Shown here: positions 1 to 64,000 of the stretch, piece after piece
Layout: each line of letters begins with the position of its first letter
Position numbering within the stretch: the first letter of the stretch is position 1
Assembly: GCA_029582265.1 (NCBI GenBank)
Contig: CM055823.1
Coordinates: forward strand, 20,890,827-20,954,826
Source: Zoroaster sp. YZ-2022
Lineage: Eukaryota; Echinodermata; Asteroidea; Forcipulatida; Zoroasteridae
Direction: 5' to 3'
DNA length: 64,000 nt
Made by a program: the position numbers and the translations under genes
Notes under the pieces: model-generated
Told to the model about the DNA's origin: nothing
The model's database searches: none
What the model saw: the letters and a program-made list of their open reading frames with translations, nothing else

Positions 1-952
1 GTTGAGTGTTAACGTTGTAGGCCTATGTACGCCGGCGCCCTTGGATCAGTACAGTAGGCCAAACGTACGTTACTTATGTTACTAAAATTAAAGTTAAGAT
101 TCGTAGCTTTGCCTTTGGATCAAGGACATTAATATTCACCGTACTTTGCTGGCCGGCTGCGCCAGGTACAATTCAAAATAACCCAACTGAAAGACAGTTG
201 CAAAAATGCTAATCTTCACACTTCAAATTAAAACATTAACAATATCCTTGTCGGCCGCGTAGCGTTGTCGTGATCGTATACGTGTGTGTGCATCCGATTT
301 CTTCTGGTTTCCCGCTATGCGGCAAGGTCATGCAACAAGGTCATTTATAGCGACCAATGAGCTTCAAGCAATCACTTGAATAGCCAATCAAGTTGCGTGA
401 AAGTTACCTGTATTTTATAGTTTATGGGAGACACCGTCTGCTATAAATTAGTGCGGGACTTACATACAACCACGGGCGTTAATCCCGGGGGATGGGGGAG
501 GGGGATATCTCCTCACTTTGTGGACCGGGGGAGGGGTAATGGTTCATAGGATCATCCCCCCAGAATTTTCCATGCGTTGAAAAAATATATATAATAAAAA
601 TACACATGTAATGGCTGTACTGTAGCCACAAGATTCTGCATAGTTATCGACTGCAGAACTTCAAGCTATACCGTGCACCCATATTTCAAAATCACGGATT
701 TACGTCAGTGAAAATAACTATAATATATGCATGCTACAATGTACTGTTCATGTTTATGTATCTAACGTTATATTCTGTAATTAAAAAACGGTTATTTTGT
801 TTATACGAATCTTGTCAACACGGCAAACAAAATCCAAGAAAAATAGCCGATCAATACACTGTTGGCAATTGTTGTTTTATGTTTACAGTAATAAAGATGA
901 CACCCAAACGGACAAAGAAAGAAACAATAAATATTTAAACAAACCAAATTTC
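1..952. other. No gene recognised
   Basis: I see no supported exon, RNA gene or complete transposon here. The stretch is AT-rich, with a G-rich patch near 480-535. Short open frames around 708-985 have no splice context or recognisable motif and were left out. Confidence 0.5.
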
Positions 953-1072
953 CCCATTCTCCTGAAGACGATCAGAGCATACTGATCGAAACGTCGAGTT
1001 GTAACCTCCAGTTCTTTTCATAACTAATTACTACTCAATTGAGAATTTCACATGTTGTCGCCGCAATTAGTC
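953..1072 (+). repeat. Solo 3' tail of a Penelope-like element
   Basis: This matches the 3' terminus of the Penelope element that ends near 21330. It has CTGAAGA, then a 6-bp hairpin GATCAG/CTGATC, then GAAACGTCGAG, followed by the conserved tail through CCGCAATTAGTCTT. No coding sequence accompanies it, so it is a severely 5'-truncated or solo copy. Related tails occur at 11970, 29685, 30043, 42137 and 58380. Confidence 0.75.
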
Positions 1073-1766
1073 TTTAATTATTCCCTTTCACCATGCAAAA
1101 TATTAAACTTTTCCCTTTTTTCATGAATTATTAGCTTATCATTATCTTTTTACCGCATGAAAAATTCTTAGGTGGGGTGAGGTGATGATATATGGACCAT
1201 CCCCCAAAAAAGTGGAGGGGTGTGATACCCCCCTGCATTCCCACTGGATTTACGCCCGTGGCCTAATATCTCGTATCATGCATACACGTCACATAGACGA
1301 CATGATCGACTGGAAACTTGTCATTGTCATTAAGAAAAAAGGCATATACCTTTAATATGGCTATTATTCAGTGGCTCCTAAAAGCTGAGGGGGTGAAGGC
1401 GAAGCTTAAATTTTAGGCGGTGGGAAACTAATTTTTAATGGAAATTAACGTACTCTTATATATTGTTGAATGGCAATTCTGGTATTTTGGGATCAAATCC
1501 ATAGATAATAATAATGACTAGGCCAAGATGCAAAGCGTGCGTATTTTTTTCTGTAATGGTCTTGTGGTGACTGTCCCTTTAATTTCAACCACTTTAGTAA
1601 ATACAAACATTGTGTCATGTGACTTTGTGGGCTAATCAACGCCGGCACATAACGTGGCGGATAGCCTGCACATAATTATTGATTTTGATATGTATTTCCG
1701 TTGGTGCGACAACACAATGTGCGCGGCCGGCGGGGAATAATATGCATATCTTATTATCTATAGATA

Positions 1767-2120
1767 TTAATAATAATAATAATAATGTGGACTTATATAG
1801 CGCACGTATCCACCAAACTGGAGCTCAAGGCGCATTATATTATTACCCCTGCTCATCAGGCTCATAAATCATTCCTGAAACCATCCCAGCTCCCTGGGGA
1901 GTATCAGCTCAATTGCTGCCATTACAGCGCATAGGGCTAATCAAACACAACAACCAACTCTGTCCTCACAGGTACCCATTTACCACTGGGTGGAGAGAAG
2001 CAAATAATTATGGTAAAGTGTCTTGCTCAAGGACACAAGCACCACGGTCGCGGTTGGGATTCGAACCCACATTCTGACGACTCGGCCATCAGAACACAAA
2101 TCCGATGACCATGGCACTCC
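1767..2120 (-). repeat. tRNA-derived SINE, near full length, minus strand
   Basis: Read on the minus strand it starts with a tRNA-like head (B-box GGTTCGAATCCCA-like at about 2050), continues through a conserved body (TCCTTGAGCAAGACACTTTACC, CCAGGGAGCTGGGATGGTTT-type segments) and ends in a GCGCCTTGAGC...GTGCGCTATATAAG tail followed by (TTA)n. The same family occurs at 42958, 54076, 54266, 56072 and 59419. Confidence 0.8.
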
Positions 2121-2357
2121 ATACAGTCTCTCTTATCTCTTACAGTCTCTTGCTGTGCGTGCGTACATCGTCTTTTACAAGGAAAGTATTGTCATTAAAT
2201 ATCTGTGGATATGTAAACATTTTCATGTGACCAAAACCTTATTACCGTTCCTCCTCCAAATACCGTTCCTCCTCCAAAGACTGACCGTAAACCGACCGTT
2301 AACCGCACAGTGCCGGAGACACGGAGACACGCTAGGTTAATTGACACCTATAGAGTA

Positions 2358-2868
2358 GAATGTCGTATCCGACCGCCACTTTTTCTCATTCAATATAACC
2401 AATAATGTAATCTTACATATTTATGATGATGGACATATACTTCAAATTACTTCAAATTATTCCAGGATATTTATTTTATGAAAAATCAGGCATTTTTGGT
2501 ATACGATGACTTCCTCAGTCATGTCAGTTTGATCTTGTCAACTCCCCTATTAGTGACCAACACGGTCATTGTACGTACATGTGCGTACGTACATGTACGT
2601 ACAATGACCGTGTTGTACGTACATTGTACGTACAACACGGTCATTGTACGTACATGTGCAGTGGCAACCATAATAGAATCTTTATATTTTCTGAAGGGGA
2701 TGATTTTTTAGAAGGGAAATAAAGCCCGAAAAGCATCATAAAAGTGGATTTTAAAGATAGTTTCTGCTTTCTGTACCCCAAAAATCGATAGAATCACTTT
2801 TTAACTGGTTAGTGGTTGCAAAATAATTCCAAACACCCCTTAAAAAGTGGCGGTCGGATACGACATTC
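2358..2868. mobile_element. 511-bp MITE with perfect 27-bp terminal inverted repeats and internal palindromes
   Basis: Positions 2358-2384 and 2842-2868 are exact reverse complements over 27 bp, beginning GAATGTCGTATCCGACCGCC. Inside, a 23-bp block at 2559-2581 is repeated inverted at 2592-2614 and direct again at 2634-2656. It is built largely of GTACGTAC steps and can form a cruciform. No coding capacity and no clear target-site duplication is seen, so the superfamily is not assigned. Confidence 0.8.
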
Positions 2869-4380
2869 CTTCCGTATTGATATTTGGTATCAACCAAGGA
2901 CCTCCTTTTGTTCTGCTCTTTTGTTCCGACAACAATGATCATATTGATCTCCATATTATGATAGCAACTGAGGAAGTGTGGTCCCTTTTTGTTATAAGTC
3001 CTCGGTTTGAATATGAAACATGTACTCTACTTTTACACATATATACGGGTGATTACATTTTTGCTTAATTGTCTTTTCTCAGGGGGTAGTGACGTGGTTA
3101 GGGGTATATAGGGGCTTCGCCTGGGGAAACTGGGAGGGCAAAGAAATTAACTGAAGCAAATGTTCCCCTTGCCCAGGCGGCGCGCCGCCACTGGCTATAT
3201 TGGCTTATATGGTGATTCAGGTTTTTAGGGGATTAACAAAAAACAATTATTACGTTATTTCCATTTATTGGGGCGACTGAGGGCGCGCTTTACGGTCGCC
3301 GTACGCCGATATCACGGAGTGTGTGTGATTAGGAAAACAAATAGTCCAAACAATTTGCCGAACAGGTAGGATATTCTCTGATTTCTTAAATTGCTGTATT
3401 TGAGTACGATTTAACCTATAATTTAGTGCCGCGCATGGCTATTGTTTTTTTTGTGTGTGAAGCGGCTGGGACTTTTGGCGCGTCAAATGGGGAAGCAGTT
3501 CTAGTGTAGACAACTACTGTAAATTTGAAGATTTTACATATATGATTTTATAATCATTTTCGCATTGGCTGGTAAGTAGATCACACAAACGATATTATCA
3601 GGCGCGGATCCAGGGGGGGGGGCCGCGGGGGCACGTGCCCCCCGGGTAAATTGAGTAAAACAAAAAGGAAAAACACAAAAAAAAGAGGGGGAGGTCAGAG
3701 AAAAGGAGGAGTAGCCTAAAAAAAATACCGGCGACAATATTAAACATCTGCTGTGTCTACTTTTGGCATAAAATAAATACTGAAAAATGCAACAAGAAAA
3801 AAAAGTTACCGGTATCAATCATGCCATGGAACTGAAACCCTCTTTTGAGAGAAAACCGAAGTATTTCCCGGAGCTCAGGGATTTCAACTCTCTCCATCTC
3901 AACATCTAATCCTCTTGGGGAAGTTTATTACTGGTTAAATGGCCACAGCCAGCAGGAAACAATTGATCACTTGACTGAATGATTTGCTAGTTTTGCCAAA
4001 ATCCTTTTTGAGTGGCCTAAACGCACACATTCTTTTCAATTAATAAAATATCCAGTGCCATCATGTCCAGTAATGAAACCATGTATTATTTTTTTGATCG
4101 TTGAAATTGGTGCCACAAACAAATAGACCTTGGCTTTTAAAAGAGAAAATCGTTTCATCATGATAAAGTTGTATTATTACCCCAAAACCACGAACGTTCT
4201 TTGACCAAAGTACATCACGTAGTATACTTCGTTTGAGCAGCTTAATTATCTGGGCTCCTTGCCAAAATTTCTTTGCAGTGAATATAGCCTTGAATGCAAG
4301 GCTGTGATGCATCTCAACAAAATTATGGTCGTATTATCTCTCCGTTAGTTACTAGTTAGTAAGTTTTGTTCATAGGCCTG
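2869..4380. other. No gene recognised; repeat scraps
   Basis: No supported exon. A G-run after GGCGCGGATCCAGG at 3601 resembles the end of a dispersed DNA transposon; its reverse complement recurs at 10536-10551. The open frame at 4061-4312 on the minus strand has no recognisable features. Confidence 0.45.
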
Positions 4381-4394
4381 CTTCAAACGTCGAA

Positions 4395-4481
4395 CTTTTG
4401 CCGTATCTAATTCAAATAATGACCCAAACATTTACATTACATGTAATAAGGAGAAACTGCTGGAACAGTTCAACAATGAGT
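4395..4481 (+). pseudogene. Probable N-terminal Tigger/pogo transposase scrap
   Basis: One plus-strand frame ends with NKEKLLEQFNNES just before the foldback boundary. This resembles the end of the pipsqueak-type helix-turn-helix of Tigger transposases, which is normally followed directly by the CENP-B-type domain. That second domain lies at 7206-7414, on the far side of the foldback, so the two may be halves of one split copy. The match is short and therefore tentative. Confidence 0.35.
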
Positions 4482-4852
4482 CTTAGTAGTGTTCATGCGT
4501 TTTGCACGTACGTACGACTGTCATTAAGGTCTTGGCCAATGAAAAGCTCTGCTTTGCTGACTCCGCCCCAAGCTCCAACCCCCTCCGACCGTCGACGTCT
4601 ATAGAATTTCACAATGAGTCCCGTCTGCCATTGTTCGATTTCTTTCACTCCGTTCATTTGCAACGAAGGTCGTCAAGAAGACAATACCAACTTCATTGAG
4701 TTGTCTGCGGCTCAGAGGTTAGGACTCTTTCTGGTGATGGTGGCGTCATATTTTTTTTGCTTGCCACACACGTTTTCCTGTCTTGTTGTTGTTTTTTCTT
4801 TTTCTTGGGAGAGTTGGATCGGATTGGATTAATTGAATTGATTCTTTCTCGG

Positions 4853-4931
4853 GCAGGGGGTGGTGGGGTGGTGGGGTGGTGGGGTGGTGGGGTGGTGGGG
4901 TGGTGGGGTGGTGGGGTGGTGGGGTGGTGGG
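4853..4931 (+). repeat. Minisatellite of GGTGGTGGG-type 10-bp units
   Basis: A run of near-identical units (GGTGGGGTGGT) in the left arm of the foldback. It is absent from the right arm, so it arose after the inversion. It produces a spurious Pro/His/Thr-rich frame on the minus strand. Confidence 0.85.
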
Positions 4932-4994
4932 AATGACCGGCTTGGGGCTGCTGGCTCGGTCCGTTGACAGCGGCCAGCCCCCAAGCCGGTCATT
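4932..4994. repeat. Long GC-rich hairpin
   Basis: TGACCGGCTTGGGG on the left and CCCCCAAGCCGGTCA on the right form an inverted repeat of about 20 bp around a roughly 16-nt loop, directly beside the G-rich minisatellite. Confidence 0.8.
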
Positions 4995-5212
4995 ATCAGG
5001 CAGTGAAGACCGGGTCCTCACAATGTTATTCCCTTATTATTATTACCTATAATTATTATTACTGTGCCATCCCAGAAAGGATCAACAATTTTGTTTGTAA
5101 TTATTGGTATATTCCTGTTTATGTGTATCTATCTGTGTGGAACCTTGATTTTTTTCCTGAAAATAAAAATGAATTATAATTAAACAGTTGTAATAAAAAA
5201 GTCAGATAGAAA

Positions 5213-5503
5213 TCACAAACATTTGCGTGGTAGCCTATACCTGCCAATATCCCGATTAATCATTTCCCGTACTCTTCTCCTTAACTGGACCTCGTTTCTT
5301 CTAAGGTAATGCTGCACAATGTCTTCTTCTGGGTTGGAGTTTTGGATAACGTAATTCACAACCAGGCCCCATTGGTTTCCATGGGCTCTGTATCCCTCTA
5401 ATATCAGACGTCGCTCTTCATTATTTACAGGTAATCGGATTTGTCTGTGGGCCATGGCGAAATGTGTTGGTCTCACAGACGTAGACGTAGACAGGTGTGA
5501 CAC
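5213..5503 (-). CDS. Short Myb/SANT-like ORF in foldback left arm
   Basis: The frame encodes 96 residues; an internal Met at residue 17 (MAHRQIRLPVNNEERR) is the likelier start because the upstream part is a Ser/Thr-rich leader. The spacing EERRLILEGYRAHGNQWGLV, followed by VQHYLRRN, resembles one Myb/SANT repeat, although the first conserved Trp is missing. The C-terminus is basic (VREMINRDIGRYRLPRK), which would suit DNA binding. The right-arm copy at 5978-6260 keeps the leader but is frameshifted. I infer a transposon-encoded DNA-binding accessory protein or its relic, not a host gene. Expression is unknown. Confidence 0.4.
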   Translation of the reverse strand: MSHLSTSTSVRPTHFAMAHRQIRLPVNNEERRLILEGYRAHGNQWGLVVNYVIQNSNPEEDIVQHYLRRNEVQLRRRVREMINRDIGRYRLPRKCL

Positions 5504-5582
5504 CGTCCACTAACCTAGATGAGAGCAATTTGCATTGACGCATCTACATAATGATTATGTAAACTGAAAGACGTACCTAAAG

Positions 5583-5962
5583 GTTGTGAGTCCTTTACTT
5601 TACATTTGTATAGACGACGTACCATTTGAAAAGACTCCCGATCCTTTAGGTACGTCTTTTATATTACCTTTGTATAGACGACTTACCATTTGAAAAGACT
5701 CCCGATCCTTTAGGTACGTCTTTTATATTACCTTTGTATAGACGACTTACCATTTGAAAAGACTCCCGATCCTTTAGGTACGTCTTTTATATTACCTTTG
5801 TATAGACGACTTACCATTTGAAAAGACTCCCGATCCTTTAGGTACGTCTTTTATATTACCTTTGTATAGACGACTTACCATTTGAAAAGACTCCCGATCC
5901 TTTAGGTACGTCTTTTATATTACATTTGTATAGACGACGTATCATTTGAAAATACTCCCGAT
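5583..5962 (+). repeat. 64-bp tandem array at the foldback centre
   Basis: About 5.5 copies of a 64-bp unit containing TAGACGACTTACCATTTGAA and ACTCCCGATCCTTTAGGTAC; ATCCTTTAGG recurs at 5641, 5705, 5769, 5833 and 5897. The last copy carries changes (GTATCATTTGAAAATACTCC). The array occupies the loop of the palindrome. Confidence 0.9.
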
Positions 5963-5977
5963 CCTAGATTAGCGGAA

Positions 5978-6260
5978 GTGTCACACCTGTCTACGTCTAC
6001 GTCTGTGAGACCAACACATTTCATCATGGCCCACAAACAAGTCCGATTACCTGTGAATAATGATCAGAGCGACGTCAGGGATACAGAGCCCATGGAAACC
6101 AATGGGGTCTGGCTGTGGATTACTTTATTCAAAACTCCAACCCAGAAGAAGACATCGTTCAGCATTATCTCAGAAGAAACGCGATCAAGTTAAGGAGAAG
6201 AGTACGATAAATAATTAATCGGGATATTGGCAGGTATAGGCTACCACGAAAATGCTTTTG
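5978..6260 (+). pseudogene. Frameshifted right-arm copy of the Myb-like ORF
   Basis: It begins with the same leader as the left-arm ORF (MSHLSTSTSVRPTHF) and reads MAHKQVRLPVNN, then departs because of a small deletion near GATCAGAGCGACGTC. The nucleotide similarity continues to the shared stop region (GGCAGGTATAGGCTACCACG), showing that this was the same gene. Confidence 0.6.
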
Positions 6261-7205
6261 ATTGTTATCTGACTTTTTTATTACAGGCTGTTTAAATATA
6301 ATTTATTTTTATTTTCAGAAAAAAATTCAAGGTTCCACATACATAGATACACGTAAACGGGAATTTACAAATAATTACAAACAAAATAATTGATCCTTTC
6401 TGGGATGGCATCGTACTAATAATTACACTGATAGCAATTAGACAAAACTGCGTCTAATAATAGCAGATAAAAATATACATCATACCAAATTCATTATGAC
6501 TATGAGGACTGGCCGACTGGAAGAAGAGAATAGAATAAGAATAAGACGTAGGCCTACGGAATAGACAACAAGTAATCGTGCTATTATAATTATATTTAAA
6601 TAAACTTAGGCCTACCCGCAGGGTACCGAACATGCGTACGCACCCCAAATTCCCACAATATTCGAAGTTCAGATTCATTTTTTAAAACGAAAATCGAAAA
6701 ATAAATATTGAAAAAGCCGCCACTTAAAATCCCACCAGTTTCAATATAGGCTATATTTCAAACTTTTCTACCCCCTTCTGTACGGGTATGCATGAATATT
6801 ATTAACAAAATGTTTAAATTGTAAGTGCCAAGATGTACATTTTATCTTATCTTTCATGGTTCTTAGTAATGTGGGAGGCTTGGAAGGGACGGAAACCACA
6901 AGATTTGTACCTTATGGGAACTGTTGCAAAAACGCCCCTCGGATCCGTCACTGATACATAATAGTTCTTAGTGTCAGATCAGACAACCATTGAAGTACTT
7001 AGGCAGTGTGTTGTTAATCTCCATTGTTGCAAATCCACGAGTGAAATGAAATTGAACAATCGGCTACCGGACTCATTGTGAAATTCTATAGACATCGACG
7101 GTTGGAGGGGGTTGGAGCTTGGGACGGAGTCAGCAAAGCAGAGCTTTTCATTGGCCAAGACCTTAATGACAGTCGTACGTACGTGCAAAACGCATGAACA
7201 CTATT

Positions 7206-7414
7206 CAGCAGGTCGGAAACGCATGAGAAAGGTGGCTTTTCCCGATGTTGAAGAGGCTGCTTTGACCTGGTTCAAAGCTGTACGGGCCGAAAACATTCCG
7301 ATTTCGGGTCCAATTCTTCAAGAAAAGGCCAGGTCTTTGGCAAAGAAGTTAGGACATCTAGACTTCAGCTGCAGTGATGGGTGGCTTGACCGTTTCAAAA
7401 CACGCCAAGGCTAA
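7206..7414 (+). pseudogene. Tigger/pogo transposase fragment, CENP-B-type DNA-binding domain
   Basis: The frame reads GRKRMRKVAFPDVEEAALTW, then ENIPISGPILQEKA and SDGWLDRFKTRQG before a stop. These are the hallmarks of the CENP-B-type helix-turn-helix (HTH_Tnp_Tc5) of Tigger/pogo transposases: a basic lead-in, PDVEEALxxWF, PISGPxLxEKA and GWLxRFKxR. The DDE catalytic domain is absent because only about 400 bp separate this domain from the element's right end. It is a non-functional remnant, interrupted upstream by the foldback. Assignment to the family is confident; age and parent copy are not determined. Confidence 0.8.
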
Positions 7415-7734
7415 CGTCAACGCGGTGCTGGAAATGCGCTCAATCCTTTTTTTTTTTTTAGCTCTGTTGCGTAGCCAAATCTCACACCAATGAGTTGTAT
7501 AAGGTAGGTCATCATTGATTTCGAAAGCGTTAACAATAATTTTATATTTTTTGGAAAACTTTAAAAACAAAAATCATGCCATTTGAAACAAATTAATAAA
7601 TATGTAAGACGTTTATAATTTTTTTTTAAATGTTGCATCTTGTGTGCTTAATTCCCCGTGCTACAATAGGTTACTTTGCGGGCGTACGGTAATTTATGCA
7701 CGCAAGTGGGGGGGGGGGGGGTAAAATGGCGACC

Positions 7735-7812
7735 TCGGCTAACTCGAACCTCCGCATAAGTCGAAGTTTGAGTTCATTCCCCTGAGATTTGACTTATCGA
7801 GATTTGACTGTA
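7735..7812 (+). repeat. Right terminal inverted repeat of the Tigger relic
   Basis: The sequence runs inward from a terminal GACTTATCGAGATTTGACTG followed by TA, matching the Tigger/pogo rule of termini beginning CAGT (reverse complement) next to a TA duplication. No matching left terminus was found. Just outside, 7811-7848 is an imperfect inverted copy of 4381-4418. Confidence 0.65.
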
Positions 7813-7848
7813 TTTGAATTAGACACGGCAGAAAGTCGACGTTTAAAG

Positions 7849-8839
7849 CAACTGACTTCTGCCGTAAGTTCGACAGGCAGGTCTTGCCGCTCTGAACGCC
7901 AGCTCGTCTCTGGACTCTTTCAAGCGAAGATATGTTTTTGGTGATATGGGGTTTCCAAGCAGTGCTCCCATATCAAAGATGTGGTCTAACCAGTGTGAAG
8001 TATAATTTCTCTTCGATGGACTTTCAGGCCAGTCTCAGTTAGCCCTTAGCAATCTTCTGAGGAACTGATTTATTTATTTTAGTCAACCCATTCTTAAAGA
8101 CAATTTTCCTCCACGAATTTAGTTAATGGAGATGACTTCATAAAGTTTAACACAGCCTCATTATGGCAATTAATTGATTGCAGTTTCTTTTATATTATAT
8201 TTGATTTTCCACAGAAGCTTCGGTAATAAAAATATCCAACGATGTGTCTCATAAAAGGTTGATAAAAAATTATTAAAAATTAAGGGTGCAGAGTAACAAA
8301 TAAAGCCACCATCCAAGGTGAACAGCGCCTTCAGTTTGGTGTACTGTCATTATTGAGAAAAGTGGATTTTTTGTATCAATTTCCAATGATGATTATAGTG
8401 ACTTTTTTCAAATACTTCCCAAAATTAGTTAGTCTACATTTCGTTTGCAATCGGTAGTCTATGATCGGGTGCAAAGCAAGCTAGTCTGGTTTCTTGACCC
8501 AATTCCTCCACGTCTACAAATTGTTCCGTTTCATCTGAAGAAGGGTCGGGGTACCGTGTGGAAATTACAATCGCCGATGTCAATTTACTGTCGGATTCTA
8601 CGCCAGTACGCATAGGCCTGCGAAGTACGATGAGTCTTGCAGCTGATGGTTTTAACACAGGGCAAGGAACAGTATGAAATCAAGCCCTTTTCTTGAAAAT
8701 TTCAACTGGACTGAATTCCGGATAAATTAAAACTGAAGTCAAAAACTGCAAATTAAATGCCAAAAATCGGGGAGGGAGAAACTTATATTGTTGTAGTCAT
8801 GACATTGCTAAAAATAATAGCTAAAAATAATGGCTAAAA

Positions 8840-8840
<1 letters not shown>
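7849..8840. other. No certain gene; one protein-like minus-strand frame
   Basis: The minus frame 8434-8658 (containing RRPMRTGVESDSKLTSAIV and PDPSSDETEQFVDVEELGQE) has protein-like composition and ends in a TAG. A possible acceptor (ACCATCAG) sits just inside its upstream limit, so it could be a terminal exon, but no partner exon or family is recognised. The rest of the stretch shows nothing. Confidence 0.25.

Positions 8841-8912
<72 letters not shown>
8841..8912. repeat. (AT)n microsatellite
   Basis: Uninterrupted AT dinucleotides immediately upstream of the RTE insertion. Confidence 0.95.
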
Positions 8913-8914
<2 letters not shown>

Positions 8915-8929
8915 TCCATATAATCTTGA

Positions 8930-10237
8930 AAAAAGGCAGGAGCACAGGAGTGCACACAGTTTAGGACTATCAGTCTCATGAGTCATATCACTAAAATATT
9001 GTTGAAAGTAATACAACAAAGGATCTCGGATGCAGTAAACGGAGAAATAAGCCCTCAACAGAGTGGATTCAGGCCAGGAGTTGGAACCAGGGAAGGGATA
9101 CTTAACCTGAGGATAATTTGCGAGAGAGCACTAGCAGTACGTAAATCAGTCTATGCTTGTTTCATTGATTACAGCAAGGCATTTGATTGTGTCAAGCACA
9201 CACAGATGATGGAAGCACTAAGGGAAATTGGTATTGTAGGCAGGGATCTTCATTTTATAGCTAAACTGTACTGGAACCAAACAGGAGCGGTTAGAACTGA
9301 AAATGGGATATCTAAATCTTCATTTGAAATAAGAAGAGGAGTACGGCAAGGATGTGTTCTCTCTCCGTGTCTTTTTAACCTCTACGTGGAAAGAATTTTC
9401 AGGGAGATACAGGATTTGAAGGGTTTAAACGTTGGAGGTATCAACATTAATAATCTCAGATACGCCGATGACACGGTTCTATTTGCCGAGTCTGAGGAAG
9501 ATCTACAACATCTAATAAATGCAGTAAACAGAGAAGGAGAGAAATATGGAATGATAGTAAACTCCACTAAGACGAAGGTAATGGTAATCAGTGCAGGGCA
9601 GCCAGAGAAGATTCAGATTGTGTTGAACGGCGTGCAGCTTGAGCAAGTGGAAAGTTTTGTGTATTTGGGTCACCTTATAAATGGAGACGGAAAATGTGAG
9701 AAGGAGATAAGAAGAAGGATAGAAATAGCAAGGGGAGCATTTGAGAGTTTAGAAAAATTATTCACATCCAGAAAACTGAGTTTGGTTACCAGGAGACGTC
9801 TATCACAATGCTATGTGTGGTCGACTCTCTTATATGGATCAGAAGCATGGACAATCAGTGACAAAATGACAAAAAAGTTGTCAGCATTTGAAATGTGGAC
9901 CTACAGAAGGATGCTAAAAATCACATGGAAAGACAAAGTGAGGAATGTTGAAGTGCTGAGAAGGGTAGGAGCAGAGAGGAAATTGGTGAATGTTGTTAAA
10001 AGAAGGAAGCTGCAATTTTTTGGTCACCTTGTGAGGAAAGATGGGTTTCAACGGTTGCTCCTTGATGGCAGATTGGATAGTAAAAGGGGAGTTGGAAGGC
10101 CAAGAGACTCGTGGTCGGGAGATATTAGAGAGTGGTGCAGAACGACGTATGGTGGATGTGTCCGGATGGCACAACACAGAGGGAGGTGGAGGTCCATGAC
10201 AGCCAATCTGCTAGGAGCAGAGGACACCCATAGATAG
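8930..10237 (+). CDS. RTE-like reverse transcriptase, N-terminally truncated
   Basis: An uninterrupted frame of about 435 codons that lacks a native start; coding similarity begins before the first Met (AQECTQFRTISLMSH). RT motifs in order: QQSGFRPGVGTREG; CFIDYSKAFDCVKH (first catalytic Asp, near 9160); RRGVRQGCVLSPCLFNLY; LRYADDTVLFAES (catalytic Asp pair near 9465); then VNSTKTKVMVIS and YLGHLINGDG. The C-terminal region contains the RRMLKITWKD and GHLVRKDG motifs usual in this group. The apurinic endonuclease domain is absent. The frame has no internal stops, but without the 5' part this copy cannot mobilise itself. Family assignment as non-LTR RT is certain; the RTE clade is strongly suggested. 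Confidence 0.88.
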   Translation, partial: KKAGAQECTQFRTISLMSHITKILLKVIQQRISDAVNGEISPQQSGFRPGVGTREGILNLRIICERALAVRKSVYACFIDYSKAFDCVKHTQMMEALREIGIVGRDLHFIAKLYWNQTGAVRTENGISKSSFEIRRGVRQGCVLSPCLFNLYVERIFREIQDLKGLNVGGININNLRYADDTVLFAESEEDLQHLINAVNREGEKYGMIVNSTKTKVMVISAGQPEKIQIVLNGVQLEQVESFVYLGHLINGDGKCEKEIRRRIEIARGAFESLEKLFTSRKLSLVTRRRLSQCYVWSTLLYGSEAWTISDKMTKKLSAFEMWTYRRMLKITWKDKVRNVEVLRRVGAERKLVNVVKRRKLQFFGHLVRKDGFQRLLLDGRLDSKRGVGRPRDSWSGDIREWCRTTYGGCVRMAQHRGRWRSMTANLLGAEDTHR

Positions 10238-10245
10238 ATAGATAG
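8933..10245 (+). mobile_element. 5'-truncated RTE-type LINE with target-site duplication
   Basis: The insertion is bounded by the direct repeat AATCTTGAAAA at 8922-8932 and 10246-10256. It keeps the reverse transcriptase to the C-terminus and ends in a short (ATAG)n tail. The stop codon lies inside the tail, as expected for RTE-like elements with minimal 3' UTRs. The endonuclease half is missing, the usual result of incomplete reverse transcription. The short clean duplication and open frame suggest a fairly recent insertion. Confidence 0.85.
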
Positions 10246-10363
10246 AATCTTGAAAACTTTTTCAAAAAAAGTCAGGTGAAACTGGCCAGGAATCGCCTCA
10301 GATTGCACCACAGAGCATCCAGAATCCAAAATTTTCTGGGGCCCTTAAGCAGGCCCCGCTCGC

Positions 10364-10455
10364 ATTTAATAATAATAACAATAATAATAATAATAAAGAT
10401 TTGTAGCGCGCACATATCTACCCTGCTGGGCGCTTAAGGCGCGAAAACAAAGGGG
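10364..10455 (-). repeat. L2-like LINE 3' tail, minus strand
   Basis: On the minus strand this reads GCGCCTTAAGCGCCCAGCAG, then GGTAGATATGTGCGCGCTAC and (TTA)n. It is nearly identical to the 3' terminus of the L2-like LINE ending at about 47028. Only the tail remains. Confidence 0.75.
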
Positions 10456-11969
10456 AAAAAACATGATTACAAACAATATACAATGTTAGCATAGGAAAAA
10501 AAATTCGTGTTGGGTGTGCCCCCCGTCTAACAAATTCCTGGATCCGCGCCCGATTATAGAGTAAGAATTTTTTATTTAATGGTATTTATGGACGTAAACA
10601 TGTAAGTTTAAGGTCATGGGAACATTTATTTAAAGAAAACCGTGGGGCACAAGTTTGCCTGTGCATTGTGTACTAACTACATATCTAGTTAAGTACTGGA
10701 TTTATATAGGTTAAGGTTGTATATACAGGTATATTTAATAATTATTATTTTGTGCATTCTGTCTACTAGGTTTTTCTTGAATGTGGAGGCTGGAATAAAT
10801 GCACAGAAACAGTGCAGTACAACCTCATATCAGCATCAAGCTGCATTTTCATTATTCCTTATTGCTACACTTATAAAACAAGTTCTTAAATCATTTAAAT
10901 ATACTCAGAAATCTCAAACTTGTTTAAAGGAAAGGTACAGATCATAAAACAGGTGTTCGCGTTTTCAGAAAACAACAAACAGTTAATTGTTACATGTTTG
11001 TCATGCAACTCGTGTTTTTGTATGCAACATACTTATGTATTATTTTTGTTATGTTTTACAACATTTTTAAATGGTTTTTGTAAATTCGACATAAAAATTA
11101 ATTTCTGTTTCTGTAAGATAAATGCACTTGAAGGAATAGTTAATCTTGATAATTGGTTTTTGAAGTTAATGTGAATGTACATGATCTACACGATTGGAAT
11201 GAGACTACCTATACTTGCGTATATACTCAGCGTGACTAGAGAGTAATACCGGATTAGGTGCATTTTAACCAATTTTACGAGAGGCTTACTCATTTCATAA
11301 CAAGGACACTGAGGCAATAGAGATTAGAGGGTTACACAGCTATGATTTTATTTAAGAGAAACAAATGAACAATATTTGATTGAGTTGAATAAACCAGATA
11401 TATAGTCGGTCATTGTCACCATTTATATTGATTAATATAGTGTTCTTTGTTGAAATTGTCTGTTTAGAGTGAGGGAGGTATCAGGGTGATTAGTGCATGA
11501 TTGGGAGATACATTTCCACCCGAACGGACTGACTCTTCCGGCCCTGACTATTTCGCACACCCGCGTGTCATTGCCTGTTGACACTTTGTCCCATAATAGT
11601 AAATGGTAATTTCGCCAGAATATTATAATTATTTCAATATAACGTGAACTATTTTAGGAAAACACTTGAAATAAACAATCTAAATTTGAAATAACGGTAG
11701 TATTACCACTATTCACTTAAAAAGTGCTGTCCTTTCCATCGGAACTGTTTAAGATATTTTTCCAGTAATCTGTGTTTATGCAAAAAGACTAGCATTTGTG
11801 GGATTCATACTTTTTCGAAAAAATATGACAGGCCTGTCCAAGGATTTTTCCATAAATGTGAGGTCGAATCAATAACAAATTCAGTCAAAAAGCCCTGAGA
11901 ACGTGAATATGATGCAAAATCAATCGCAATGGACTCTTAATATCATTTTGTCGAACTTGTATAACGATA
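10456..11969. other. No gene recognised
   Basis: AT-rich sequence. CCTGGATCCGCGCC at 10536-10549 is the reverse complement of the transposon-end-like sequence at 3601. Short frames at 10717-11174 lack splice context and motifs. Nothing else stands out. Confidence 0.45.
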
Positions 11970-12046
11970 AGTAAGACTAATTGCGGTGACACCATGTGGA
12001 ATCTCAATTGAGTAGTAATTAGTTCTGAAAAGAACTGGGGGTATAA
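11970..12046 (-). repeat. Penelope 3' tail fragment, minus strand
   Basis: The reverse complement matches the extreme 3' end of the Penelope family (GAACTAATTACTACTCAATTG, then CCGCAATTAGTCTTACTTAT). The hairpin part is missing. Confidence 0.7.
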
Positions 12047-13075
12047 CAAGAAAATCAACTCTTATTTAAATAATCTTCCGTTTTGCTGATCATTGGTCAG
12101 AATGGATGCTGCCCTCACATGTTAGTAATTGATTTCGCAAGACGAACAATTTATTAGCGTATAGCCCAGAGATCTGACGTCACGCTTCGAGGTCATAACA
12201 CTCAAGTGGATCTCAGGAGGATGAGGCAATCCAAAAACCTAATTGTAAAGAAACAATAGATTAATGAGTTAGGAAATAGGATTGGACAAAGAGACAAAGT
12301 CAGTCTAATCTATGGATAGATGGTGAAAACATCCATTAAAAGAAGACAATCATCAATTATCACCTAATGATCAAACCTTTGTGGGGAACTTTATAAGATA
12401 ATGAAAACGTATTATGGTCTCAAACAATCTCCAGGAAGATTGAGGCCTATTAAACAAATACAAATAAATAAAGGCAACCATGGGGGCCCGGCGGGCAACT
12501 AGATAAACTACATTTCTAATTAAGAGACATGACATTTGATTTATATTGGATGTGGCTTCTTTTTGCATGTGTGATGGCGCATGCCTCACTCATCAGGAAA
12601 CATAAAAATACCAATGCAGTCTTTCCAGTCGGCAATCCTGTTGGCAAGTGTCACGTAATTCCAACATAAACTGCACACCTACTTCGCATGCGCTGGCTCC
12701 AATGATCATCAGAAGCCCATTAACCACCCTTTTTAAAGGATTTATTGAAGCAATTTGGACTTGCCTTAGTAAATTATGTGTTATAAAGACTCAAAATCTT
12801 AACAAAGACAATCTCTGCAAAATACACAAATGTGTGCCAGATTTGGAACCGGAAGTAGCGAAAAGAATGCACGTACTACCAATGCGCGTGCGTATTACAT
12901 CTCGACTTGCCAACAGGATAGAGATCAGTGATCACGATACATTTTTAAGTCCATAATTCTTACTGAATTACCACAACTCTCTCAGTATATACAAGTACGT
13001 CTCCGTGCTTGCGAACATTGTTTTTTTGCATATTGTTATATTTGCTTTTCAAGATGCATCATCCGTATTTCACAG
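12047..13075. other. Upstream of plus-strand exons; no exon assigned
   Basis: Upstream exons of the gene at 13076-13481 may lie here, but no segment combines an open frame, a clear acceptor and a phase-0 donor. The frame at 12648-12956 is not obviously coding. Confidence 0.35.
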
Positions 13076-13300
13076 GTGAATCCCGGCAATTATTTTTCTT
13101 CTATTGGCAAACCAATATTTGAAAATTACAAATTTAACACAAATAGATATGTTTACAGTAATAAAAGTTCCGACGAGGTGAATTCATTAACTCATAAATT
13201 AAGGAACTTAAAGCCAGTTTACACTAAGTTTAATGGTAATACTTGGACAAAAAAGGAATTACAAGGGACGTTTGATACCATCATCAACATTATACATCAA
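13076..13300 (+). CDS. Penultimate exon of an unrecognised gene
   Basis: The acceptor CCGTATTTCACAG precedes a 75-codon frame that ends at a strong donor (CATCAA then GTAAGT). The frame is open despite high AT content and reads protein-like: VNPGNYFSSIGKPIFENYKF, then LTHKLRNLKPVYTKFNGNTW and KKELQGTFDTIINIIH. It starts and ends in phase 0. The next exon begins 151 bp downstream at a pyrimidine-rich acceptor and is also phase 0. I do not recognise the family. The predicted segment is soluble and basic, with no signal peptide or membrane span here. It converges with the minus-strand secreted-peptide gene whose 3' end overlaps it. Confidence 0.55.
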
Positions 13301-13333
13301 GTAAGTTTCATGTAAAATAGTCATCGTTAATGA

Positions 13334-13339
13334 TTTATT
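13334..13339 (-). promoter_or_regulatory. Candidate poly(A) signal of the secreted-peptide gene
   Basis: AATAAA on the minus strand, about 240 bp past the stop codon at 13577. It lies inside the intron of the converging plus-strand gene, so the two transcripts would overlap. Confidence 0.45.
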
Positions 13340-13451
13340 GGGGATGACCAATAGTCTCTGTGTATGGGGCTTTAAATACTGTAACACACACTTTTTGGGC
13401 AAGTATTTTCTACAATAGTTCATTTTGAACTATTTTTTCCATTTCTTTCAG

Positions 13452-13481
13452 GAAAATGAACATGTTGAGATACAAATATAA
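13452..13481 (+). CDS. Terminal exon of the same plus-strand gene
   Basis: The acceptor CCATTTCTTTCAG is followed in phase 0 by nine codons (ENEHVEIQI) and TAA. The intron of 151 bp has a GTAAGT donor and a T-rich tract, which supports this splice over read-through of the donor. Confidence 0.5.
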   Translation, partial: ENEHVEIQI

Positions 13482-13576
13482 AAACTGTAAGAATTCACAA
13501 GAAGGGCAAAACGAGAAAACAATACAAATGATAACTCACTCCGATTATGTGTCTCTATCACTCCAACGATAATTCG

Positions 13577-13621
13577 TCAAACCAATCTACGCTGTTGACT
13601 GTTTGTCCTTGTCAAAGGCGG
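13577..13621 (-). CDS. Secreted Cys-peptide precursor, exon 4 (terminal)
   Basis: The acceptor ACTTTCCCAG leads in phase 0 to PPLTRTNSQQRRLV and TGA. The tail is basic and Gln/Arg-rich. It joins exon 3, which ends in phase 0. A later or alternative last exon cannot be excluded. Confidence 0.55.
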   Translation of the reverse strand, partial: PPLTRTNSQQRRLV

Positions 13622-14039
13622 CTGGGAAAGTTAGCTGTGACAAAACAATTGATTTGAAACTAAGAACACTTTTATCAGAAATAGCCTACAGCAGGCAGTT
13701 TGATATCGTATACGCGTTCTCATAGTATACATATATCAAGGAGATTGAATTACTGACAAACCAGCCGTACTTAACTGACTATTCGTGCCCCGCACGGGAG
13801 TCTCCGTTTAAATGATTTTGTATTTTTGGAAGTTTTTGGAGACGAAAGTGCGCACCTCTCCTTTGTATTATTATTTCCCCGTCACCGAAACGGCGGATGT
13901 CATGTTTCACCCCTGTTTTATGGTGTAAACCGAGGACATATAACAAAAGGGAACAACAAGTCCTCGGTTGGCGGTTATTGTTTGGGTACGCGTACATGTA
14001 CAGTACATCACTTTGTACGTGGAATTTGACTCGCGTCAG

Positions 14040-14187
14040 CGACAATCACAAAAGAAAACTACAATTTCTCAAACATATCATGAATTATAACGACCAAGAA
14101 ATACTCAATGGGGGTTCATTGGATGATGCCCTCCTATATATAAGAAACATAACAAATCATAGCCAAGCCATGATAATAAAAAAGTAG
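14040..14187 (+). CDS. Candidate terminal exon, plus strand
   Basis: Following CTCGCGTCAG, one frame reads DNHKRKLQFLKHIMNYNDQE, then ILNGGSLDDALLYIRNITNH to a TAG. Composition is protein-like, with alternating helices, but the start phase (one base) does not match the exon ending at 13300 and no upstream partner was found. It could belong to another isoform or be a relic. Confidence 0.3.
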
Positions 14188-14193
14188 GGTAAC

Positions 14194-14382
14194 TGTAGGG
14201 AAATTTGGACACTTAAGCACATAATTATTTTATATTCACTAAAAAAAGTGAACATTTATTATACAACTAGTTTACAATTTAAAAAGTTATATCCTTCAGG
14301 TTTATTAAAAAAAAAAAAAAAAAAACTATCGTCAAAATAATTTTAGTGGGTCAAATATATTAAGTGTCCCCCATTCCCTACA
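14194..14382. mobile_element. 189-bp MITE
   Basis: The ends TGTAGGGAA....GGACACTTAA and the reverse complement of TTAAGTGTCC....TTCCCTACA match at 19 of 23 positions, enclosing an A-rich core. Non-coding. It lies between exons 3 and 4 of the minus-strand gene. Confidence 0.6.
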
Positions 14383-15283
14383 TGTGTAGGTCACTTGGGA
14401 CCCCAGTAAAAACCTTTGAATAACGCTGTTTTATCATAATAACACATTATAGCTACCTTAGTATTACCGTTATTTTACGGTGAAAAGTGTGTAAATTCTA
14501 CGGTGAATTACCGTAATCATCCCTTTCTGTGTTTTACGGCCGAAACCCATAATACAGCCGTTCCCATTGCACACGAGGATATATCCAATATGTAAATGAT
14601 CTGACCTTAATTTGACCTAGCTTTGTGCTCGAATCATTTCCAAGGTTTAAATAATTATGTGAAAATGGGTGATTTTAGACCATTTTCAAATCTTTACTGT
14701 TAAATGTATGATAAAAAGGTAATATTTTGATGTTCTCTTCTATGTTGATGTAATAAAAGTACATTCAAAATTTAAAATAATATTGAAATATAGATTATAA
14801 TTGCATGCCACTATGACTAAAATGAGATTTGAAAGACAGTATATATAAAGGATACACAATTGATTTAATTTTGCCCTACACCGACGTGTGTATAGCACTG
14901 TATACGCGAAGCGTGACGATCTTCCGCGCAACATATCCAATGAAACCCCTGAATGGTACGCCTAGAGCCTCTCTCTATCCTTGATAGGATAAAGACAGGG
15001 GTCCAGTCTGGCCAAGAAATATCATATCAACAGAGGGCGCCTCCAATGTAAAACGACCAAAATGACATACAAAAACCAGTTACTATAATGACTGAAAGAC
15101 AATAACTACAATGGGCACGATAAAGTAGAACGTTTCTCTACCACTTATGAATGAAATAAACTGTGTATTTTATACTATCCGGATAACCTGAATAGACACA
15201 AGCAAACCTGACTCACTGGCCACAAATTAAAACAAAAAATATAATGATAATTATATTAAAAAATATTCTTGATTTGTTTATAC
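14383..15283. other. Intron of the secreted-peptide gene; no other feature seen
   Basis: Lies between exons 4 and 3 on the minus strand. No further transposon ends or exons were recognised. Confidence 0.4.
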
Positions 15284-15339
15284 CTGTCTCTCATGATTGT
15301 TCTTCAAATCGTCCAAATCCAGTACTTCAAATCTTTTAC
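15284..15339 (-). CDS. Secreted Cys-peptide precursor, exon 3
   Basis: The acceptor AACTTTATAG and donor GTATAA (weak) bound 56 bp. Read in phase 1 it gives KRFEVLDLDDLKNNHERQ; with the split Arg codon at the junction this forms W-R-K-R, a potential dibasic processing site just after the Cys region. It ends in phase 0. Confidence 0.6.
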
Positions 15340-15611
15340 CTATAAAGTTGTGATAAAAACATTAATGTTAATGTTTAGCCTATCGTTGCCGGAATTTAAG
15401 GTGATAATTTAAGTTGTCAGTTATTCATGTCAACTATTCATTACAAATAAATACAAATATGCAAACAAGTTTTAAACCGCACTATACTTTGTTCGAGTGA
15501 TACAGCTGACTGACACAACCAAGGCAGTTACATCTATGTAACTTTACAATTTGAAGAGACTGCAAAAGCGTAGGTATTATGGAGATAGTGAGTTATAATA
15601 AGCCTACATAA

Positions 15612-15775
15612 TCGGGGCGCTACACCAGAGCGGTCTAGCGTATTGGACTTGTGTTCTGATGGCCGAGTCGCCAGAGTGTGTGTTAGAATCCTCATCGCGA
15701 ACATGGTGCTCGTGTCCTTGAGCAAGACACTTTACCATAATTTACCATAAATGGGTACCTGGCAATAACTAGATA
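15612..15775 (+). repeat. SINE head fused to a second repeat
   Basis: A tRNA-like head (GAGCGGTCTAGCGTATTGGA) and the family body TCCTTGAGCAAGACACTTTACC are followed by GGGTACCTGGCAATAACTAG and GACTGGCATCCCATCCAGGG, which belong to a different 3' module. So this is a chimeric or second SINE subtype. Confidence 0.65.
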
Positions 15776-15951
15776 GACTGGCATCCCATCCAGGGGGAAT
15801 AGAAACATTCTCAGTCGTTTCATGCCAACAAAACCGGAGATGATGAGCCAATGTGGCTCGTGATAGACTTTACTTCTTAATCGTTTAAAAAGAATATGAA
15901 TCATTGATGTTGTCCTCTTTCGGCTGCTCCCGTTAGGGGGAGAACAGCGGA

Positions 15952-16225
15952 TCATGATCCGCATATTTGATTTGGCATAGGTTTTACGCCGGATGCCCTT
16001 CCTGACGCAACCCTCCCATTTATCCGGGCTTGGGACCGGCACTGGCTTGTACGTCCCCAGTGGCTGGGTTCAATTCGGCACTCGCAGCAATTATGGTAAA
16101 GTGTCTTGCTCAAGGACACAAGCACCATGGTCGCGGTAAGGCTTCGAACCCTCACACTCTGACGATTCAGCCATCAGAACACAAATCCGATGCACTAAAC
16201 CGCTCGACCATGGCACCCCATGAAT
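15952..16225 (-). repeat. Chimeric SINE, minus strand
   Basis: The minus strand has a tRNA-like head near 16200 and the common body near 16100, then a 3' part (GCCGGTCCCAAGCCCGGATA, GGAAGGGCATCCGGCGTAAA) not shared with the (TTA)n-tailed SINEs. That block resembles a 3' module widespread in animal retroposons. Confidence 0.65.
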
Positions 16226-16518
16226 CATTGATAATGTAGACAAAATAATTCAAAGAATGTTTGATACAAATTTTACAATTTTACACAAGTAAGTGTTATG
16301 TAAGATTGTAATAATTTATGTTTTGTTTTTATTTATTTATTGTTTTTTTAAATACCACTGTACCACTGTTGTACTTTCCCTGTAAATGATTATCTTTTAT
16401 AACGTTTTGATGGGTTATAAGATTGTATCAAGGAGGCAAAGAGTGCAAGTATTTCTTAACTTTCTGTCAGTACGTATAAACATCATCAGTTATAATTTGA
16501 AAGGAAAAACAAACTTAC

Positions 16519-16581
16519 GCCAGTCTTCTTTTTCACAGTACGTCTGTACACATGGCGCGGATGTACACTCCTTACATCTTT
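16519..16581 (-). CDS. Secreted Cys-peptide precursor, exon 2 (Cys region)
   Basis: Acceptor TTGTTTGTTCAACAG, donor GTAAGT, 63 bp, phase 1-1. It encodes RCKECTSAPCVQTYCEKEDW, with four Cys spaced C-x2-C-x4-C-x4-C, suggesting two disulphides in a compact loop. It joins exon 1 in phase. No known family is recognised from this spacing alone. Confidence 0.65.
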
Positions 16582-16689
16582 CTGTTGAACAAACAATGAG
16601 ACAAACATGACCTTCAGAAACAAACATGATCTAAATTTAACAGTTTAAGGGGAGGTACAACATTGGTATAACTAGATTATCAAATTAAT

Positions 16690-18065
16690 GAATGATTTTG
16701 TAAAAGTACCAATGTTGTTGTCGAGTCTACACGTAGCCAGTCCATCTTCGTACGCATGTTCGGGCGGCATCGGTGTACATAGCGAGGTCTGACATGGTAC
16801 ACAGTTGAGGCAGAAGAGGGGCACTGCAGCAGATGCAAGATGTCATTGCTTGTTCCACACTCACATATAGTTTTGATTCCCATGATTTCAGTGCAGACTT
16901 GGTGCGACCAACTCCAGATCTCAAACGGTTTTTTCGTTGGCACCAGGCGGGAGCGCTTCCTGAGGTGGTATAAGGATGCCTGGTACCTGGTTGGCTATTA
17001 ATATGTTCTTCCATACGGATCTAGTCTTGTTTCAGCAGATGATGATTCCAACGGAAGTGTGGTGGAGGAAACTCTTCCTTGATACGAGTCGGCTCCGTGC
17101 TGTCTCAGACGCTCTGTCCTGCTTGCAACATCCCTCCGTATTGATGGAGGGGCAATGCCATCAAGGAGATAAAGGTGATCGGTTTTCGTCGGTCTGAGGC
17201 AGCCTGTGATGGAGCGACAACTTGCATTGAGGACTGGATCTACAATCCCGGCCAAAATAGTTGGGACGCGTGCGTGACAATAAACATACTCTCCCCCTGT
17301 CCCCCACCCCCACTTCAATGTATTGACCCTGAGACAAAGACAGAGACTGCGGTTTGTCCGCGTCTGGTCACGGCTTCTTAGATGAACTAAGAGAAAATTC
17401 AGACAATCCTGGCCAAAATAGTTGGGACACGTGACAATAAATGTACCCTCCCCACTCCCCCACCAATGTTGTTATCTCCAGCCAGAGCACAGACCGCGCA
17501 ATGATAGCCAACATTGTCCGGGGGCCGGGGGCCCAGCGAGATTTGGCCGGGATATAGGTGTTTTGCATGTGCTGATCGGCACTATACCGGGCAGGCATAG
17601 TCTGCAACAGAGTAACACAAAGCCAGTGCGGTTGAGCGCAATGTTTGAGGGCTTGCACCCCACTGTGATGACGTAAGCTTCTGCAGGATGTTATTGCGGA
17701 TGATAACCTTAATTTGCCCTGGTCTTTTTTATGTGCTCTCTATAGGTGAGACTACGGTCCAATGTAACGCCAAGGTACAGGAGATGTCAAGTTTCCTGGA
17801 GGCCTGACTGTTACTCAAATAAAAAGCACATTATCTGAGTTTTAGCGGGATTTGCTGTGAGGTGGTTCACGGAGTAGTAGTGTGAGAGGCTATCGAGTGC
17901 ATCAGCGAGAGTGGCCTCAACCGCAGTGAAGATATCATCCTGACATGCGATGCATAGATCATCCGCATAAATGAACCGCCGAGTGCTGGAATCTCAAGGC
18001 TGGTCATTGGTATACTATAGTAAGGGGGCCAGGACACTGCCCTGCGGGAGTACCAATCATTTTGT
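16690..18065 (-). pseudogene. Degenerate non-LTR retrotransposon reverse transcriptase
   Basis: Read on the minus strand from 18065, broken frames give GTPAGQCPGPLTIVYTNDQP, RRFIYADDLCIACQDD (RT catalytic box), NHLTANPAKTQ, YLGVTLDRSLTY, then CRSITGCLRPTKTDHLYLLD and GIAPPSIRRDVASR. Further on comes a C-terminal Cys/His motif (CECGTSNDILHLLQCP), typical of LINE ORF2 ends. There are many stops and frameshifts, and the copy is 5'-truncated near the RT palm. It belongs to the non-LTR class; the clade (I/Jockey group or similar) is uncertain. It lies in intron 1 of the minus-strand peptide gene, in the same orientation as that gene. Confidence 0.75.
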
Positions 18066-18462
18066 GAAATTGTTCCGTCTGAAGTGTTTTTATCTTCGAG
18101 GAAAATAATGAATTGTTATGTCCAATTTTCATAAAAACGCAAGGGGAAATTTTTTGTTAAAACAAAAAAGCATAACAAAATGTAGACTTCAAATCAAGTC
18201 GTAGATTGGCCGTATTTGTCTGTAGGTATGCGCACCGTTTCTTTCATAGCGTGCATGCACTGTGCATTATACCGCATCATCAACTACCTCGATCGCATTG
18301 CATAACATAATTGCCATTGGCAGCAGTGATTCCCCATGAGTACGAGGGTGCGTCCAAATTAATCTGAACCTAAGCTAGACTGGTCCTCTGTCTTTATTTT
18401 ATATGGGTGCACCCCACTAAATAGTGAGGAATTCATGCGCCGAGCTGTTTATCATAAAGTGT

Positions 18463-19060
18463 AGGTAAAACTGGAGGTACAACTCGACGTTTCGATCAGT
18501 GTGCTCTGATCGTCCTCAGGAGAATGCCGGACTCTGGGGAATGCTGCTGCTTAAGTAGGCTGCTGGAGGATTACGCGATCACAGGATGCTGGTGGATTAG
18601 TGCGTTGATGCGTGCAGGCGGGAACTGTGGATCCTAGTGGTAGGGGGAAGGAGTGTGTGCTCACTGAAGTGAATCAGTTGTAGACAAGCACTAGGGGAAG
18701 GAGGGTGGTTGACTTAGGATATGGGAGATCCCTCAGTCTGGGGTGGGTTGTGGACTTTGGATATAGAGGATCCTTCAGTCTGTAGTATTGGTCGCCAAAT
18801 GTCGCTGATGTGGAAGCCGATGTCCTGTGGCACGGTGTCGTGTTTGACGATCTCGATGGCCTCTCTGATGCGTCTGGGGTGCCATGTGTCGATGGGTGTG
18901 ATGAGTTGGGCTGCCTGCCAGTCGATTTGATGGTCCTTGATGTGCGAGTGCTTGACGATGGCGGACTTCTCCAAATCTCCTCTGCGGCCGTGTGCTCGGT
19001 GTTCCTTCAATCTGATGGGGAGGTTGCGTCCTATTTCGCCGATGTACACCTTACCGCACT
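18463..19060 (-). repeat. Inverted, 5'-truncated Penelope 3' end
   Basis: The minus strand encodes the C-terminal endonuclease part: VYIGEI-type GIY-YIG remnant, NLPIRLKEHRAHGRRGDLEK, SAIVKHSHIKDH and REAIEIVKHDTVPQDIGFHI. It continues into the 3' UTR and hairpin tail. It starts exactly in the GIY-YIG motif, and this C-terminal stretch is more intact than in the main copy. Confidence 0.85.
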
Positions 19061-19307
19061 AACAGGAGAGAGCACCGGCACGGTGGAGGGCAATGAGTTG
19101 GCTAGCGAGTTGGCTAGCTGATGACGTCCGACTACAGATGAGTGATGTTTTGTGTAAAGCCAAGCCAGCCAAGCCCAACCTCTCCAGTTACTTTATCTGA
19201 ACTCGATTTAACTCAAATTCAGAAAAGCCTAAGGTCCACGGGAGGAATACAAATAGTCCTCTTATGTTTAAAAAAATCGCCTTTCCCGATGTAGCCCTTA
19301 CAAAGTC

Positions 19308-21016
19308 ATGTCATTAGTCAAGCCAGCTAAGCCCAACCTTTCCAAGGAGGAGCTTTTTGCTCTACGCGACATCAGACGGGACAGCTCCATCCACATCCTC
19401 ACTGCAGACAAAGGCAACGCTACAGTCATCATAGACCGATCACAATACACCGACAAGGTAAGTCACATTTTATCATCTGATTCATACCGCCCCCTCAAGA
19501 AGAACCCCATCCCATCCAAAGAGAAAAGAGTCGCTAGCCAACTCCTTGCCCTCCACCGTGCCGGTGCCCTCTCCACCCAACTCTACCGACATCTCAGACC
19601 ATCCAGCTCATCCTGCCCTAGGTTCTTTGGTCAGCCGAAGATTCACAAACCTGATGTTCCTCTCCGCCCTATCGTCGCCTCCAGAGGTCAGCTACGTACA
19701 CCACAGCCCATCATCTAGCTAAGATCCTCCGACCCTTGGTGGGTCTCACTCAGCACCATGTGTCCAACTCCGGTCAGTTCGTTGAGATCACCCGGGGCCT
19801 CACCCTTAAACCCAGCGACATCTTGGTTAGTTTTGATGTTGTCTCCTTATTCACCAATGTCCCAACTACAAAGACATGCCTCCTGGTGAAGGACAGACTC
19901 GTACAAGATCTTTCCCTTGATGATCGCACATCACTCACCCCTGACCAAATTCATGATTTGCTACTAACATGTGTCTCCTCAAATTGTTTTCAGTTTCAGG
20001 GCAAGTTCTACGAGCAGACAGCTGGGAACTCTATGGGATCTCCTCTATTCCCAGTCCTTGCTGATATTTTTATGGAAGAGTTTGAAATCTCTTCCCTCGA
20101 CACCGCCGACCTCCAACCGAAGCTGTGGCTCCGATACGCGGATGACACCTTTGTGGTTTGGCCACATAGCAGAGACACACTCCAGGAATGTCTACAACAT
20201 CTCAACCAGCAACACCCGAGCATCAAGTTTACCATGGAAACAGAAGAATACGGCAAGATCGCGTTCCTTGATGTTGGCATTTCCAGAAACCCAGACGGCT
20301 CCCTACACCACAACGTTTACAGAAAGCCCACGCACAAAGATCGGTACCTGAACCAGCGCTCCTTCCATCACTTAAGCATCAAGTCATCGGTCAACCGTAC
20401 CCTCGTACAACGCGCCTACAACATTTGTGACAAGGACAGCCTTCCCAAGGAACTACAGCACATCCGAACCACCCTCAAACACAACGGTTACAATCCCAGC
20501 AAGATCAGCACAACGAAGCCGGTTCCAAACCCCGAAAGCAAGGTAAGTAATCTAACCCTTTCTGCTTGTCTCCCCTATCTAGATTCGACGTCTCACAAAC
20601 TACAGCGCATCCTCCACTCAGCCCCCAGCAAACTCCAAGGACTTCTACACACCCACAAGGACAAACCGGACCCAAACAACAGAGTGGGAGTCTACCGGAT
20701 CCCCTGTGAGTGCGGTAAGGTGTACATTGGCGAAACAGAACGCAACCTCCCCATCAGATTGAAGGAACACCGAGTACACGGCCGCAGAGGAGAAGTCCGC
20801 CATCGTCAAGCACTCGCACATCAAGGACCATCAAATCGACTGGCAGGCAAATCAAATCAAATCAGAGAGGCCATCGAGATCGTCAAACACGACACCGTGC
20901 CACAGGACATCGGCTTCCACATCAGCGACATTTGGCGACCAATACTACAGACTGAAGGATCCTCTATATCCAAAGTCCACAACCCACCCCAGACTGAGGG
21001 ATCTCCTATATCCTAA
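19308..21016 (+). pseudogene. Penelope RT / GIY-YIG endonuclease, frameshifted
   Basis: The N-terminal segment has the Penelope signatures HILTADKGNATVIIDRSQYT, CPRFFGQPKIHKP and LRPIVASRG. A one-base frameshift near 19690 splits the frame; on the other side it reads ATYTTAHHLAKILRPLVG. The RT palm follows: SFDVVSLFTNVP (first Asp, about 19836), NSMGSPLFPVLADIFME, LRYADDTFVVW (about 20134) and FLDVGISRNPDGSLHHNVYR. The endonuclease begins GVYRIPCECGKVYIGETERN at about 20688, but after HGRRGE the sequence is scrambled by indels before rejoining REAIEIVKHDTV. With one frameshift and a damaged endonuclease, this copy is probably inactive but fairly young. Confidence 0.88.
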
Positions 21017-21330
21017 GTCAACCACCCTCCTTCCCCTAGTGCTTGTCTACAACTGATTCACTTCAGTGAGCACACACTCCTTCCCCCTACCCCTAGGATC
21101 CACAGTTCCCGCCTGCACGCATCAACGCACTAATCCACCAGCATCCTGTCTTCGCGTAATCCTCCAGCAGCCTACTTAAGCAGCAGCATTCCCCAGAGTC
21201 CGGCATGCTCCTGAGGACGATCAGAGCACACTGATCGAAACGTCGAGTTGTACCTCCAGTTTTTTCAGAACTAATTACTACTCAATTGAGATTCCACATG
21301 GTGCCACCGCAATTAGTCTTACTTATCATG

Positions 21331-22338
21331 AAGTGTATGTCCTTAAATGTTTCTGAAAAACAAAGATTTGAGGCCCATTCATTTGATGGATTGTGTAAAA
21401 ATGGCCCAATATCATAACCTGGGGTCCTTCACTTCCAAATTTGAGTATTTTGGATACACTACACCCTGAAAAAGTGGTCCTAATTTTATTTCAAGCGTTT
21501 GGCCTTTTCCCAAAAATAATGGCTGCTTTTTAGTGTGGTCGTTTTCACTACTGTAGAGGGTGGTTTCCATTAGGATGAGAATAACTCCCTGGAAACCTGG
21601 ACTATCCACAATAAATTGAAAATAAAATAAAAGGTTATGTATCGACCAATATTTTTTCTTTTGGTTTTAAAAACTGTACGACTTCTAAGTATTTTTTTTA
21701 ATGATTTTTGAATATTTTGTATTTAGCATTGTTTACTATGGGAGTTTATTTATTGGGGTGCACCCATATGGTTGCACTCCACTAAATCGTGAGAAATTCA
21801 TGAGCTAAACCTACGCGATCAATGGCGCACAATTGGGGCGCTATAAACAGCGCTATGACCAGCGCTATGACCGACTGTGCGCAGTACACAGACGGTAGTA
21901 GTACACCCAATGTTTCTTGCAAATAGATTATAGAACAGATATAAAAATATAAAAAAATGGAAAGATGGCTCCTGAATGTTTGTGTTAAGTGCCTAAATAC
22001 ATTTATGGCAGGGCCCGCCAGAAATTCTGTAAAAACACGCTACCGATGTTTTTGTGAATTTTGTCATTTTAAATTATGCCTAATGGCTTTTCTTCATGGA
22101 CAATTTAAATGTGAAGATTAAAAAGCAAATTACATTCTTAATAAAAATATAACAATTAAGTTTCGCAAAAAAATTAAATCATCTTAGCACTATTTCTTCA
22201 TAAACAACACATCTAGAACGTTTCAGAAAAGTAAGCATATACTAGAAGCAATTTTGCTTTATACATCATGATCAATGTTGCACCAATAGTGAAGGTACAG
22301 CTGTGATACGGTTTGGTAGGAAGTATCAGCATAGACAG
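21331..22338. other. Intron 1 of the secreted-peptide gene; dispersed repeat only
   Basis: GGGTGCACCC...CCACTAAATCGTGAGAAATT at 21757-21805 matches a block just left of the Penelope (18404-18435), so related repeat sequence flanks the element on both sides. No exon was found. Confidence 0.4.
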
Positions 22339-23080
22339 GCAGCATTGTTCTCCTGGGACAAAGTGCGACAATGACTTTCCTATAGGAAATATTTCATAGA
22401 TCTCGACACAGCTACCTACACCGTACAGTCTAGAGGCTGACAAAAAGTTGTCCAGTGATGCAAATTACACTAAAAGTAATCTACCTATTAGATATATATT
22501 ATTAATTAAGAGACGTATATGCATATACATTGCTTCACAAAAAGATAATGACATCAACAATCCGTTGTATGAGGACTAGCAATTTGATTAGAAATAAACC
22601 CAATATAAAGGCAGCATTGTTCTCCGGGGACAAGGTACGACAATGATTTTCCTACAGGAAATATTTCATAGATCTCGACACAGCTATAACTACACCGTAC
22701 AGTTTATTAATCATAATATAGGCTGACAAAAAGCTGTCCAGTGATGCAAATTACACTAAAAGTAATCTATCTATTATCTAGTTAATTAAGATCGTATATG
22801 CCTATAGATTGCTTCACAAAAAGATGACATCAACAATGCCGTTGTATGAGGCCTAGCAATTTGATTAGAAATAAACCCAATATAAACCCAATGGGCCACG
22901 AAAACTCACAGTAGGACTACATATCTATAAGAGATATATGATTAATTAAGATCGTATATGCCTATAGCTTGCTTCACAAAAAGATAATGACATCAACAAT
23001 CCATTGTATGAGGACTAGCAATTTGATTAGAAATAAACCCAATATAAACCCAATGGGCCACGACTCACAGTAGGGCTCCA
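22339..23080 (+). repeat. Imperfect tandem duplication, about 272-bp period
   Basis: GCAGCATTGTTCTCC and the following 250 bp recur at 22339 and 22611. A third partial copy follows at about 22908-23080, sharing GCTTCACAAAAAGATAATGA and AGCAATTTGATTAGAAATAA. Copies differ by small indels and substitutions. Confidence 0.8.
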
Positions 23081-23175
23081 TACCAGACATGCACTAGGCC
23101 CATACAATGGGACACTCGTGAAACGCTGGTGGCAGCAGATGTATCGGTACTTTTCTCACTGTTAACGTAATTCGA

Positions 23176-24390
23176 TTAAAGGATCACAGAAATAAAAACC
23201 ATTACGGCTCTTAATAAATAAATACATTTTGGAGACTTTTATGCCACTTTACAAGCCTGCCACTTTATTGGCAATTGAGTGATGTAATGCATCACGTAAT
23301 ACCGTGACGTCAGTTAAAGACCGATTTCCTAGCAATGCACAGCTGTTTGTTTGTGTGTGCACGTGTCCGATGCGCTTATGTCAAAACTCCAATATATGTG
23401 TATACATATTTTCATCCGAAATTTCCTTGAAAATATACATCATGCCTACAAGATGTGTCGTAGCAGGCTGTAGTAATACTCCTAGCGAAGGTGTAAGCCG
23501 CCATAGGTTCCCTAAAGACGAGGCACCACGAAAAATGTGGGCCACAAAAGTGCGGTTGATGAGGGCAAAATGGTTCGAGCCGTCTCCAACCAGCGTGATA
23601 CGTAGTGATCATTTTACCGCTGAAGACTTCGAAACGAGCCTTCATGGGGAATTTGGGATGTCAAAGGCACCTAGACTCAAGAAAACTTCGATTTCAACGA
23701 AAATAAAGAAGCCTGTGAATCCTTGAAACGACAAGCTAAAGCGACGAAGCGATGCTTCGTTAAAACATGAAAAAGTATTAAACATGAAAAAATACACTAT
23801 AACGTTAGACTAAAATAACATAAATTTTTACAACTTTTAGAAGAATTCGATGATAAAAACTGTGACTAGATTTTCCGGTCGGCGGCAATGAACACCAACG
23901 GTGCTTTTTTGCGACCTTCGTATTTTGATATTTTCGATTTTTTTCAACCGAGTTTGGGTCACTAAATGATCGATTTCTTCACAAAGATAGCAGTTTGGTG
24001 AACGAAAATTACACATTAGATAGTTTATTAGTTACTTATTACCTCAGTAAAGTATCACAATTTCATCTGACGACGATTCAGCCATTTCTATGTTATTTTC
24101 CAGCGTGGGCAATATAAGCGCAGACATGTTAATGAACGCGTTATGTAGGTGGCTGGCGTCCCCGTAAGCAAGCCTTGTTCTTTACGTGACGTCACACATA
24201 GAGATGTTCAGGATGCAGTGCAAATGGCCCCTTTTAGGGGCGTGTTAATCGGCGCCGGCATTCTCTTTGGAAAAGCTTCAAATTATAAGTAGCTCGCTAA
24301 AAATCTATGAGCTATTTATTTTTTATCATTAAAAATACCATATTTTAGTATCTCAATGGCATTTACGTCTCTATTTCTGTGGTCCTTTAA
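23176..24390 (+). mobile_element. 1.2-kb element with inverted ends enclosing a THAP ORF
   Basis: TTAAAGGATCACAGAAATA at 23176 is matched at 18 of 19 positions by the reverse complement of the sequence ending at 24390. The only ORF inside encodes a THAP domain, the DNA-binding module of P-element-type transposases. I infer a non-autonomous P-like or THAP-capturing element inside intron 1 of the peptide gene. No unambiguous target-site duplication is seen (CGAT occurs close to both ends). Confidence 0.5.
23442..23726 (+). CDS. THAP-domain protein, zinc ligand lost
   Basis: The ATG at 23442 is chosen because the THAP zinc finger starts right at it: MPTRCVVAGCSNTPSEGVSR supplies the first Cys pair. 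RKMWATKVRLMRAKWFEPSP gives the conserved Trp and P positions, and SVIRSDHFTAEDFE corresponds to the usual SxxCSxHFxxxxF. The third ligand Cys is Arg here (CGT, one transition from TGT), so the zinc site is probably broken. The C-terminal AVPTIF-like box is replaced by APRLKKTSIST. At 94 residues it is a THAP domain and short basic tail only, with no transposase catalytic region. Further exons are possible but none was identified. Confidence 0.7.
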   Translation: MPTRCVVAGCSNTPSEGVSRHRFPKDEAPRKMWATKVRLMRAKWFEPSPTSVIRSDHFTAEDFETSLHGEFGMSKAPRLKKTSISTKIKKPVNP

Positions 24391-24470
24391 CGATAATGGA
24401 AAATAACCAATAAGTCTGGTGACATCAAGCGTCTCCAAAGTCCCCCTTAACTAATGACATAAATTCTTAC

Positions 24471-24561
24471 CTTCCCTCGTGCTTGCATCAACTGTCCAAC
24501 AAATGGAAACAAAGACCATACAAAAAACAACGCCGATGACAGTCAGTCTTGTCGTACCCAT
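24471..24561 (-). CDS. Secreted Cys-peptide precursor, exon 1 (signal peptide)
   Basis: Starting at the ATG whose A is at 24561, the exon encodes MGTTRLTVIGVVFCMVFVSI followed by CWTVDASTRE. This is a classic signal peptide: basic n-region, hydrophobic core, and small residues with likely cleavage after VDA. The donor is GTAAGA at phase 1. Joined with exons at 16519-16581 (1-1), 15284-15339 (1-0) and 13577-13621 (terminal), it forms an 84-residue precursor. The mature part has four Cys, then a W-R-K-R site, an acidic Leu/Asp stretch and a basic tail. All junctions agree in phase and a TATA box lies 137 bp upstream. The gene spans about 11 kb, mostly transposon-filled introns. Family and function are unknown; a bioactive peptide or small extracellular factor is possible. 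Confidence 0.7.
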
Positions 24562-24697
24562 CCTTGTGATTTATTTGTTTAAAGGTCTCAAAATGATACA
24601 ACAAGTAGTAAATGCAGGCTGTTGGTTCAGGTTCTGCTAAACGACTTTGTTAAAGAATCGTGGAATCGGCCTAATGCTTTGCAAACGGTTTCCACCC

Positions 24698-24705
24698 TTT
24701 TTATA
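24698..24705 (-). promoter_or_regulatory. TATA box of the secreted-peptide gene
   Basis: The minus strand reads GGTATAAAAAGGG, predicting a start of transcription near 24672 and a 5' UTR of about 110 bases before the ATG at 24561. There is no intervening upstream ATG in good context. Confidence 0.6.
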
Positions 24706-24719
24706 CCATGGATTTCTGT

Positions 24720-25403
24720 TCGAATGTCTCGCGTGCTATGATATACGTGAGGTTAATAACAGTGTTTGAGGTCGTAAAACAAACATATTTCAACATGCGG
24801 TGTTTTACGCCCCGTTGAAACAAAAAATGCTGGTATATAGTACGATGACTTCAAACTTTATCGGCATGTTGAGATGTATTACAACTACTAGCCGGACAAA
24901 GACAAGCCGCCGCCGTCGCCGTGTTATCATAAACAAATAAACAGATACAATGCATTAAAACAAAAATGAAAAAACATGTGAACACCCATGATGTGAACGA
25001 GGCAGATATGTTTACTGGTTCGCATACGCTATTAGCTCCATTCTAGTGTTATTGGTTACCAGCAAGGTGTCTTGAAACATAGAAAAGGGTATGATATTTG
25101 GAAAGAGGTATGGAAAAGGTTTGGATGCAGCAGGAAGCATGTCTGGTTTGTATATAAACATGACTTTATTTAAATCGTTTAAGCGACGAAACTGCTGAGT
25201 TGAATACTTTTGTATGTACGTATACGGACCATAAAATGGCAAAGTGCATCGACCTCTGAGCCGAAGTAAATTTCACTGTGGGCTACGAAGCCGATACTAT
25301 AATCTTTTAATAGGCCGCGGAAAACACTGCATGTTCAAATTCTAATATAACAATGAACCTAAAGTACACTAAACCCTACGTATTCACGATACGTTGTGGC
25401 TAT
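24720..25403. other. Upstream flank of the peptide gene; nothing else recognised
   Basis: Contains a GCCGCCGCCGTCGCCG patch at about 24907-24922 and otherwise AT-rich sequence. No exon or element end was found. Confidence 0.4.
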
Positions 25404-25599
25404 CACTGTAAAAACGTTGGGCAACATGGGGTTGGATAAGGTTATTTATCCCAGAGTTGGTCAGTATTTACCACAACTGTTCACATGATTTGACAAAATA
25501 TTATTCAACATTGGGCAATGGTAAACCAACTGTGTAATTGATATGTTGACCAGTGTTGGGCAACATATCAACCGTGTTTGGCCAATATTTCTTACAGTG
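25404..25599. mobile_element. 196-bp MITE
   Basis: CACTGTAAAAACGTTGGGCA at the left and an inverted relative (TTGGCCAATATTTCTTACAGTG) at the right bound internal GTTGGGCAACAT repeats. TA flanks both ends. Non-coding. Confidence 0.5.
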
Positions 25600-25629
25600 T
25601 ATATATGAACGACAACAGTGGTAAAACAA

Positions 25630-26066
25630 GACTAGTATGTAAAACCGTTCGGAAAAGTGCCGTAGTTGGCTGGTCCAACACGAAGTAAACACAAACATGG
25701 TCCATATGTTTTTACTACAGAATTGTTACCAGCAATTTCTCTTTAAGCAATATACTATGTGTACTTTTAGAAACTAAAATTAAAATTGACATGGACATAT
25801 ATTTTCATGCTGACAATAAAAAAATACATTATACTACAGCAAAAATAAATACTTCACAAAAGACTAGTATGTAAAACCGTTCGGAAAAGTGCCGTAGTTG
25901 GCTGGTCCAACACGAAGTAAACACAAACATGGTCCATATGTTTTTACTACATAATTGTTACCAGCAATTTCTCTTTAAGCAATATACTATGTGTACTTTT
26001 AGAAACTAAAATTAAAATTGACATGGACATATATTTTCATGCTGACAATAAAAAATACATTAAAAA
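25630..26066 (+). repeat. Direct duplication, 232-bp period
   Basis: GACTAGTATGTAAAACCGTT and about 205 bp after it occur at 25630 and again at 25862, almost identical. The near identity indicates a recent local duplication. Confidence 0.9.
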
Positions 26067-27538
26067 ATACACTACAGCAAAAATAAATACTTCACAAAAT
26101 TTTACATGTTGAAAAGGGCATACGTGAACGTAAAGCATAATGCCTTTGTACTTTTCGCTATTGAACATACAAAACCTTAGACAAGATATGAAACGATTTA
26201 CAACAGACAAGCTGACAGCTTAGGACAACAACTGATCATGTTTACGCGCCACGATTATTGCAACCAGACAAAATCGCCCATACACAAGTATGGTGGCTAA
26301 GAGAGGCCGCACAATTCGTGCAAACGTCGTTTAGTCGTGGCAGAATTGCAATCAATCCATCTCTGTTGACTTGTTGTGTTTTTCTGTATAAAATTGTAAA
26401 TTGTTTTCAATTGTTTCAATTCTTACTGGACTAATGTTTTTGAAGTCAGCAAAATGTATGACTGGTTACATTTGCATTTCGTTGCTGTGTGCCTTTTCAT
26501 GTTGACTTCATCGTGTGAACTTGCGGTTCAATCAAATTATTATCGATGATGTCACAATCATATTTTGCAAATGTGAATCATCTTTTATAATAAAATTATC
26601 AATTTCATATTCAAAAGAGCTATCAATTTGCGTTAGAATATGTTGATTTTTAAATTCCTGTTTGGACCAGAAGTAAAGGTCAGATCAGGTTATTTTAAGG
26701 TTATACATCTGACACAATCAAACTTCCCCATGCTCATGAAAAAAATAATGTTAGTTATTTGGGTTCAGGAGATTTGGTTTTTCATAATATATAATTTAAA
26801 TTACATATATAATGTGCAAAGCTGAACATCTTAACGTTTCAGTCACGTTACTAGTTTATCACGAAAGTAATACACTGAATGTTTTTTATCATCGTACTAA
26901 ATTTTGTGAAATTCTGTTCAGTAATTTCTGAAATGGGAATATGTTGCCCTTTTTAAACTGCGGCTAGGTGGCGCTTTGATCTGTGATGACGTCATCAAAC
27001 AATTTTTGAAAACGATAAGATGTCACTATAGTCATTTTATTCTCATTGAGTCATAATGGGGTCATGTCTGTGTACGACATGTCACATAATTTGAGGTCTA
27101 TAAGATGATGCAAGGATTGTGAATATATCTTTTGTGGTTAATGGGGCGGTATTTCAGTTTCACGGTCCACCAGAACATGTTTTCGTGAATTGTATGCTAA
27201 TATGAAAGGTGTTGGCGACAGCGTGTAGCCGGCGACCGTGGTGTATAGCTGTAGGCTTGCGAAGTAACCGCGCTGTAATACGTGTAGTACGGGGAATCGT
27301 GCTTCAGAATATATTTCATTTAAACTTGCGGTTTCAACCGGAAGGAGAGGTCAGATTGGGGTCATGTCTGTGAAGGAAATGTGACATAATTCAAGATTTT
27401 TAAGATGATGCAAAGATTGTGAAAATATCTTTTGTGGTTGATGAGATGATTTTTGGAAATATTAAACTGTGTACACTGCATTATGTGTACACGTGTACAC
27501 GTACACGTCTGGTACAAATGCATAACATCCGTTCAGTC
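26067..27538. other. No gene recognised; dispersed repeat at 26277-26350
   Basis: CCCATACACAAGTATGGTGG followed by CTAAGAGAGGC is one of three copies of a dispersed repeat (others at 51912 and 58655). TTTTGTGGTTRATG-type blocks recur at about 27130 and 27430, suggesting another imperfect duplication of about 300 bp. No exon was found. Confidence 0.45.
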
Positions 27539-28038
27539 NNNNNNNNNNNNNNNNNNNNNNNNNNNNNNNNNNNNNNNNNNNNNNNNNNNNNNNNNNNNNN
27601 NNNNNNNNNNNNNNNNNNNNNNNNNNNNNNNNNNNNNNNNNNNNNNNNNNNNNNNNNNNNNNNNNNNNNNNNNNNNNNNNNNNNNNNNNNNNNNNNNNNN
27701 NNNNNNNNNNNNNNNNNNNNNNNNNNNNNNNNNNNNNNNNNNNNNNNNNNNNNNNNNNNNNNNNNNNNNNNNNNNNNNNNNNNNNNNNNNNNNNNNNNNN
27801 NNNNNNNNNNNNNNNNNNNNNNNNNNNNNNNNNNNNNNNNNNNNNNNNNNNNNNNNNNNNNNNNNNNNNNNNNNNNNNNNNNNNNNNNNNNNNNNNNNNN
27901 NNNNNNNNNNNNNNNNNNNNNNNNNNNNNNNNNNNNNNNNNNNNNNNNNNNNNNNNNNNNNNNNNNNNNNNNNNNNNNNNNNNNNNNNNNNNNNNNNNNN
28001 NNNNNNNNNNNNNNNNNNNNNNNNNNNNNNNNNNNNNN
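27539..28038. other. Assembly gap (500 N)
   Basis: Exactly 500 N, the usual placeholder size for a gap of unknown length. Translations across it are meaningless. Confidence 0.99.
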
Positions 28039-28471
28039 TTTCATAACTTTCCTGGACTACTGTCTTTGTTGCTCATTAAGAACAATGTATTGAATTACAT
28101 CATGGCTCACTTAGGACTATTTTTTATATTTTTATTATTTATTTATTTTGTCGTTGATGAAGGTCATTCAACTTCAGACTAGCGCCCTTCCAAAAGTTGC
28201 TAAATGGGGTGTGGGGGTAGAATCGGATCTTTTTTCTACTGCTGCTCCCACGACCAGACCAGTCGAGTTCATCCCCCCCCCCCCCACACACACACACACA
28301 CATCATTAAACACCCACATGTACAATGTATTTATCTGCCTCTCTTTTTAATGAAAGGGTTGCAATGGGGCTAAAGAGAAGGGAGGGGGGAAGCTTACGGG
28401 CTGCAGTAAGGAGGGGACCCCCTCCCCGCGAAATACGGCACAAGACTTCACAATGGGTGTTAAAATCTATA

Positions 28472-29012
28472 CAGGGTGTATCAAAAAAAAGTATACAGTC
28501 AGAAAAAGGTCTCAAAAATTTAAATTGTATTATATTCAGAAAATTTCTCTATACACATTGGTTGAAGATGGTCTCCTGCTTTTATTAGCATCATGATTAT
28601 CGTCAGCATTTCACGCCAGAGTGAAGACGGGCTACTTTCGTTAACCACCTTAAAATTGGCTTGCGCACAAAATTGCTAAGTTCAAAACTGGATCAGAGGC
28701 AATGAGAGGCAAGTGTGGCATGTTCTTTGTTAATTATCAATTCTTTGGAGAATTTTCTTAACCCTTAGCCTCCACGTGACCGCCATTTCGTTCCACAGAT
28801 TCGCGCCCTCCTCAGCATATCGGCAACGACAAGCCTAATCACTGCTCTGTCTTGCCTGAGAACATTGATCTCGGCTGTTATCCGTCTCTCAAAGTCATCC
28901 AGGTCCGCTGGTGGAGTAACATAAACATTGGACTTCAGATGTCCCCACAGGAAAAAGTCCAATGGCGTTAAGTCTGGTGATCTCGGCGGCCATCCTACGG
29001 GCCGGTTCAATG
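28472..29012 (-). mobile_element. Mariner-like element remnant
   Basis: The end TA-CAGGGTGTATCAAAAAAA at 28470 matches a mariner-type terminus with its TA. The minus strand carries the C-terminal transposase segment at 28765-29010. The 5' half is missing beyond 29012. Confidence 0.65.
28765..29010 (-). pseudogene. Mariner-like transposase C-terminus
   Basis: The frame reads GWPPRSPDLTPLDFFLWGHL, then KSNVYVTPPADLDDFERRIT and DMLRRARICGTKWRSRGG to a stop. SPDLTPLDFFLW contains the third catalytic Asp region of Tc1/mariner transposases, and VTPPADLDDLxxRI is typical of one arthropod- and marine-invertebrate-type lineage. The first two catalytic Asp residues and the DNA-binding domain are absent, so this is a relic. 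Confidence 0.75.
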
Positions 29013-30234
29013 CATACGTACATAAAGTGGCCTCACATGCAATACATGAATTAATGCGCTCAGCATTTTACGGGTTCTGTTTTGTATGGATAGCCCCCAT
29101 TGTCAATTGTACAGTATTACATTTCTACATTTACTATACATTTACGTATATTACTACTTTATGAAAAATGAGTCGCATGTCACTCAATTCCCTTTTTATC
29201 TATCAGGCAAATACCACCAATTTTTTCTTATTCTTATTTCTCTTATTCTTAGGTTTTGTCCAGAATTTCTGCATAAAAGTGGATTTTTAGTTCCGTCAAT
29301 ACCAGATATAATGTACATGTATGGTCATTGTTTGCAAAACAGTGCAAACATTTTTTCTCAAAATTAAATTTTGGTCCACATCCCCAGTTATTATGTCGTA
29401 ACTATAAAAGCAATGAGTTGTTGTATGAACATGAGATTTTTGTTAAAACGAGTCGTACTGCCACCTCTTGAAATTAGGTACCAGTGGAGGACATGTGACT
29501 CGTTTCTCCTGATTTTAAGTGTTATTTTGAACTTCTTTATGAAATATATGTATAATATATTTCTCGCATCCACTCATACATTCGTGCATCTTTTCAGATT
29601 TTCTTTTTCTTTTTAAAGGTCCAAAGACTTAACTTGGCACTGTGAAAAGACAATTTAGTGTGGTTTGCGTACCATATATTAAGAGATGTGATGGTTCTGA
29701 AAAGAACCAGTGTTTTACAACTATACAGTATGCTCTGGTTGTCTTCAGGAGAGGGCTTGACTGCTTCAGTACTGCACAGAAGAATTTTGTTGATGAAACA
29801 TGAAGGCACTGGCAGGAACTTGCAACTGGGTCTATGTTGGATCTTCATCATGGTCACACCTCCCACCACTTACATGTATTTTAATCTCCATTTTTGTGTT
29901 TTTCCCCAACCAATGCAGTTCAGTGAGCATACCCCCACCCCACCCAATCCAACCTGGATCCGTTTGCAGTTCTCGCATTCATGCTTTATCAACCAAATCC
30001 TTCTGTGCAGTTTTTAAGCAGTATGTTGCTGCATAGTTTTTTTCTGAAGATGATCACAGCATACTGATCGAAAGGTTAAGTTGTAAACCACAAATCTTAC
30101 TTGATTTAAAAGTATCATACACCTATGGTAATGTTAAACAAACATAAATAAATAAAAATAAATAAAATTCAATCTGAAACTTAACTAATAAATTTACTAC
30201 TTGGAACACATTCCATACCCAATCACCTAAAATT
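29013..30234. other. No gene; Penelope tail scraps at 29685-29755 (-) and 30043-30092 (+)
   Basis: 29685-29755 holds a degenerate minus-strand GAAAAGAACC...CTGGTTGTCTTCAGGAGA Penelope tail. 30043-30092 has CTGAAGATGATCACAGCATA then CTGATCGAAAGGTTAAGTTG on the plus strand. No exon was found in the AT-rich remainder. Confidence 0.55.
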
Positions 30235-30664
30235 TCAAAAATTTGTCATTCACTGTCTCGGACTTTGTTGATTATTTTTTGAGAACATCTTTATGGGTAG
30301 AATGAGAATTTTAGCTCCCAATTACATACCGTTTCCTAGATATATTCCATTAATAAATATAGCAACGCCCACCTTTTCACTCTCCAAGTTGTGTTTTTGG
30401 CGAGTTTTTGGAATTATTTGAGGTATGTATCTCAAAATTGAGCAAATTTATGTTGCTGCAATTTTTTTTTAAATTACATATCTCTTGCAAAGAACATTGA
30501 TCAACAGTATATGCAATCCCATTGCAGAGGAATAATTTATGTATCATGTGATTGTACATGTTTTATGCATACATTTGCGCAAGTTCTAGACAGACTTTGT
30601 TGCATCTATCACTGTGTGCAATAAAAACATTCCCTAGCCCTAACTCCCCAGGCCCATTTGCTTA

Positions 30665-32712
30665 TGGTGCCCTCACACCATAGCGTATGCTGAAACCTAT
30701 GAGTTGCGTGTAAAAAATATTTTTATACGCACCAAACGCAACCCAAATCAACAATTTTGTCAATTTCTAACCTATTAAACCTATGGGTTGCTTGTGAGTT
30801 GCGTGTGGGTTGCGTGTGGGTTGCGTGTGGGTTGCGAACTGAACTTATGATCCCCCAATATCTGCGATCACCTGCGTACGAGTTGCGTGCGAGTTGCGTG
30901 TGAGTTGAGTGCAGAACTTACGAGTTGCGTTTGAGTTGCGTTCAAAACTTACAAGTTGCGTTGGACCTGCGTGCTAGTTGCGTGCTAGTTGCGAATATCG
31001 GTCATGTGATAAAAACCTATAAAAGCGGAGCCGATTCAGTATTTTCTTCAGTACTGATTTGGTCACCTCGGAGGTCCACCAACAACTGAAAAGGCCCACT
31101 ATTTATACCATTTCAGAGATGCCAACATTGAATTCCAAAAAAGAGTAGCATCTATTGAAAAAAAAAATCGCAAAAATCTAACGCTAAAAAATGCATGTCC
31201 GGATTTTGGGCAATATCAGCGCCGCACTCGGTGTAAACCCCGCTGGCGGTAGTGGGACCGGGGGCAGAGTAAATTGGAGGAAAATACTCAATGAAAAAAT
31301 AATGAAATTATAACAATGCTAGACGTATCTTATCTTAAAAAGCTCACAATAATGATCTTCCGAATTAGTAATCAATCACGTTAGAAATTTTGATTATTAA
31401 TAGTAATACTAACTGTTCTCTTTCTTGGGGTCTCGAAGGCAAATAACAAATTGATAGCCTTAGCTAGGCCTAGCCCTAGCTAGCTCACCTGGGCCCAGTT
31501 TCATGGCGCTGCTTACCACAGAATTCTGCGCTTACGGCGCCATAAAAAGCGTGTGATTCTATGCGCCCTAAGCGCAGAATTCCGCAGTAAGCAGTGCCTG
31601 CATGCCTGACACTGAAGTCGCACTTGCAAAGAATCTTCGAGAAATTAAAAGGTAATGCACGTGCGCGAGCACAATTATGCGCGCATGTACACGTGTACAC
31701 ACAATAGCTACCTCACAGACAACCTCATTCCCCACGGGTATGCTCATTATTCCCCATTATGTAATAGACATCAATGGGTACGATCTTGCAAATAATGTAC
31801 AGATGTACAGGCAGGTACATGTGGTAGGTAGGCAGTCGAATCCATCCAGCGCGCTCGGCTCGCGCTTGTGTGTGATACATACATAATCGTGTGAATTCGC
31901 CGCTAATCCCGCTATTGTCGCTTTTTACCACCACTGCGGTTTATATTTAAAAGGTTGTTTTGTTTTTTCATTGTTAAAATTATTTTTCATCATTTTTATT
32001 TCCACTTAATAGTTCATTCATTGTTTGCTTGTATTGTAACTATATACATTACTGGGGCGGCTTGTTTAGCGTATTTCAATGAAGTGTTATCGTAGAGTCG
32101 TATTCACGGCTCAAAATCGTATTTGCTACGCCCAAATCGTGTATGTTGGCATCTCTGCCATTTCTCAACACGCATGTAGTACGCAACTAACACGCAACTC
32201 ACACGCAACTAATAGGTTGGATACGCAGGGCATAGGTTGGGGATACGCTGGGAATACGCACAATAGGTTGGGGGTACGCTACACACGCAACAGGATTGCA
32301 ACAGGCATGCAACACGATCGCAACATGATCGCAACAGGTACGCAACACATTCGCAACATGTACGCTACCAAAACCTGGCCAGATACCTCAAATTTGGACC
32401 TGCGATCACCTGCGTTCATAACTTATGAGTTGCGTATGAGTTGCGTACCTGTTGCGATCGTGTTGCGATCGTGTTTCGTGCGTAGCGTCCCTGTTGCGTA
32501 TAAATTGATCGCAGGCATTCGCAGAGAATTATTGAACATGTTCAAAATTTCTGAACTTACTCTGCGTGTGTCTGCGATCACCTGCGTGCTTGTTGCGTAC
32601 TTCAAACCTATAAAACCTATTAGTTGCGTGTGAGTTGCGTTCGGAACTTATGACCACTATTTTTTATTCGCAACCATACGCAACTGGTGATCGCTATGGT
32701 GTGAGGGCACCA
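30665..32712. mobile_element. 2-kb Harbinger-like foldback with GTTGCGT arrays
   Basis: Perfect 21-bp terminal inverted repeats (TGGTGCCCTCACACCATAGC...) are flanked by TTA on both sides, the 3-bp duplication used by PIF/Harbinger. Each subterminal region is packed with GAGTTGCGTGTG-type motifs in opposite orientation (30780-31000 and 32160-32690). An inner inverted repeat at 31508-31595 (CAGAATTCTGCGCTTA / TAAGCGCAGAATTCCG) may be a further nested MITE. The long plus-strand frame at 32079-32633 is made of repeat sequence and is not a gene. Confidence 0.75.
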
Positions 32713-33304
32713 TTACACATAACCTGAATCCTCCAAAATCATTCAGTAGTAAAGCAAGCACATGACATATATGCACACATGTGTTTCTAATCTGTGATAC
32801 ATGTACATGTACATGGCCAGGGACCCCTCCATGCATGCATGGAGCAATAAACAGTGTCCACTGACTCAAGCACGGACTCAAGCACTGATCTTGCAATCAC
32901 TACAACAAACATGGATGTACATGTACCATGGAAAGGCAAGTATGCCTAATAACCTCAATCCTCCAAAATCCTTCACTTTAGCAAAAAGCATGTAGCATGT
33001 AACCTCAATCCTTCAAAGTCCTTCACTTTAGCAGATGATTTTGGAGGATTTGGGAAGGTTAGGGTTAATGGGTTGTTGAATTCCAAATATGAATGTACTT
33101 TTCTGGAGCATGCTCAAGGCGATCCTATGGACCAGTCTGATGGACTGGTGGAATGGTCTGTGATACTATGGACTGGTGTAACGTTCCGAAAGAATGATCA
33201 AACTTTTGAGATGCTCCCTAATGCCTCCCACCTTGAGCAAGGAATGTTAAAAACTATTTTTGAGGGAAGATTCTGGTTGAGGGGATGTCATTCACCCTGT
33301 TTCA
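32713..33304. other. Short dispersed repeats, no gene
   Basis: CCTCAATCCTCCAAAATCCT and TTCACTTTAGCA recur at about 32720, 32950 and 33001. Beside them is an inverted partner (GATTTTGGAGGATTTGGGAAGG at 33035). No coding signal is seen. Confidence 0.5.
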
Positions 33305-33708
33305 CAATTTGCAGTAACTCAATTTTGAGATATAGATAGATCTCTAAAAATGCCAAAAAACTCCAATAAAACTAACAGAGTGAAAAAGGGGGAGTGGGTG
33401 TATTTTTTACGGAATTAATCTCACAAACAACTTGGAATTGTGTGTTCATTCTACCCATAAAGATGTTCTCAAAAATTTATCAACAAAATCTGAGTCGGTG
33501 ACTTACAACCCCTTGGTGAGTTGTTGGCACCAAATAAGACACTAGTACAATCCTAAGAAATATTTGTCTGAAATGCTATCATCTTTGAGAAACTTGTATC
33601 TCAAAACCTTCAAAAACACCGCAGCAAGTTTCAATTACAACAATCTTTACTTGCTCAAAACAAACGTGTACAATTTCACTGATGAAAAGGAACCATTATT
33701 TGCTGTTT

Positions 33709-33956
33709 TCAAAAACTAGATGATCGAAATGAATTGCTTTCTTGAAAGCCAAAGATGTATAATGCCTTTAACAAAGTGCAGGAGTGTGGATTTGATTGGT
33801 CTAACACAATGAGAGTATTTTGGATGCCTTTTGTCGATGTTTCATTCTTTTCATTGAACACTTTTGTTTTTACAAGCCGTATTTTTACCCTCATGTCTTG
33901 GACTCCTTGCAGGACTTCTGTATATTTATACAAGAATGCTTCGACTTCTCTCTTGC
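33709..33956 (-). CDS. Candidate terminal exon of the large minus-strand gene
   Basis: A strong acceptor (TATGTTTTTAATTGTAG) is followed in phase 1 by about 81 codons: KREVEAFLYKYTEVLQGVQD, then MRVKIRLVKTKVFNEKNETS and LIVLDQSNPHSCTLLKALYI, ending SFRSSSF and TGA. The frame is open in AT-rich DNA and reads as a folded protein segment. The preceding recognised exon (36240-36342) ends in phase 0, so at least one exon between them, in the Penelope/microsatellite region, would be needed. It may instead belong to another gene. The family is not recognised. Confidence 0.45.
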
Positions 33957-34349
33957 CTACAATTAAAAACATAAGTTTACATGAATTGTTAAAATGAGAG
34001 TTTCTATTATCAAACAAGTAGTCAATTGCAGTACACTTTAATATACTGTTTTTGTTTTGGAAGGTGTATTTATGTTTACATCATTTTAAATATTCATGAA
34101 ATTTTGTTGTGATGTCATAGAAAAGCTGGGCGCATTATCACTGTTAGTTTACAAACAATTCTGATTAAATTCTAAGCATTTTGAGTGTTAACCTACAATT
34201 GAGACCTTTTAAATGAAATACTGCAACTATATGATATTTTTTTTTTACACTTTGTGCTGTTGTGACATTGTTTTTCTTGCAAAAAATGGTTACCAATGTT
34301 TTAATGAAATTATTAAAACCTAGTGCTTTAAATCTTTATTAAATGCATA

Positions 34350-34465
34350 AAATGTCAACAATTTTGGTGTAAAGATGAAAAAAATTACTGCAGTGGGATT
34401 TGAACATGCGACCTCCGGATTACCAAACTGGTACTCTACCAACTGAGCTACCTAGCCCTACATTG
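34350..34465 (-). repeat. tRNA-derived SINE or tRNA pseudogene, minus strand
   Basis: The minus strand reads GGTAGCTCAGTTGGTAGAGT (A box), then AATCCGGAGGTCGC and ATGTTCAAATCCCACTGCAG (B box). The T-stem does not pair and the sequence continues into a non-tRNA tail, so it is not a functional tRNA. It differs from the (TTA)n SINE family. Confidence 0.65.
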
Positions 34466-34628
34466 GCAGTCTCCAACATAGAGATCGTCAATGTAGGGCA
34501 ATCTGCAAATCACAGGTTCAAATTCCTGCTTTAGTCTGTTTTCCCTTGTTCAAATCGAAATTGATTTATATTGTACCCAGTCAGTTTCCCTGACAATTTA
34601 TAAATGTTCATAAAAAGTTACAAACCCA

Positions 34629-34631
<3 letters not shown>

Positions 34632-34692
<61 letters not shown>

Positions 34693-34711
34693 TATATATA
34701 CATGTATATAT

Positions 34712-34776
<65 letters not shown>

Positions 34777-34834
34777 CATATACATACATATACATACATA
34801 TACATACATATACATGCATATACATATATATACA

Positions 34835-34902
<68 letters not shown>

Positions 34903-34946
34903 CACACACACACACACACATATATATATACATATATATATATATA
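34632..34946. repeat. TA/CA compound microsatellite
   Basis: (AT)n interrupted by (AC)n and (ATAC)n stretches. It abuts the degenerate Penelope-like element. Confidence 0.95.
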
Positions 34947-35041
34947 GATCAGGTATAGTTCACTGCGGAACCAAGATAGTGCTCTACATTGAAGTAGCAG
35001 AATAAGTAAATAGACGAACTACTCGGTGGGTGAGAACATTA

Positions 35042-35141
35042 TTTGAGATTGTATGTATAACCACTCGAAGATACATTCAACGAAGCGACACCACCATATC
35101 AAGAAGCGTTACACAAGAGTGGTTATACATACAATCTCAAA
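35042..35141. repeat. 24-bp perfect hairpin
   Basis: 35042-35065 and 35118-35141 are exact reverse complements (GAGATTGTATGTATAACCAC within), separated by 52 nt, inside the 5' part of the Penelope-like relic. Confidence 0.85.
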
Positions 35142-35219
35142 TACACGCCTACACCGCATAAAGTAAATCACAACCGCAATCGTAATATAATATGGTTTAA
35201 CCCCCATACAACAAACGGC

Positions 35220-35700
35220 CAAGAATAACATAGGAAGAGAATTTATTAACCTGATCGACAAATGTTTTCCGACCAGTCACAAACTGAAGAAAATATTTAA
35301 CAGAAACACAATAAAACTAAGCTACAGCTGCATGCCTAATCAAACAAATCATAGAGCGGACATAACAAAAGCCATCCTAAAGAAACCACACAACCGGAAC
35401 ATGACAACACCACAAAAACGTGTAACTGCAGGAAGAAGAACGAATGTCCACTAGAGGGAGATTGCCTGACTAAAGAGATTGTCTACCAGCTACGATCACC
35501 ACGAAAGACACAACGAGACTTATGTAGGACTGACAGCAACTGAATTTAAGACCAGATGGAGGAATCACAAGACGTCATTTACTACACGAAAACGGAAGAA
35601 CGATACACAACTCAGTAAATACCTGTGGCAGTTAAAGAGACAAACAAGAAGAATATTCAATTACGTGGAAAATCATCGCCAAGAGCTAAACCTACACTAA
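35220..35700 (+). pseudogene. Penelope-type GIY-YIG endonuclease relic
   Basis: Broken frames read [20 protein letters not shown], then [19 protein letters not shown], a Cys-rich linker [20 protein letters not shown], and finally HNETYVGLTATEFKTRWRNH with TQLSKYLWQLKR. The last segment is the YIG-x10-R-x3-H core of a GIY-YIG nuclease as used by Penelope-like retroelements. There are frameshifts between segments (for instance after IVYQ), so no functional product is expected. It clearly differs from the Penelope copy at 19-21 kb. Confidence 0.7.
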
Positions 35701-35899
35701 TCTCACGAAGAGATGCAATTTATGCATTATCAGAAACATTTAATTATTACCAAACCGCACATGGCAACCTTAAATAAACGTAATGAACTTATATCAACAT
35801 GCAGACACCAACGAAAACACATTCTGAGATATAATTAGATATACATCACTAAACACACACACATACATATACTTGTAAACCACACCCGATGCTTCAGTG

Positions 35900-35973
35900 T
35901 ATATGGTGATTAACTGATGAGTGGATCGACATCATGTCGACCTACGAAACAAATTTGTATTAAGACCCATATG
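35900..35973 (+). ncRNA. Type I hammerhead ribozyme
   Basis: The complete catalytic core is present: CTGATGA at 35914-35920 and GAAA at 35946-35949. Helix II is 35921-35945 (GTGG/CCTAC-type base, one A-C mismatch, then TCGACA/TGTCGA, 3-nt loop). Helix III is ACA/TGT closed by AATT. The cleavage triplet is GTA at 35957-35959. Helix I is TTAA/TTAA (35910-35913 with 35960-35963), a 3x3 internal loop, then six more pairs (35901-35906 with 35967-35972) and a G-T wobble. All invariant positions are canonical. Penelope-like elements are known carriers of hammerheads, and this one sits just before the terminal repeat. Cleavage is predicted after 35959 in a plus-strand transcript. Confidence 0.85.
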
Positions 35974-36002
35974 TTCTCACCCACCGAGTAGTTCGTCTAT
36001 TT

Positions 36003-36005
<3 letters not shown>

Positions 36006-36065
<60 letters not shown>
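36006..36065. repeat. (TA)n microsatellite
   Basis: Pure TA repeat abutting the right end of the Penelope-like relic; a TA-rich tract also abuts its left end. Confidence 0.95.
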
Positions 36066-36068
<3 letters not shown>

Positions 36069-36239
36069 TAAATGGATCCCAAAAGGAAGTCAAATATGAC
36101 ATGGTACAAATTGGAAGTTGAATATTGTGTCACCTGTCCTACATGTATGATGGGGGTTAAATATTAAATTTGCAAACATATCTAGATACATGGTATTTGC
36201 TATGCTATAATGTACCTTTCAAAGAGAAAACAAACTGAC

Positions 36240-36342
36240 CTTGTTATCAGCAAAGTTCTTTATGACCTCATCATCAATGCCAAGTTCTTTCAATATGCCT
36301 TCCATCAAATCCATGTTCAGCCTGATGTGCAGCTCAACATAA
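36240..36342 (-). CDS. Exon M of minus-strand gene
   Basis: The acceptor GTCACATTACAG and donor GTCAGT bound 103 bp. In the only open frame (phase 2-0) it reads YVELHIRLNMDLMEGILKEL and GIDDEVIKNFADNK, an amphipathic, helix-rich segment. It does not join exon K (ends phase 1) directly, so a small exon between 36.4 and 38.5 kb is missing from this model. That interval is now mostly minisatellite. The family is not recognised. Confidence 0.5.
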
Positions 36343-36484
36343 CTGTAATGTGACACAAACACACTGATACCAGTTATATACCAGAAATGGGTGTGCTCAG
36401 GATCTTGGATTTATCAAATGTCAAATGAGCTCAAAATCCTGTAACAATTGCACCCCTCTGCTCTGCTTTGACCTAAGAACAATT

Positions 36485-36691
36485 CAGTCTTTGTAGGCCT
36501 ATCATTTCAGTCTTTGTAGGCCTATCATTTCAGTCTTTGTAGGCCTATCATTTCAGTCTTTGTAGGCCTATCATTTCAGTCTTTGTAGGCCTATCATTTC
36601 AGTCTTTGTAGGCCTATCATTTCAGTCTTTGTAGGCCTATCATTTCAGTCTTTGTAGGCCTATCATTTCAGTCTTTGTTGGCCTATCATTT
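36485..36691 (+). repeat. 23-bp minisatellite, 9 copies
   Basis: Unit CAGTCTTTGTAGGCCTATCATTT starting at 36485 and every 23 bp to 36669. The last copy has TTGG for TAGG. Each unit contains the palindrome AGGCCT. Confidence 0.95.
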
Positions 36692-36773
36692 TCCATAGGC
36701 CTATAAGTCTACTATAAATTATCCATGTCATCTGAAATTTCATGATTTAAAAAAGAACAATCAGCTTACTTAA

Positions 36774-38072
36774 AGGGACAACATTGTCATGATCACGGCA
36801 GACTTTCCATTGTCATGATCACGGCAGACTTTCCATTGTCATGATCACGGCAGACTTTCCATTGTCATGATCACGGCAGACTTTCCATTGTCATGATCAC
36901 GGCAGACTTTCCATTGTCATGATCACGGCAGACTTTCCACTGTCATGATCACCGCAGACTTTCCACTGTCATGATCACGGCAGACTTTCCACTGTCATGA
37001 TCACCGCAGACTTTCCACTGTCATGATCACGGCAGACTTTCCATTGTCATGATCACGGCAGACTTTCCATTGTCACGATCACGGCAGACTTTCCACTGTC
37101 ACGATCACGGCAGACTTTCCACTGTCACGATCACGGCAGACTTTCCATTGTCACGATCACGGCAGACTTTCCATTGTCACGATCACGGCAGACTTTCCAT
37201 TGTCACGATCACGGCAGACTTTCCACTGTCACGATCACGGCAGACTTTCCACTGTCATGATCACGGCAGACTTTCCATTGTCATGATCACGGCAGACTTT
37301 CCATTGTCATGACCACAGCAGACTTTACATTGTCATGATCACAGCAGACTTTCCATTGTCATGATCACGGCAGACTTTCCATTGTCATGACCACAGCAGA
37401 CTTTCCATTGTCATGATCACAGCAGACTTTCCATTGTCATGACCACGGCAGACTTTCCATTGTCATGATCACGGCAGACTTTCCATTGTCATGATCACGG
37501 CAGACTTTCCATTGTCATGACCACAGCAGACTTTACATTGTCATGATCACAGCAGACTTTCCATTGTCATGATCACGGCAGACTTTCCATTGTCATGATC
37601 ACGGCAGACTTTCCATTGTCATGATCACGGCAGACTTTCCATTGTCATGATCATGGCAGACTTTCCATTGTCATGACCACAGCAGACTTTACATTGTCAT
37701 GATCACAGCAGACTTTCCATTGTCATGATCACGGCAGACTTTCCATTGTCATGATCACAGCAGACTTTACATTGTCATGATCACAGCAGACTTTCCATTG
37801 TCATGATCACGGCAGACTTTCCATTGTCATGATCACGGCAGACTTTCCATTGTCATGATCACAGCAGACTTTCCATTGTCATGATCACAGCAGACTTTCA
37901 ACAGGGCATAGAATCAGTGTCCTACTTTAAGATGAATATACTGACTAAAATGACTGGCTCATTTATGCAGCAGCAACGATAATATGACATTATCATGTGG
38001 GTATTATTTTCAGTCACCGAGTTAATCTAAAACTAGCACTATGATTCCATGCTTTTTTGATCGATTGTCCCT
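36774..38072. mobile_element. MITE-1 copy a, swollen by a 26-bp minisatellite
   Basis: The termini AGGGACAA...TTGTCCCT are flanked by TTAA at 36770-36773 and 38073-38076. The core (CAGGGCATAGAATC, AAGATGAA, CTCATTTATGCAGCAGCAAC, TTCAGTCACCGAGTTAATCT) matches copies at 47609, 52455 and 62261, which are about 215 bp when not expanded. Here a subterminal segment has been amplified to over 1.1 kb. Confidence 0.8.
36790..37900 (+). repeat. 26-bp minisatellite, about 43 copies, within MITE-1 copy a
   Basis: Unit TGTCATGATCACGGCAGACT plus TTCCAT. Variants (cacgatcac, catgaccaca, cactg) occur in blocks and as higher-order groups, showing successive rounds of unequal exchange. Each typical unit contains TGATCA palindromes. 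It gives a spurious open frame at 37049-37312. Confidence 0.95.
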
Positions 38073-38189
38073 TTAAAATATATCCACAATTATACACTAA
38101 TTGAAGCACCTAAGTTGGTTTTAATTTTGTCAAAAAGTACTGAGAAATTTGTAAAAATGCTTCTTTATGTACGATATTTATGTTCACAT

Positions 38190-38300
38190 TCCCATGGGCA
38201 TGGAATCGATGTTCTAGTTTAAGATGAACACACAGTGACTGGAAATTACTGGCTCATTTATGCAACAGCAATGGTAATATGACCTTATCAAGTGTTGCAT
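38190..38300 (+). repeat. Partial MITE-1 fragment
   Basis: GGGCATGGAATCGATGTTCT, AGTTTAAGATGAACAC and GGCTCATTTATGCAACAGCA match the central part of MITE-1. Both ends are missing. Confidence 0.65.
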
Positions 38301-38499
38301 TCTGTATTATACCTGTACAGGGGCTTGACCCAGTAATATCTTCATAATAATGAGGTTTCTTATTCTCTTCATAAGTGACCAAGTCAACTGTATCTTTATT
38401 GAAGAAAATCAAATGAAGGGAAATGTGAATGCACGTTTGATATTTTCTGATCATCTACAGATCCAACCAGTACAGATAATCCAGAAATTTTAGACTTAC

Positions 38500-38577
38500 C
38501 TGGCTGGCACATTCGCTTTAACTCTGCTTCTGCCTTGTCGAGAAATTCTTTGATATATTTGCCATCAATGATGATCT
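38500..38577 (-). CDS. Exon K of minus-strand gene
   Basis: The acceptor TTTTCAACTCTAG and strong donor GTAAGT bound 78 bp, phase 1-1: IIIDGKYIKEFLDKAEAELK then RMCQP. It joins exon J in phase (split Glu codon). It reads as a charged amphipathic helix. Confidence 0.6.
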
Positions 38578-39084
38578 CTAGAGTTGAAAATAAGAATGTA
38601 AATATTGTATTTCCAAACATGAAAATTTACATAATAGCTTAATCACTAGCAATCTGACTGGACGATATTAAACACCTATACTCGAAGTATGCATGAGAAA
38701 ACCATTTTGTAACAAATGGTTTGTAGACATGCTCATCAAATATCTTTATTTCTTTAATTTAGAAGTGTTTTTCTCTAGAAAAGTACAGTATATTACATGT
38801 GGGTATTACTACAATATGCAGTCTCCTAAGTTAATATGCGCACATGTTTTTAGAATCCTAAATATTCAAAACTTGCTCATGCTTGCACATAAATTTACTA
38901 TGAGGACATATTTTACTAGGTTTCATAAAAACTACAAACCTTACCAGGTTGCATAGCTGTACTATGGTTCATTACTCAGTATACTCCAGTACAAAAACAC
39001 ATCAATCCCCCTTGATGCCCCACCTAAAAGTCCCATTCAGATATTTAGATGCAGGACATATTAATCAATGAAACACTTATTCTA

Positions 39085-39272
39085 GAGAATTAATAAGCTA
39101 CCCCAAAACTGCCACAAGAATTTCATGGTGTTTCACGGTGAAGGAATCCCAAGAGTATTTTATGGCATTTTCACGGTGTTGTGTCATCGTGAAATTGCTG
39201 TGAACTATTTATTTCACGGTAAAACAGATTTTCAGGGCATTTTCAGGGTAAAGTTATTCATAGTGTTATGAA
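39085..39272 (-). repeat. Half copy of MITE-2
   Basis: Inverted relative of the left half of the full copy at 43793. It runs from near the central TTGGGGCAGCTCATTAATTC segment to the terminus TTCATAGTG-TTA at 39264-39275. Confidence 0.7.
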
Positions 39273-39480
39273 GTCTTCAGTCACAGTTTGAGTCTTGAAA
39301 ATGGTTGTGCATGAGACGTTCAGTACTTTGGCCATATCCTCAAATATGATGAGGTAATGGCAACATTTCCTCAGTGCAAACATATATTTGTTGATCGTCT
39401 TGGCTTGCTTTCCATCAGCAGAATGGGTTAGCACAATTCTGATTTCAAACAACATATACTCAATGTAAATCAATATAATC
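39273..39480 (-). other. Protein-like frame next to a MITE; possible broken exon
   Basis: The frame reads LFEIRIVLTHSADGKQAKTI, then NKYMFALRKCCHYLIIFEDM and AKVLNVSCTTIFKTQTVTED, running straight into the MITE-2 terminus. It looks coding, but no acceptor/donor pair fits the phase of exons J and K. Either the MITE removed its end or it is a relic. Confidence 0.3.
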
Positions 39481-39489
39481 AATTAGGTT

Positions 39490-40560
39490 TCTGATTCATG
39501 AAATGAAAATTATGCGCAATTATTTAAAGATGCAATGACAAATATTATGCCACATATAATAGTGAGCTTTGAACCAATTAATTCCAATCAATTGGATGAA
39601 TTGAGCACACAAAATATCATATGTAGATCTTCACATTAGGTTGTACTATGGTGCACAGTATGTCCAGAAATATTATGCAACTTTAATCAGCTGGGATTTA
39701 TATGAAGATAAAAATGTTTAGCTTACTTCTGAGGTATTGATGGATGCAGTATTTTAGAGAAGGTGCTCCCCATTGACTCACACAAAAGGTGGAGAGTCCC
39801 TGTGATGTTCTTTATATAGAGTTTGCCTTGTCATGTGCATGCTTTTGTGGCATACATGTACATGTACATGTATTCGCCAAAACATTTGACAACATCTGCA
39901 GAAAGTAGAGTAAAATAAATATGAAAGTACATTCATTTATATAATGATTCAATTATAACATCAAATACAGTATTTCCATGTATTTCTTTATGTATTAACA
40001 CACACTGTGCATGTCAATGTGGATGCACTTTGATGGTTAACTTGTGCAATTTGTGAAAAACCTTGCAGTTTCTCAGCCATTGCTCTCAATGAAATGTCAC
40101 TCATCAAGTGAAGTATAGTGTCATCTGACTGGCAGCTGGTTCATCAAGTGAAGTATAGTGTCATCTGACTGGCAGCTGGTTCATATTTCATGTAAATGCT
40201 AAAGCAAATCGAATTTGATGGTGAAAATCACAGTGTGATGACTATTTGCCATTGACATTCTAAATTTTATGTGGCATTAATTAATTTCATTAATAGAACA
40301 TTTTGCCAAAAATACCTTCCTAAATCCAAGAGGTGGGGGAGGAGGGGGCATATTAAATAGAAGAAAGGAGAGTTGTATACATCATAAGTTAGATTTTTGT
40401 TTTTATTTAAGCAGCACTTTCCATTATAAGGTCAATATTATTAAATAATTAGTGTAAACGAGACACAATTCAATAAAGTTTGTACCCAAGAAAAATTAAT
40501 AATGTATTACAGTATATAATTCATTAATGATAAACTGCACTTCATTGTCATATGATCTTA
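39490..40560. other. Intron; no other feature
   Basis: A 40-bp direct duplication (TCATCAAGTGAAGTATAGTG...GGCAGCTGGT) occurs at 40101-40180. Otherwise nothing was recognised. Confidence 0.45.
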
Positions 40561-40561
40561 C

Positions 40562-40685
40562 CATTTGATGAGAGAGGAACACTCTGCTTTGGATAATCAC
40601 CAGTTGCTTTCTTAGCAGCCTCTTGACGTATTTTGCAAAAAGATGATACTTTACGAATCAGCTTGAGATAGAGAGTGCTTTTCAG
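40562..40685 (-). CDS. Exon J of minus-strand gene
   Basis: The acceptor TTTAATATTCAG and donor GTAAGA bound 124 bp, phase 0-1: LKSTLYLKLIRKVSSFCKIR, then QEAAKKATGDYPKQSVPLSS. Basic, helix-forming. It fits after exon I (phase 0) and before exon K (phase 1). Confidence 0.6.
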
Positions 40686-40689
40686 CTGA

Positions 40690-42136
40690 ATATTAAATAT
40701 ATACATGATGATAAATATGTGGTTTAATAAACTGCCTGATCCAGTACAACTCCAATAAAATTAGATCACACCTAATCCATACATTCTGTCTTTTGATTGG
40801 CCTAAATCATGTCACATGATATTCCCTATTTTTATTGTCATACCAGCCATCTACAAAAAGTCTAGACTACATATATGCTGAAAACGTCCATACTACAAGA
40901 CACATGCCTATAACAACAATGGTGCACACGCACAAAGCTATGCACAGCATTCACAAAATCACATAAGCAATGTATCCCCTCATATGTGAGCAACCTTCGT
41001 TCGTTTTCCTGAACTACGGTAAAATTCAATTGAAAATACTGAAGCAAAGTAGCTGTATGATTTTTCACACTTTTTATGATTGGGAATAAATTATGATTGG
41101 GAATAAATTGAAATATCACCCTGATGGCTTACTGTCACATCACATCATCATGGCATTCATCATGGCATGGTCTTCCTTTGCCGGTCTTCATAGATAAAGG
41201 GAATTTGCTGATAAAGAATATTCGTCTTACTTGTATACATAAGAATTAGTAACTGTTAATACCTTTACATTGTGTTGAGTACGAATATGTACGTCTGGCC
41301 TCTTGAGACCTCTCTAGTTATGACAGCCTTTGACAGGACATGAGCATGCCCATCTTCTCTTCTTCTTGTTCAGTCCATGCCTGGTTGGCTCCCTTTAAAG
41401 TGACAATTAATTATTGCTAAGCATATACATGTATATCTGATTTAATTTTAATTGGGACACCTGGGGACACCAAGTAATTTAACAAAATAAACAAATTAAT
41501 TGAAGAATTGATTATGTGTTTGGGTTTGGTGTGTACACATTCCATCGGGTTGCACTTAAGAGTTGCCCAATTTGAGGTTTGTCCTGACACATGAGGTCAA
41601 AACAAATCTATCCTTGGTAGATATCACAGTGGACAAACCCAATTTACCTTTGTCGTGCTTTGCCAAGCATCTGCAGCCTCTTCTCCCTAGCTATCAGCTT
41701 GTGGGTTCATTATAAATGCTGTGACAGGTATTTATACCTGCCATTACACAGTGGACACATCCTTGCGTATCTTTCTCCCTATAATGCAATAAATACGATT
41801 CCTATCTAACATTACAAACAAATCTATTTGCTATAGTGAGAGAATACAAAATACATTGTAAAGAAACCACTAAATGTGACCCAATCTTACAAAGTGAGTT
41901 GGAAGTCGCCAAGGCTACTTTTGTGTAACAATCCTTACACATGGCTTTTCACAATGCAAATCAATATAAATTGTCAATGAATTTCACCCCACAAGATATT
42001 GAAATTGAAATTTTTAAATTTGATAAATTTATTTTAGAGGTGTACATTAGGACAAAACATTTATGTGTTTTGTTTTACATAATGAATCAATAAACGTAAA
42101 CAAAGTAAGATAGCTTTGCATGGTGAAAAGGATAAG
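40690..42136. other. Intron; no assigned feature
   Basis: Weak exon-like frames on the minus strand at about 41310-41395 and 41655-41710 (HKLIAREKRLQMLGKARQ next to a GTAAAT) were considered but not adopted. No repeat family was recognised. Confidence 0.35.
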
Positions 42137-42256
42137 TATAGACTGTTTGCAGTGACACCATGTAGAATTCTCTTTTGAGTAAATTCTGAAAAGAACTGGT
42201 TGGTTACAATTTGACATTTCAATCAGTATGCTCTGACCATCTTCAAGAGAATTGAA
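42137..42256 (-). repeat. Penelope tail fragment followed by microsatellites
   Basis: The minus strand resembles the Penelope 3' end (GATGGTCAGAGCATACTGAT, TTTTCAGAATTTACTC). (GAATT)n and (GT)n lie just beyond at 42246-42292. Confidence 0.65.
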
Positions 42257-42454
42257 TTGAATTGAATTGAATTGTGTGTGTGTGTGTGTGTATGGTAGCA
42301 AATTGAATATGACAATATGCTCATTTTAGTAACCTCAAAAATTCCATAAGACTCATTTTGTAGGATCCGGTCACCAACAGCAATGATCATTATTGAATTC
42401 ACAGTCAGACAATATGATTTGCCCTTCACCAACATTTTTTAAGCACTGTATTTC

Positions 42455-42565
42455 CGAGGGTCTGTAGGGGAAAAAGCTCCAAAGGACACTCGGGCAGGAC
42501 TCAATCCTACGACTTTGCTTACTTGTGCTGATGTCTTACCTCTCGACCACCAATTGCAAGCTTGC
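42455..42565 (-). repeat. Second tRNA-like SINE fragment
   Basis: The minus strand reads TGGTGGTCGAGAGGTAAGAC (A-box-like) and GTAGGATTGAGTCCTGCCCG (B-box-like), with the spacing of a class II tRNA. It is not a functional tRNA. Confidence 0.5.
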
Positions 42566-42777
42566 CCAATGACGACAGGCAGTTATTACATGTATTCTAA
42601 TGATTTTGTCATTGTATTAACATGTAAGTCTTTTTATTGAAACCCTGAGAACATTTACTAATGTTAAAAAGAATCAAATTTTAAAAATATTATGCTTGCA
42701 TTAATTCATGACATTTTTAAATGTTGAAAGATTGCCAAGACAATTTGAGTTTTAAAGGTAAGTTGAATGAAACTCAC

Positions 42778-42915
42778 AGGCTTGTATTTCTTTAGTACAC
42801 CTTCTTCTGTCTCATCATCTTCTGTCTCATCATCTTCTTTACTCTCTGATGCCAATTGTTCTGACTCCTCTTGTCCATCCTCATCTGCAGTGTCTGAAGA
42901 CAATTCTTCTGCCAA
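42778..42915 (-). CDS. Exon I of minus-strand gene (acidic)
   Basis: The donor GTGAGT at the low end is strong. Acceptor TTATTTAAAG gives phase 0-0 and 46 codons; an alternative AG five bases in would break the phase. It reads LAEELSSDTADEDGQEESEQ, then LASESKEDDETEDDETEEGV and LKKYKP: a highly acidic, low-complexity Glu/Asp segment followed by a Lys cluster. Such stretches are typical of intracellular, disordered linkers, which is unexpected if this is downstream of extracellular FN3 modules. Confidence 0.55.
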
Positions 42916-42957
42916 CTTTAAATAAAGTTACTATTTTTGCATTAATTCATGACATTT

Positions 42958-43312
42958 TCGTGGCCGAGCGGTCTAGCTTACCGGATTCAAGTTCTGGTGT
43001 TAGCAACAGAATGTGGGTTCGAATCACGGCCGTGACACTTGTGTCCTTGAGCAAGACACTTAATCATAATTGCTTCTCTCCACCCAGGGGTTAAATGGGT
43101 ACCTGTGAAGGCAGAGTTGGTTTGCTCTATATGCGCTAGAAATGGCAGCAATTGAGCTGTATACTCCCCAGGGAGCTGAGATGGTTTCAGGAATGATTTA
43201 TGAGCCTTATGAGCCTTATGAGCAGGGATAATAATATAATGCGCCTTGAGCACCACTTAGTTGGTGGATACGTGCGCTATATAAATCCACACATTATTAT
43301 TATTATTATTTT
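42958..43312 (+). repeat. tRNA-derived SINE, full length
   Basis: Head GTGGCCGAGCGGTCTAGCTT (A box) with GTGGGTTCGAATCACGGCCG (B box), body CCTTGAGCAAGACACTTAAT...CCCCAGGGAGCTGAGATGGT, tail GCGCCTTGAGC...GTGCGCTATATAAATCC and (ATT)n. This is the best full-length copy for defining the family (about 350 bp). Confidence 0.88.
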
Positions 43313-43792
43313 TTTTAAACATTGAAAATCTACAAAGGCAGTTTAAAGATGTATCGGCCCATGTTTGGGTCGATTTGAAGATAAAAATAGATTTAAATGT
43401 TGACTTGATTTTTTAGAGGTTAAGGAAGTTATAAGATTTTATTTGAGACATTGAACGAAAATAAATAGTACCAGTAAATTAAAAACTCAAATTAATAACA
43501 GGCGGGACCCAGCATTTTAATCCTGAGGTTGCATATGACTACACAATTGATTGCATGTAACAGGTTGAGGGTGTGGTCAGTCTTGGCCAGTCTTGGCCAG
43601 CACGGCTGTCAACCAGAATCATACACATTTGAAATATTGCTTTTATTTACCGTTTTTAACAGCCAAATTTCATAATATGTTGTTCTTTGCATTTAACAAC
43701 AATATTATCTCTCAAAATTTGTTCGCTTTATAAATTCTATTTTGTCGGTCGTCAAAGCTAAACATGGGCGATATATTTGTTTTAAGTTTTAA
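43313..43792. other. Intron; nothing recognised
   Basis: No exon or transposon end was seen. Confidence 0.4.
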
Positions 43793-44141
43793 CACTATGA
43801 ATAACTTTACCCTGATAATGCCCTGAAAATCTGTTTTACCGTGAAATAAATAGTTCACGACAATTTCATGACGACACAACACGGTGAAATTGCCATGAAA
43901 TACTTGTAGAATTCCTTCGCCGTGAAAACGCTGTGAAAATGCCATGAACTTCTCGTGGCAGTTTTGGGGCAGCTCATTAATTCTCGAGAGCACCATGAAT
44001 TTGCCGTGAAATCACCATGGACATTATTGTCAATATCTGAGAGGAAGAGACACTGTGAAATTGCAGTGAAATTACGGTGAACTGTTATTTCAAGGCAAAA
44101 CAGATTTTCAGAGTATTTACAAGGTGAAGTTGTTCATAGTG
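43793..44141. mobile_element. MITE-2, full copy (349 bp)
   Basis: Terminal CACTATGAATAACTTTACCC and its inverted partner ending TTGTTCATAGTG are flanked by TAA on both sides, the TWA target typical of PIF/Harbinger. The interior is a set of inverted GTGAAATTGCCATGAA-like motifs. Other copies lie at 39085, 56424 and 62990. Confidence 0.8.
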
Positions 44142-44464
44142 TAACGTGCATACTACGTGGCCATTTCTATGGATATTTTTGTCTCTCCCTACTATTGCGT
44201 GAATTATAATTTATGTAATTGCAACATCTTAATCATAACATTTGGTGTGTGTTGTCTTGATAACTCAAAATCTGTGTCTTCAGCCGTTGGTTAACTCGAC
44301 TCAAGATAACCGAGTTGATGGCACACCAGCCAGCCACCCAACATACGTATACTATGTGGCTGCACATGACACACAACAAAATATCAGGGCTTGTAGTATA
44401 CTGTCCTCCTTTCTCTGATAAGTTTGATGCATATAAACTTTGACAATTGAACAACAAAACAAAT

Positions 44465-44496
44465 CATGAACCTCAGCTTACTGCCTGAGGTTCATG
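44465..44496. repeat. 12-bp hairpin at the start of the 87-bp array
   Basis: CATGAACCTCAG and CTGAGGTTCATG are exact inverted repeats with an 8-nt loop. The right arm is the start of the first repeat unit. Confidence 0.8.
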
Positions 44497-45285
44497 ATGT
44501 ATGTGTTATCCACTGGTTATTGAAATCAATCCAAGGCAGGGGTCACACCATGGGTCAGACGTGCTTACCGCCTGAGGTTCATGATATATGTGTTATCCAC
44601 TGGTTACTAAAATCAATCCAAGGCAGGGGGTCACACCATGAGTCAGACGGGCTTACCGCCTGAGGTTCATGATGTATGTGTTATCCACCGGTTACTGAAA
44701 TCAATCCAAGGCAGGGGTCACACCATGGGTCAGACGTGCTTACCGCCTGAGGGTCATGATGTATGTGTTATCTACTGGTTATTGAAATCAATCCAAGGCA
44801 GGGGTCACACCATGGGTCAGACGGGCTTACTGCCTGAGGTTCATGATGTATGTGTTATCCACTGGTTACTGAAATCAATCCAAGGCAGGGGTCACACCAT
44901 GGGTCAGACGTGCTTACCGCCTGAGGTTCATGATGTATGTGTTATCCACTGGTTATTGAAATCAATCCAAGGCAGGGGTCACACCATGGGTCAGACGGGC
45001 TTACTGCCTGAGGTTCATGATGTATGTGTTATCCACTGGTTATTGAAATCAATCCAAGGCAGGGGTCACACCATGGGTCAGACGGGCTTACTGCCTGAGG
45101 TTCATGATGTATGTGTTATCCACTGGTTACTGAAATCAATCCAAGGCAGGGGTCACACCACGAGTCAGACATGCTTACCGCCTGAGGTTCATGATGTATG
45201 TGTTATCCACTGGTTACTGAAATCAATCCAAGGCAGGGGTCACACCATGGGTCAGACGTGCACTGCCTGAGGTTCATATGTGTTA
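44487..45285 (+). repeat. 87-bp minisatellite, about 9 copies
   Basis: Unit from GAGGTTCATGATGTATGTGT through CCAAGGCAGGGGTCACACCA to GACGTGCTTACCGCCT. One unit has an extra G (88 bp). Because 87 is divisible by three, a 210-codon frame of 29-residue repeats stays open; copy-to-copy changes show no sign of coding constraint. Confidence 0.92.
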
Positions 45286-45437
45286 TCCACTGGTTATTGA
45301 ATTCAATCCAAGGCAGGGGTTCATAGTTATACAGACCCAGCTGTTGATCTATCAAATGATTTTAAATGATAAAGGTACTATGCCAGCATGTGTAATACTT
45401 ATCAAATGGTGCTGTGTGGTGAATGCATCTAAAATGT

Positions 45438-45524
45438 ACATGGTACTGCTACATGTATCTACACATTAGCTGTGTAGATACATGGTACTGCTACATGTAT
45501 CTACACATTAGCTGTAGATACCGA
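45438..45524 (+). repeat. Left part of the 42-bp minisatellite
   Basis: Two units of GTAGATACATGGTACTGCTA + CATGTATCTACACATTAGCT. The array resumes at 47029 after the LINE, so the LINE lies within the array. Each unit is a near-perfect hairpin (GTGTAGATACATG / CATGTATCTACAC). Confidence 0.85.
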
Positions 45525-47028
45525 CCAGTAGCAAATTTAAAGTACCTTGGAAAAACAATCGAGCGAGTTGTTTCATCACGGATCTCTGACCATGTTCGTG
45601 CTAATAACCTGTCGGACACATTTCAGTCAGCCTACAAACCATTTCATGGAACGGAAACTGCTCTTCTTCGCGTCAACAATGACATTTTATCTGCCATGGA
45701 TGAGGGGAAAATCACTGCATTAGTTTTGTTAGACTTAAGCGCCGCTTTTGACACTGTCGATCATAAAATCCTTCTCTCCCGCCTTCAATATCATCTTGGA
45801 ATACATGACACAGCCCTGGATTGGTGTAAGTCCTACCTTTTAAATAGGCCTCAGCATGTTTGTATTGGTAACGCTATCTCCGAGCCTGTTACTCTTGACT
45901 ATTCTGTACCCCAAGGCTCTGTGCTCAGCCCACAGTGGTTTACTGTTTATACCTTTCCAGTTCGTGATATCATTTTGAAGTATGATTTAAATTACCATGT
46001 TTACGCTGATGACACGCAGCTTTACATTACTTTTAAATCTTCTCAAGAACCTGCTGATTCCTGCATTAAAACACTGGAGAAATGTATTCAAGAGATTCGA
46101 AGTTGGATGAGACAAAACTTCCTGAAATTGAACGATGAAAAAAACAGAATTTGTTCTATTTGGATCACGTCAGCAATTGTCTAAAGTTTCTCTTCCATTT
46201 ATTACAATTGGTGACTTCGCAGATAACCCCTCATTACATGCACATAATTTGGGTGTTATATTTGACTCGACAATGACTTTAAAACCACATATCTCCAACA
46301 TTGTTCGTGATATCATCATTTCATATCAGAAATATAAGCGAATTAGGAAATACTTGAATAAAAGTGCTGCTGAACAAATTATACATGCATTTGTCACATC
46401 ACGGCTCGATAACGGAATGCTCTCCTTTACGGTCTTCCGCAGAATCAAATATCTCGTCTTCAGCACATACAAAACACAGCAGCTCGTGTTGTGACTTTGT
46501 CCAGAAAGTCATGCCATATCACGCCAATCTTGAAAGAACTGCACTGGCTTCCTGTTTCACAGAGAATTGTTTTTAAACTTATGCTAATTGTTCACAAATC
46601 TTTTAATAACATTGCTCCAATTTATATTTCTGAACTACTTAAAGTCTACACTCCATCACGCAATTTGCGCTCCAGCAACATGTCACTCCTCAAGGAACCA
46701 ACTTCAAAACGGAACTGGGGTGATAGGTCGCTTTTCTGTCGCAGCTCCGAGACTCTGAATCATCTTCCAACTAAACTCAAATCTTGTCATAGTATAACCA
46801 GATTCAAGTCGATGCTTAAAACTCATCTTATGTCACAACTCTTCAAAGATGATGTATATTTGTAATTGCATTGTAGGTACATGTATCTCGGTACATAATT
46901 TGTTTTCCCTATGCTATCATTGTATATTGTTTGTATTAATGTTTTTTCTTTGTTTCCGCGCCTTGAGCGCCCAGCAGGGTGGATATGTGCGCGCTAAAAA
47001 TCTTTATTATTATTATTATTATTATGTA
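45525..47028 (+). pseudogene. L2-like (CR1-group) LINE, 5'-truncated and frameshifted
   Basis: RT segment: YRPVANLKYLGKTIERVVSS, FQSAYKPFHGTETALLRVNN, LVLLDLSAAFDTVDHKILLS (catalytic Asp), VPQGSVLSPQWFTVY and YHVYADDTQLYITF (catalytic pair near 46005). Frameshifts near 46140 and 46420 break the frame. The C-terminal part HITPILKELHWLPVSQRIVF, LRSSNMSLLKEP and LKTHLM is the standard ending of this group. The 3' end GCGCCTTGAGCGCCCAGCAG...GTGCGCGCTAAAAATCTTTA and (TTA)n matches the SINE tails. The copy is dead, lacks the endonuclease, and lies inside the 42-bp minisatellite. Confidence 0.88.
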
Positions 47029-47375
47029 TCTACACATTAGCTGTGTAGATACATGGTACTGCTACATGTATCTACACATTAGCTGTGTAGATACATGGTA
47101 CTGCTACATGTATCTACACATTAGCTGTGTAGATACATGGTACTGCTACATGTATCTACACATTAGCTGTGTAGATACATGGTACTGCTACATGTATCTA
47201 CACATTAGCTGTGTAGTTACATGGTACTGCTACATTTATCTACACATTAGCTGTGTAGATACATGGTACTGCTACATGTATCTACACATTAGCTGTGTAG
47301 ATACATGGTACTGCTACATTTATCTACACATTAGCTGTGTAGATACATGGTACTGCTACATGTATCTACACAGCT
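47029..47375 (+). repeat. Right part of the 42-bp minisatellite, about 8 copies
   Basis: Continuation of the array at 45438. AGCTGTGTAG recurs at 47039, 47081 and so on. Length 42 keeps a 14-residue periodic frame open, which is not a gene. Confidence 0.92.
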
Positions 47376-47608
47376 AATCCAGCACCATTCATAAACGGAC
47401 ATTCGTCTAGTTTTGAATGGTCTGTCAAATGGCTGGAAAACTATACCGAGAGTAGGAGGGTTAGGCATACTCATACAAGCAGTTTTACCAATGTTACCAA
47501 ACTACGTTACCTTTAAAATACAATCTAAGATTCTTATTTGTCAGATACTAATTGTACATTCCCTTTAATTTGCCATTCTGGTCAGAACCAATGTTGCCTT
47601 CCCTTTAA

Positions 47609-48600
47609 TGGGGCAATATCGCCACGATAAACAGGGCATGGAATCGAAGTGCTAGTTATAGATTAACTCAGTGACTGTAACAGGGCATGGAATCAAAGTG
47701 CTAGTTATAGATTAACTCAGTGACTGTAACAGGGCATGGAATCAAAGTGCTAGTTATAGATTAACTCAGTGACTGTAACAGGGCATGGAATCAAAGTGCT
47801 AGTTATAGATTAACTCAGTCACTGTAACAGGGCATGGAATCAAAGTGCTAGTTTTAGATTAACTCAGTGACTGTAACAGGGCATGGAATCAAAGTGCTAG
47901 TTATAGATTAACTCAGTCACTGTAGCAGGGCATGGAATCAAAGTGCTAGTTTTAGATTAACTCAGTGACTGTAACAGGGCATGGAATCAAAGTGCTAGTT
48001 TTAGATTAACTCAGTGACTGTAACAGGGCATGGAATCAAAGTGCTAGTTTTAGATTAACTCAGTGACTGTAACAGGGCATGGAATCGAAGTGCTAGTTTT
48101 AGATTAACTCAGTGACTGTAACAGGGCATGGAATCGAAGTGCTAGTTTTAGATTAACTCAGTGACTGTAACAGGGCATGGAATCGAAGTGCTAGTTATAG
48201 ATTAACTCAGTGACTGTAACAGGGCATGGAATCGAAGTGCTAGTTTTAGATTAACTCAGTGACTGTAACAGGGCATGGAATCGAAGTGCTAGTTTTAGAT
48301 TAACTCAGTGACTGTAACAGGGCATGGAATCGAAGTGCTAGTTTTAGATTAACTCAGTGACTGTAACAGGGCATGGAATCGAAGTGCTAGTTATAGATTA
48401 ACTCAGTGACTGTAACAGGGCATGGAATCGAAGTGATAGTTATAGATTAACTCAGTGACTGAAAATAATACCCCACATGATAAGGTCTTAATGTTGCTGC
48501 TGCATAAGTGATTTTCAGTCACTGTAGTGTTCATCTTAAACTAGGACACCGATTCCATGCCCTGTTGAAAGTCTGCTCTTATCGTGATGACATTGTCCCT
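47609..48600. mobile_element. MITE-1 copy b, swollen by a 49-bp minisatellite
   Basis: The left end GGGGCAATATCGCCACGATA follows TTAA at 47605-47608; the right end CATTGTCCCT precedes TTAA at 48601-48604. The core between 48455 and 48600 is the ordinary MITE-1 sequence. A segment different from the one amplified in copy a has been multiplied. Confidence 0.8.
47632..48462 (+). repeat. 49-bp minisatellite, about 17 copies, within MITE-1 copy b
   Basis: Unit CAGGGCATGGAATCRAAGTG + CTAGTTWTAGATTAACTCAG + TGACTGTAA. It corresponds exactly to the segment that is single-copy in MITE-1 copies c and d, ending where the core continues with GAAAATAATACCCCACATGA. Confidence 0.95.
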
Positions 48601-48604
48601 TTAA

Positions 48605-48902
48605 CCCTCCTACTTTTGCCCCCTAACCCTCCTAACAATTTGCCCCGCAGCTAAATAATTGATCCCATTTTCACCCCTAAAAGATTGGGGGAGGGGTTGC
48701 TGTTATATTTACCAGGTGAAATTTTCCGATGCAACTTTTTTTTCTTTTCCAAAATTGTATATTGCCATTTCCTTGACAAATTTCTATGCATTTGCAATGT
48801 TGTTTTGGTAATTTTACATTTATCTCTCATTTGGAAATTTTAAAATACCAAATAATCAAGCACAATGTGCAAAGACCTTGATAGAAGCTTCTTAAATCTC
48901 AC
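48605..48902. other. Intron; CCCTCCTAC motifs only
   Basis: CCCTCCTACTTTTGCC next to TTAA at 48601 resembles the left end of MITE-3 (50802), with a further CCCTCCTAAC copy nearby. No other feature. Confidence 0.4.
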
Positions 48903-48983
48903 CATAATTGTTTTGTAAGCACTTTGGAAATCATGGACTGGATGATGAAAACACTCCGACATCACATCAACGAGAGTAAAATC
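48903..48983 (-). CDS. Exon G of minus-strand gene
   Basis: Acceptor CTATTTAG and donor GTGAGA bound exactly 27 codons, phase 0-0: DFTLVDVMSECFHHPVHDFQ then SAYKTIM. It fits between exons H (ends phase 0) and I (starts phase 0). Confidence 0.55.
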
Positions 48984-49292
48984 CTAAATAGAAGAATGTA
49001 ATATACATGTAAGTATTAATTCATTGTCCCAATATACATGTAAATGCACAGTCAGAAGGTTTGTAGATATGTTGTCCATGTTTTGCACGATTTGATAACA
49101 CCATGTGTTTATCTCAACTATCGTGAAGCTGAGGTATAGCTTCTGAAAAGAACCTTATCGCACAACTCGTATCTCAACCTTCATTAAGTGAGAACGGTTC
49201 AAGGGAGAACCAATGTTGGGCAACTCGTTTTTCTCTACTGTCGCTAAGTGATATTCCACCATGCAAAGCCTCAAATTTTAAATCAAGATATA

Positions 49293-50655
49293 TGGGTCAT
49301 TACACCAGGTTGGGGGCAAGCTTTGTGACATGGTGTCCTTGTTACGTAGGTAGATGTACCATTCATTATCCTTATTATGAGTGCACATTCTTGGGTCATT
49401 CCACCAGGTTGGGGGCAAGCTTTGTGACATGGTGTCCTTGTTACGTAGGTAGATGTACCATTCATTATCCTTATTATGAGTGCACATTCTTGGGTCATTA
49501 CACCAGGTTGGGGGCAAGCTTTGTGACATGGTGTCCTTGTTACGTAGGTAGATGTACCATTCATTATCCTTATTATGAGTGCACATTCTTGGGTCATTAC
49601 ACCAGGTTGGGGCAAGCTTTGTGACATGGTGTCCTTGTTACGTAGGTAGATGTACCATTCATTATCCTTATTATGAGTGCACATTCTTGGGTCATTACAC
49701 CAGGTTGGGGCAAGCTTTGTGACATGGTGTCCTTGTTACGTAGGTAGATGTACCATTCATTATCCTTATTATGAGTGCACATTCTTGGGTCATTACACCA
49801 GGTTGGGGCAAGCTTTGTGACATGGTGTTCTTGTTACTTAGGTAGATGTACCATTCATTATCCTTATTATGAGTGCACATTCTGTCACATTACCAGGTTG
49901 GGGGCAAGCTTTGTGACATGGTGTCCTTGTTACGTAGGTAGATGTACCATTCATTATCCTTATTATGAGTGCACATTCATGGGTCATTACACCAGGTTGG
50001 GGGCAAGCTTTGTGACATGGTGTCCTTGTTACGTAGGTAGATGTACCATTCATTATCCTTATTATGAGTGCACATTCTTGGGTCATTACACCAGGTTGCT
50101 TTGTGACATGGTGTCCTTGTTACGTAGGTAGATGTACCATTCATTATCCTTATTATGAGTGCACATTCTTGGGTCATTACACCAGGTTGGGGGCAAGCTT
50201 TGTGACATGGTGTCCTTGTTACGTAGGTAGATGTACCATTCATTATCCTTATTATGAGTGCACATTCTTGGGTCATTACACCAGGTTGGGGCAAGCTTTG
50301 TGACATGGTGTCCTTGTTACGAGGTAGATGTACCATTCATTATCCTTATTATGAGTGCACATTCATGGGTCATTACACCAGGTTGGGGGCAAGCTTTGTG
50401 ACATGGTGTCCTTGTTACGTAGGTAGATGTACCATTCATTATCCTTATTATGAGTGCACATTCATGGGTCATTACACCAGGTTGGGGCAAGCTTTGTGAC
50501 ATGGTGTCCTTGTTACGTAGGTAGATGTACCATTCATTATCCTTATTATGAGTGCACATTCTTGGGTCATTACACCAGGTTGGGGGCAAGCTTTGTGACA
50601 TGGTGTCCTTGTTACGTAGGTAGATGTACCATTCATTATCCTTATTATGAGTGCA
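49293..50655 (+). repeat. 99-bp minisatellite, about 14 copies
   Basis: Unit GGGTCATTACACCAGGTTGG + GGGCAAGCTTTGTGACATGG + ... + TTATGAGTGCACATTC, 97-99 bp. Copies are more than 95% alike; one has a 12-base deletion near 50098. Frames on both strands stay open over several units but are not genes. Confidence 0.95.
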
Positions 50656-50801
50656 GCACATTTCCAACTTTGGGTATCTGGTTCCCTTATTACACTTCTT
50701 TGACGAAAATGATAACATTTAACACAAAAATAAATTAAGGAATGTTTGATGTTATATCAAACTTCACACCAAGTAAGTTATGAAAAACTGTGATCAATTA
50801 A

Positions 50802-51421
50802 CCCTCCTACTATTGCTGCACTTTATTAGTAGGAAGTTGCTATAGAGGTCAAAACCAGTCAACTGCCTGTTTTGACTGTTGACCCAAATGTGCACACAGG
50901 GGCATTTTTGACTGGTTGTTACTGTCATTTTGACCACCCTCAACAATACCAGACAATGCTTTTACCAGTCAAAAACGGTTGACTCATTTGGACCTGTAAA
51001 TGTACTTACTGCACGTACGGTTTGACAGTGTTTGACTTTCAAGTGCACGAGATATACCTTGGCAAGTATATCAACATTGTACTTACTGCACGTACGGTTT
51101 GACAGTGTTTGACTTTCAAGTGCACGAGATATACCTTGGCAAGTATATCAACATTGTACTTACTGCACGTACGGTTTGACAGTGTTTGACTTTCAAGTGC
51201 ACGAGATATACCTTGGCAAGTATATCAACATTGTACTTACTGCACGTACGGTTTGACAGTGTTTGACTTTCAAGTGCACGAGATATACCTTGGCAAGTAT
51301 ATCAACATTGTACTTACTGCACGTACGGTTTGACAGTATTTGACTTTCAAGTGCACGAGATATACCTTGGCAAGTATATCAACATTTTGACCGATTTTTA
51401 ACCCTTGTAGTAGTAGGAGGG
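50802..51421. mobile_element. MITE-3, piggyBac-like ends, carrying a 77-bp array
   Basis: Left end CCCTCCTACTATTGC preceded by TTAA; right end TAGTAGTAGGAGGG followed by TTTA. Ends beginning CCC beside TTAA fit piggyBac-type elements; the right flank is one base off. Inside are TTGACTGG/CCAGTCAA motifs in both orientations. Confidence 0.55.
51000..51386 (+). repeat. 77-bp minisatellite, 5 copies
   Basis: TGTACTTACTGCACGTACGG begins each unit at 51001, 51078 and every 77 bp thereafter. The units are nearly identical; the last has TATTTGAC for TGTTTGAC. Confidence 0.95.
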
Positions 51422-51546
51422 TTTATAATTATGTTAAGATTACCAGATAGTGTACAGTGACTTTAAGCTGAAAACAGAAAAGTTATCAGTCAGTTTGGTT
51501 GTTGTTTAAATGTAAAGGCTTTGATATTAATGTTATGTCAACTCAC

Positions 51547-51663
51547 CTCATATTCAGAGCTCCTGACGATCTGTGCGTTAATGGAATATGCTCCAGAGAG
51601 CATACGAGGCCCTCTAGTGTCTCGTTCCATCTTCACTGTAACACTATCATTGGATGGATACAC
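51547..51663 (-). CDS. Exon H of minus-strand gene
   Basis: The donor GTGAGT is strong. The acceptor at 51664 (CATGATAAAG) gives phase 0 and 39 codons: VYPSNDSVTVKMERDTRGPR, then MLSGAYSINAQIVRSSEYE. A second acceptor 28 bases upstream (CTGTTAG) keeps the same frame and adds FSFIVDMIK but needs a phase-2 partner. The phase-0 choice joins exon L directly. Confidence 0.55.
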
Positions 51664-51911
51664 CTTTATCATGTCAACGATGAAGGAAAAACTAACAGTC
51701 AGTTTTAAAGGACTGATAAAACTCTAGAAAAGTTCCTGATGTTAAAATTAAGACCCCCCCCCCAAAAAAAATAATAAAGTCTCCGGTTTCTGGTCATAGG
51801 TTGGCTTCAAAAATGATGCGGTGATCGTGAGGCACTTTCTTTATTTTTTGTCAACCAGTGAAATACATGATACATGTACAGTGTATATGCAGTTATTGGA
51901 ATCAGACCAAA

Positions 51912-52013
51912 TTTCCCATACACAAAGTATGGTGGCTAAGAGAGGCTGCACAAATCAGCAAATGTTCATACCCATATGTGAAAAAACATCGCTGCAGAAT
52001 TCCAATCGATCTA
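51912..52013 (+). repeat. Dispersed repeat, copy 2
   Basis: CCCATACACAAAGTATGGTG + GCTAAGAGAGGCTGCACAAA, followed by AATTCCAATCGATC. It matches 26277 and 58655. Confidence 0.7.
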
Positions 52014-52454
52014 GCAAATGAGTGACATAACAATAGGCCGACAGATGGTGAACGTGCATGTGACTTCCCCAATTATCTTGCTAACGTGTGAAATACGCTT
52101 GTCTAGCAGATTTCTTCTGCTATTCGCACCGTGCATGAGCTGTTGAGGGCACATGTTGTTAGACCACTGTGGACGAAAGGGCTGCGATAGCGCGTCGCAT
52201 TTTGCGTATTTTACAGTAGATGTGCGTACACGAGGAATATCTCCAGCGATCGCTACAATAAAATACGCATATAAAGTGTACGCACAACACTCACACGACG
52301 CCAAAGTGGCTATCACCAAGACACTGGGTACAAATTCACCGCTAGAGGGCTACGATGTGCACTGAGCGGATAGTAAGCAGAAATTTTACTTATCAGTAAG
52401 CAGCGCTATGAAATTGACCCTTGCTTTATGAAAGCTAAGGATATTCTGGATTAA

Positions 52455-52671
52455 AGGGGCAGTATCATCATGATCAAAAGGGCATGGAATTGGATTGCTC
52501 ATTTTAGATTAACTCAGTGACTGAAAATAATACCCCACATGATAGATCGTATTACCGTTGCTGCTGCATAAATGAGCCAGTAATTTTCAGTCACTGTTTG
52601 TTCATCTTAAACTGGGGCACTGATTCCATGCCCTGTTGAAAGCCTGCTCTAACCGTGACGATATTGCCCTT
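52455..52671. mobile_element. MITE-1 copy c (unexpanded, 217 bp)
   Basis: TTAA at 52451-52454 and 52672-52675 flank AGGGGCAGTATCATCATGAT ... GTGACGATATTGCCCT. It contains single copies of both segments that are amplified in copies a and b. Confidence 0.8.
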
Positions 52672-52737
52672 TTAATAAACAATTTAATCAAATCATGCTT
52701 TTTGGGATGGTGTACTTCCCTGATTCTAGTGATATAC

Positions 52738-52886
52738 CTGTTGATTGTGGTATTCCAAGTCCCAGTTGTCTGACTCCATGTTCCATAATCCTTTGAAATC
52801 AATCGCCAACCACTGTGAATCAGTGAAGGAGATGTCCCTTAGCGGACAGGGTGGACCTACTGGATCGGGCTGGTGTAGGATTGTGC
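52738..52886 (-). CDS. Exon L of minus-strand gene
   Basis: The acceptor TTACTTTCAATCTAG and donor GTATAT bound 149 bp, phase 1-0. It reads TILHQPDPVGPPCPLRDISF, then TDSQWLAIDFKGLWNMESDN and WDLEYHNQQ. Its start phase matches the end of FN3-like exon F (57172-57462), which supports one gene continuing across 53-57 kb. Confidence 0.55.
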
Positions 52887-52911
52887 CTAGATTGAAAGTA
52901 AAATTGGGACA

Positions 52912-53540
52912 ATATGTTATGTTACTATACCTCATACATATATGTTATGTTACTATACCTCATACATATATGTTATGTTACTATACCTCATACATATATG
53001 TTATGTTACTATACCTCATACATATATGTTATGTTACTATACCTCATACATGTATGTTATGTTACTATACCTCATACATGTATGTTATGTTACTATACCT
53101 CATACATATATGTTATGTTACTATACCTCATACATATATGTTATGTTACTTATACCTCATACATATATGTTATGTTACATTATACCTCATACATATATAT
53201 ATGGTTACTATACCTCATACATATATGTTATGTTGCTATACCTCATACATATATGTTATGTTACTATACCTCATACATATATGTTATGTTACTATACCTC
53301 ATACATAAATGTTATGTTACTATACCTCATACATATATGTTATGTTACTATACCTCATACATATATGTTATGTTACTATACCTCATACATATATGTTATG
53401 TTGCTATACCTCATACATATATGTTATGTTACTATACCTCATACATATATGTTATGTTACTATACCTCATACATAAATGTTATGTTACTATACCTCATAC
53501 ATATATGTTATGTTACTATACCTCATACATATATGTTATG
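52912..53540 (+). repeat. 28-bp minisatellite, about 22 copies
   Basis: Unit ATGTTATGTTACTATACCTC + ATACATAT. It begins within about 30 bases of the exon L acceptor. Confidence 0.95.
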
Positions 53541-54075
53541 CTGTCCTACCTAATTCAGGGGTGTGATTTGACAAAAGTAAACAATCCTGAAAAATGGGTA
53601 GCAGGCCTGGGTCTCCCTTTGGTCTAGAGGACAAAGCCCCCTGAACCTCCTGTGGGTAGCGGGCCTGGGTCTCCCTTTGGTCTAGAGGACAAAGTCCCCT
53701 GAACCTCCTGTGGGTAGCGGGCCTGGGTCTCCCTTTGGTCTAGAGGACAAAGCCCCCTGAACCTCCTGTGAGTAGCCGGCCTGGGTCTCCCTTTGGTCTA
53801 GAGGACAAAGCCCCCCTGAACCTCCTGTGGGTAGCGGGCCTGGGTCTCCCTTTGGTCTAGAGGACAAAGCCCCCTGAACCTCCTGTGGGTAGCGGGCCTG
53901 GGTCTCCCTTTGGTCTAGAGGACAAAGTCCCCTGAACCTCCTGTGGGTAGCGGGCCTGGGTCTCCCTTTGGTCTAGAGGACAAAGCCCCCTGAACCTCCT
54001 GTGAGTAGCCGGCCTGGGTCTCCCTTTGGTCTAGAGGACAAAGCCCCCCTGAACCTCCTGTGGGTAGCGGGCCTG

Positions 54076-54250
54076 CGAGTGTCGTGGCCGAGCGGTCTAG
54101 CGCACCGAACTCAAGTTCTGGTGTTGCCAGCAGCAGGGTGTGGGTTCGAGCCCCGGTCGTGACACTTGTATCCTTGAGCAAGGTACTTAACCATAATTGC
54201 TTCGTCCTTCGGATGGGACGTAAAGCCGTAGGTCCCGTGTGTTGTATAAT
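54076..54250 (+). repeat. Chimeric SINE inside the 58-bp array
   Basis: Head GTGGCCGAGCGGTCTAGCGC, then CCTTGAGCAAGGTACTTAAC, then a different 3' part: TTCGTCCTTCGGATGGGACG + TAAAGCCGTAGGTCCCGTGT. The 3' module is not the (TTA)n type. Confidence 0.75.
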
Positions 54251-54265
54251 GCACGTAAAGTGGAT

Positions 54266-54630
54266 TGTCGTGGCCGAGCGGTCTAGCGCACTGAACTCAA
54301 GTTCTGGTGTTGCCAGCAGCAGAGTGTGGGTTCGAGCCCCAGCCGTGACACCTGTGTCCTTGAGCAAGACACTTAACCATAATTGCTTCTCTCCACCCAG
54401 GGGTTAAATGGGTACCTGTGAAGGCAGAGATGGTTTGCTCTCTATGCTAGAAATGGCAGCAATTGAGCTGTATACTCCCCAGGGAGCTGAGATGGTTTCA
54501 GGAATGATTTATGAGCCTTATGAGCCTTATGAGCAGGGATAATAATATAATGCGCCTTGAGCGCCACTTAGTTGGTGGATACGTGCGCTATATAAATCTA
54601 TACATTATTATTATTATTATTATTATTAGA
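54266..54630 (+). repeat. tRNA-derived SINE, full length, inside the 58-bp array
   Basis: Same family as 42958 with complete head, body and (TTA)n tail. It directly follows the chimeric SINE; after its tail the minisatellite resumes (AGAAGACAAAGCCCCCCTGA). Confidence 0.88.
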
Positions 54631-56071
54631 AGACAAAGCCCCCCTGAACCTCCTGTGGGTAGCGGGCCTGGGTCTCCCTTTGGTCTAGAAGACAAAGCCC
54701 CCTGAACCTCCTGTGGGTAGCGGGCCTGGGTCTCCCGTTGGTCTAGAGGACAAAGCACCCAGAACCTCCTGTGGGTAAAGGGGCCTGGGTCTCCCTTTGG
54801 TCTAGAGGACAAAGCCCCTGAACCTCCTGTGGGTAGCGGGCCTGGGTCTCCCTTGGTCTAGAGGACAAAGTCCCTGAACCTCCTGTGGGTAGCAGGCCTG
54901 GGTCTCCTTTGGTCTAGAGGACAAAGCCCTGAACCTCCTGTGGGTAGTTGGCCTGGGTCTCCCTTTGGTCTAGAGGACAAAGCCCCTGAACCTCCTGTGG
55001 GTAGCGCAGGGCCTGGGTCTCCTTTGGTCTAGAGGACAAAGTCCCTGAACCTCCTGTGGGTAGCAGGGCCTGGGTCTCCCTTTGGTCTAGAGGACAAAGC
55101 CCCTGAACCTCCTGTGGGTAGCGGGCCTGGGTCTCCTTTGGTCTAGAAGACAAAGCCCCCTGAACCTCCTGTGGGTAGCAGGCCTGGGTCTCCTTTGGTC
55201 TAGAAGACAAAGCCCCTGAACCTCCTGTGGGTAAGGGCCTGGGTCTCCCTTTGGTCTAGAGGACAAAGCCCCCCTGAACCTCCTGTAGGTAGCGGGCCTG
55301 GGTCTCCCTTTGGTCTAGAGGACAAAGCCCCCTGAACCTCCTGTGGGTAGTTGGCCTGGGTCTCCCTTTGGTCTAGAGGACAAAGCCCCCTGAACCTCCT
55401 GTGGGTAGCGGGCCTGGGTCTCCCTTTGGTCTAGAGGACAAAGTCCCCTGAACCTCCTGTGGGTAGCGGGCCTGGGTCTCCCTTTGGTCTAGCGGAAACA
55501 GCCCCCTGTACCTGCAGTGGGTAGCGGGCCTGGGTCTCCCTTTGGTCTAGAGGACAAAGCCCCCCTGAACCTCCTGTAGGTAGCGGGCCTGGGTCTCCCT
55601 TTGGTCTAGAGGACAAAGCCCCCTGAACCTCCTGTGGGTAGTTGGCCTGGGTCTCCCTTTGGTCTAGAGGACAAAGCCCCCTGAACCTCCTGTGGGTAGC
55701 GGGCCTGGGTCTCCCTTTAGTCTAGAGGACAAAGCCCCCTGAACCTCCTGTGGGTAGCGGGCCTGGGTCTCCCTTTGGTCTAGAGGACAAAGCCCCCTGA
55801 ACCTCCTGGATGTTTAATTTTGTATCTTGATATAAATAAAGTATGGATGCATTTGCATACATTTTACAAACGTTTATACTGGATTCAATAAGCAAAGACT
55901 CCCAAGTTACCAACTAAGGTGGCAGAAAACTTTCGGTTACAACATATAGTCTTGAGAAGAACCATTTTGATTCATTTATGGTGTCAACAGATACATATCT
56001 TTAGTAAACAACATAAATTAAACCCTCACACCAAATGATAATGATAGAAAACAATTAAGACACTTACACTA

Positions 56072-56416
56072 TAATAATAATAATAATAATGTGTGGACTT
56101 ATATAGCGCACGTATCCACCAACTAAGTGGTGCTCAAGGCGCATTATATTATTACCCCTGCTCATAAGGCTCATAAATCATTCCTGAAACCATCTCAGCT
56201 CCCTGGGGAGTATACAGCTCAATTGCTGCCATTACAGCGCATATAGGGCTAATCAACCAACTCTGCCCTCACAGGTACCCATTTAACCCCTGGGTGGAGA
56301 GAAGCAATTATGGTTAAGTGGCTTGCTCAAGGACACAAGTGTCACGGCCGGGATTCGAACCCACATTCTGCTGCTAACACCAGAACTTGAGTCCGGTAAG
56401 CTAGACCGCTTGGCCA
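56072..56416 (-). repeat. tRNA-derived SINE, full length, minus strand
   Basis: (TAA)n at the left, then the reverse complement of tail, body and head, ending at GCTAGACCGCTTGGCCACGA. It abuts a MITE-2 copy whose left terminus is missing. Confidence 0.88.
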
Positions 56417-56423
56417 CGAAAAT

Positions 56424-56743
56424 TCCCTGAAAATCTGTTTTACCATGAAATAAATAGTTCACGACAATTTCATGACGACACAACACCATGAAATTGCCAT
56501 GAAATACTCTTGGAATTCCTTCGCCGTGAAAACGCTGTGAAAATGCCATGAACTTCTCGTGGCAGTTTTGGGGCAGCTCATTAATTCTCAAGAGCACCGT
56601 GAATTTGCCGTGAAGTCACCGTGAACATTATTGCCAATATCTGAGAGGTAGAGACACTGAAATTGCAGTGAAATTTCAGTGAACTGTTATTTCAAGGCAA
56701 AATGGATTTTCAGGGTATTTTCAAGGTGAAGTTGTTCATAGTG
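56424..56743. mobile_element. MITE-2 copy, left end missing
   Basis: From CCCTGAAAATCTGTTTTACC to GAAGTTGTTCATAGTG followed by TTA. The right terminus sits beside the low end of the exon relic at 56748. Confidence 0.75.
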
Positions 56744-56747
56744 TTAC

Positions 56748-56801
56748 CATGTCGTAAAATGGTCCAGCACGGAGCCTGCCCTCGAGGTGGAGTGATGTCA
56801 A
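56748..56801 (-). pseudogene. FN3-type exon relic cut by MITE-2
   Basis: The acceptor CCAGTCACTTCACAG leads in phase 1 to VDITPPRGQAPCWTILRH, resembling the VDxTPPxxGxV linker of the FN3-like modules upstream. A one-base shift would give RAGSVLD, so a frameshift is likely. The GT at its low end is partly formed by the MITE target site. The remainder of the original exon is missing or displaced. Confidence 0.4.
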
Positions 56802-57171
56802 CTGTGAAGTGACTGGTGGAAGAGTTACACTGCCCTCCCTCATTCATACCTTGACAAAAAAAAAATTTAAAAATACAAAATTAAGTCTCTTACCACAGAC
56901 TTCTATACGAGTCCTCAAGACCCAGTCCGAGTCCAGTGTCTTGTCCTGAGTTAAAGGTCTTTACAAAATTTCTCAAGAACAAATTTTGTATTCAGATGGT
57001 GCAATATTTAATTTCTTATACCGCTGATGATCCTACTATGTATATGGTTAGTTGGTTACTATTTTATTAAATTTATAAGTTTTTGAAACGTGTTACCAAA
57101 TCTACAGAGGAATTCCTTCAAATTCAAGTGCAAGGCTCCATGACAAAGAATCATATTAGTAATTTACTCAC

Positions 57172-57462
57172 CCACGACTGTCACAAAGTAAGATCCTTTC
57201 TGTGCTAGATTAAGACCTGTGATCTCCTGATAGGTACCCTTGCCGATAAAATTCATCTGTCTCTCGTTAAAGGTAGCCTGGGCCTGCCCTGATGCCAGCA
57301 GCATATCCAGACAGTCAATGTTATCTGGTAATATGGAGGAAGTGGAGGGTTTGCCCAGGCCGACATAGTAGAGCAGTATGGGGAATGAGGATACAAAGCT
57401 CTGCCACTGGAGTTTGACCACTGAGAGAGAGTTCACATAATTTGGTATTTCCACCTTGGTTG
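57172..57462 (-). CDS. FN3-like exon F
   Basis: Acceptor TTCCCCCACCCAG, donor GTGAGT, 291 bp, phase 1-1. It reads TKVEIPNYVNSLSVVKLQWQ, then SFVSSFPILLYYVGLG, CLDMLLASGQAQATFNERQM and YQEITGLNLAQKGSYFVTVV. The order (LxxxW, xYYVG, GLxxxxxYFVTV) follows an FN3-type beta sandwich: the B-strand Trp, the C-strand Tyr and the F-strand Y-x-V-x-V. The usual Tyr corner is present. Confidence 0.75.
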
Positions 57463-57782
57463 CTGGGTGGGGGAAAATAAAAATCAATGGAAACTTTTTT
57501 AGCGGAACTTTCAAATTTGTTGAAAGGATAAACATTACACAAAAATTAGAAGTCTATACATGTACCTACATGAAATGTGCCACTCGTGTACTGTCCTAGT
57601 CCACGACACAGTACTCCAAGAACAATGGATTTAGATTATTCATGACGTATTTATGCGCAAGGTCTCAAAAAGAAGCAGTGCAGTATGGGAGACTTATATT
57701 ACCCGGTGTGTGAGCAAACTGTACCTCGCATATTCATATTATCGCCTGCGCCCATTGTTCGCCTAAAGCTGATGGTTCGCCC

Positions 57783-58147
57783 GTGTCTAGTTTAAGATTG
57801 TGTCTAGTTCAAGGAACTAGCTTCGTGCATCAAGCGTCTTATCCCATGATGCCTTATGGCTAGACTGGGTAGGGAAGCAAAACTCGTAACCAAGCTTGTT
57901 GTGCGTGTCTAGTTTAAGATTGTGTCTAGTTCAAGGAACTAGCTTCGTGCATCAAGCACCTTATCCCATGATGCCTTATGGTTAGACTGGATAGGGAAGC
58001 AAAACTCATAACCAAGCTTGTTGTGCGTGTCTAGTTTAAGATTGTGTCTAGTTCAAGGAACTAGCTTCGTGCATCAAGCGCCTTATCCCATGATGCCTTA
58101 TGGCTAGACTGGGTAGGGAAGCAAAACTCATAACCAAGCTTGTTGTG
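57783..58147 (+). repeat. 121-bp tandem repeat, 3 copies
   Basis: GTGTCTAGTTTAAGATTGTG begins units near 57783, 57905 and 58026. The units contain CCCATGATGCCTTATGGCTA and differ at only a few bases. Confidence 0.92.
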
Positions 58148-58379
58148 CGTGCGTGTATTTTGAGTACAATGCCGTGGTATGGATTACAGCAGGCTGGCAC
58201 ACTTCATGTAATACGGAAAAGTACAAGCAATCAAAAACATACGATAATGGGCGAATATAAAAAAAAATTAAATAAAATAATATAACAAAATTACACATTT
58301 CTTGTACACATGTATGTACTGTTATAGAAAGATATGCTTTCACAGGTAAAAGTTGTAGCTTTGCATGGTGAAGAGGATA

Positions 58380-58505
58380 AGTAAGACTCGGTGACATGAA
58401 ATTCTCTATTGAGTGGTAATTAGTTCAGAAAAGTAACCTCCAGTTCTTTTCAGTATTAATTACCACTCAGAAGAGAATTTCACACGGTGTCACCACAATT
58501 AGTCT
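58380..58505. repeat. Two Penelope tails head to head
   Basis: AAGACTCGGTGACATGAAAT...TTAGTTCAGAAAAG (minus orientation) is followed at once by CCTCCAGTTCTTTTCAGTAT...CCACAATTAGTCTTAC (plus orientation), forming an inverted pair of 3' tails without a body. Confidence 0.75.
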
Positions 58506-58654
58506 TACATATGCTTTCATAATCAATGCACATGTTTTGATTTTATTGTTTAGGTCTTATGATTAGTTCAATACTGGAATGAAATTTTAAAATATGAATA
58601 GGCCCCACCCCCTAAAAAAAGTCTTCTAATTGTGCAGTGACACGTTTGTTCATA

Positions 58655-58757
58655 AAGTATGGTGGCTAAGAGAGGCCTCACAAATCAGGCATATGTTCAT
58701 ACCCCTATGGGAAAAAGTCATTTAAAACACAGTGCAGCCGAATTCCAATCGACTAAG
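58655..58757 (+). repeat. Dispersed repeat, copy 3
   Basis: CATAAAGTATGGTGGCTAAG, CAAATCAGGCATATGTTCAT and AATTCCAATCGACT match the copies at 26277 and 51912. Confidence 0.7.
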
Positions 58758-58950
58758 CAATTTTTGGCCACAATTCAATGGCATTTCATATCAAAAAGGA
58801 AAATGAAAAATGAAAAATGCTGACGCAAAAGACCAGAAAGCGGAGACCTAGCTTGAACTCAATAAATTGTAAGGTTTTAGCTTTAAATGAAAAAAAAATG
58901 GCTACCACAAAGAAAAATGAAGGGGGGGGGGAGTTCGAATTAAGACTTAC

Positions 58951-59223
58951 CTAGCACTGTACTGTCCACACCAACATTAATCCCAGTCGATGTCACCGCA
59001 GCGGTGGAGAAACTTGCACTGTAACCCCTGACCGTAACGTAGTACATGGAGGTCAGCGCCTTCAGGTCAAGGTTGCTGAAAGTGACTGTTGTGTTCTGAC
59101 CGACGTAGGTGAAGGGTACGACATTGTCTCTGGTCTTGGGGTAGCGGCGGTCAGCGCCCACTGCAACCTGGTAGAAATCAACAGCTTGCTCAGTGGAGTG
59201 GTCTTTGGTCATCTCGACGTTTC
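58951..59223 (-). CDS. FN3-like exon E
   Basis: Acceptor CCCATTTAG, donor GTAAGT, 273 bp, phase 1-1. It reads NVEMTKDHSTEQAVDFYQVA, VGADRRYPKTRDNVVPFTYV, then TFSNLDLKALTSMYYVTVRG and YSASFSTAAVTSTGINVGVD. YQVAVG (C strand) and YYVTVRGYS (F strand) are the core FN3 landmarks, and the linker to the next module ends in a short acidic turn. Confidence 0.8.
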
Positions 59224-59418
59224 CTAAATGGGAAAGATATCGAAGGTATAGGATTCATTTAGCTAAATAGAAAAATATACATTACATGGCAATTTGGCTG
59301 GTAACCTATTTTTGCTACAAAGCACAAATTTTCTTTGCTTAGCAAATTTGTGTGCTAAGCAGCTCGACGAAATTAACCTCAGGACACAAATACTTCACTA
59401 TTAGAGTGAGCTTTCTTG

Positions 59419-59458
<40 letters not shown>

Positions 59459-59698
59459 GACACTTATATTGCCCCTGGTATCCGCCAAGTTTGATGCTCA
59501 TGGCGCATGAACATTATTACCCCTGTCATCGGGCCAGTTATATCATTCCTAGAACAATCTCAACTCCCTGGGGAGTATGCAGCCCATGCTGCCAAATGTG
59601 TAGCACCAACAAGCAATCAAACACAATTACCATCACTGCCCTCAAAGGTCCCCATTTATACTCCTGGGTGAAGAGAAGCAATTATAGTTAAGTGTATA
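59419..59698 (-). repeat. SINE, minus strand, head missing
   Basis: (TAA)n followed by the reverse complement of the tail and body (CCCTGGGGAGTATGCAGCCC-like). It stops at GCAATTATAGTTAAGTG, before the tRNA-like head. It ends 15 bases from the donor of exon D. Confidence 0.8.
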
Positions 59699-59712
59699 GT
59701 ATACCATCTTAC

Positions 59713-59982
59713 CAGTATGCTCCACTGTTTCCTTCACTGGTACCCCTTGACCAAACCCACTCCAGCTTGCTGATATGGTATCGGTCTCCTTCTGGTAAGT
59801 CAGATCGAAGCCTACCAATGGACCATCGTATACCTGGCCAGGTATCAAGGGGTCACGTTTGATTGTGATTCCGTCTGATCGGATCGTGATGGCCAGGTTG
59901 AGGGCGTTGGTAGCCCGCACGACGGTGTAGTACGTCTCTCCGTCTGTCATTTTGACATCGGTGTTTGTGTCGGAAGTTCGTT
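59713..59982 (-). CDS. FN3-like exon D
   Basis: Acceptor CTTTGGTTTACAG, donor GTAAGA, 270 bp, phase 1-1. It reads RTSDTNTDVKMTDGETYYTV, VRATNALNLAITIRSDGITI, then KRDPLIPGQVYDGPLVGFDL and ISASWSGFGQGVPVKETVEH. The exon begins in the F strand of one module (YYTVVRATN), contains the P-G-x-V-x-DG linker, and ends in the B strand (SASWSGF) of the next. Exon boundaries are therefore offset from module boundaries. A SINE insertion abuts the donor side of the intron. Confidence 0.8.
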
Positions 59983-59999
59983 CTGTAAACCAAAGTAGA

Positions 60000-60745
60000 A
60001 CAAAATACAACAATGTTAAGTCCTTTCAGCCAATTTTATAACCAAAGAATCTATGAAATCAAGTGAATTATAACAAAACCCAAATAATAAAATATTTATA
60101 CAATTTTAACTGATTTCTTGTTTGGCTCTGTCAGGTCTGTGATAAACTGCTATTCATAAATGCCCAAGACAATTTAGACAATCTGATTGGACAAAATGTA
60201 ATCACGTGGTGGTGTAATTAACAGATGGTAAAGACATGGCTTATCAAACTCAGAGGAGCGCGTACATGTCAGCTGTTTGCCAGCTGTTCTATTTAGCCGG
60301 CGTGCGATCATGATGCGCATTTGAACCAATCAGAGTGAAGAAAATCATTTTGCATCACGCTAACTCATGTTCTTTGAAAGTGTTTTGTGTATCCCAAAAA
60401 CATGACTTTTCCCATTTCTATTTGGCTTTATTCAACAAAATTTACAATTTTTTTTACATTTCGAAAATGAAATCGATACTGACATTTATGAATGGGAATC
60501 AGAGTTTGACCCTTGGTCTTTACCACAGGATATTGAGTTTTTTTGTGCATGGTCACGAGCGATAAGGATCACGGCTGAGACCAGACCCAAAACTGGTTAT
60601 TAACCTGCAGTAAAGACCAAGCCACAATCTTTTGAATATTCTTTGATTCCCTTATGGTCAATCATGTTTCAAATGTCTGACATACTTTTCACAATGGGAA
60701 GTCAACCATAGTTCTTGTATGTATTTAAATGGCTATCGTATATGA
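60000..60745. other. Intron between exons C and D; no feature seen
   Basis: AT-rich, no repeat family recognised. The plus-strand frame at 60335-60565 has no support. Confidence 0.4.
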
Positions 60746-60749
60746 TTAC

Positions 60750-61454
60750 CTCCGACATCTGTCAATGGCTGAACCTCCTGTCCATCGATTCTATAGATAG
60801 CCCACTCGTACTTCTTGATCGGACAAGGGTCTCCACTGAAATCCCAGGATGCGCTTAACTCCTCAAGTGATGTCTGGAAGTCCAAGTCATACAAATTGTT
60901 CTCAGTGACCCCATCTTTGACCTCAAAGGGCCGGAGCGGCTGAAGTCCTGCGCTGAAGCGACTGACATAGATGCCAATTGAGACCGCTGTACTGGTCAAG
61001 CCAGCTTCATTGTACCCTCTCACTGTGGCGTAAACCTTGCGGACTTCGCTCAGATCAATATTGGTGATTAGCTCTGACGTCTCGTCCCTAGACACCTCGT
61101 AGAAAGACTTGATCTGTGATCCGTCTGGCGTGGTGCCCAATGCAACTTCGTACTTGGTGATTTGGGTGTCCTCGTCTGTAAATGACTCCCATAGGATCTG
61201 CAGTTGAGTTATGGACTCCAGGCATTCTCCATCGAGACGTAAGCATTCCTCTTCATTAGTACAATTCCAGTTGAGCCGACGCTCTGGATCACTGTAATTC
61301 AACCTGTGCACCCCGGGCAGCTCGACAACTACGCCGTACAACGGAGGGGTGTCGTCAATTTCTATGGGGCTGGAGAAAGCAAACGTGCTCAGGCTGACAG
61401 AATTGAAAGCCTCCACGGTGACGTAGTACAGTTTATTGTGGATCAGATCCAGAT
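60750..61454 (-). CDS. FN3-like exon C, two modules
   Basis: Acceptor TTTTTTTGCAG, donor GTAATC, 705 bp, phase 1-1, about 235 residues. It opens at the end of a module (NKLYYVTVEAFNSVSLSTFA), then IEIDDTPPLYGVVVELPGVH. A Cys-containing insert (NCTNEEECLRLDGECLESI) leads into LQILWESFTDEDTQITKYEV and ALGTTPDGSQIKSFYEVSRD, then VRKVYATVRGYNEAGLTSTA and a further linker ending ELSASWDFSGDPCPIKKYEW. The W...YEVALG...YATVRGYNEAG order is the FN3 fold signature. NCT is a potential N-glycosylation site. It is the largest exon in the window. Confidence 0.85.
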
Positions 61455-61847
61455 CTGCAAAAAAATGTGTTATTGTAAACCTTTCAGTTATTTATGTGAA
61501 AAGTGATCAAAGGTTCTCCATGGCAATTATATAAAAAAAAAAATTATGTCCTAATATGGCTTTACACAGCTTATGATGGAATTTTCAGGTTGAGAAAATG
61601 AAAAAAGGAACACAATTTAAAAAAAAAGGAAAATAAATGATGCTATTACAAGATCATCATGTTTGGTGCTATTTTGAATACATTACTATAGCAATTAGAA
61701 ACTTTCTACTAACAATAGAAAGTAAGGAAATAATCTCATTTCTACTGATTAAGTGACCAGGACTATGAAATAAGAATAGCATTTCGATTGATCTATACTA
61801 TATGCAAAGCCTCCAATCTTTCAATGAAATTTTTCTTGTCAACTCAC
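61455..61847. other. Intron between exons B and C
   Basis: AT-rich with A-runs; nothing else recognised. Confidence 0.5.
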
Positions 61848-61985
61848 CTCTGACACTGTAGTGCGTAATGTACCCGGGTAAATCATCAGACATGAACACA
61901 TCGCTCAGACCCTGTGCAGTTCCGACAAGAAAGCGGACATGGTCAATGCCCGACTCGGCATCTAGGAAATCAGACCAGCTACGAA
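61848..61985 (-). CDS. FN3-like exon B
   Basis: The donor GTGAGT is strong. The acceptor (CTTTCGGGAAG) has a poor pyrimidine tract, but gives the phase 1 start that joins exon A. It reads RSWSDFLDAESGIDHVRFLV, GTAQGLSDVFMSDDLPGYIT, then HYSVRG. WSDFLDAESGI matches the recurrent W-x-G/D-F-x-D-x-E-S-G-I opening of FN3-like modules in this protein family. Confidence 0.7.
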
Positions 61986-62260
61986 CTTCCCGAAAGCATA
62001 ACTCAAGTTATAGACAACCTAGAATCATGAATAAAACAGTTTTGAAAACAGCACAGTGTCCTCGCTAATTTGATGTGTATAACACAAAAATGACAAAGTT
62101 CACCATGTGAAGGGTTTTCCGAGATCAAATCACATAATGGTTAACAGAGCTTCCCACAACTATTGTGTGAATTATCTAATGTCTCAAAGGATATAATCAA
62201 TGTTTGGGTAAAATCAAAAACAAATTAGAACTTGTCAGTAAAATAACAAAAAAAAAACAA

Positions 62261-62473
62261 AGGGACAATATCGTCATGATCAACAGGGCATGGAATCGAA
62301 GTGCTAATTTTAGATTAATTCAGTGACTGAAAATAATACCCCACATGATAAGGTCATATTATTGGAGCTGCTGCATAAATAAGCCAGTAAATTTCAGTCA
62401 CTGTGTTCTTAAACTAGGACACTGATTCCATGCCCTATTGAAATTTTGCTCTGATCATGACGATATTGTCCCT
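62261..62473. mobile_element. MITE-1 copy d (unexpanded, 213 bp)
   Basis: AGGGACAATATCGTCATGAT ... ATCATGACGATATTGTCCCT are near-perfect terminal inverted repeats. The flanks are ACAA and TTGA instead of TTAA, either mutated or a different target. It lies in the intron between exons A and B. Confidence 0.8.
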
Positions 62474-62571
62474 TTGAAGGAAATGTGATCATAAAAACAA
62501 CTGTTATTATGAGGACAATGATGAAGAATTAGATTTTAATCAAAATTCATTCTTACAAAGAATTAGAGATT

Positions 62572-62968
62572 GCAACCAACCTACAGGACCTGTAGTTTTT
62601 AGTGATTGCAACCAACCTACAGGACCTGTAGTTTTTAGTGATTGCAACCAACCTACAGGACCTGTAGTTTTTAGTGATTGCAACCAACCTACAGGACCTG
62701 TAGTTTTTTAGTGATTGCTAGCAACCTACAGGACCTGTAGTTTTTTAGTGATTGCAACCAACCTACAGGACCTGTAGTTTTTAGTGATTGCAACCAACCT
62801 ACAGGACCTGTAGTTTTTAGTGATTGCAACCAACCTACAGGACCTGTAGTTTTTAGTGATTGCAACCAACCTACAGGACCTGTAGTTTTTAGTGATTGCA
62901 ACCAACCTACAGGACCTGTAGTTTTTAGTGATTGCAACCAACCTACAGGACCTGTAGTTTTTAGTGCA
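62572..62968 (+). repeat. 36-bp minisatellite, 11 copies, palindromic core
   Basis: Unit GATTGCAACCAACCTACAGG + ACCTGTAGTTTTTAGT. CTACAGG-A-CCTGTAG in each unit is a perfect inverted repeat. One unit reads GCTAGCAACC. Being 12 codons long, it leaves frames open on the minus strand. Confidence 0.95.
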
Positions 62969-62989
62969 AAAATTTAAAAGGTTTACTAT

Positions 62990-63321
62990 AATAATAATGC
63001 CCTGAAAATCTGTTTTACAGTGAAATAAATAGTTCACGACAATTTCATGACGACACAACACCGTGAAATTGCCATGAAATACTCTTGGAATTCCTTCGCC
63101 ATGAAAATGCTGTGATAATGCCATGAACTTCTCGTGGCAGTTTTGGGGCAGCTCATTAATTCTCGAGAGCACCATGAATTTGCCGTGAAATCACCGTGAA
63201 CATTATTGCCAATATCTGAGAGGAAGAGACACTGTGAAATTGCAGTGAAATTACGGTGAATTGTTATTTCACGGCAAAACGGATTTTCAGGTATTTTCAA
63301 GGTGAAGTTGTTCATAGTGTA
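62990..63321. mobile_element. MITE-2 copy, left terminus deleted
   Basis: From TAATGCCCTGAAAATCTG to GTTGTTCATAGTG followed by TAA. About 23 bases of the left terminus present in the 43793 copy are missing. Confidence 0.78.
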
Positions 63322-63725
63322 ATATTATAAGTATTATTATTATATAGTTTACTGGTCTTACATTTTTCAAAGGCAAAGTTAATTCTGAGAGTATTCAAAC
63401 AATTTATCCAAATTGATTCAAAAGTTGTAATCTAACAATTTGTTTTCATTTCATTTATTATTTCACAGGGCAGAAACAATCACAAACACAATGGTAGAAA
63501 AACAATTAGAGAAAAATATAAAATACATATACATGATGAAAATAAGCAAAACATGACAAAATGTTGACATCACCCCTAGGCCTGTAGGATTACCAAAATG
63601 CGAACCAAATCACAATCTATTGGCTCTCCATAATGCTGCCAAACATAATCAAACAATATAATAGAAATATAATATAAAAAGCCAAATAAAAATCAATCCA
63701 AGGGATTATGTCTTGCATAGTTGTA
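63322..63725. other. Intron between exons A and B; nothing recognised
   Basis: AT-rich, with no transposon ends or exon signals beyond the donor of exon A. Confidence 0.45.
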
Positions 63726-63730
63726 CTTAC

Positions 63731-63943
63731 TTTGCGATGTCAATATGTTCAACACTTCACTGTGACTCCACCTCTCAAACCCAAACGAGAACGTCCGAGT
63801 GCAGGGATCTAGTTTCGCCCATACAGCAAATGACCTTTGAACTATGCCTTGGTCAAGGTTCAAGCAGCAACCAACCCCAAGACACGTCTCATCCAGGGAG
63901 CAGTAGGGAGCGACAGATGACAGGAGGGAGAGGGAACCGCAAC
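63731..63943 (-). CDS. Cys-rich exon A of the FN3-like gene
   Basis: Acceptor TTATTTATTCCAG, donor GTAAGT, 213 bp, phase 1-1. It reads CGSLSLLSSVAPYCSLDETC, LGVGCCLNLDQGIVQRSFAV, then WAKLDPCTRTFSFGFERWSH and SEVLNILTSQ. The C-x5-C-x3-CC pattern, followed by RSF, LDPC and FGFE, resembles a Cys-rich segment I associate with very large extracellular proteins of marine invertebrates, alongside FN3-like modules. The naming is not certain. It is the most upstream exon in the window; the gene continues beyond 64000. Exons A to F, all symmetric phase 1-1, total about 630 residues and imply a secreted or membrane-anchored modular protein. Confidence 0.8.
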
Positions 63944-64000
63944 CTGGAATAAATAAAGATAACTTTGTTGTCTAATTTTAGTGCTTTATTCCAATAGACG

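Follow-up and report, generated by a model that had tools for sequence, protein, structure and literature searches.

The window analysed here, a 64,000-nucleotide stretch of the Zoroaster sp. YZ-2022 genome, contains a type I hammerhead motif on its plus strand, identified by sequence reading, a pattern scan, pairing and a chance test. The motif lies near the 3' end of the remnant of a Penelope-like element (PLE), which is flanked by TA-rich repeats. The features of the locus, in window coordinates, are as follows.

34632..34946, no strand: TA/CA simple-repeat tract, left edge
34947..35039, minus strand: inverted copy of the family 3' terminus, forming an outward-facing left end
35040..35066, minus strand: 27-nt perfect inverted copy of 35117-35143, touching the left terminus (snap-back junction)
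35191..35454, plus strand: PLE frame remnant, end of the reverse transcriptase (RT) or linker
35470..35700, plus strand: PLE endonuclease region remnant, in a different frame
35900..35973, plus strand: type I hammerhead motif
35900..35913, plus strand: helix I 5' strand, including the internal loop letters 35907-35909
35914..35920, plus strand: core CUGAUGA (CTGATGA), read directly
35921..35945, plus strand: helix II, nine pairs and one A.C mismatch, with a 5-nt loop
35946..35949, plus strand: core GAAA, read directly
35949..35958, plus strand: helix III palindrome ACAAATTTGT
35957..35959, plus strand: cleavage triplet GUA (GTA), read directly
35960..35973, plus strand: helix I 3' strand
35974..36006, plus strand: element 3' tail, ending ACTT ahead of (TA)n
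36007..36065, no strand: (TA)n tract, right edge

Type I hammerheads are recognized by the core sequences CUGANGA and GAAA, an A15.1-U16.1 pair, a residue other than G at position 17 (H17) and a G10.1-C11.1 pair. All of these were found at 35900-35973, and the original prediction had been right that every core position is present, with CTGATGA at 35914-35920, GAAA at 35946-35949 and GTA at 35957-35959. Three helices surround the core. Helix I consists of an inner part of 4 bp (35910-35913 with 35960-35963), a 3x3 internal loop (35907-35909/35964-35966) and an outer part of seven pairs (35900-35906 with 35967-35973), the outermost being U-G. The arms of helix II (35921-35930 and 35936-35945) form ten layers, nine of them paired, which run outward from the core as G-C, U-A, G.U, G-C, the A.C mismatch and five pairs, up to the 5-nt loop. 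Helix III is weak, with just C-G and A-U beyond A15.1-U16.1 and the loop AAUU, i.e., diminished but present, in keeping with the reduced or absent helix III that marks PLE hammerheads. Since helix I is the open one, the order of the motif is that of type I. The pairs written out in this way agree with the earlier description of one helix II mismatch and a 3x3 helix I loop, which had overlooked that helix III is palindromic and that the element has inverted ends facing outward. We conclude that 35900-35973 is a genuine type I hammerhead motif. The ATG within its core opens just 24 codons, as read by eye.

Between the coding remnants at 35191-35454 and 35470-35700 the frame changes, which bears out the claim that the coding part of this copy is broken. 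The downstream remnant matched eight database proteins (best E 8e-14), one of which, P0008, matched the upstream remnant as well, and by this similarity the locus carries the RT plus GIY-YIG endonuclease (EN) frame of a PLE. A Pfam search of the two remnants returned no relevant domain and named neither an RT nor a GIY-YIG; we take their PLE and GIY-YIG identity from characteristic motifs. A sister copy elsewhere in the genome has a 643-codon stop-to-stop PLE frame, the first ~20 codons of which are flanking repeat and the C-terminus of which is as in the window. This frame stops at the start of the 177-nt query described below, just upstream of the sister's own ribozyme, and the motif is ~60 nt downstream of the RT-EN frame end as placed in sister copies. 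With coding remnants upstream and a sister frame that stops before the ribozyme, the predicted location at the 3' end of a PLE was confirmed; the terminal region beside the RT-EN frame is also where PLE hammerheads are expected.

A 36-nt perfect inverted repeat pairs 35004-35039 with 35971-36006 and is directly adjoined by the 27-nt one (35040-35066/35117-35143). The left flank is the reverse complement, with two mismatches, of a longer 3' end found in the sisters, which places the inverted left terminus at 34947-35039. The element consequently spans 34947-36006, with TA-rich repeats on both sides and 3' ends facing outward at both edges. Inverted pLTR and tail ends of this type are characteristic of PLEs, and the element is a 5'-truncated insertion. 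No second ribozyme on the same strand was found in the window, where the copy is 5'-truncated, or in five longer loci (L071-L075). Two adjacent tandem repeat arrays, of 23 bp and 26 bp, lie just 3' of the element (36434-36714, and 36651-37704 onward). The window also contains a second PLE-like reverse transcriptase (19272-21016, plus strand; RVT_1 2.9e-07), which is spread over two overlapping frames and has an endonuclease-like C-terminus; there was no hammerhead near it among the scan rows listed. Two other reverse transcriptase frames (RVT_1; 8930-10237 and 45423-46184) and a THAP-domain frame (23283-23726) were also seen.

A strict scan of the window returned one further, weaker candidate, on the minus strand and with helices of 4/2/1 bp, while among the 12 best rows per strand of a relaxed scan there were others, two of them equal to the motif in summed score but lacking any helix III pair. 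When contiguous helices of at least 4/4/2 bp were demanded, one match was observed and the 150 windows simulated with an order-1 Markov model had none; with the minimum lowered to 3/3/1 bp, one was observed compared to a mean of 0.15 in the simulations. Outside the genome, a pattern search of prokaryote genome contigs had no match, and a hammerhead-like pattern was found at 30 loci in viral contigs; a protein-level search of viral contigs confirmed no relatives. Rfam searches of 401 and 101 bases, run at the gathering score and again with E values allowed up to 10, gave no hammerhead family, so that the match foreseen by the original prediction was absent. A genome-wide search with RF00163 also gave no match and was uninformative, as the control matched in 0 of 14 genomes. 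Because PLE hammerheads are described, in parts of PMC6155905 and PMC7761336, as minimal, with helix III or tertiary contacts missing, the silence of Rfam counts just weakly against a ribozyme.

For the hammerhead, the calculated folding energy was -14.7 in the drawn form and -15.1 when the core was kept open, compared to -16.0 for a competing fold. The drawn hammerhead, which lies 0.9-1.3 kcal/mol above the competing fold, is not the minimum-energy fold, and the stability of the region is unremarkable (shuffle z -0.81). Compared to canonical type I ribozymes, a ten-layer helix II places loop II a long way from the internal loop of helix I, and canonical loop contacts with helix I are therefore unsupported. 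The earlier suggestion that the 3x3 loop makes the contacts of a fast ribozyme falls for this reason, and also because PLE hammerheads are described without tertiary contacts (parts of PMC6155905 and PMC7761336).

The 1.0-Gb assembly (the window being in G000:C8) was searched with a 177-nt query covering 35830-36006, resulting in at least 41 matches, window included (40 of 60 candidates scored). Among the matches listed, 38 (the window and 37 sisters) span at least positions 2-175 of the query, and three are partial. The element had been called dying, which fits the window copy and not the family, given at least 37 other near-full matches, one with a long frame. We inspected 39 places (L031-L069, where L031 is the window and L069 is partial). 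The core, inner helix I, helix III and the cleavage triplet were all kept in 33 of them, window included, and the other six (L059, L061, L065-L068) had deletions, insertions or inversions. Small indels in outer helix I were present in eight rows (L036, L050, L051, L053, L055, L057, L060 and L064). The longer 3' end seen in sisters adds 57 nt and ends CTGATC ahead of (TA)n; long ends were found at 23 of the 39 places, short ends at 14 and other ends at two, with (TA)5 at most 110 nt downstream in 35.

Upstream, 28 of the 39 places extend past 35784 into PLE coding sequence. Eight short copies, ~170-280 nt long, begin at 35784-35826 (L034, L035, L041, L045, L048, L050, L066 and L068); L046 and L064 were left out of this count because coding sequence resumes further upstream, and their common upstream junction means that they are not independent. 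Long and short copies have common 3' ends. The eight starts, which fall within 43 nt (35784-35826 equivalents), resemble a preferred 5' end. At L114-L119, we observed solo copies confined to the final ~60 nt of the PLE (ACTTATTCC...CTGATC) in or beside (TA)n tracts, several of which start approximately where other copies stop. At L065, L067, L068, L087, L089 and L104, the ribozyme or the sequence next to it contains small inversions and head-to-head joins, including a 12-nt inverted copy two bases past the cleavage site in L067. A concentration of inverted-arm junctions in the ribozyme was considered and set aside, as it involved just ~7 arms.

To describe variation across the sisters, three selections were made from 42 rows: 37 rows, leaving out the segmental duplicate L057 and the partial L063b, L068b, L069 and L070b; 30 rows, leaving out in addition L059, L061 and L064-L068, a set chosen after viewing the alignment; and 38 rows for counting events, leaving out only the four partial rows. 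For the 30-row set, none of the 49 sites in the core, helix I and helix III varied, compared to 24 of 103 flank sites (p = 6e-5, indels ignored). In the 37-row alignment, the corresponding numbers were 12 of 49 and 27 of 103, and when distinct events were counted over 38 rows with indels included, there were 13 in the 49 ribozyme sites and 32 in the 103 flank sites (p = 0.75), with a further 8 in the 25 sites of helix II. These data do not support selection on the ribozyme, because the event count over 38 rows showed it to be as variable as the flanks and because the 30-row set had been chosen post hoc, without the rearranged copies and with indels uncounted. Outside three rearranged copies, the core, helix I and helix III have a single substitution (at 35900), and most events there are indels. 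Position 35940 is A in the window copy and G in the other 36 of 37 rows.

Pairing was assessed in 31 places, rearranged copies left out, which gave 22 distinct rows. In these, 95.1% of cells were paired, the values for slid partners being 28.7-45.7%, and letter shuffles paired equally well. All pairs of helix I and helix III were invariant. Four helix II pairs show one-sided variation yet remain paired, the A.C layer of this helix is G-C in six rows, and ten rows have lost the pair 35929/35937. Changes on both sides of a pair numbered zero among the 22 distinct rows, the sisters being too similar for a real covariation test. The compensatory changes predicted for helices I and II were not observed in these rows.

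A second hammerhead motif, GTTGT-CTGATGA-TCGCATAACGCGT-GAAA-CTCGGAGTT-ACAAC with variants, was present in the fetched loci, with 14 occurrences over overlapping loci. Its helix I is different but self-complementary, which lends independent support to the hammerhead kind. A second short hammerhead motif (GTTGTCTGATGATCGCATAACGCGTGAAACTCGGAGTTACAAC) was also observed beside several PLE copies at (TA)n (L072:5483, L073, L117 and L119). At position 1452 of L077 (reverse complement), an interrupted copy of this GTTGTCTGATGATCGCATAACGCGTGAAACTCGGAGTTACAAC motif abuts the 5' part of the window PLE family and is preceded by apparent PLE coding sequence. The GTTGTCTGATGATCGCATAACGCGTGAAACTCGGAGTTACAAC motif is probably another PLE family serving as a landing site.

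If the upstream fragment of a cut RNA had served as template, insertions ending at 35959 would be expected. Among the matches listed, 0 of 41 end there; such ends would be visible, because the 177-nt query spans the site, with low scorers possibly missing from the matches listed. A query starting at 35960 gave at least 41 matches (40 of 77 candidates scored), of which 30 rows reach the start of the query: 28 with start 1 among L084-L113, L111 with start 3, and one partial. Most of these 30 rows are places already found with the 177-nt query. Among the matches listed, 29 of the 30 continue upstream past the cleavage site, and the sole possible start at the site is L103 (1 of 30), which departs within 35956-35960; its TGTA is perhaps microhomology, and a degenerate continuation is also possible. 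Insertion ends among the matches listed do not, then, cluster at the cleavage site on either side, and nearly all of the insertions checked were made from RNA uncut at this site. For an Anolis PLE, parts of PMC11167929 report that ribozyme mutants still insert, that in vitro the substrate is mainly unprocessed RNA and that no RNA ends were found at the ribozyme site.

As far as published accounts describe them, PLE hammerheads resemble the window motif in their type I order, their place in the terminal part of a PLE with an endonuclease and a weak helix III suited to dimers. They differ in that they usually lack helix III, whereas the window motif has two pairs, an AAUU loop and a 10-nt palindrome; helix II of the window motif is long in comparison, and the ribozymes usually stand in tandem within the element, whereas the window has one copy. 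Hammerheads of PLEs were reportedly treated by Cervera and De la Pena in 2014 and by Lunse et al. in 2017. That type I hammerheads occur in PLEs is published (parts of PMC11167929), and the original prediction was correct to call this established. According to the same parts of PMC11167929, the ribozyme of PAc (Poseidon) from Anolis carolinensis is active with its protein, and this protein cleaves both strands of AT-rich DNA and extends them. PAc and the window family are both PLEs with a hammerhead, AT-rich targets and insertion from uncut RNA. However, the PAc frame starts in ribozyme stem II, while the likely frame start is elsewhere in two copies here; the PAc ribozyme cuts only with its protein. 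Rotifer Penelope elements have inverted pLTRs, tails and palindromic junctions, as described in parts of PMC3846280. Those of Adineta vaga share with the window element the inverted terminal repeats, a 3' tail of ~31 bp and palindromes at head-to-head junctions; unlike the multicopy window family, they have very few copies, and they show 8-10 bp target duplications, whereas none was recognized by eye at the window element (parts of PMC3846280).

Three other explanations of the motif were weighed. A chance match to the hammerhead core would fit the missing Rfam match, the slightly better competing fold and a conservation that is not above the flanks, but it is hardly credible given that 150 simulated windows gave no match at the same stringency and that the motif sits where PLE hammerheads have been reported (parts of PMC11167929 and PMC7761336). 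It is also very unlikely that the motif belongs to a metazoan retrozyme and not to a PLE. Retrozymes, as described in parts of PMC7229834, share the type I hammerhead and short helix III, the two-pair helix III with its tetraloop resembles invertebrate retrozyme hammerheads, and the eight copies starting at 35784-35826 are short enough, at ~170-280 nt. However, unlike the PLE found here, retrozymes consist of small non-coding units of 150-450 bp repeated in tandem, and many of them have canonical loop contacts; the window holds no tandem array of the motif, 28 of 39 places reach upstream into PLE coding sequence, and long and short copies share their 3' ends.

A third explanation, to which we give somewhat less than an even chance, is that this family carries the motif as a structural relic, able to form but with its cleavage having no part in insertion. 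The stretch would then be carried along as terminal sequence, or as an RNA structure for protein binding or for the start of reverse transcription. This agrees with the insertion record, where 29 of the 30 listed matches that reach the site from the 3' side run past it and 0 of 41 end there on the 3' side, with the continued insertion of Anolis ribozyme mutants (parts of PMC11167929), and with ribozyme conservation no higher than that of the flanks. It is harder to square with the 33 of 39 places that preserve the complete core together with inner helix I, helix III and the triplet, and with the near lack of single-letter substitutions in these parts (with three rearranged copies set aside, the sole one is at 35900), a contrast that was noticed post hoc.

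We consider it likely that the motif is a type I PLE hammerhead ribozyme, located just past the RT-endonuclease frame, and that the plus-strand transcript is able to cut itself. This transcript would fold into the hammerhead, with a predicted cut between 35959 and 35960. Cutting by a monomer should be slow, because helix III has two pairs beyond A15.1-U16.1, and two kinds of aid can be envisaged. In the first, two ribozymes would join their palindromic helix III as a 10-bp helix. ACAAATTTGT (35949-35958) is identical to its own reverse complement, and the calculated energies were +1.3 kcal/mol for the monomer hairpin compared to -8.2 kcal/mol for the two-molecule duplex of 10 bp. Since helix III is palindromic, dimers should be firmer than monomers, and these energies suggest that a dimer is likely the better form of this ribozyme. 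With a single ribozyme in the window, any dimer must form between RNAs. Cutting as dimers has been reported for newt hammerheads and is thought possible for those of PLEs (parts of PMC6155905 and PMC7761336), and the helix III loop is palindromic in one axolotl family of retrozymes (parts of PMC7229834). In the second, the element protein would assist, as in the Anolis relative, whose ribozyme showed no cleavage without added protein (parts of PMC11167929); by this analogy, protein is a possible alternative aid to cutting. The protein of the window copy is broken, so such help would come from elsewhere. Overall, the sequence suggests that the motif can probably cut, perhaps just as a dimer or with protein.

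Insertion of the element would have proceeded by target-primed reverse transcription begun on both target strands in TA-rich DNA, with the two cDNAs meeting at the snap-back junction near 35066. With 3' ends that face outward at each edge and TA-rich DNA around it, the element fits priming on both target strands, and two-sided priming with a snap-back join would be the simplest reading of the element ends. The ribozyme belongs to a known kind, and both its helix III palindrome and the two-ended element are particulars of this copy and its family.

A more speculative idea, which we regard as improbable, is that the helix III palindrome acts as a switch between monomer and dimer, making cleavage a dose-sensing brake on the PLE and not a processing step. 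Lone read-through RNAs would then stay mostly uncut and be used as insertion templates, while RNAs abundant enough for pairing through helix III, or bound by the element protein, would be cut. If true, this would explain why most copies keep a nearly complete ribozyme despite insertion from uncut RNA.

According to parts of PMC7761336, what hammerheads do in PLEs is still a mystery. The family studied here offers a natural test: a single assembly holds many similar copies with sharp ends, from which cut and uncut templates can be counted. In the record seen, almost no templates were cut, in agreement with in vitro work on the lizard PLE (parts of PMC11167929). If cleavage is a brake or a by-product, and not processing, this would settle what PLE ribozymes do not do.
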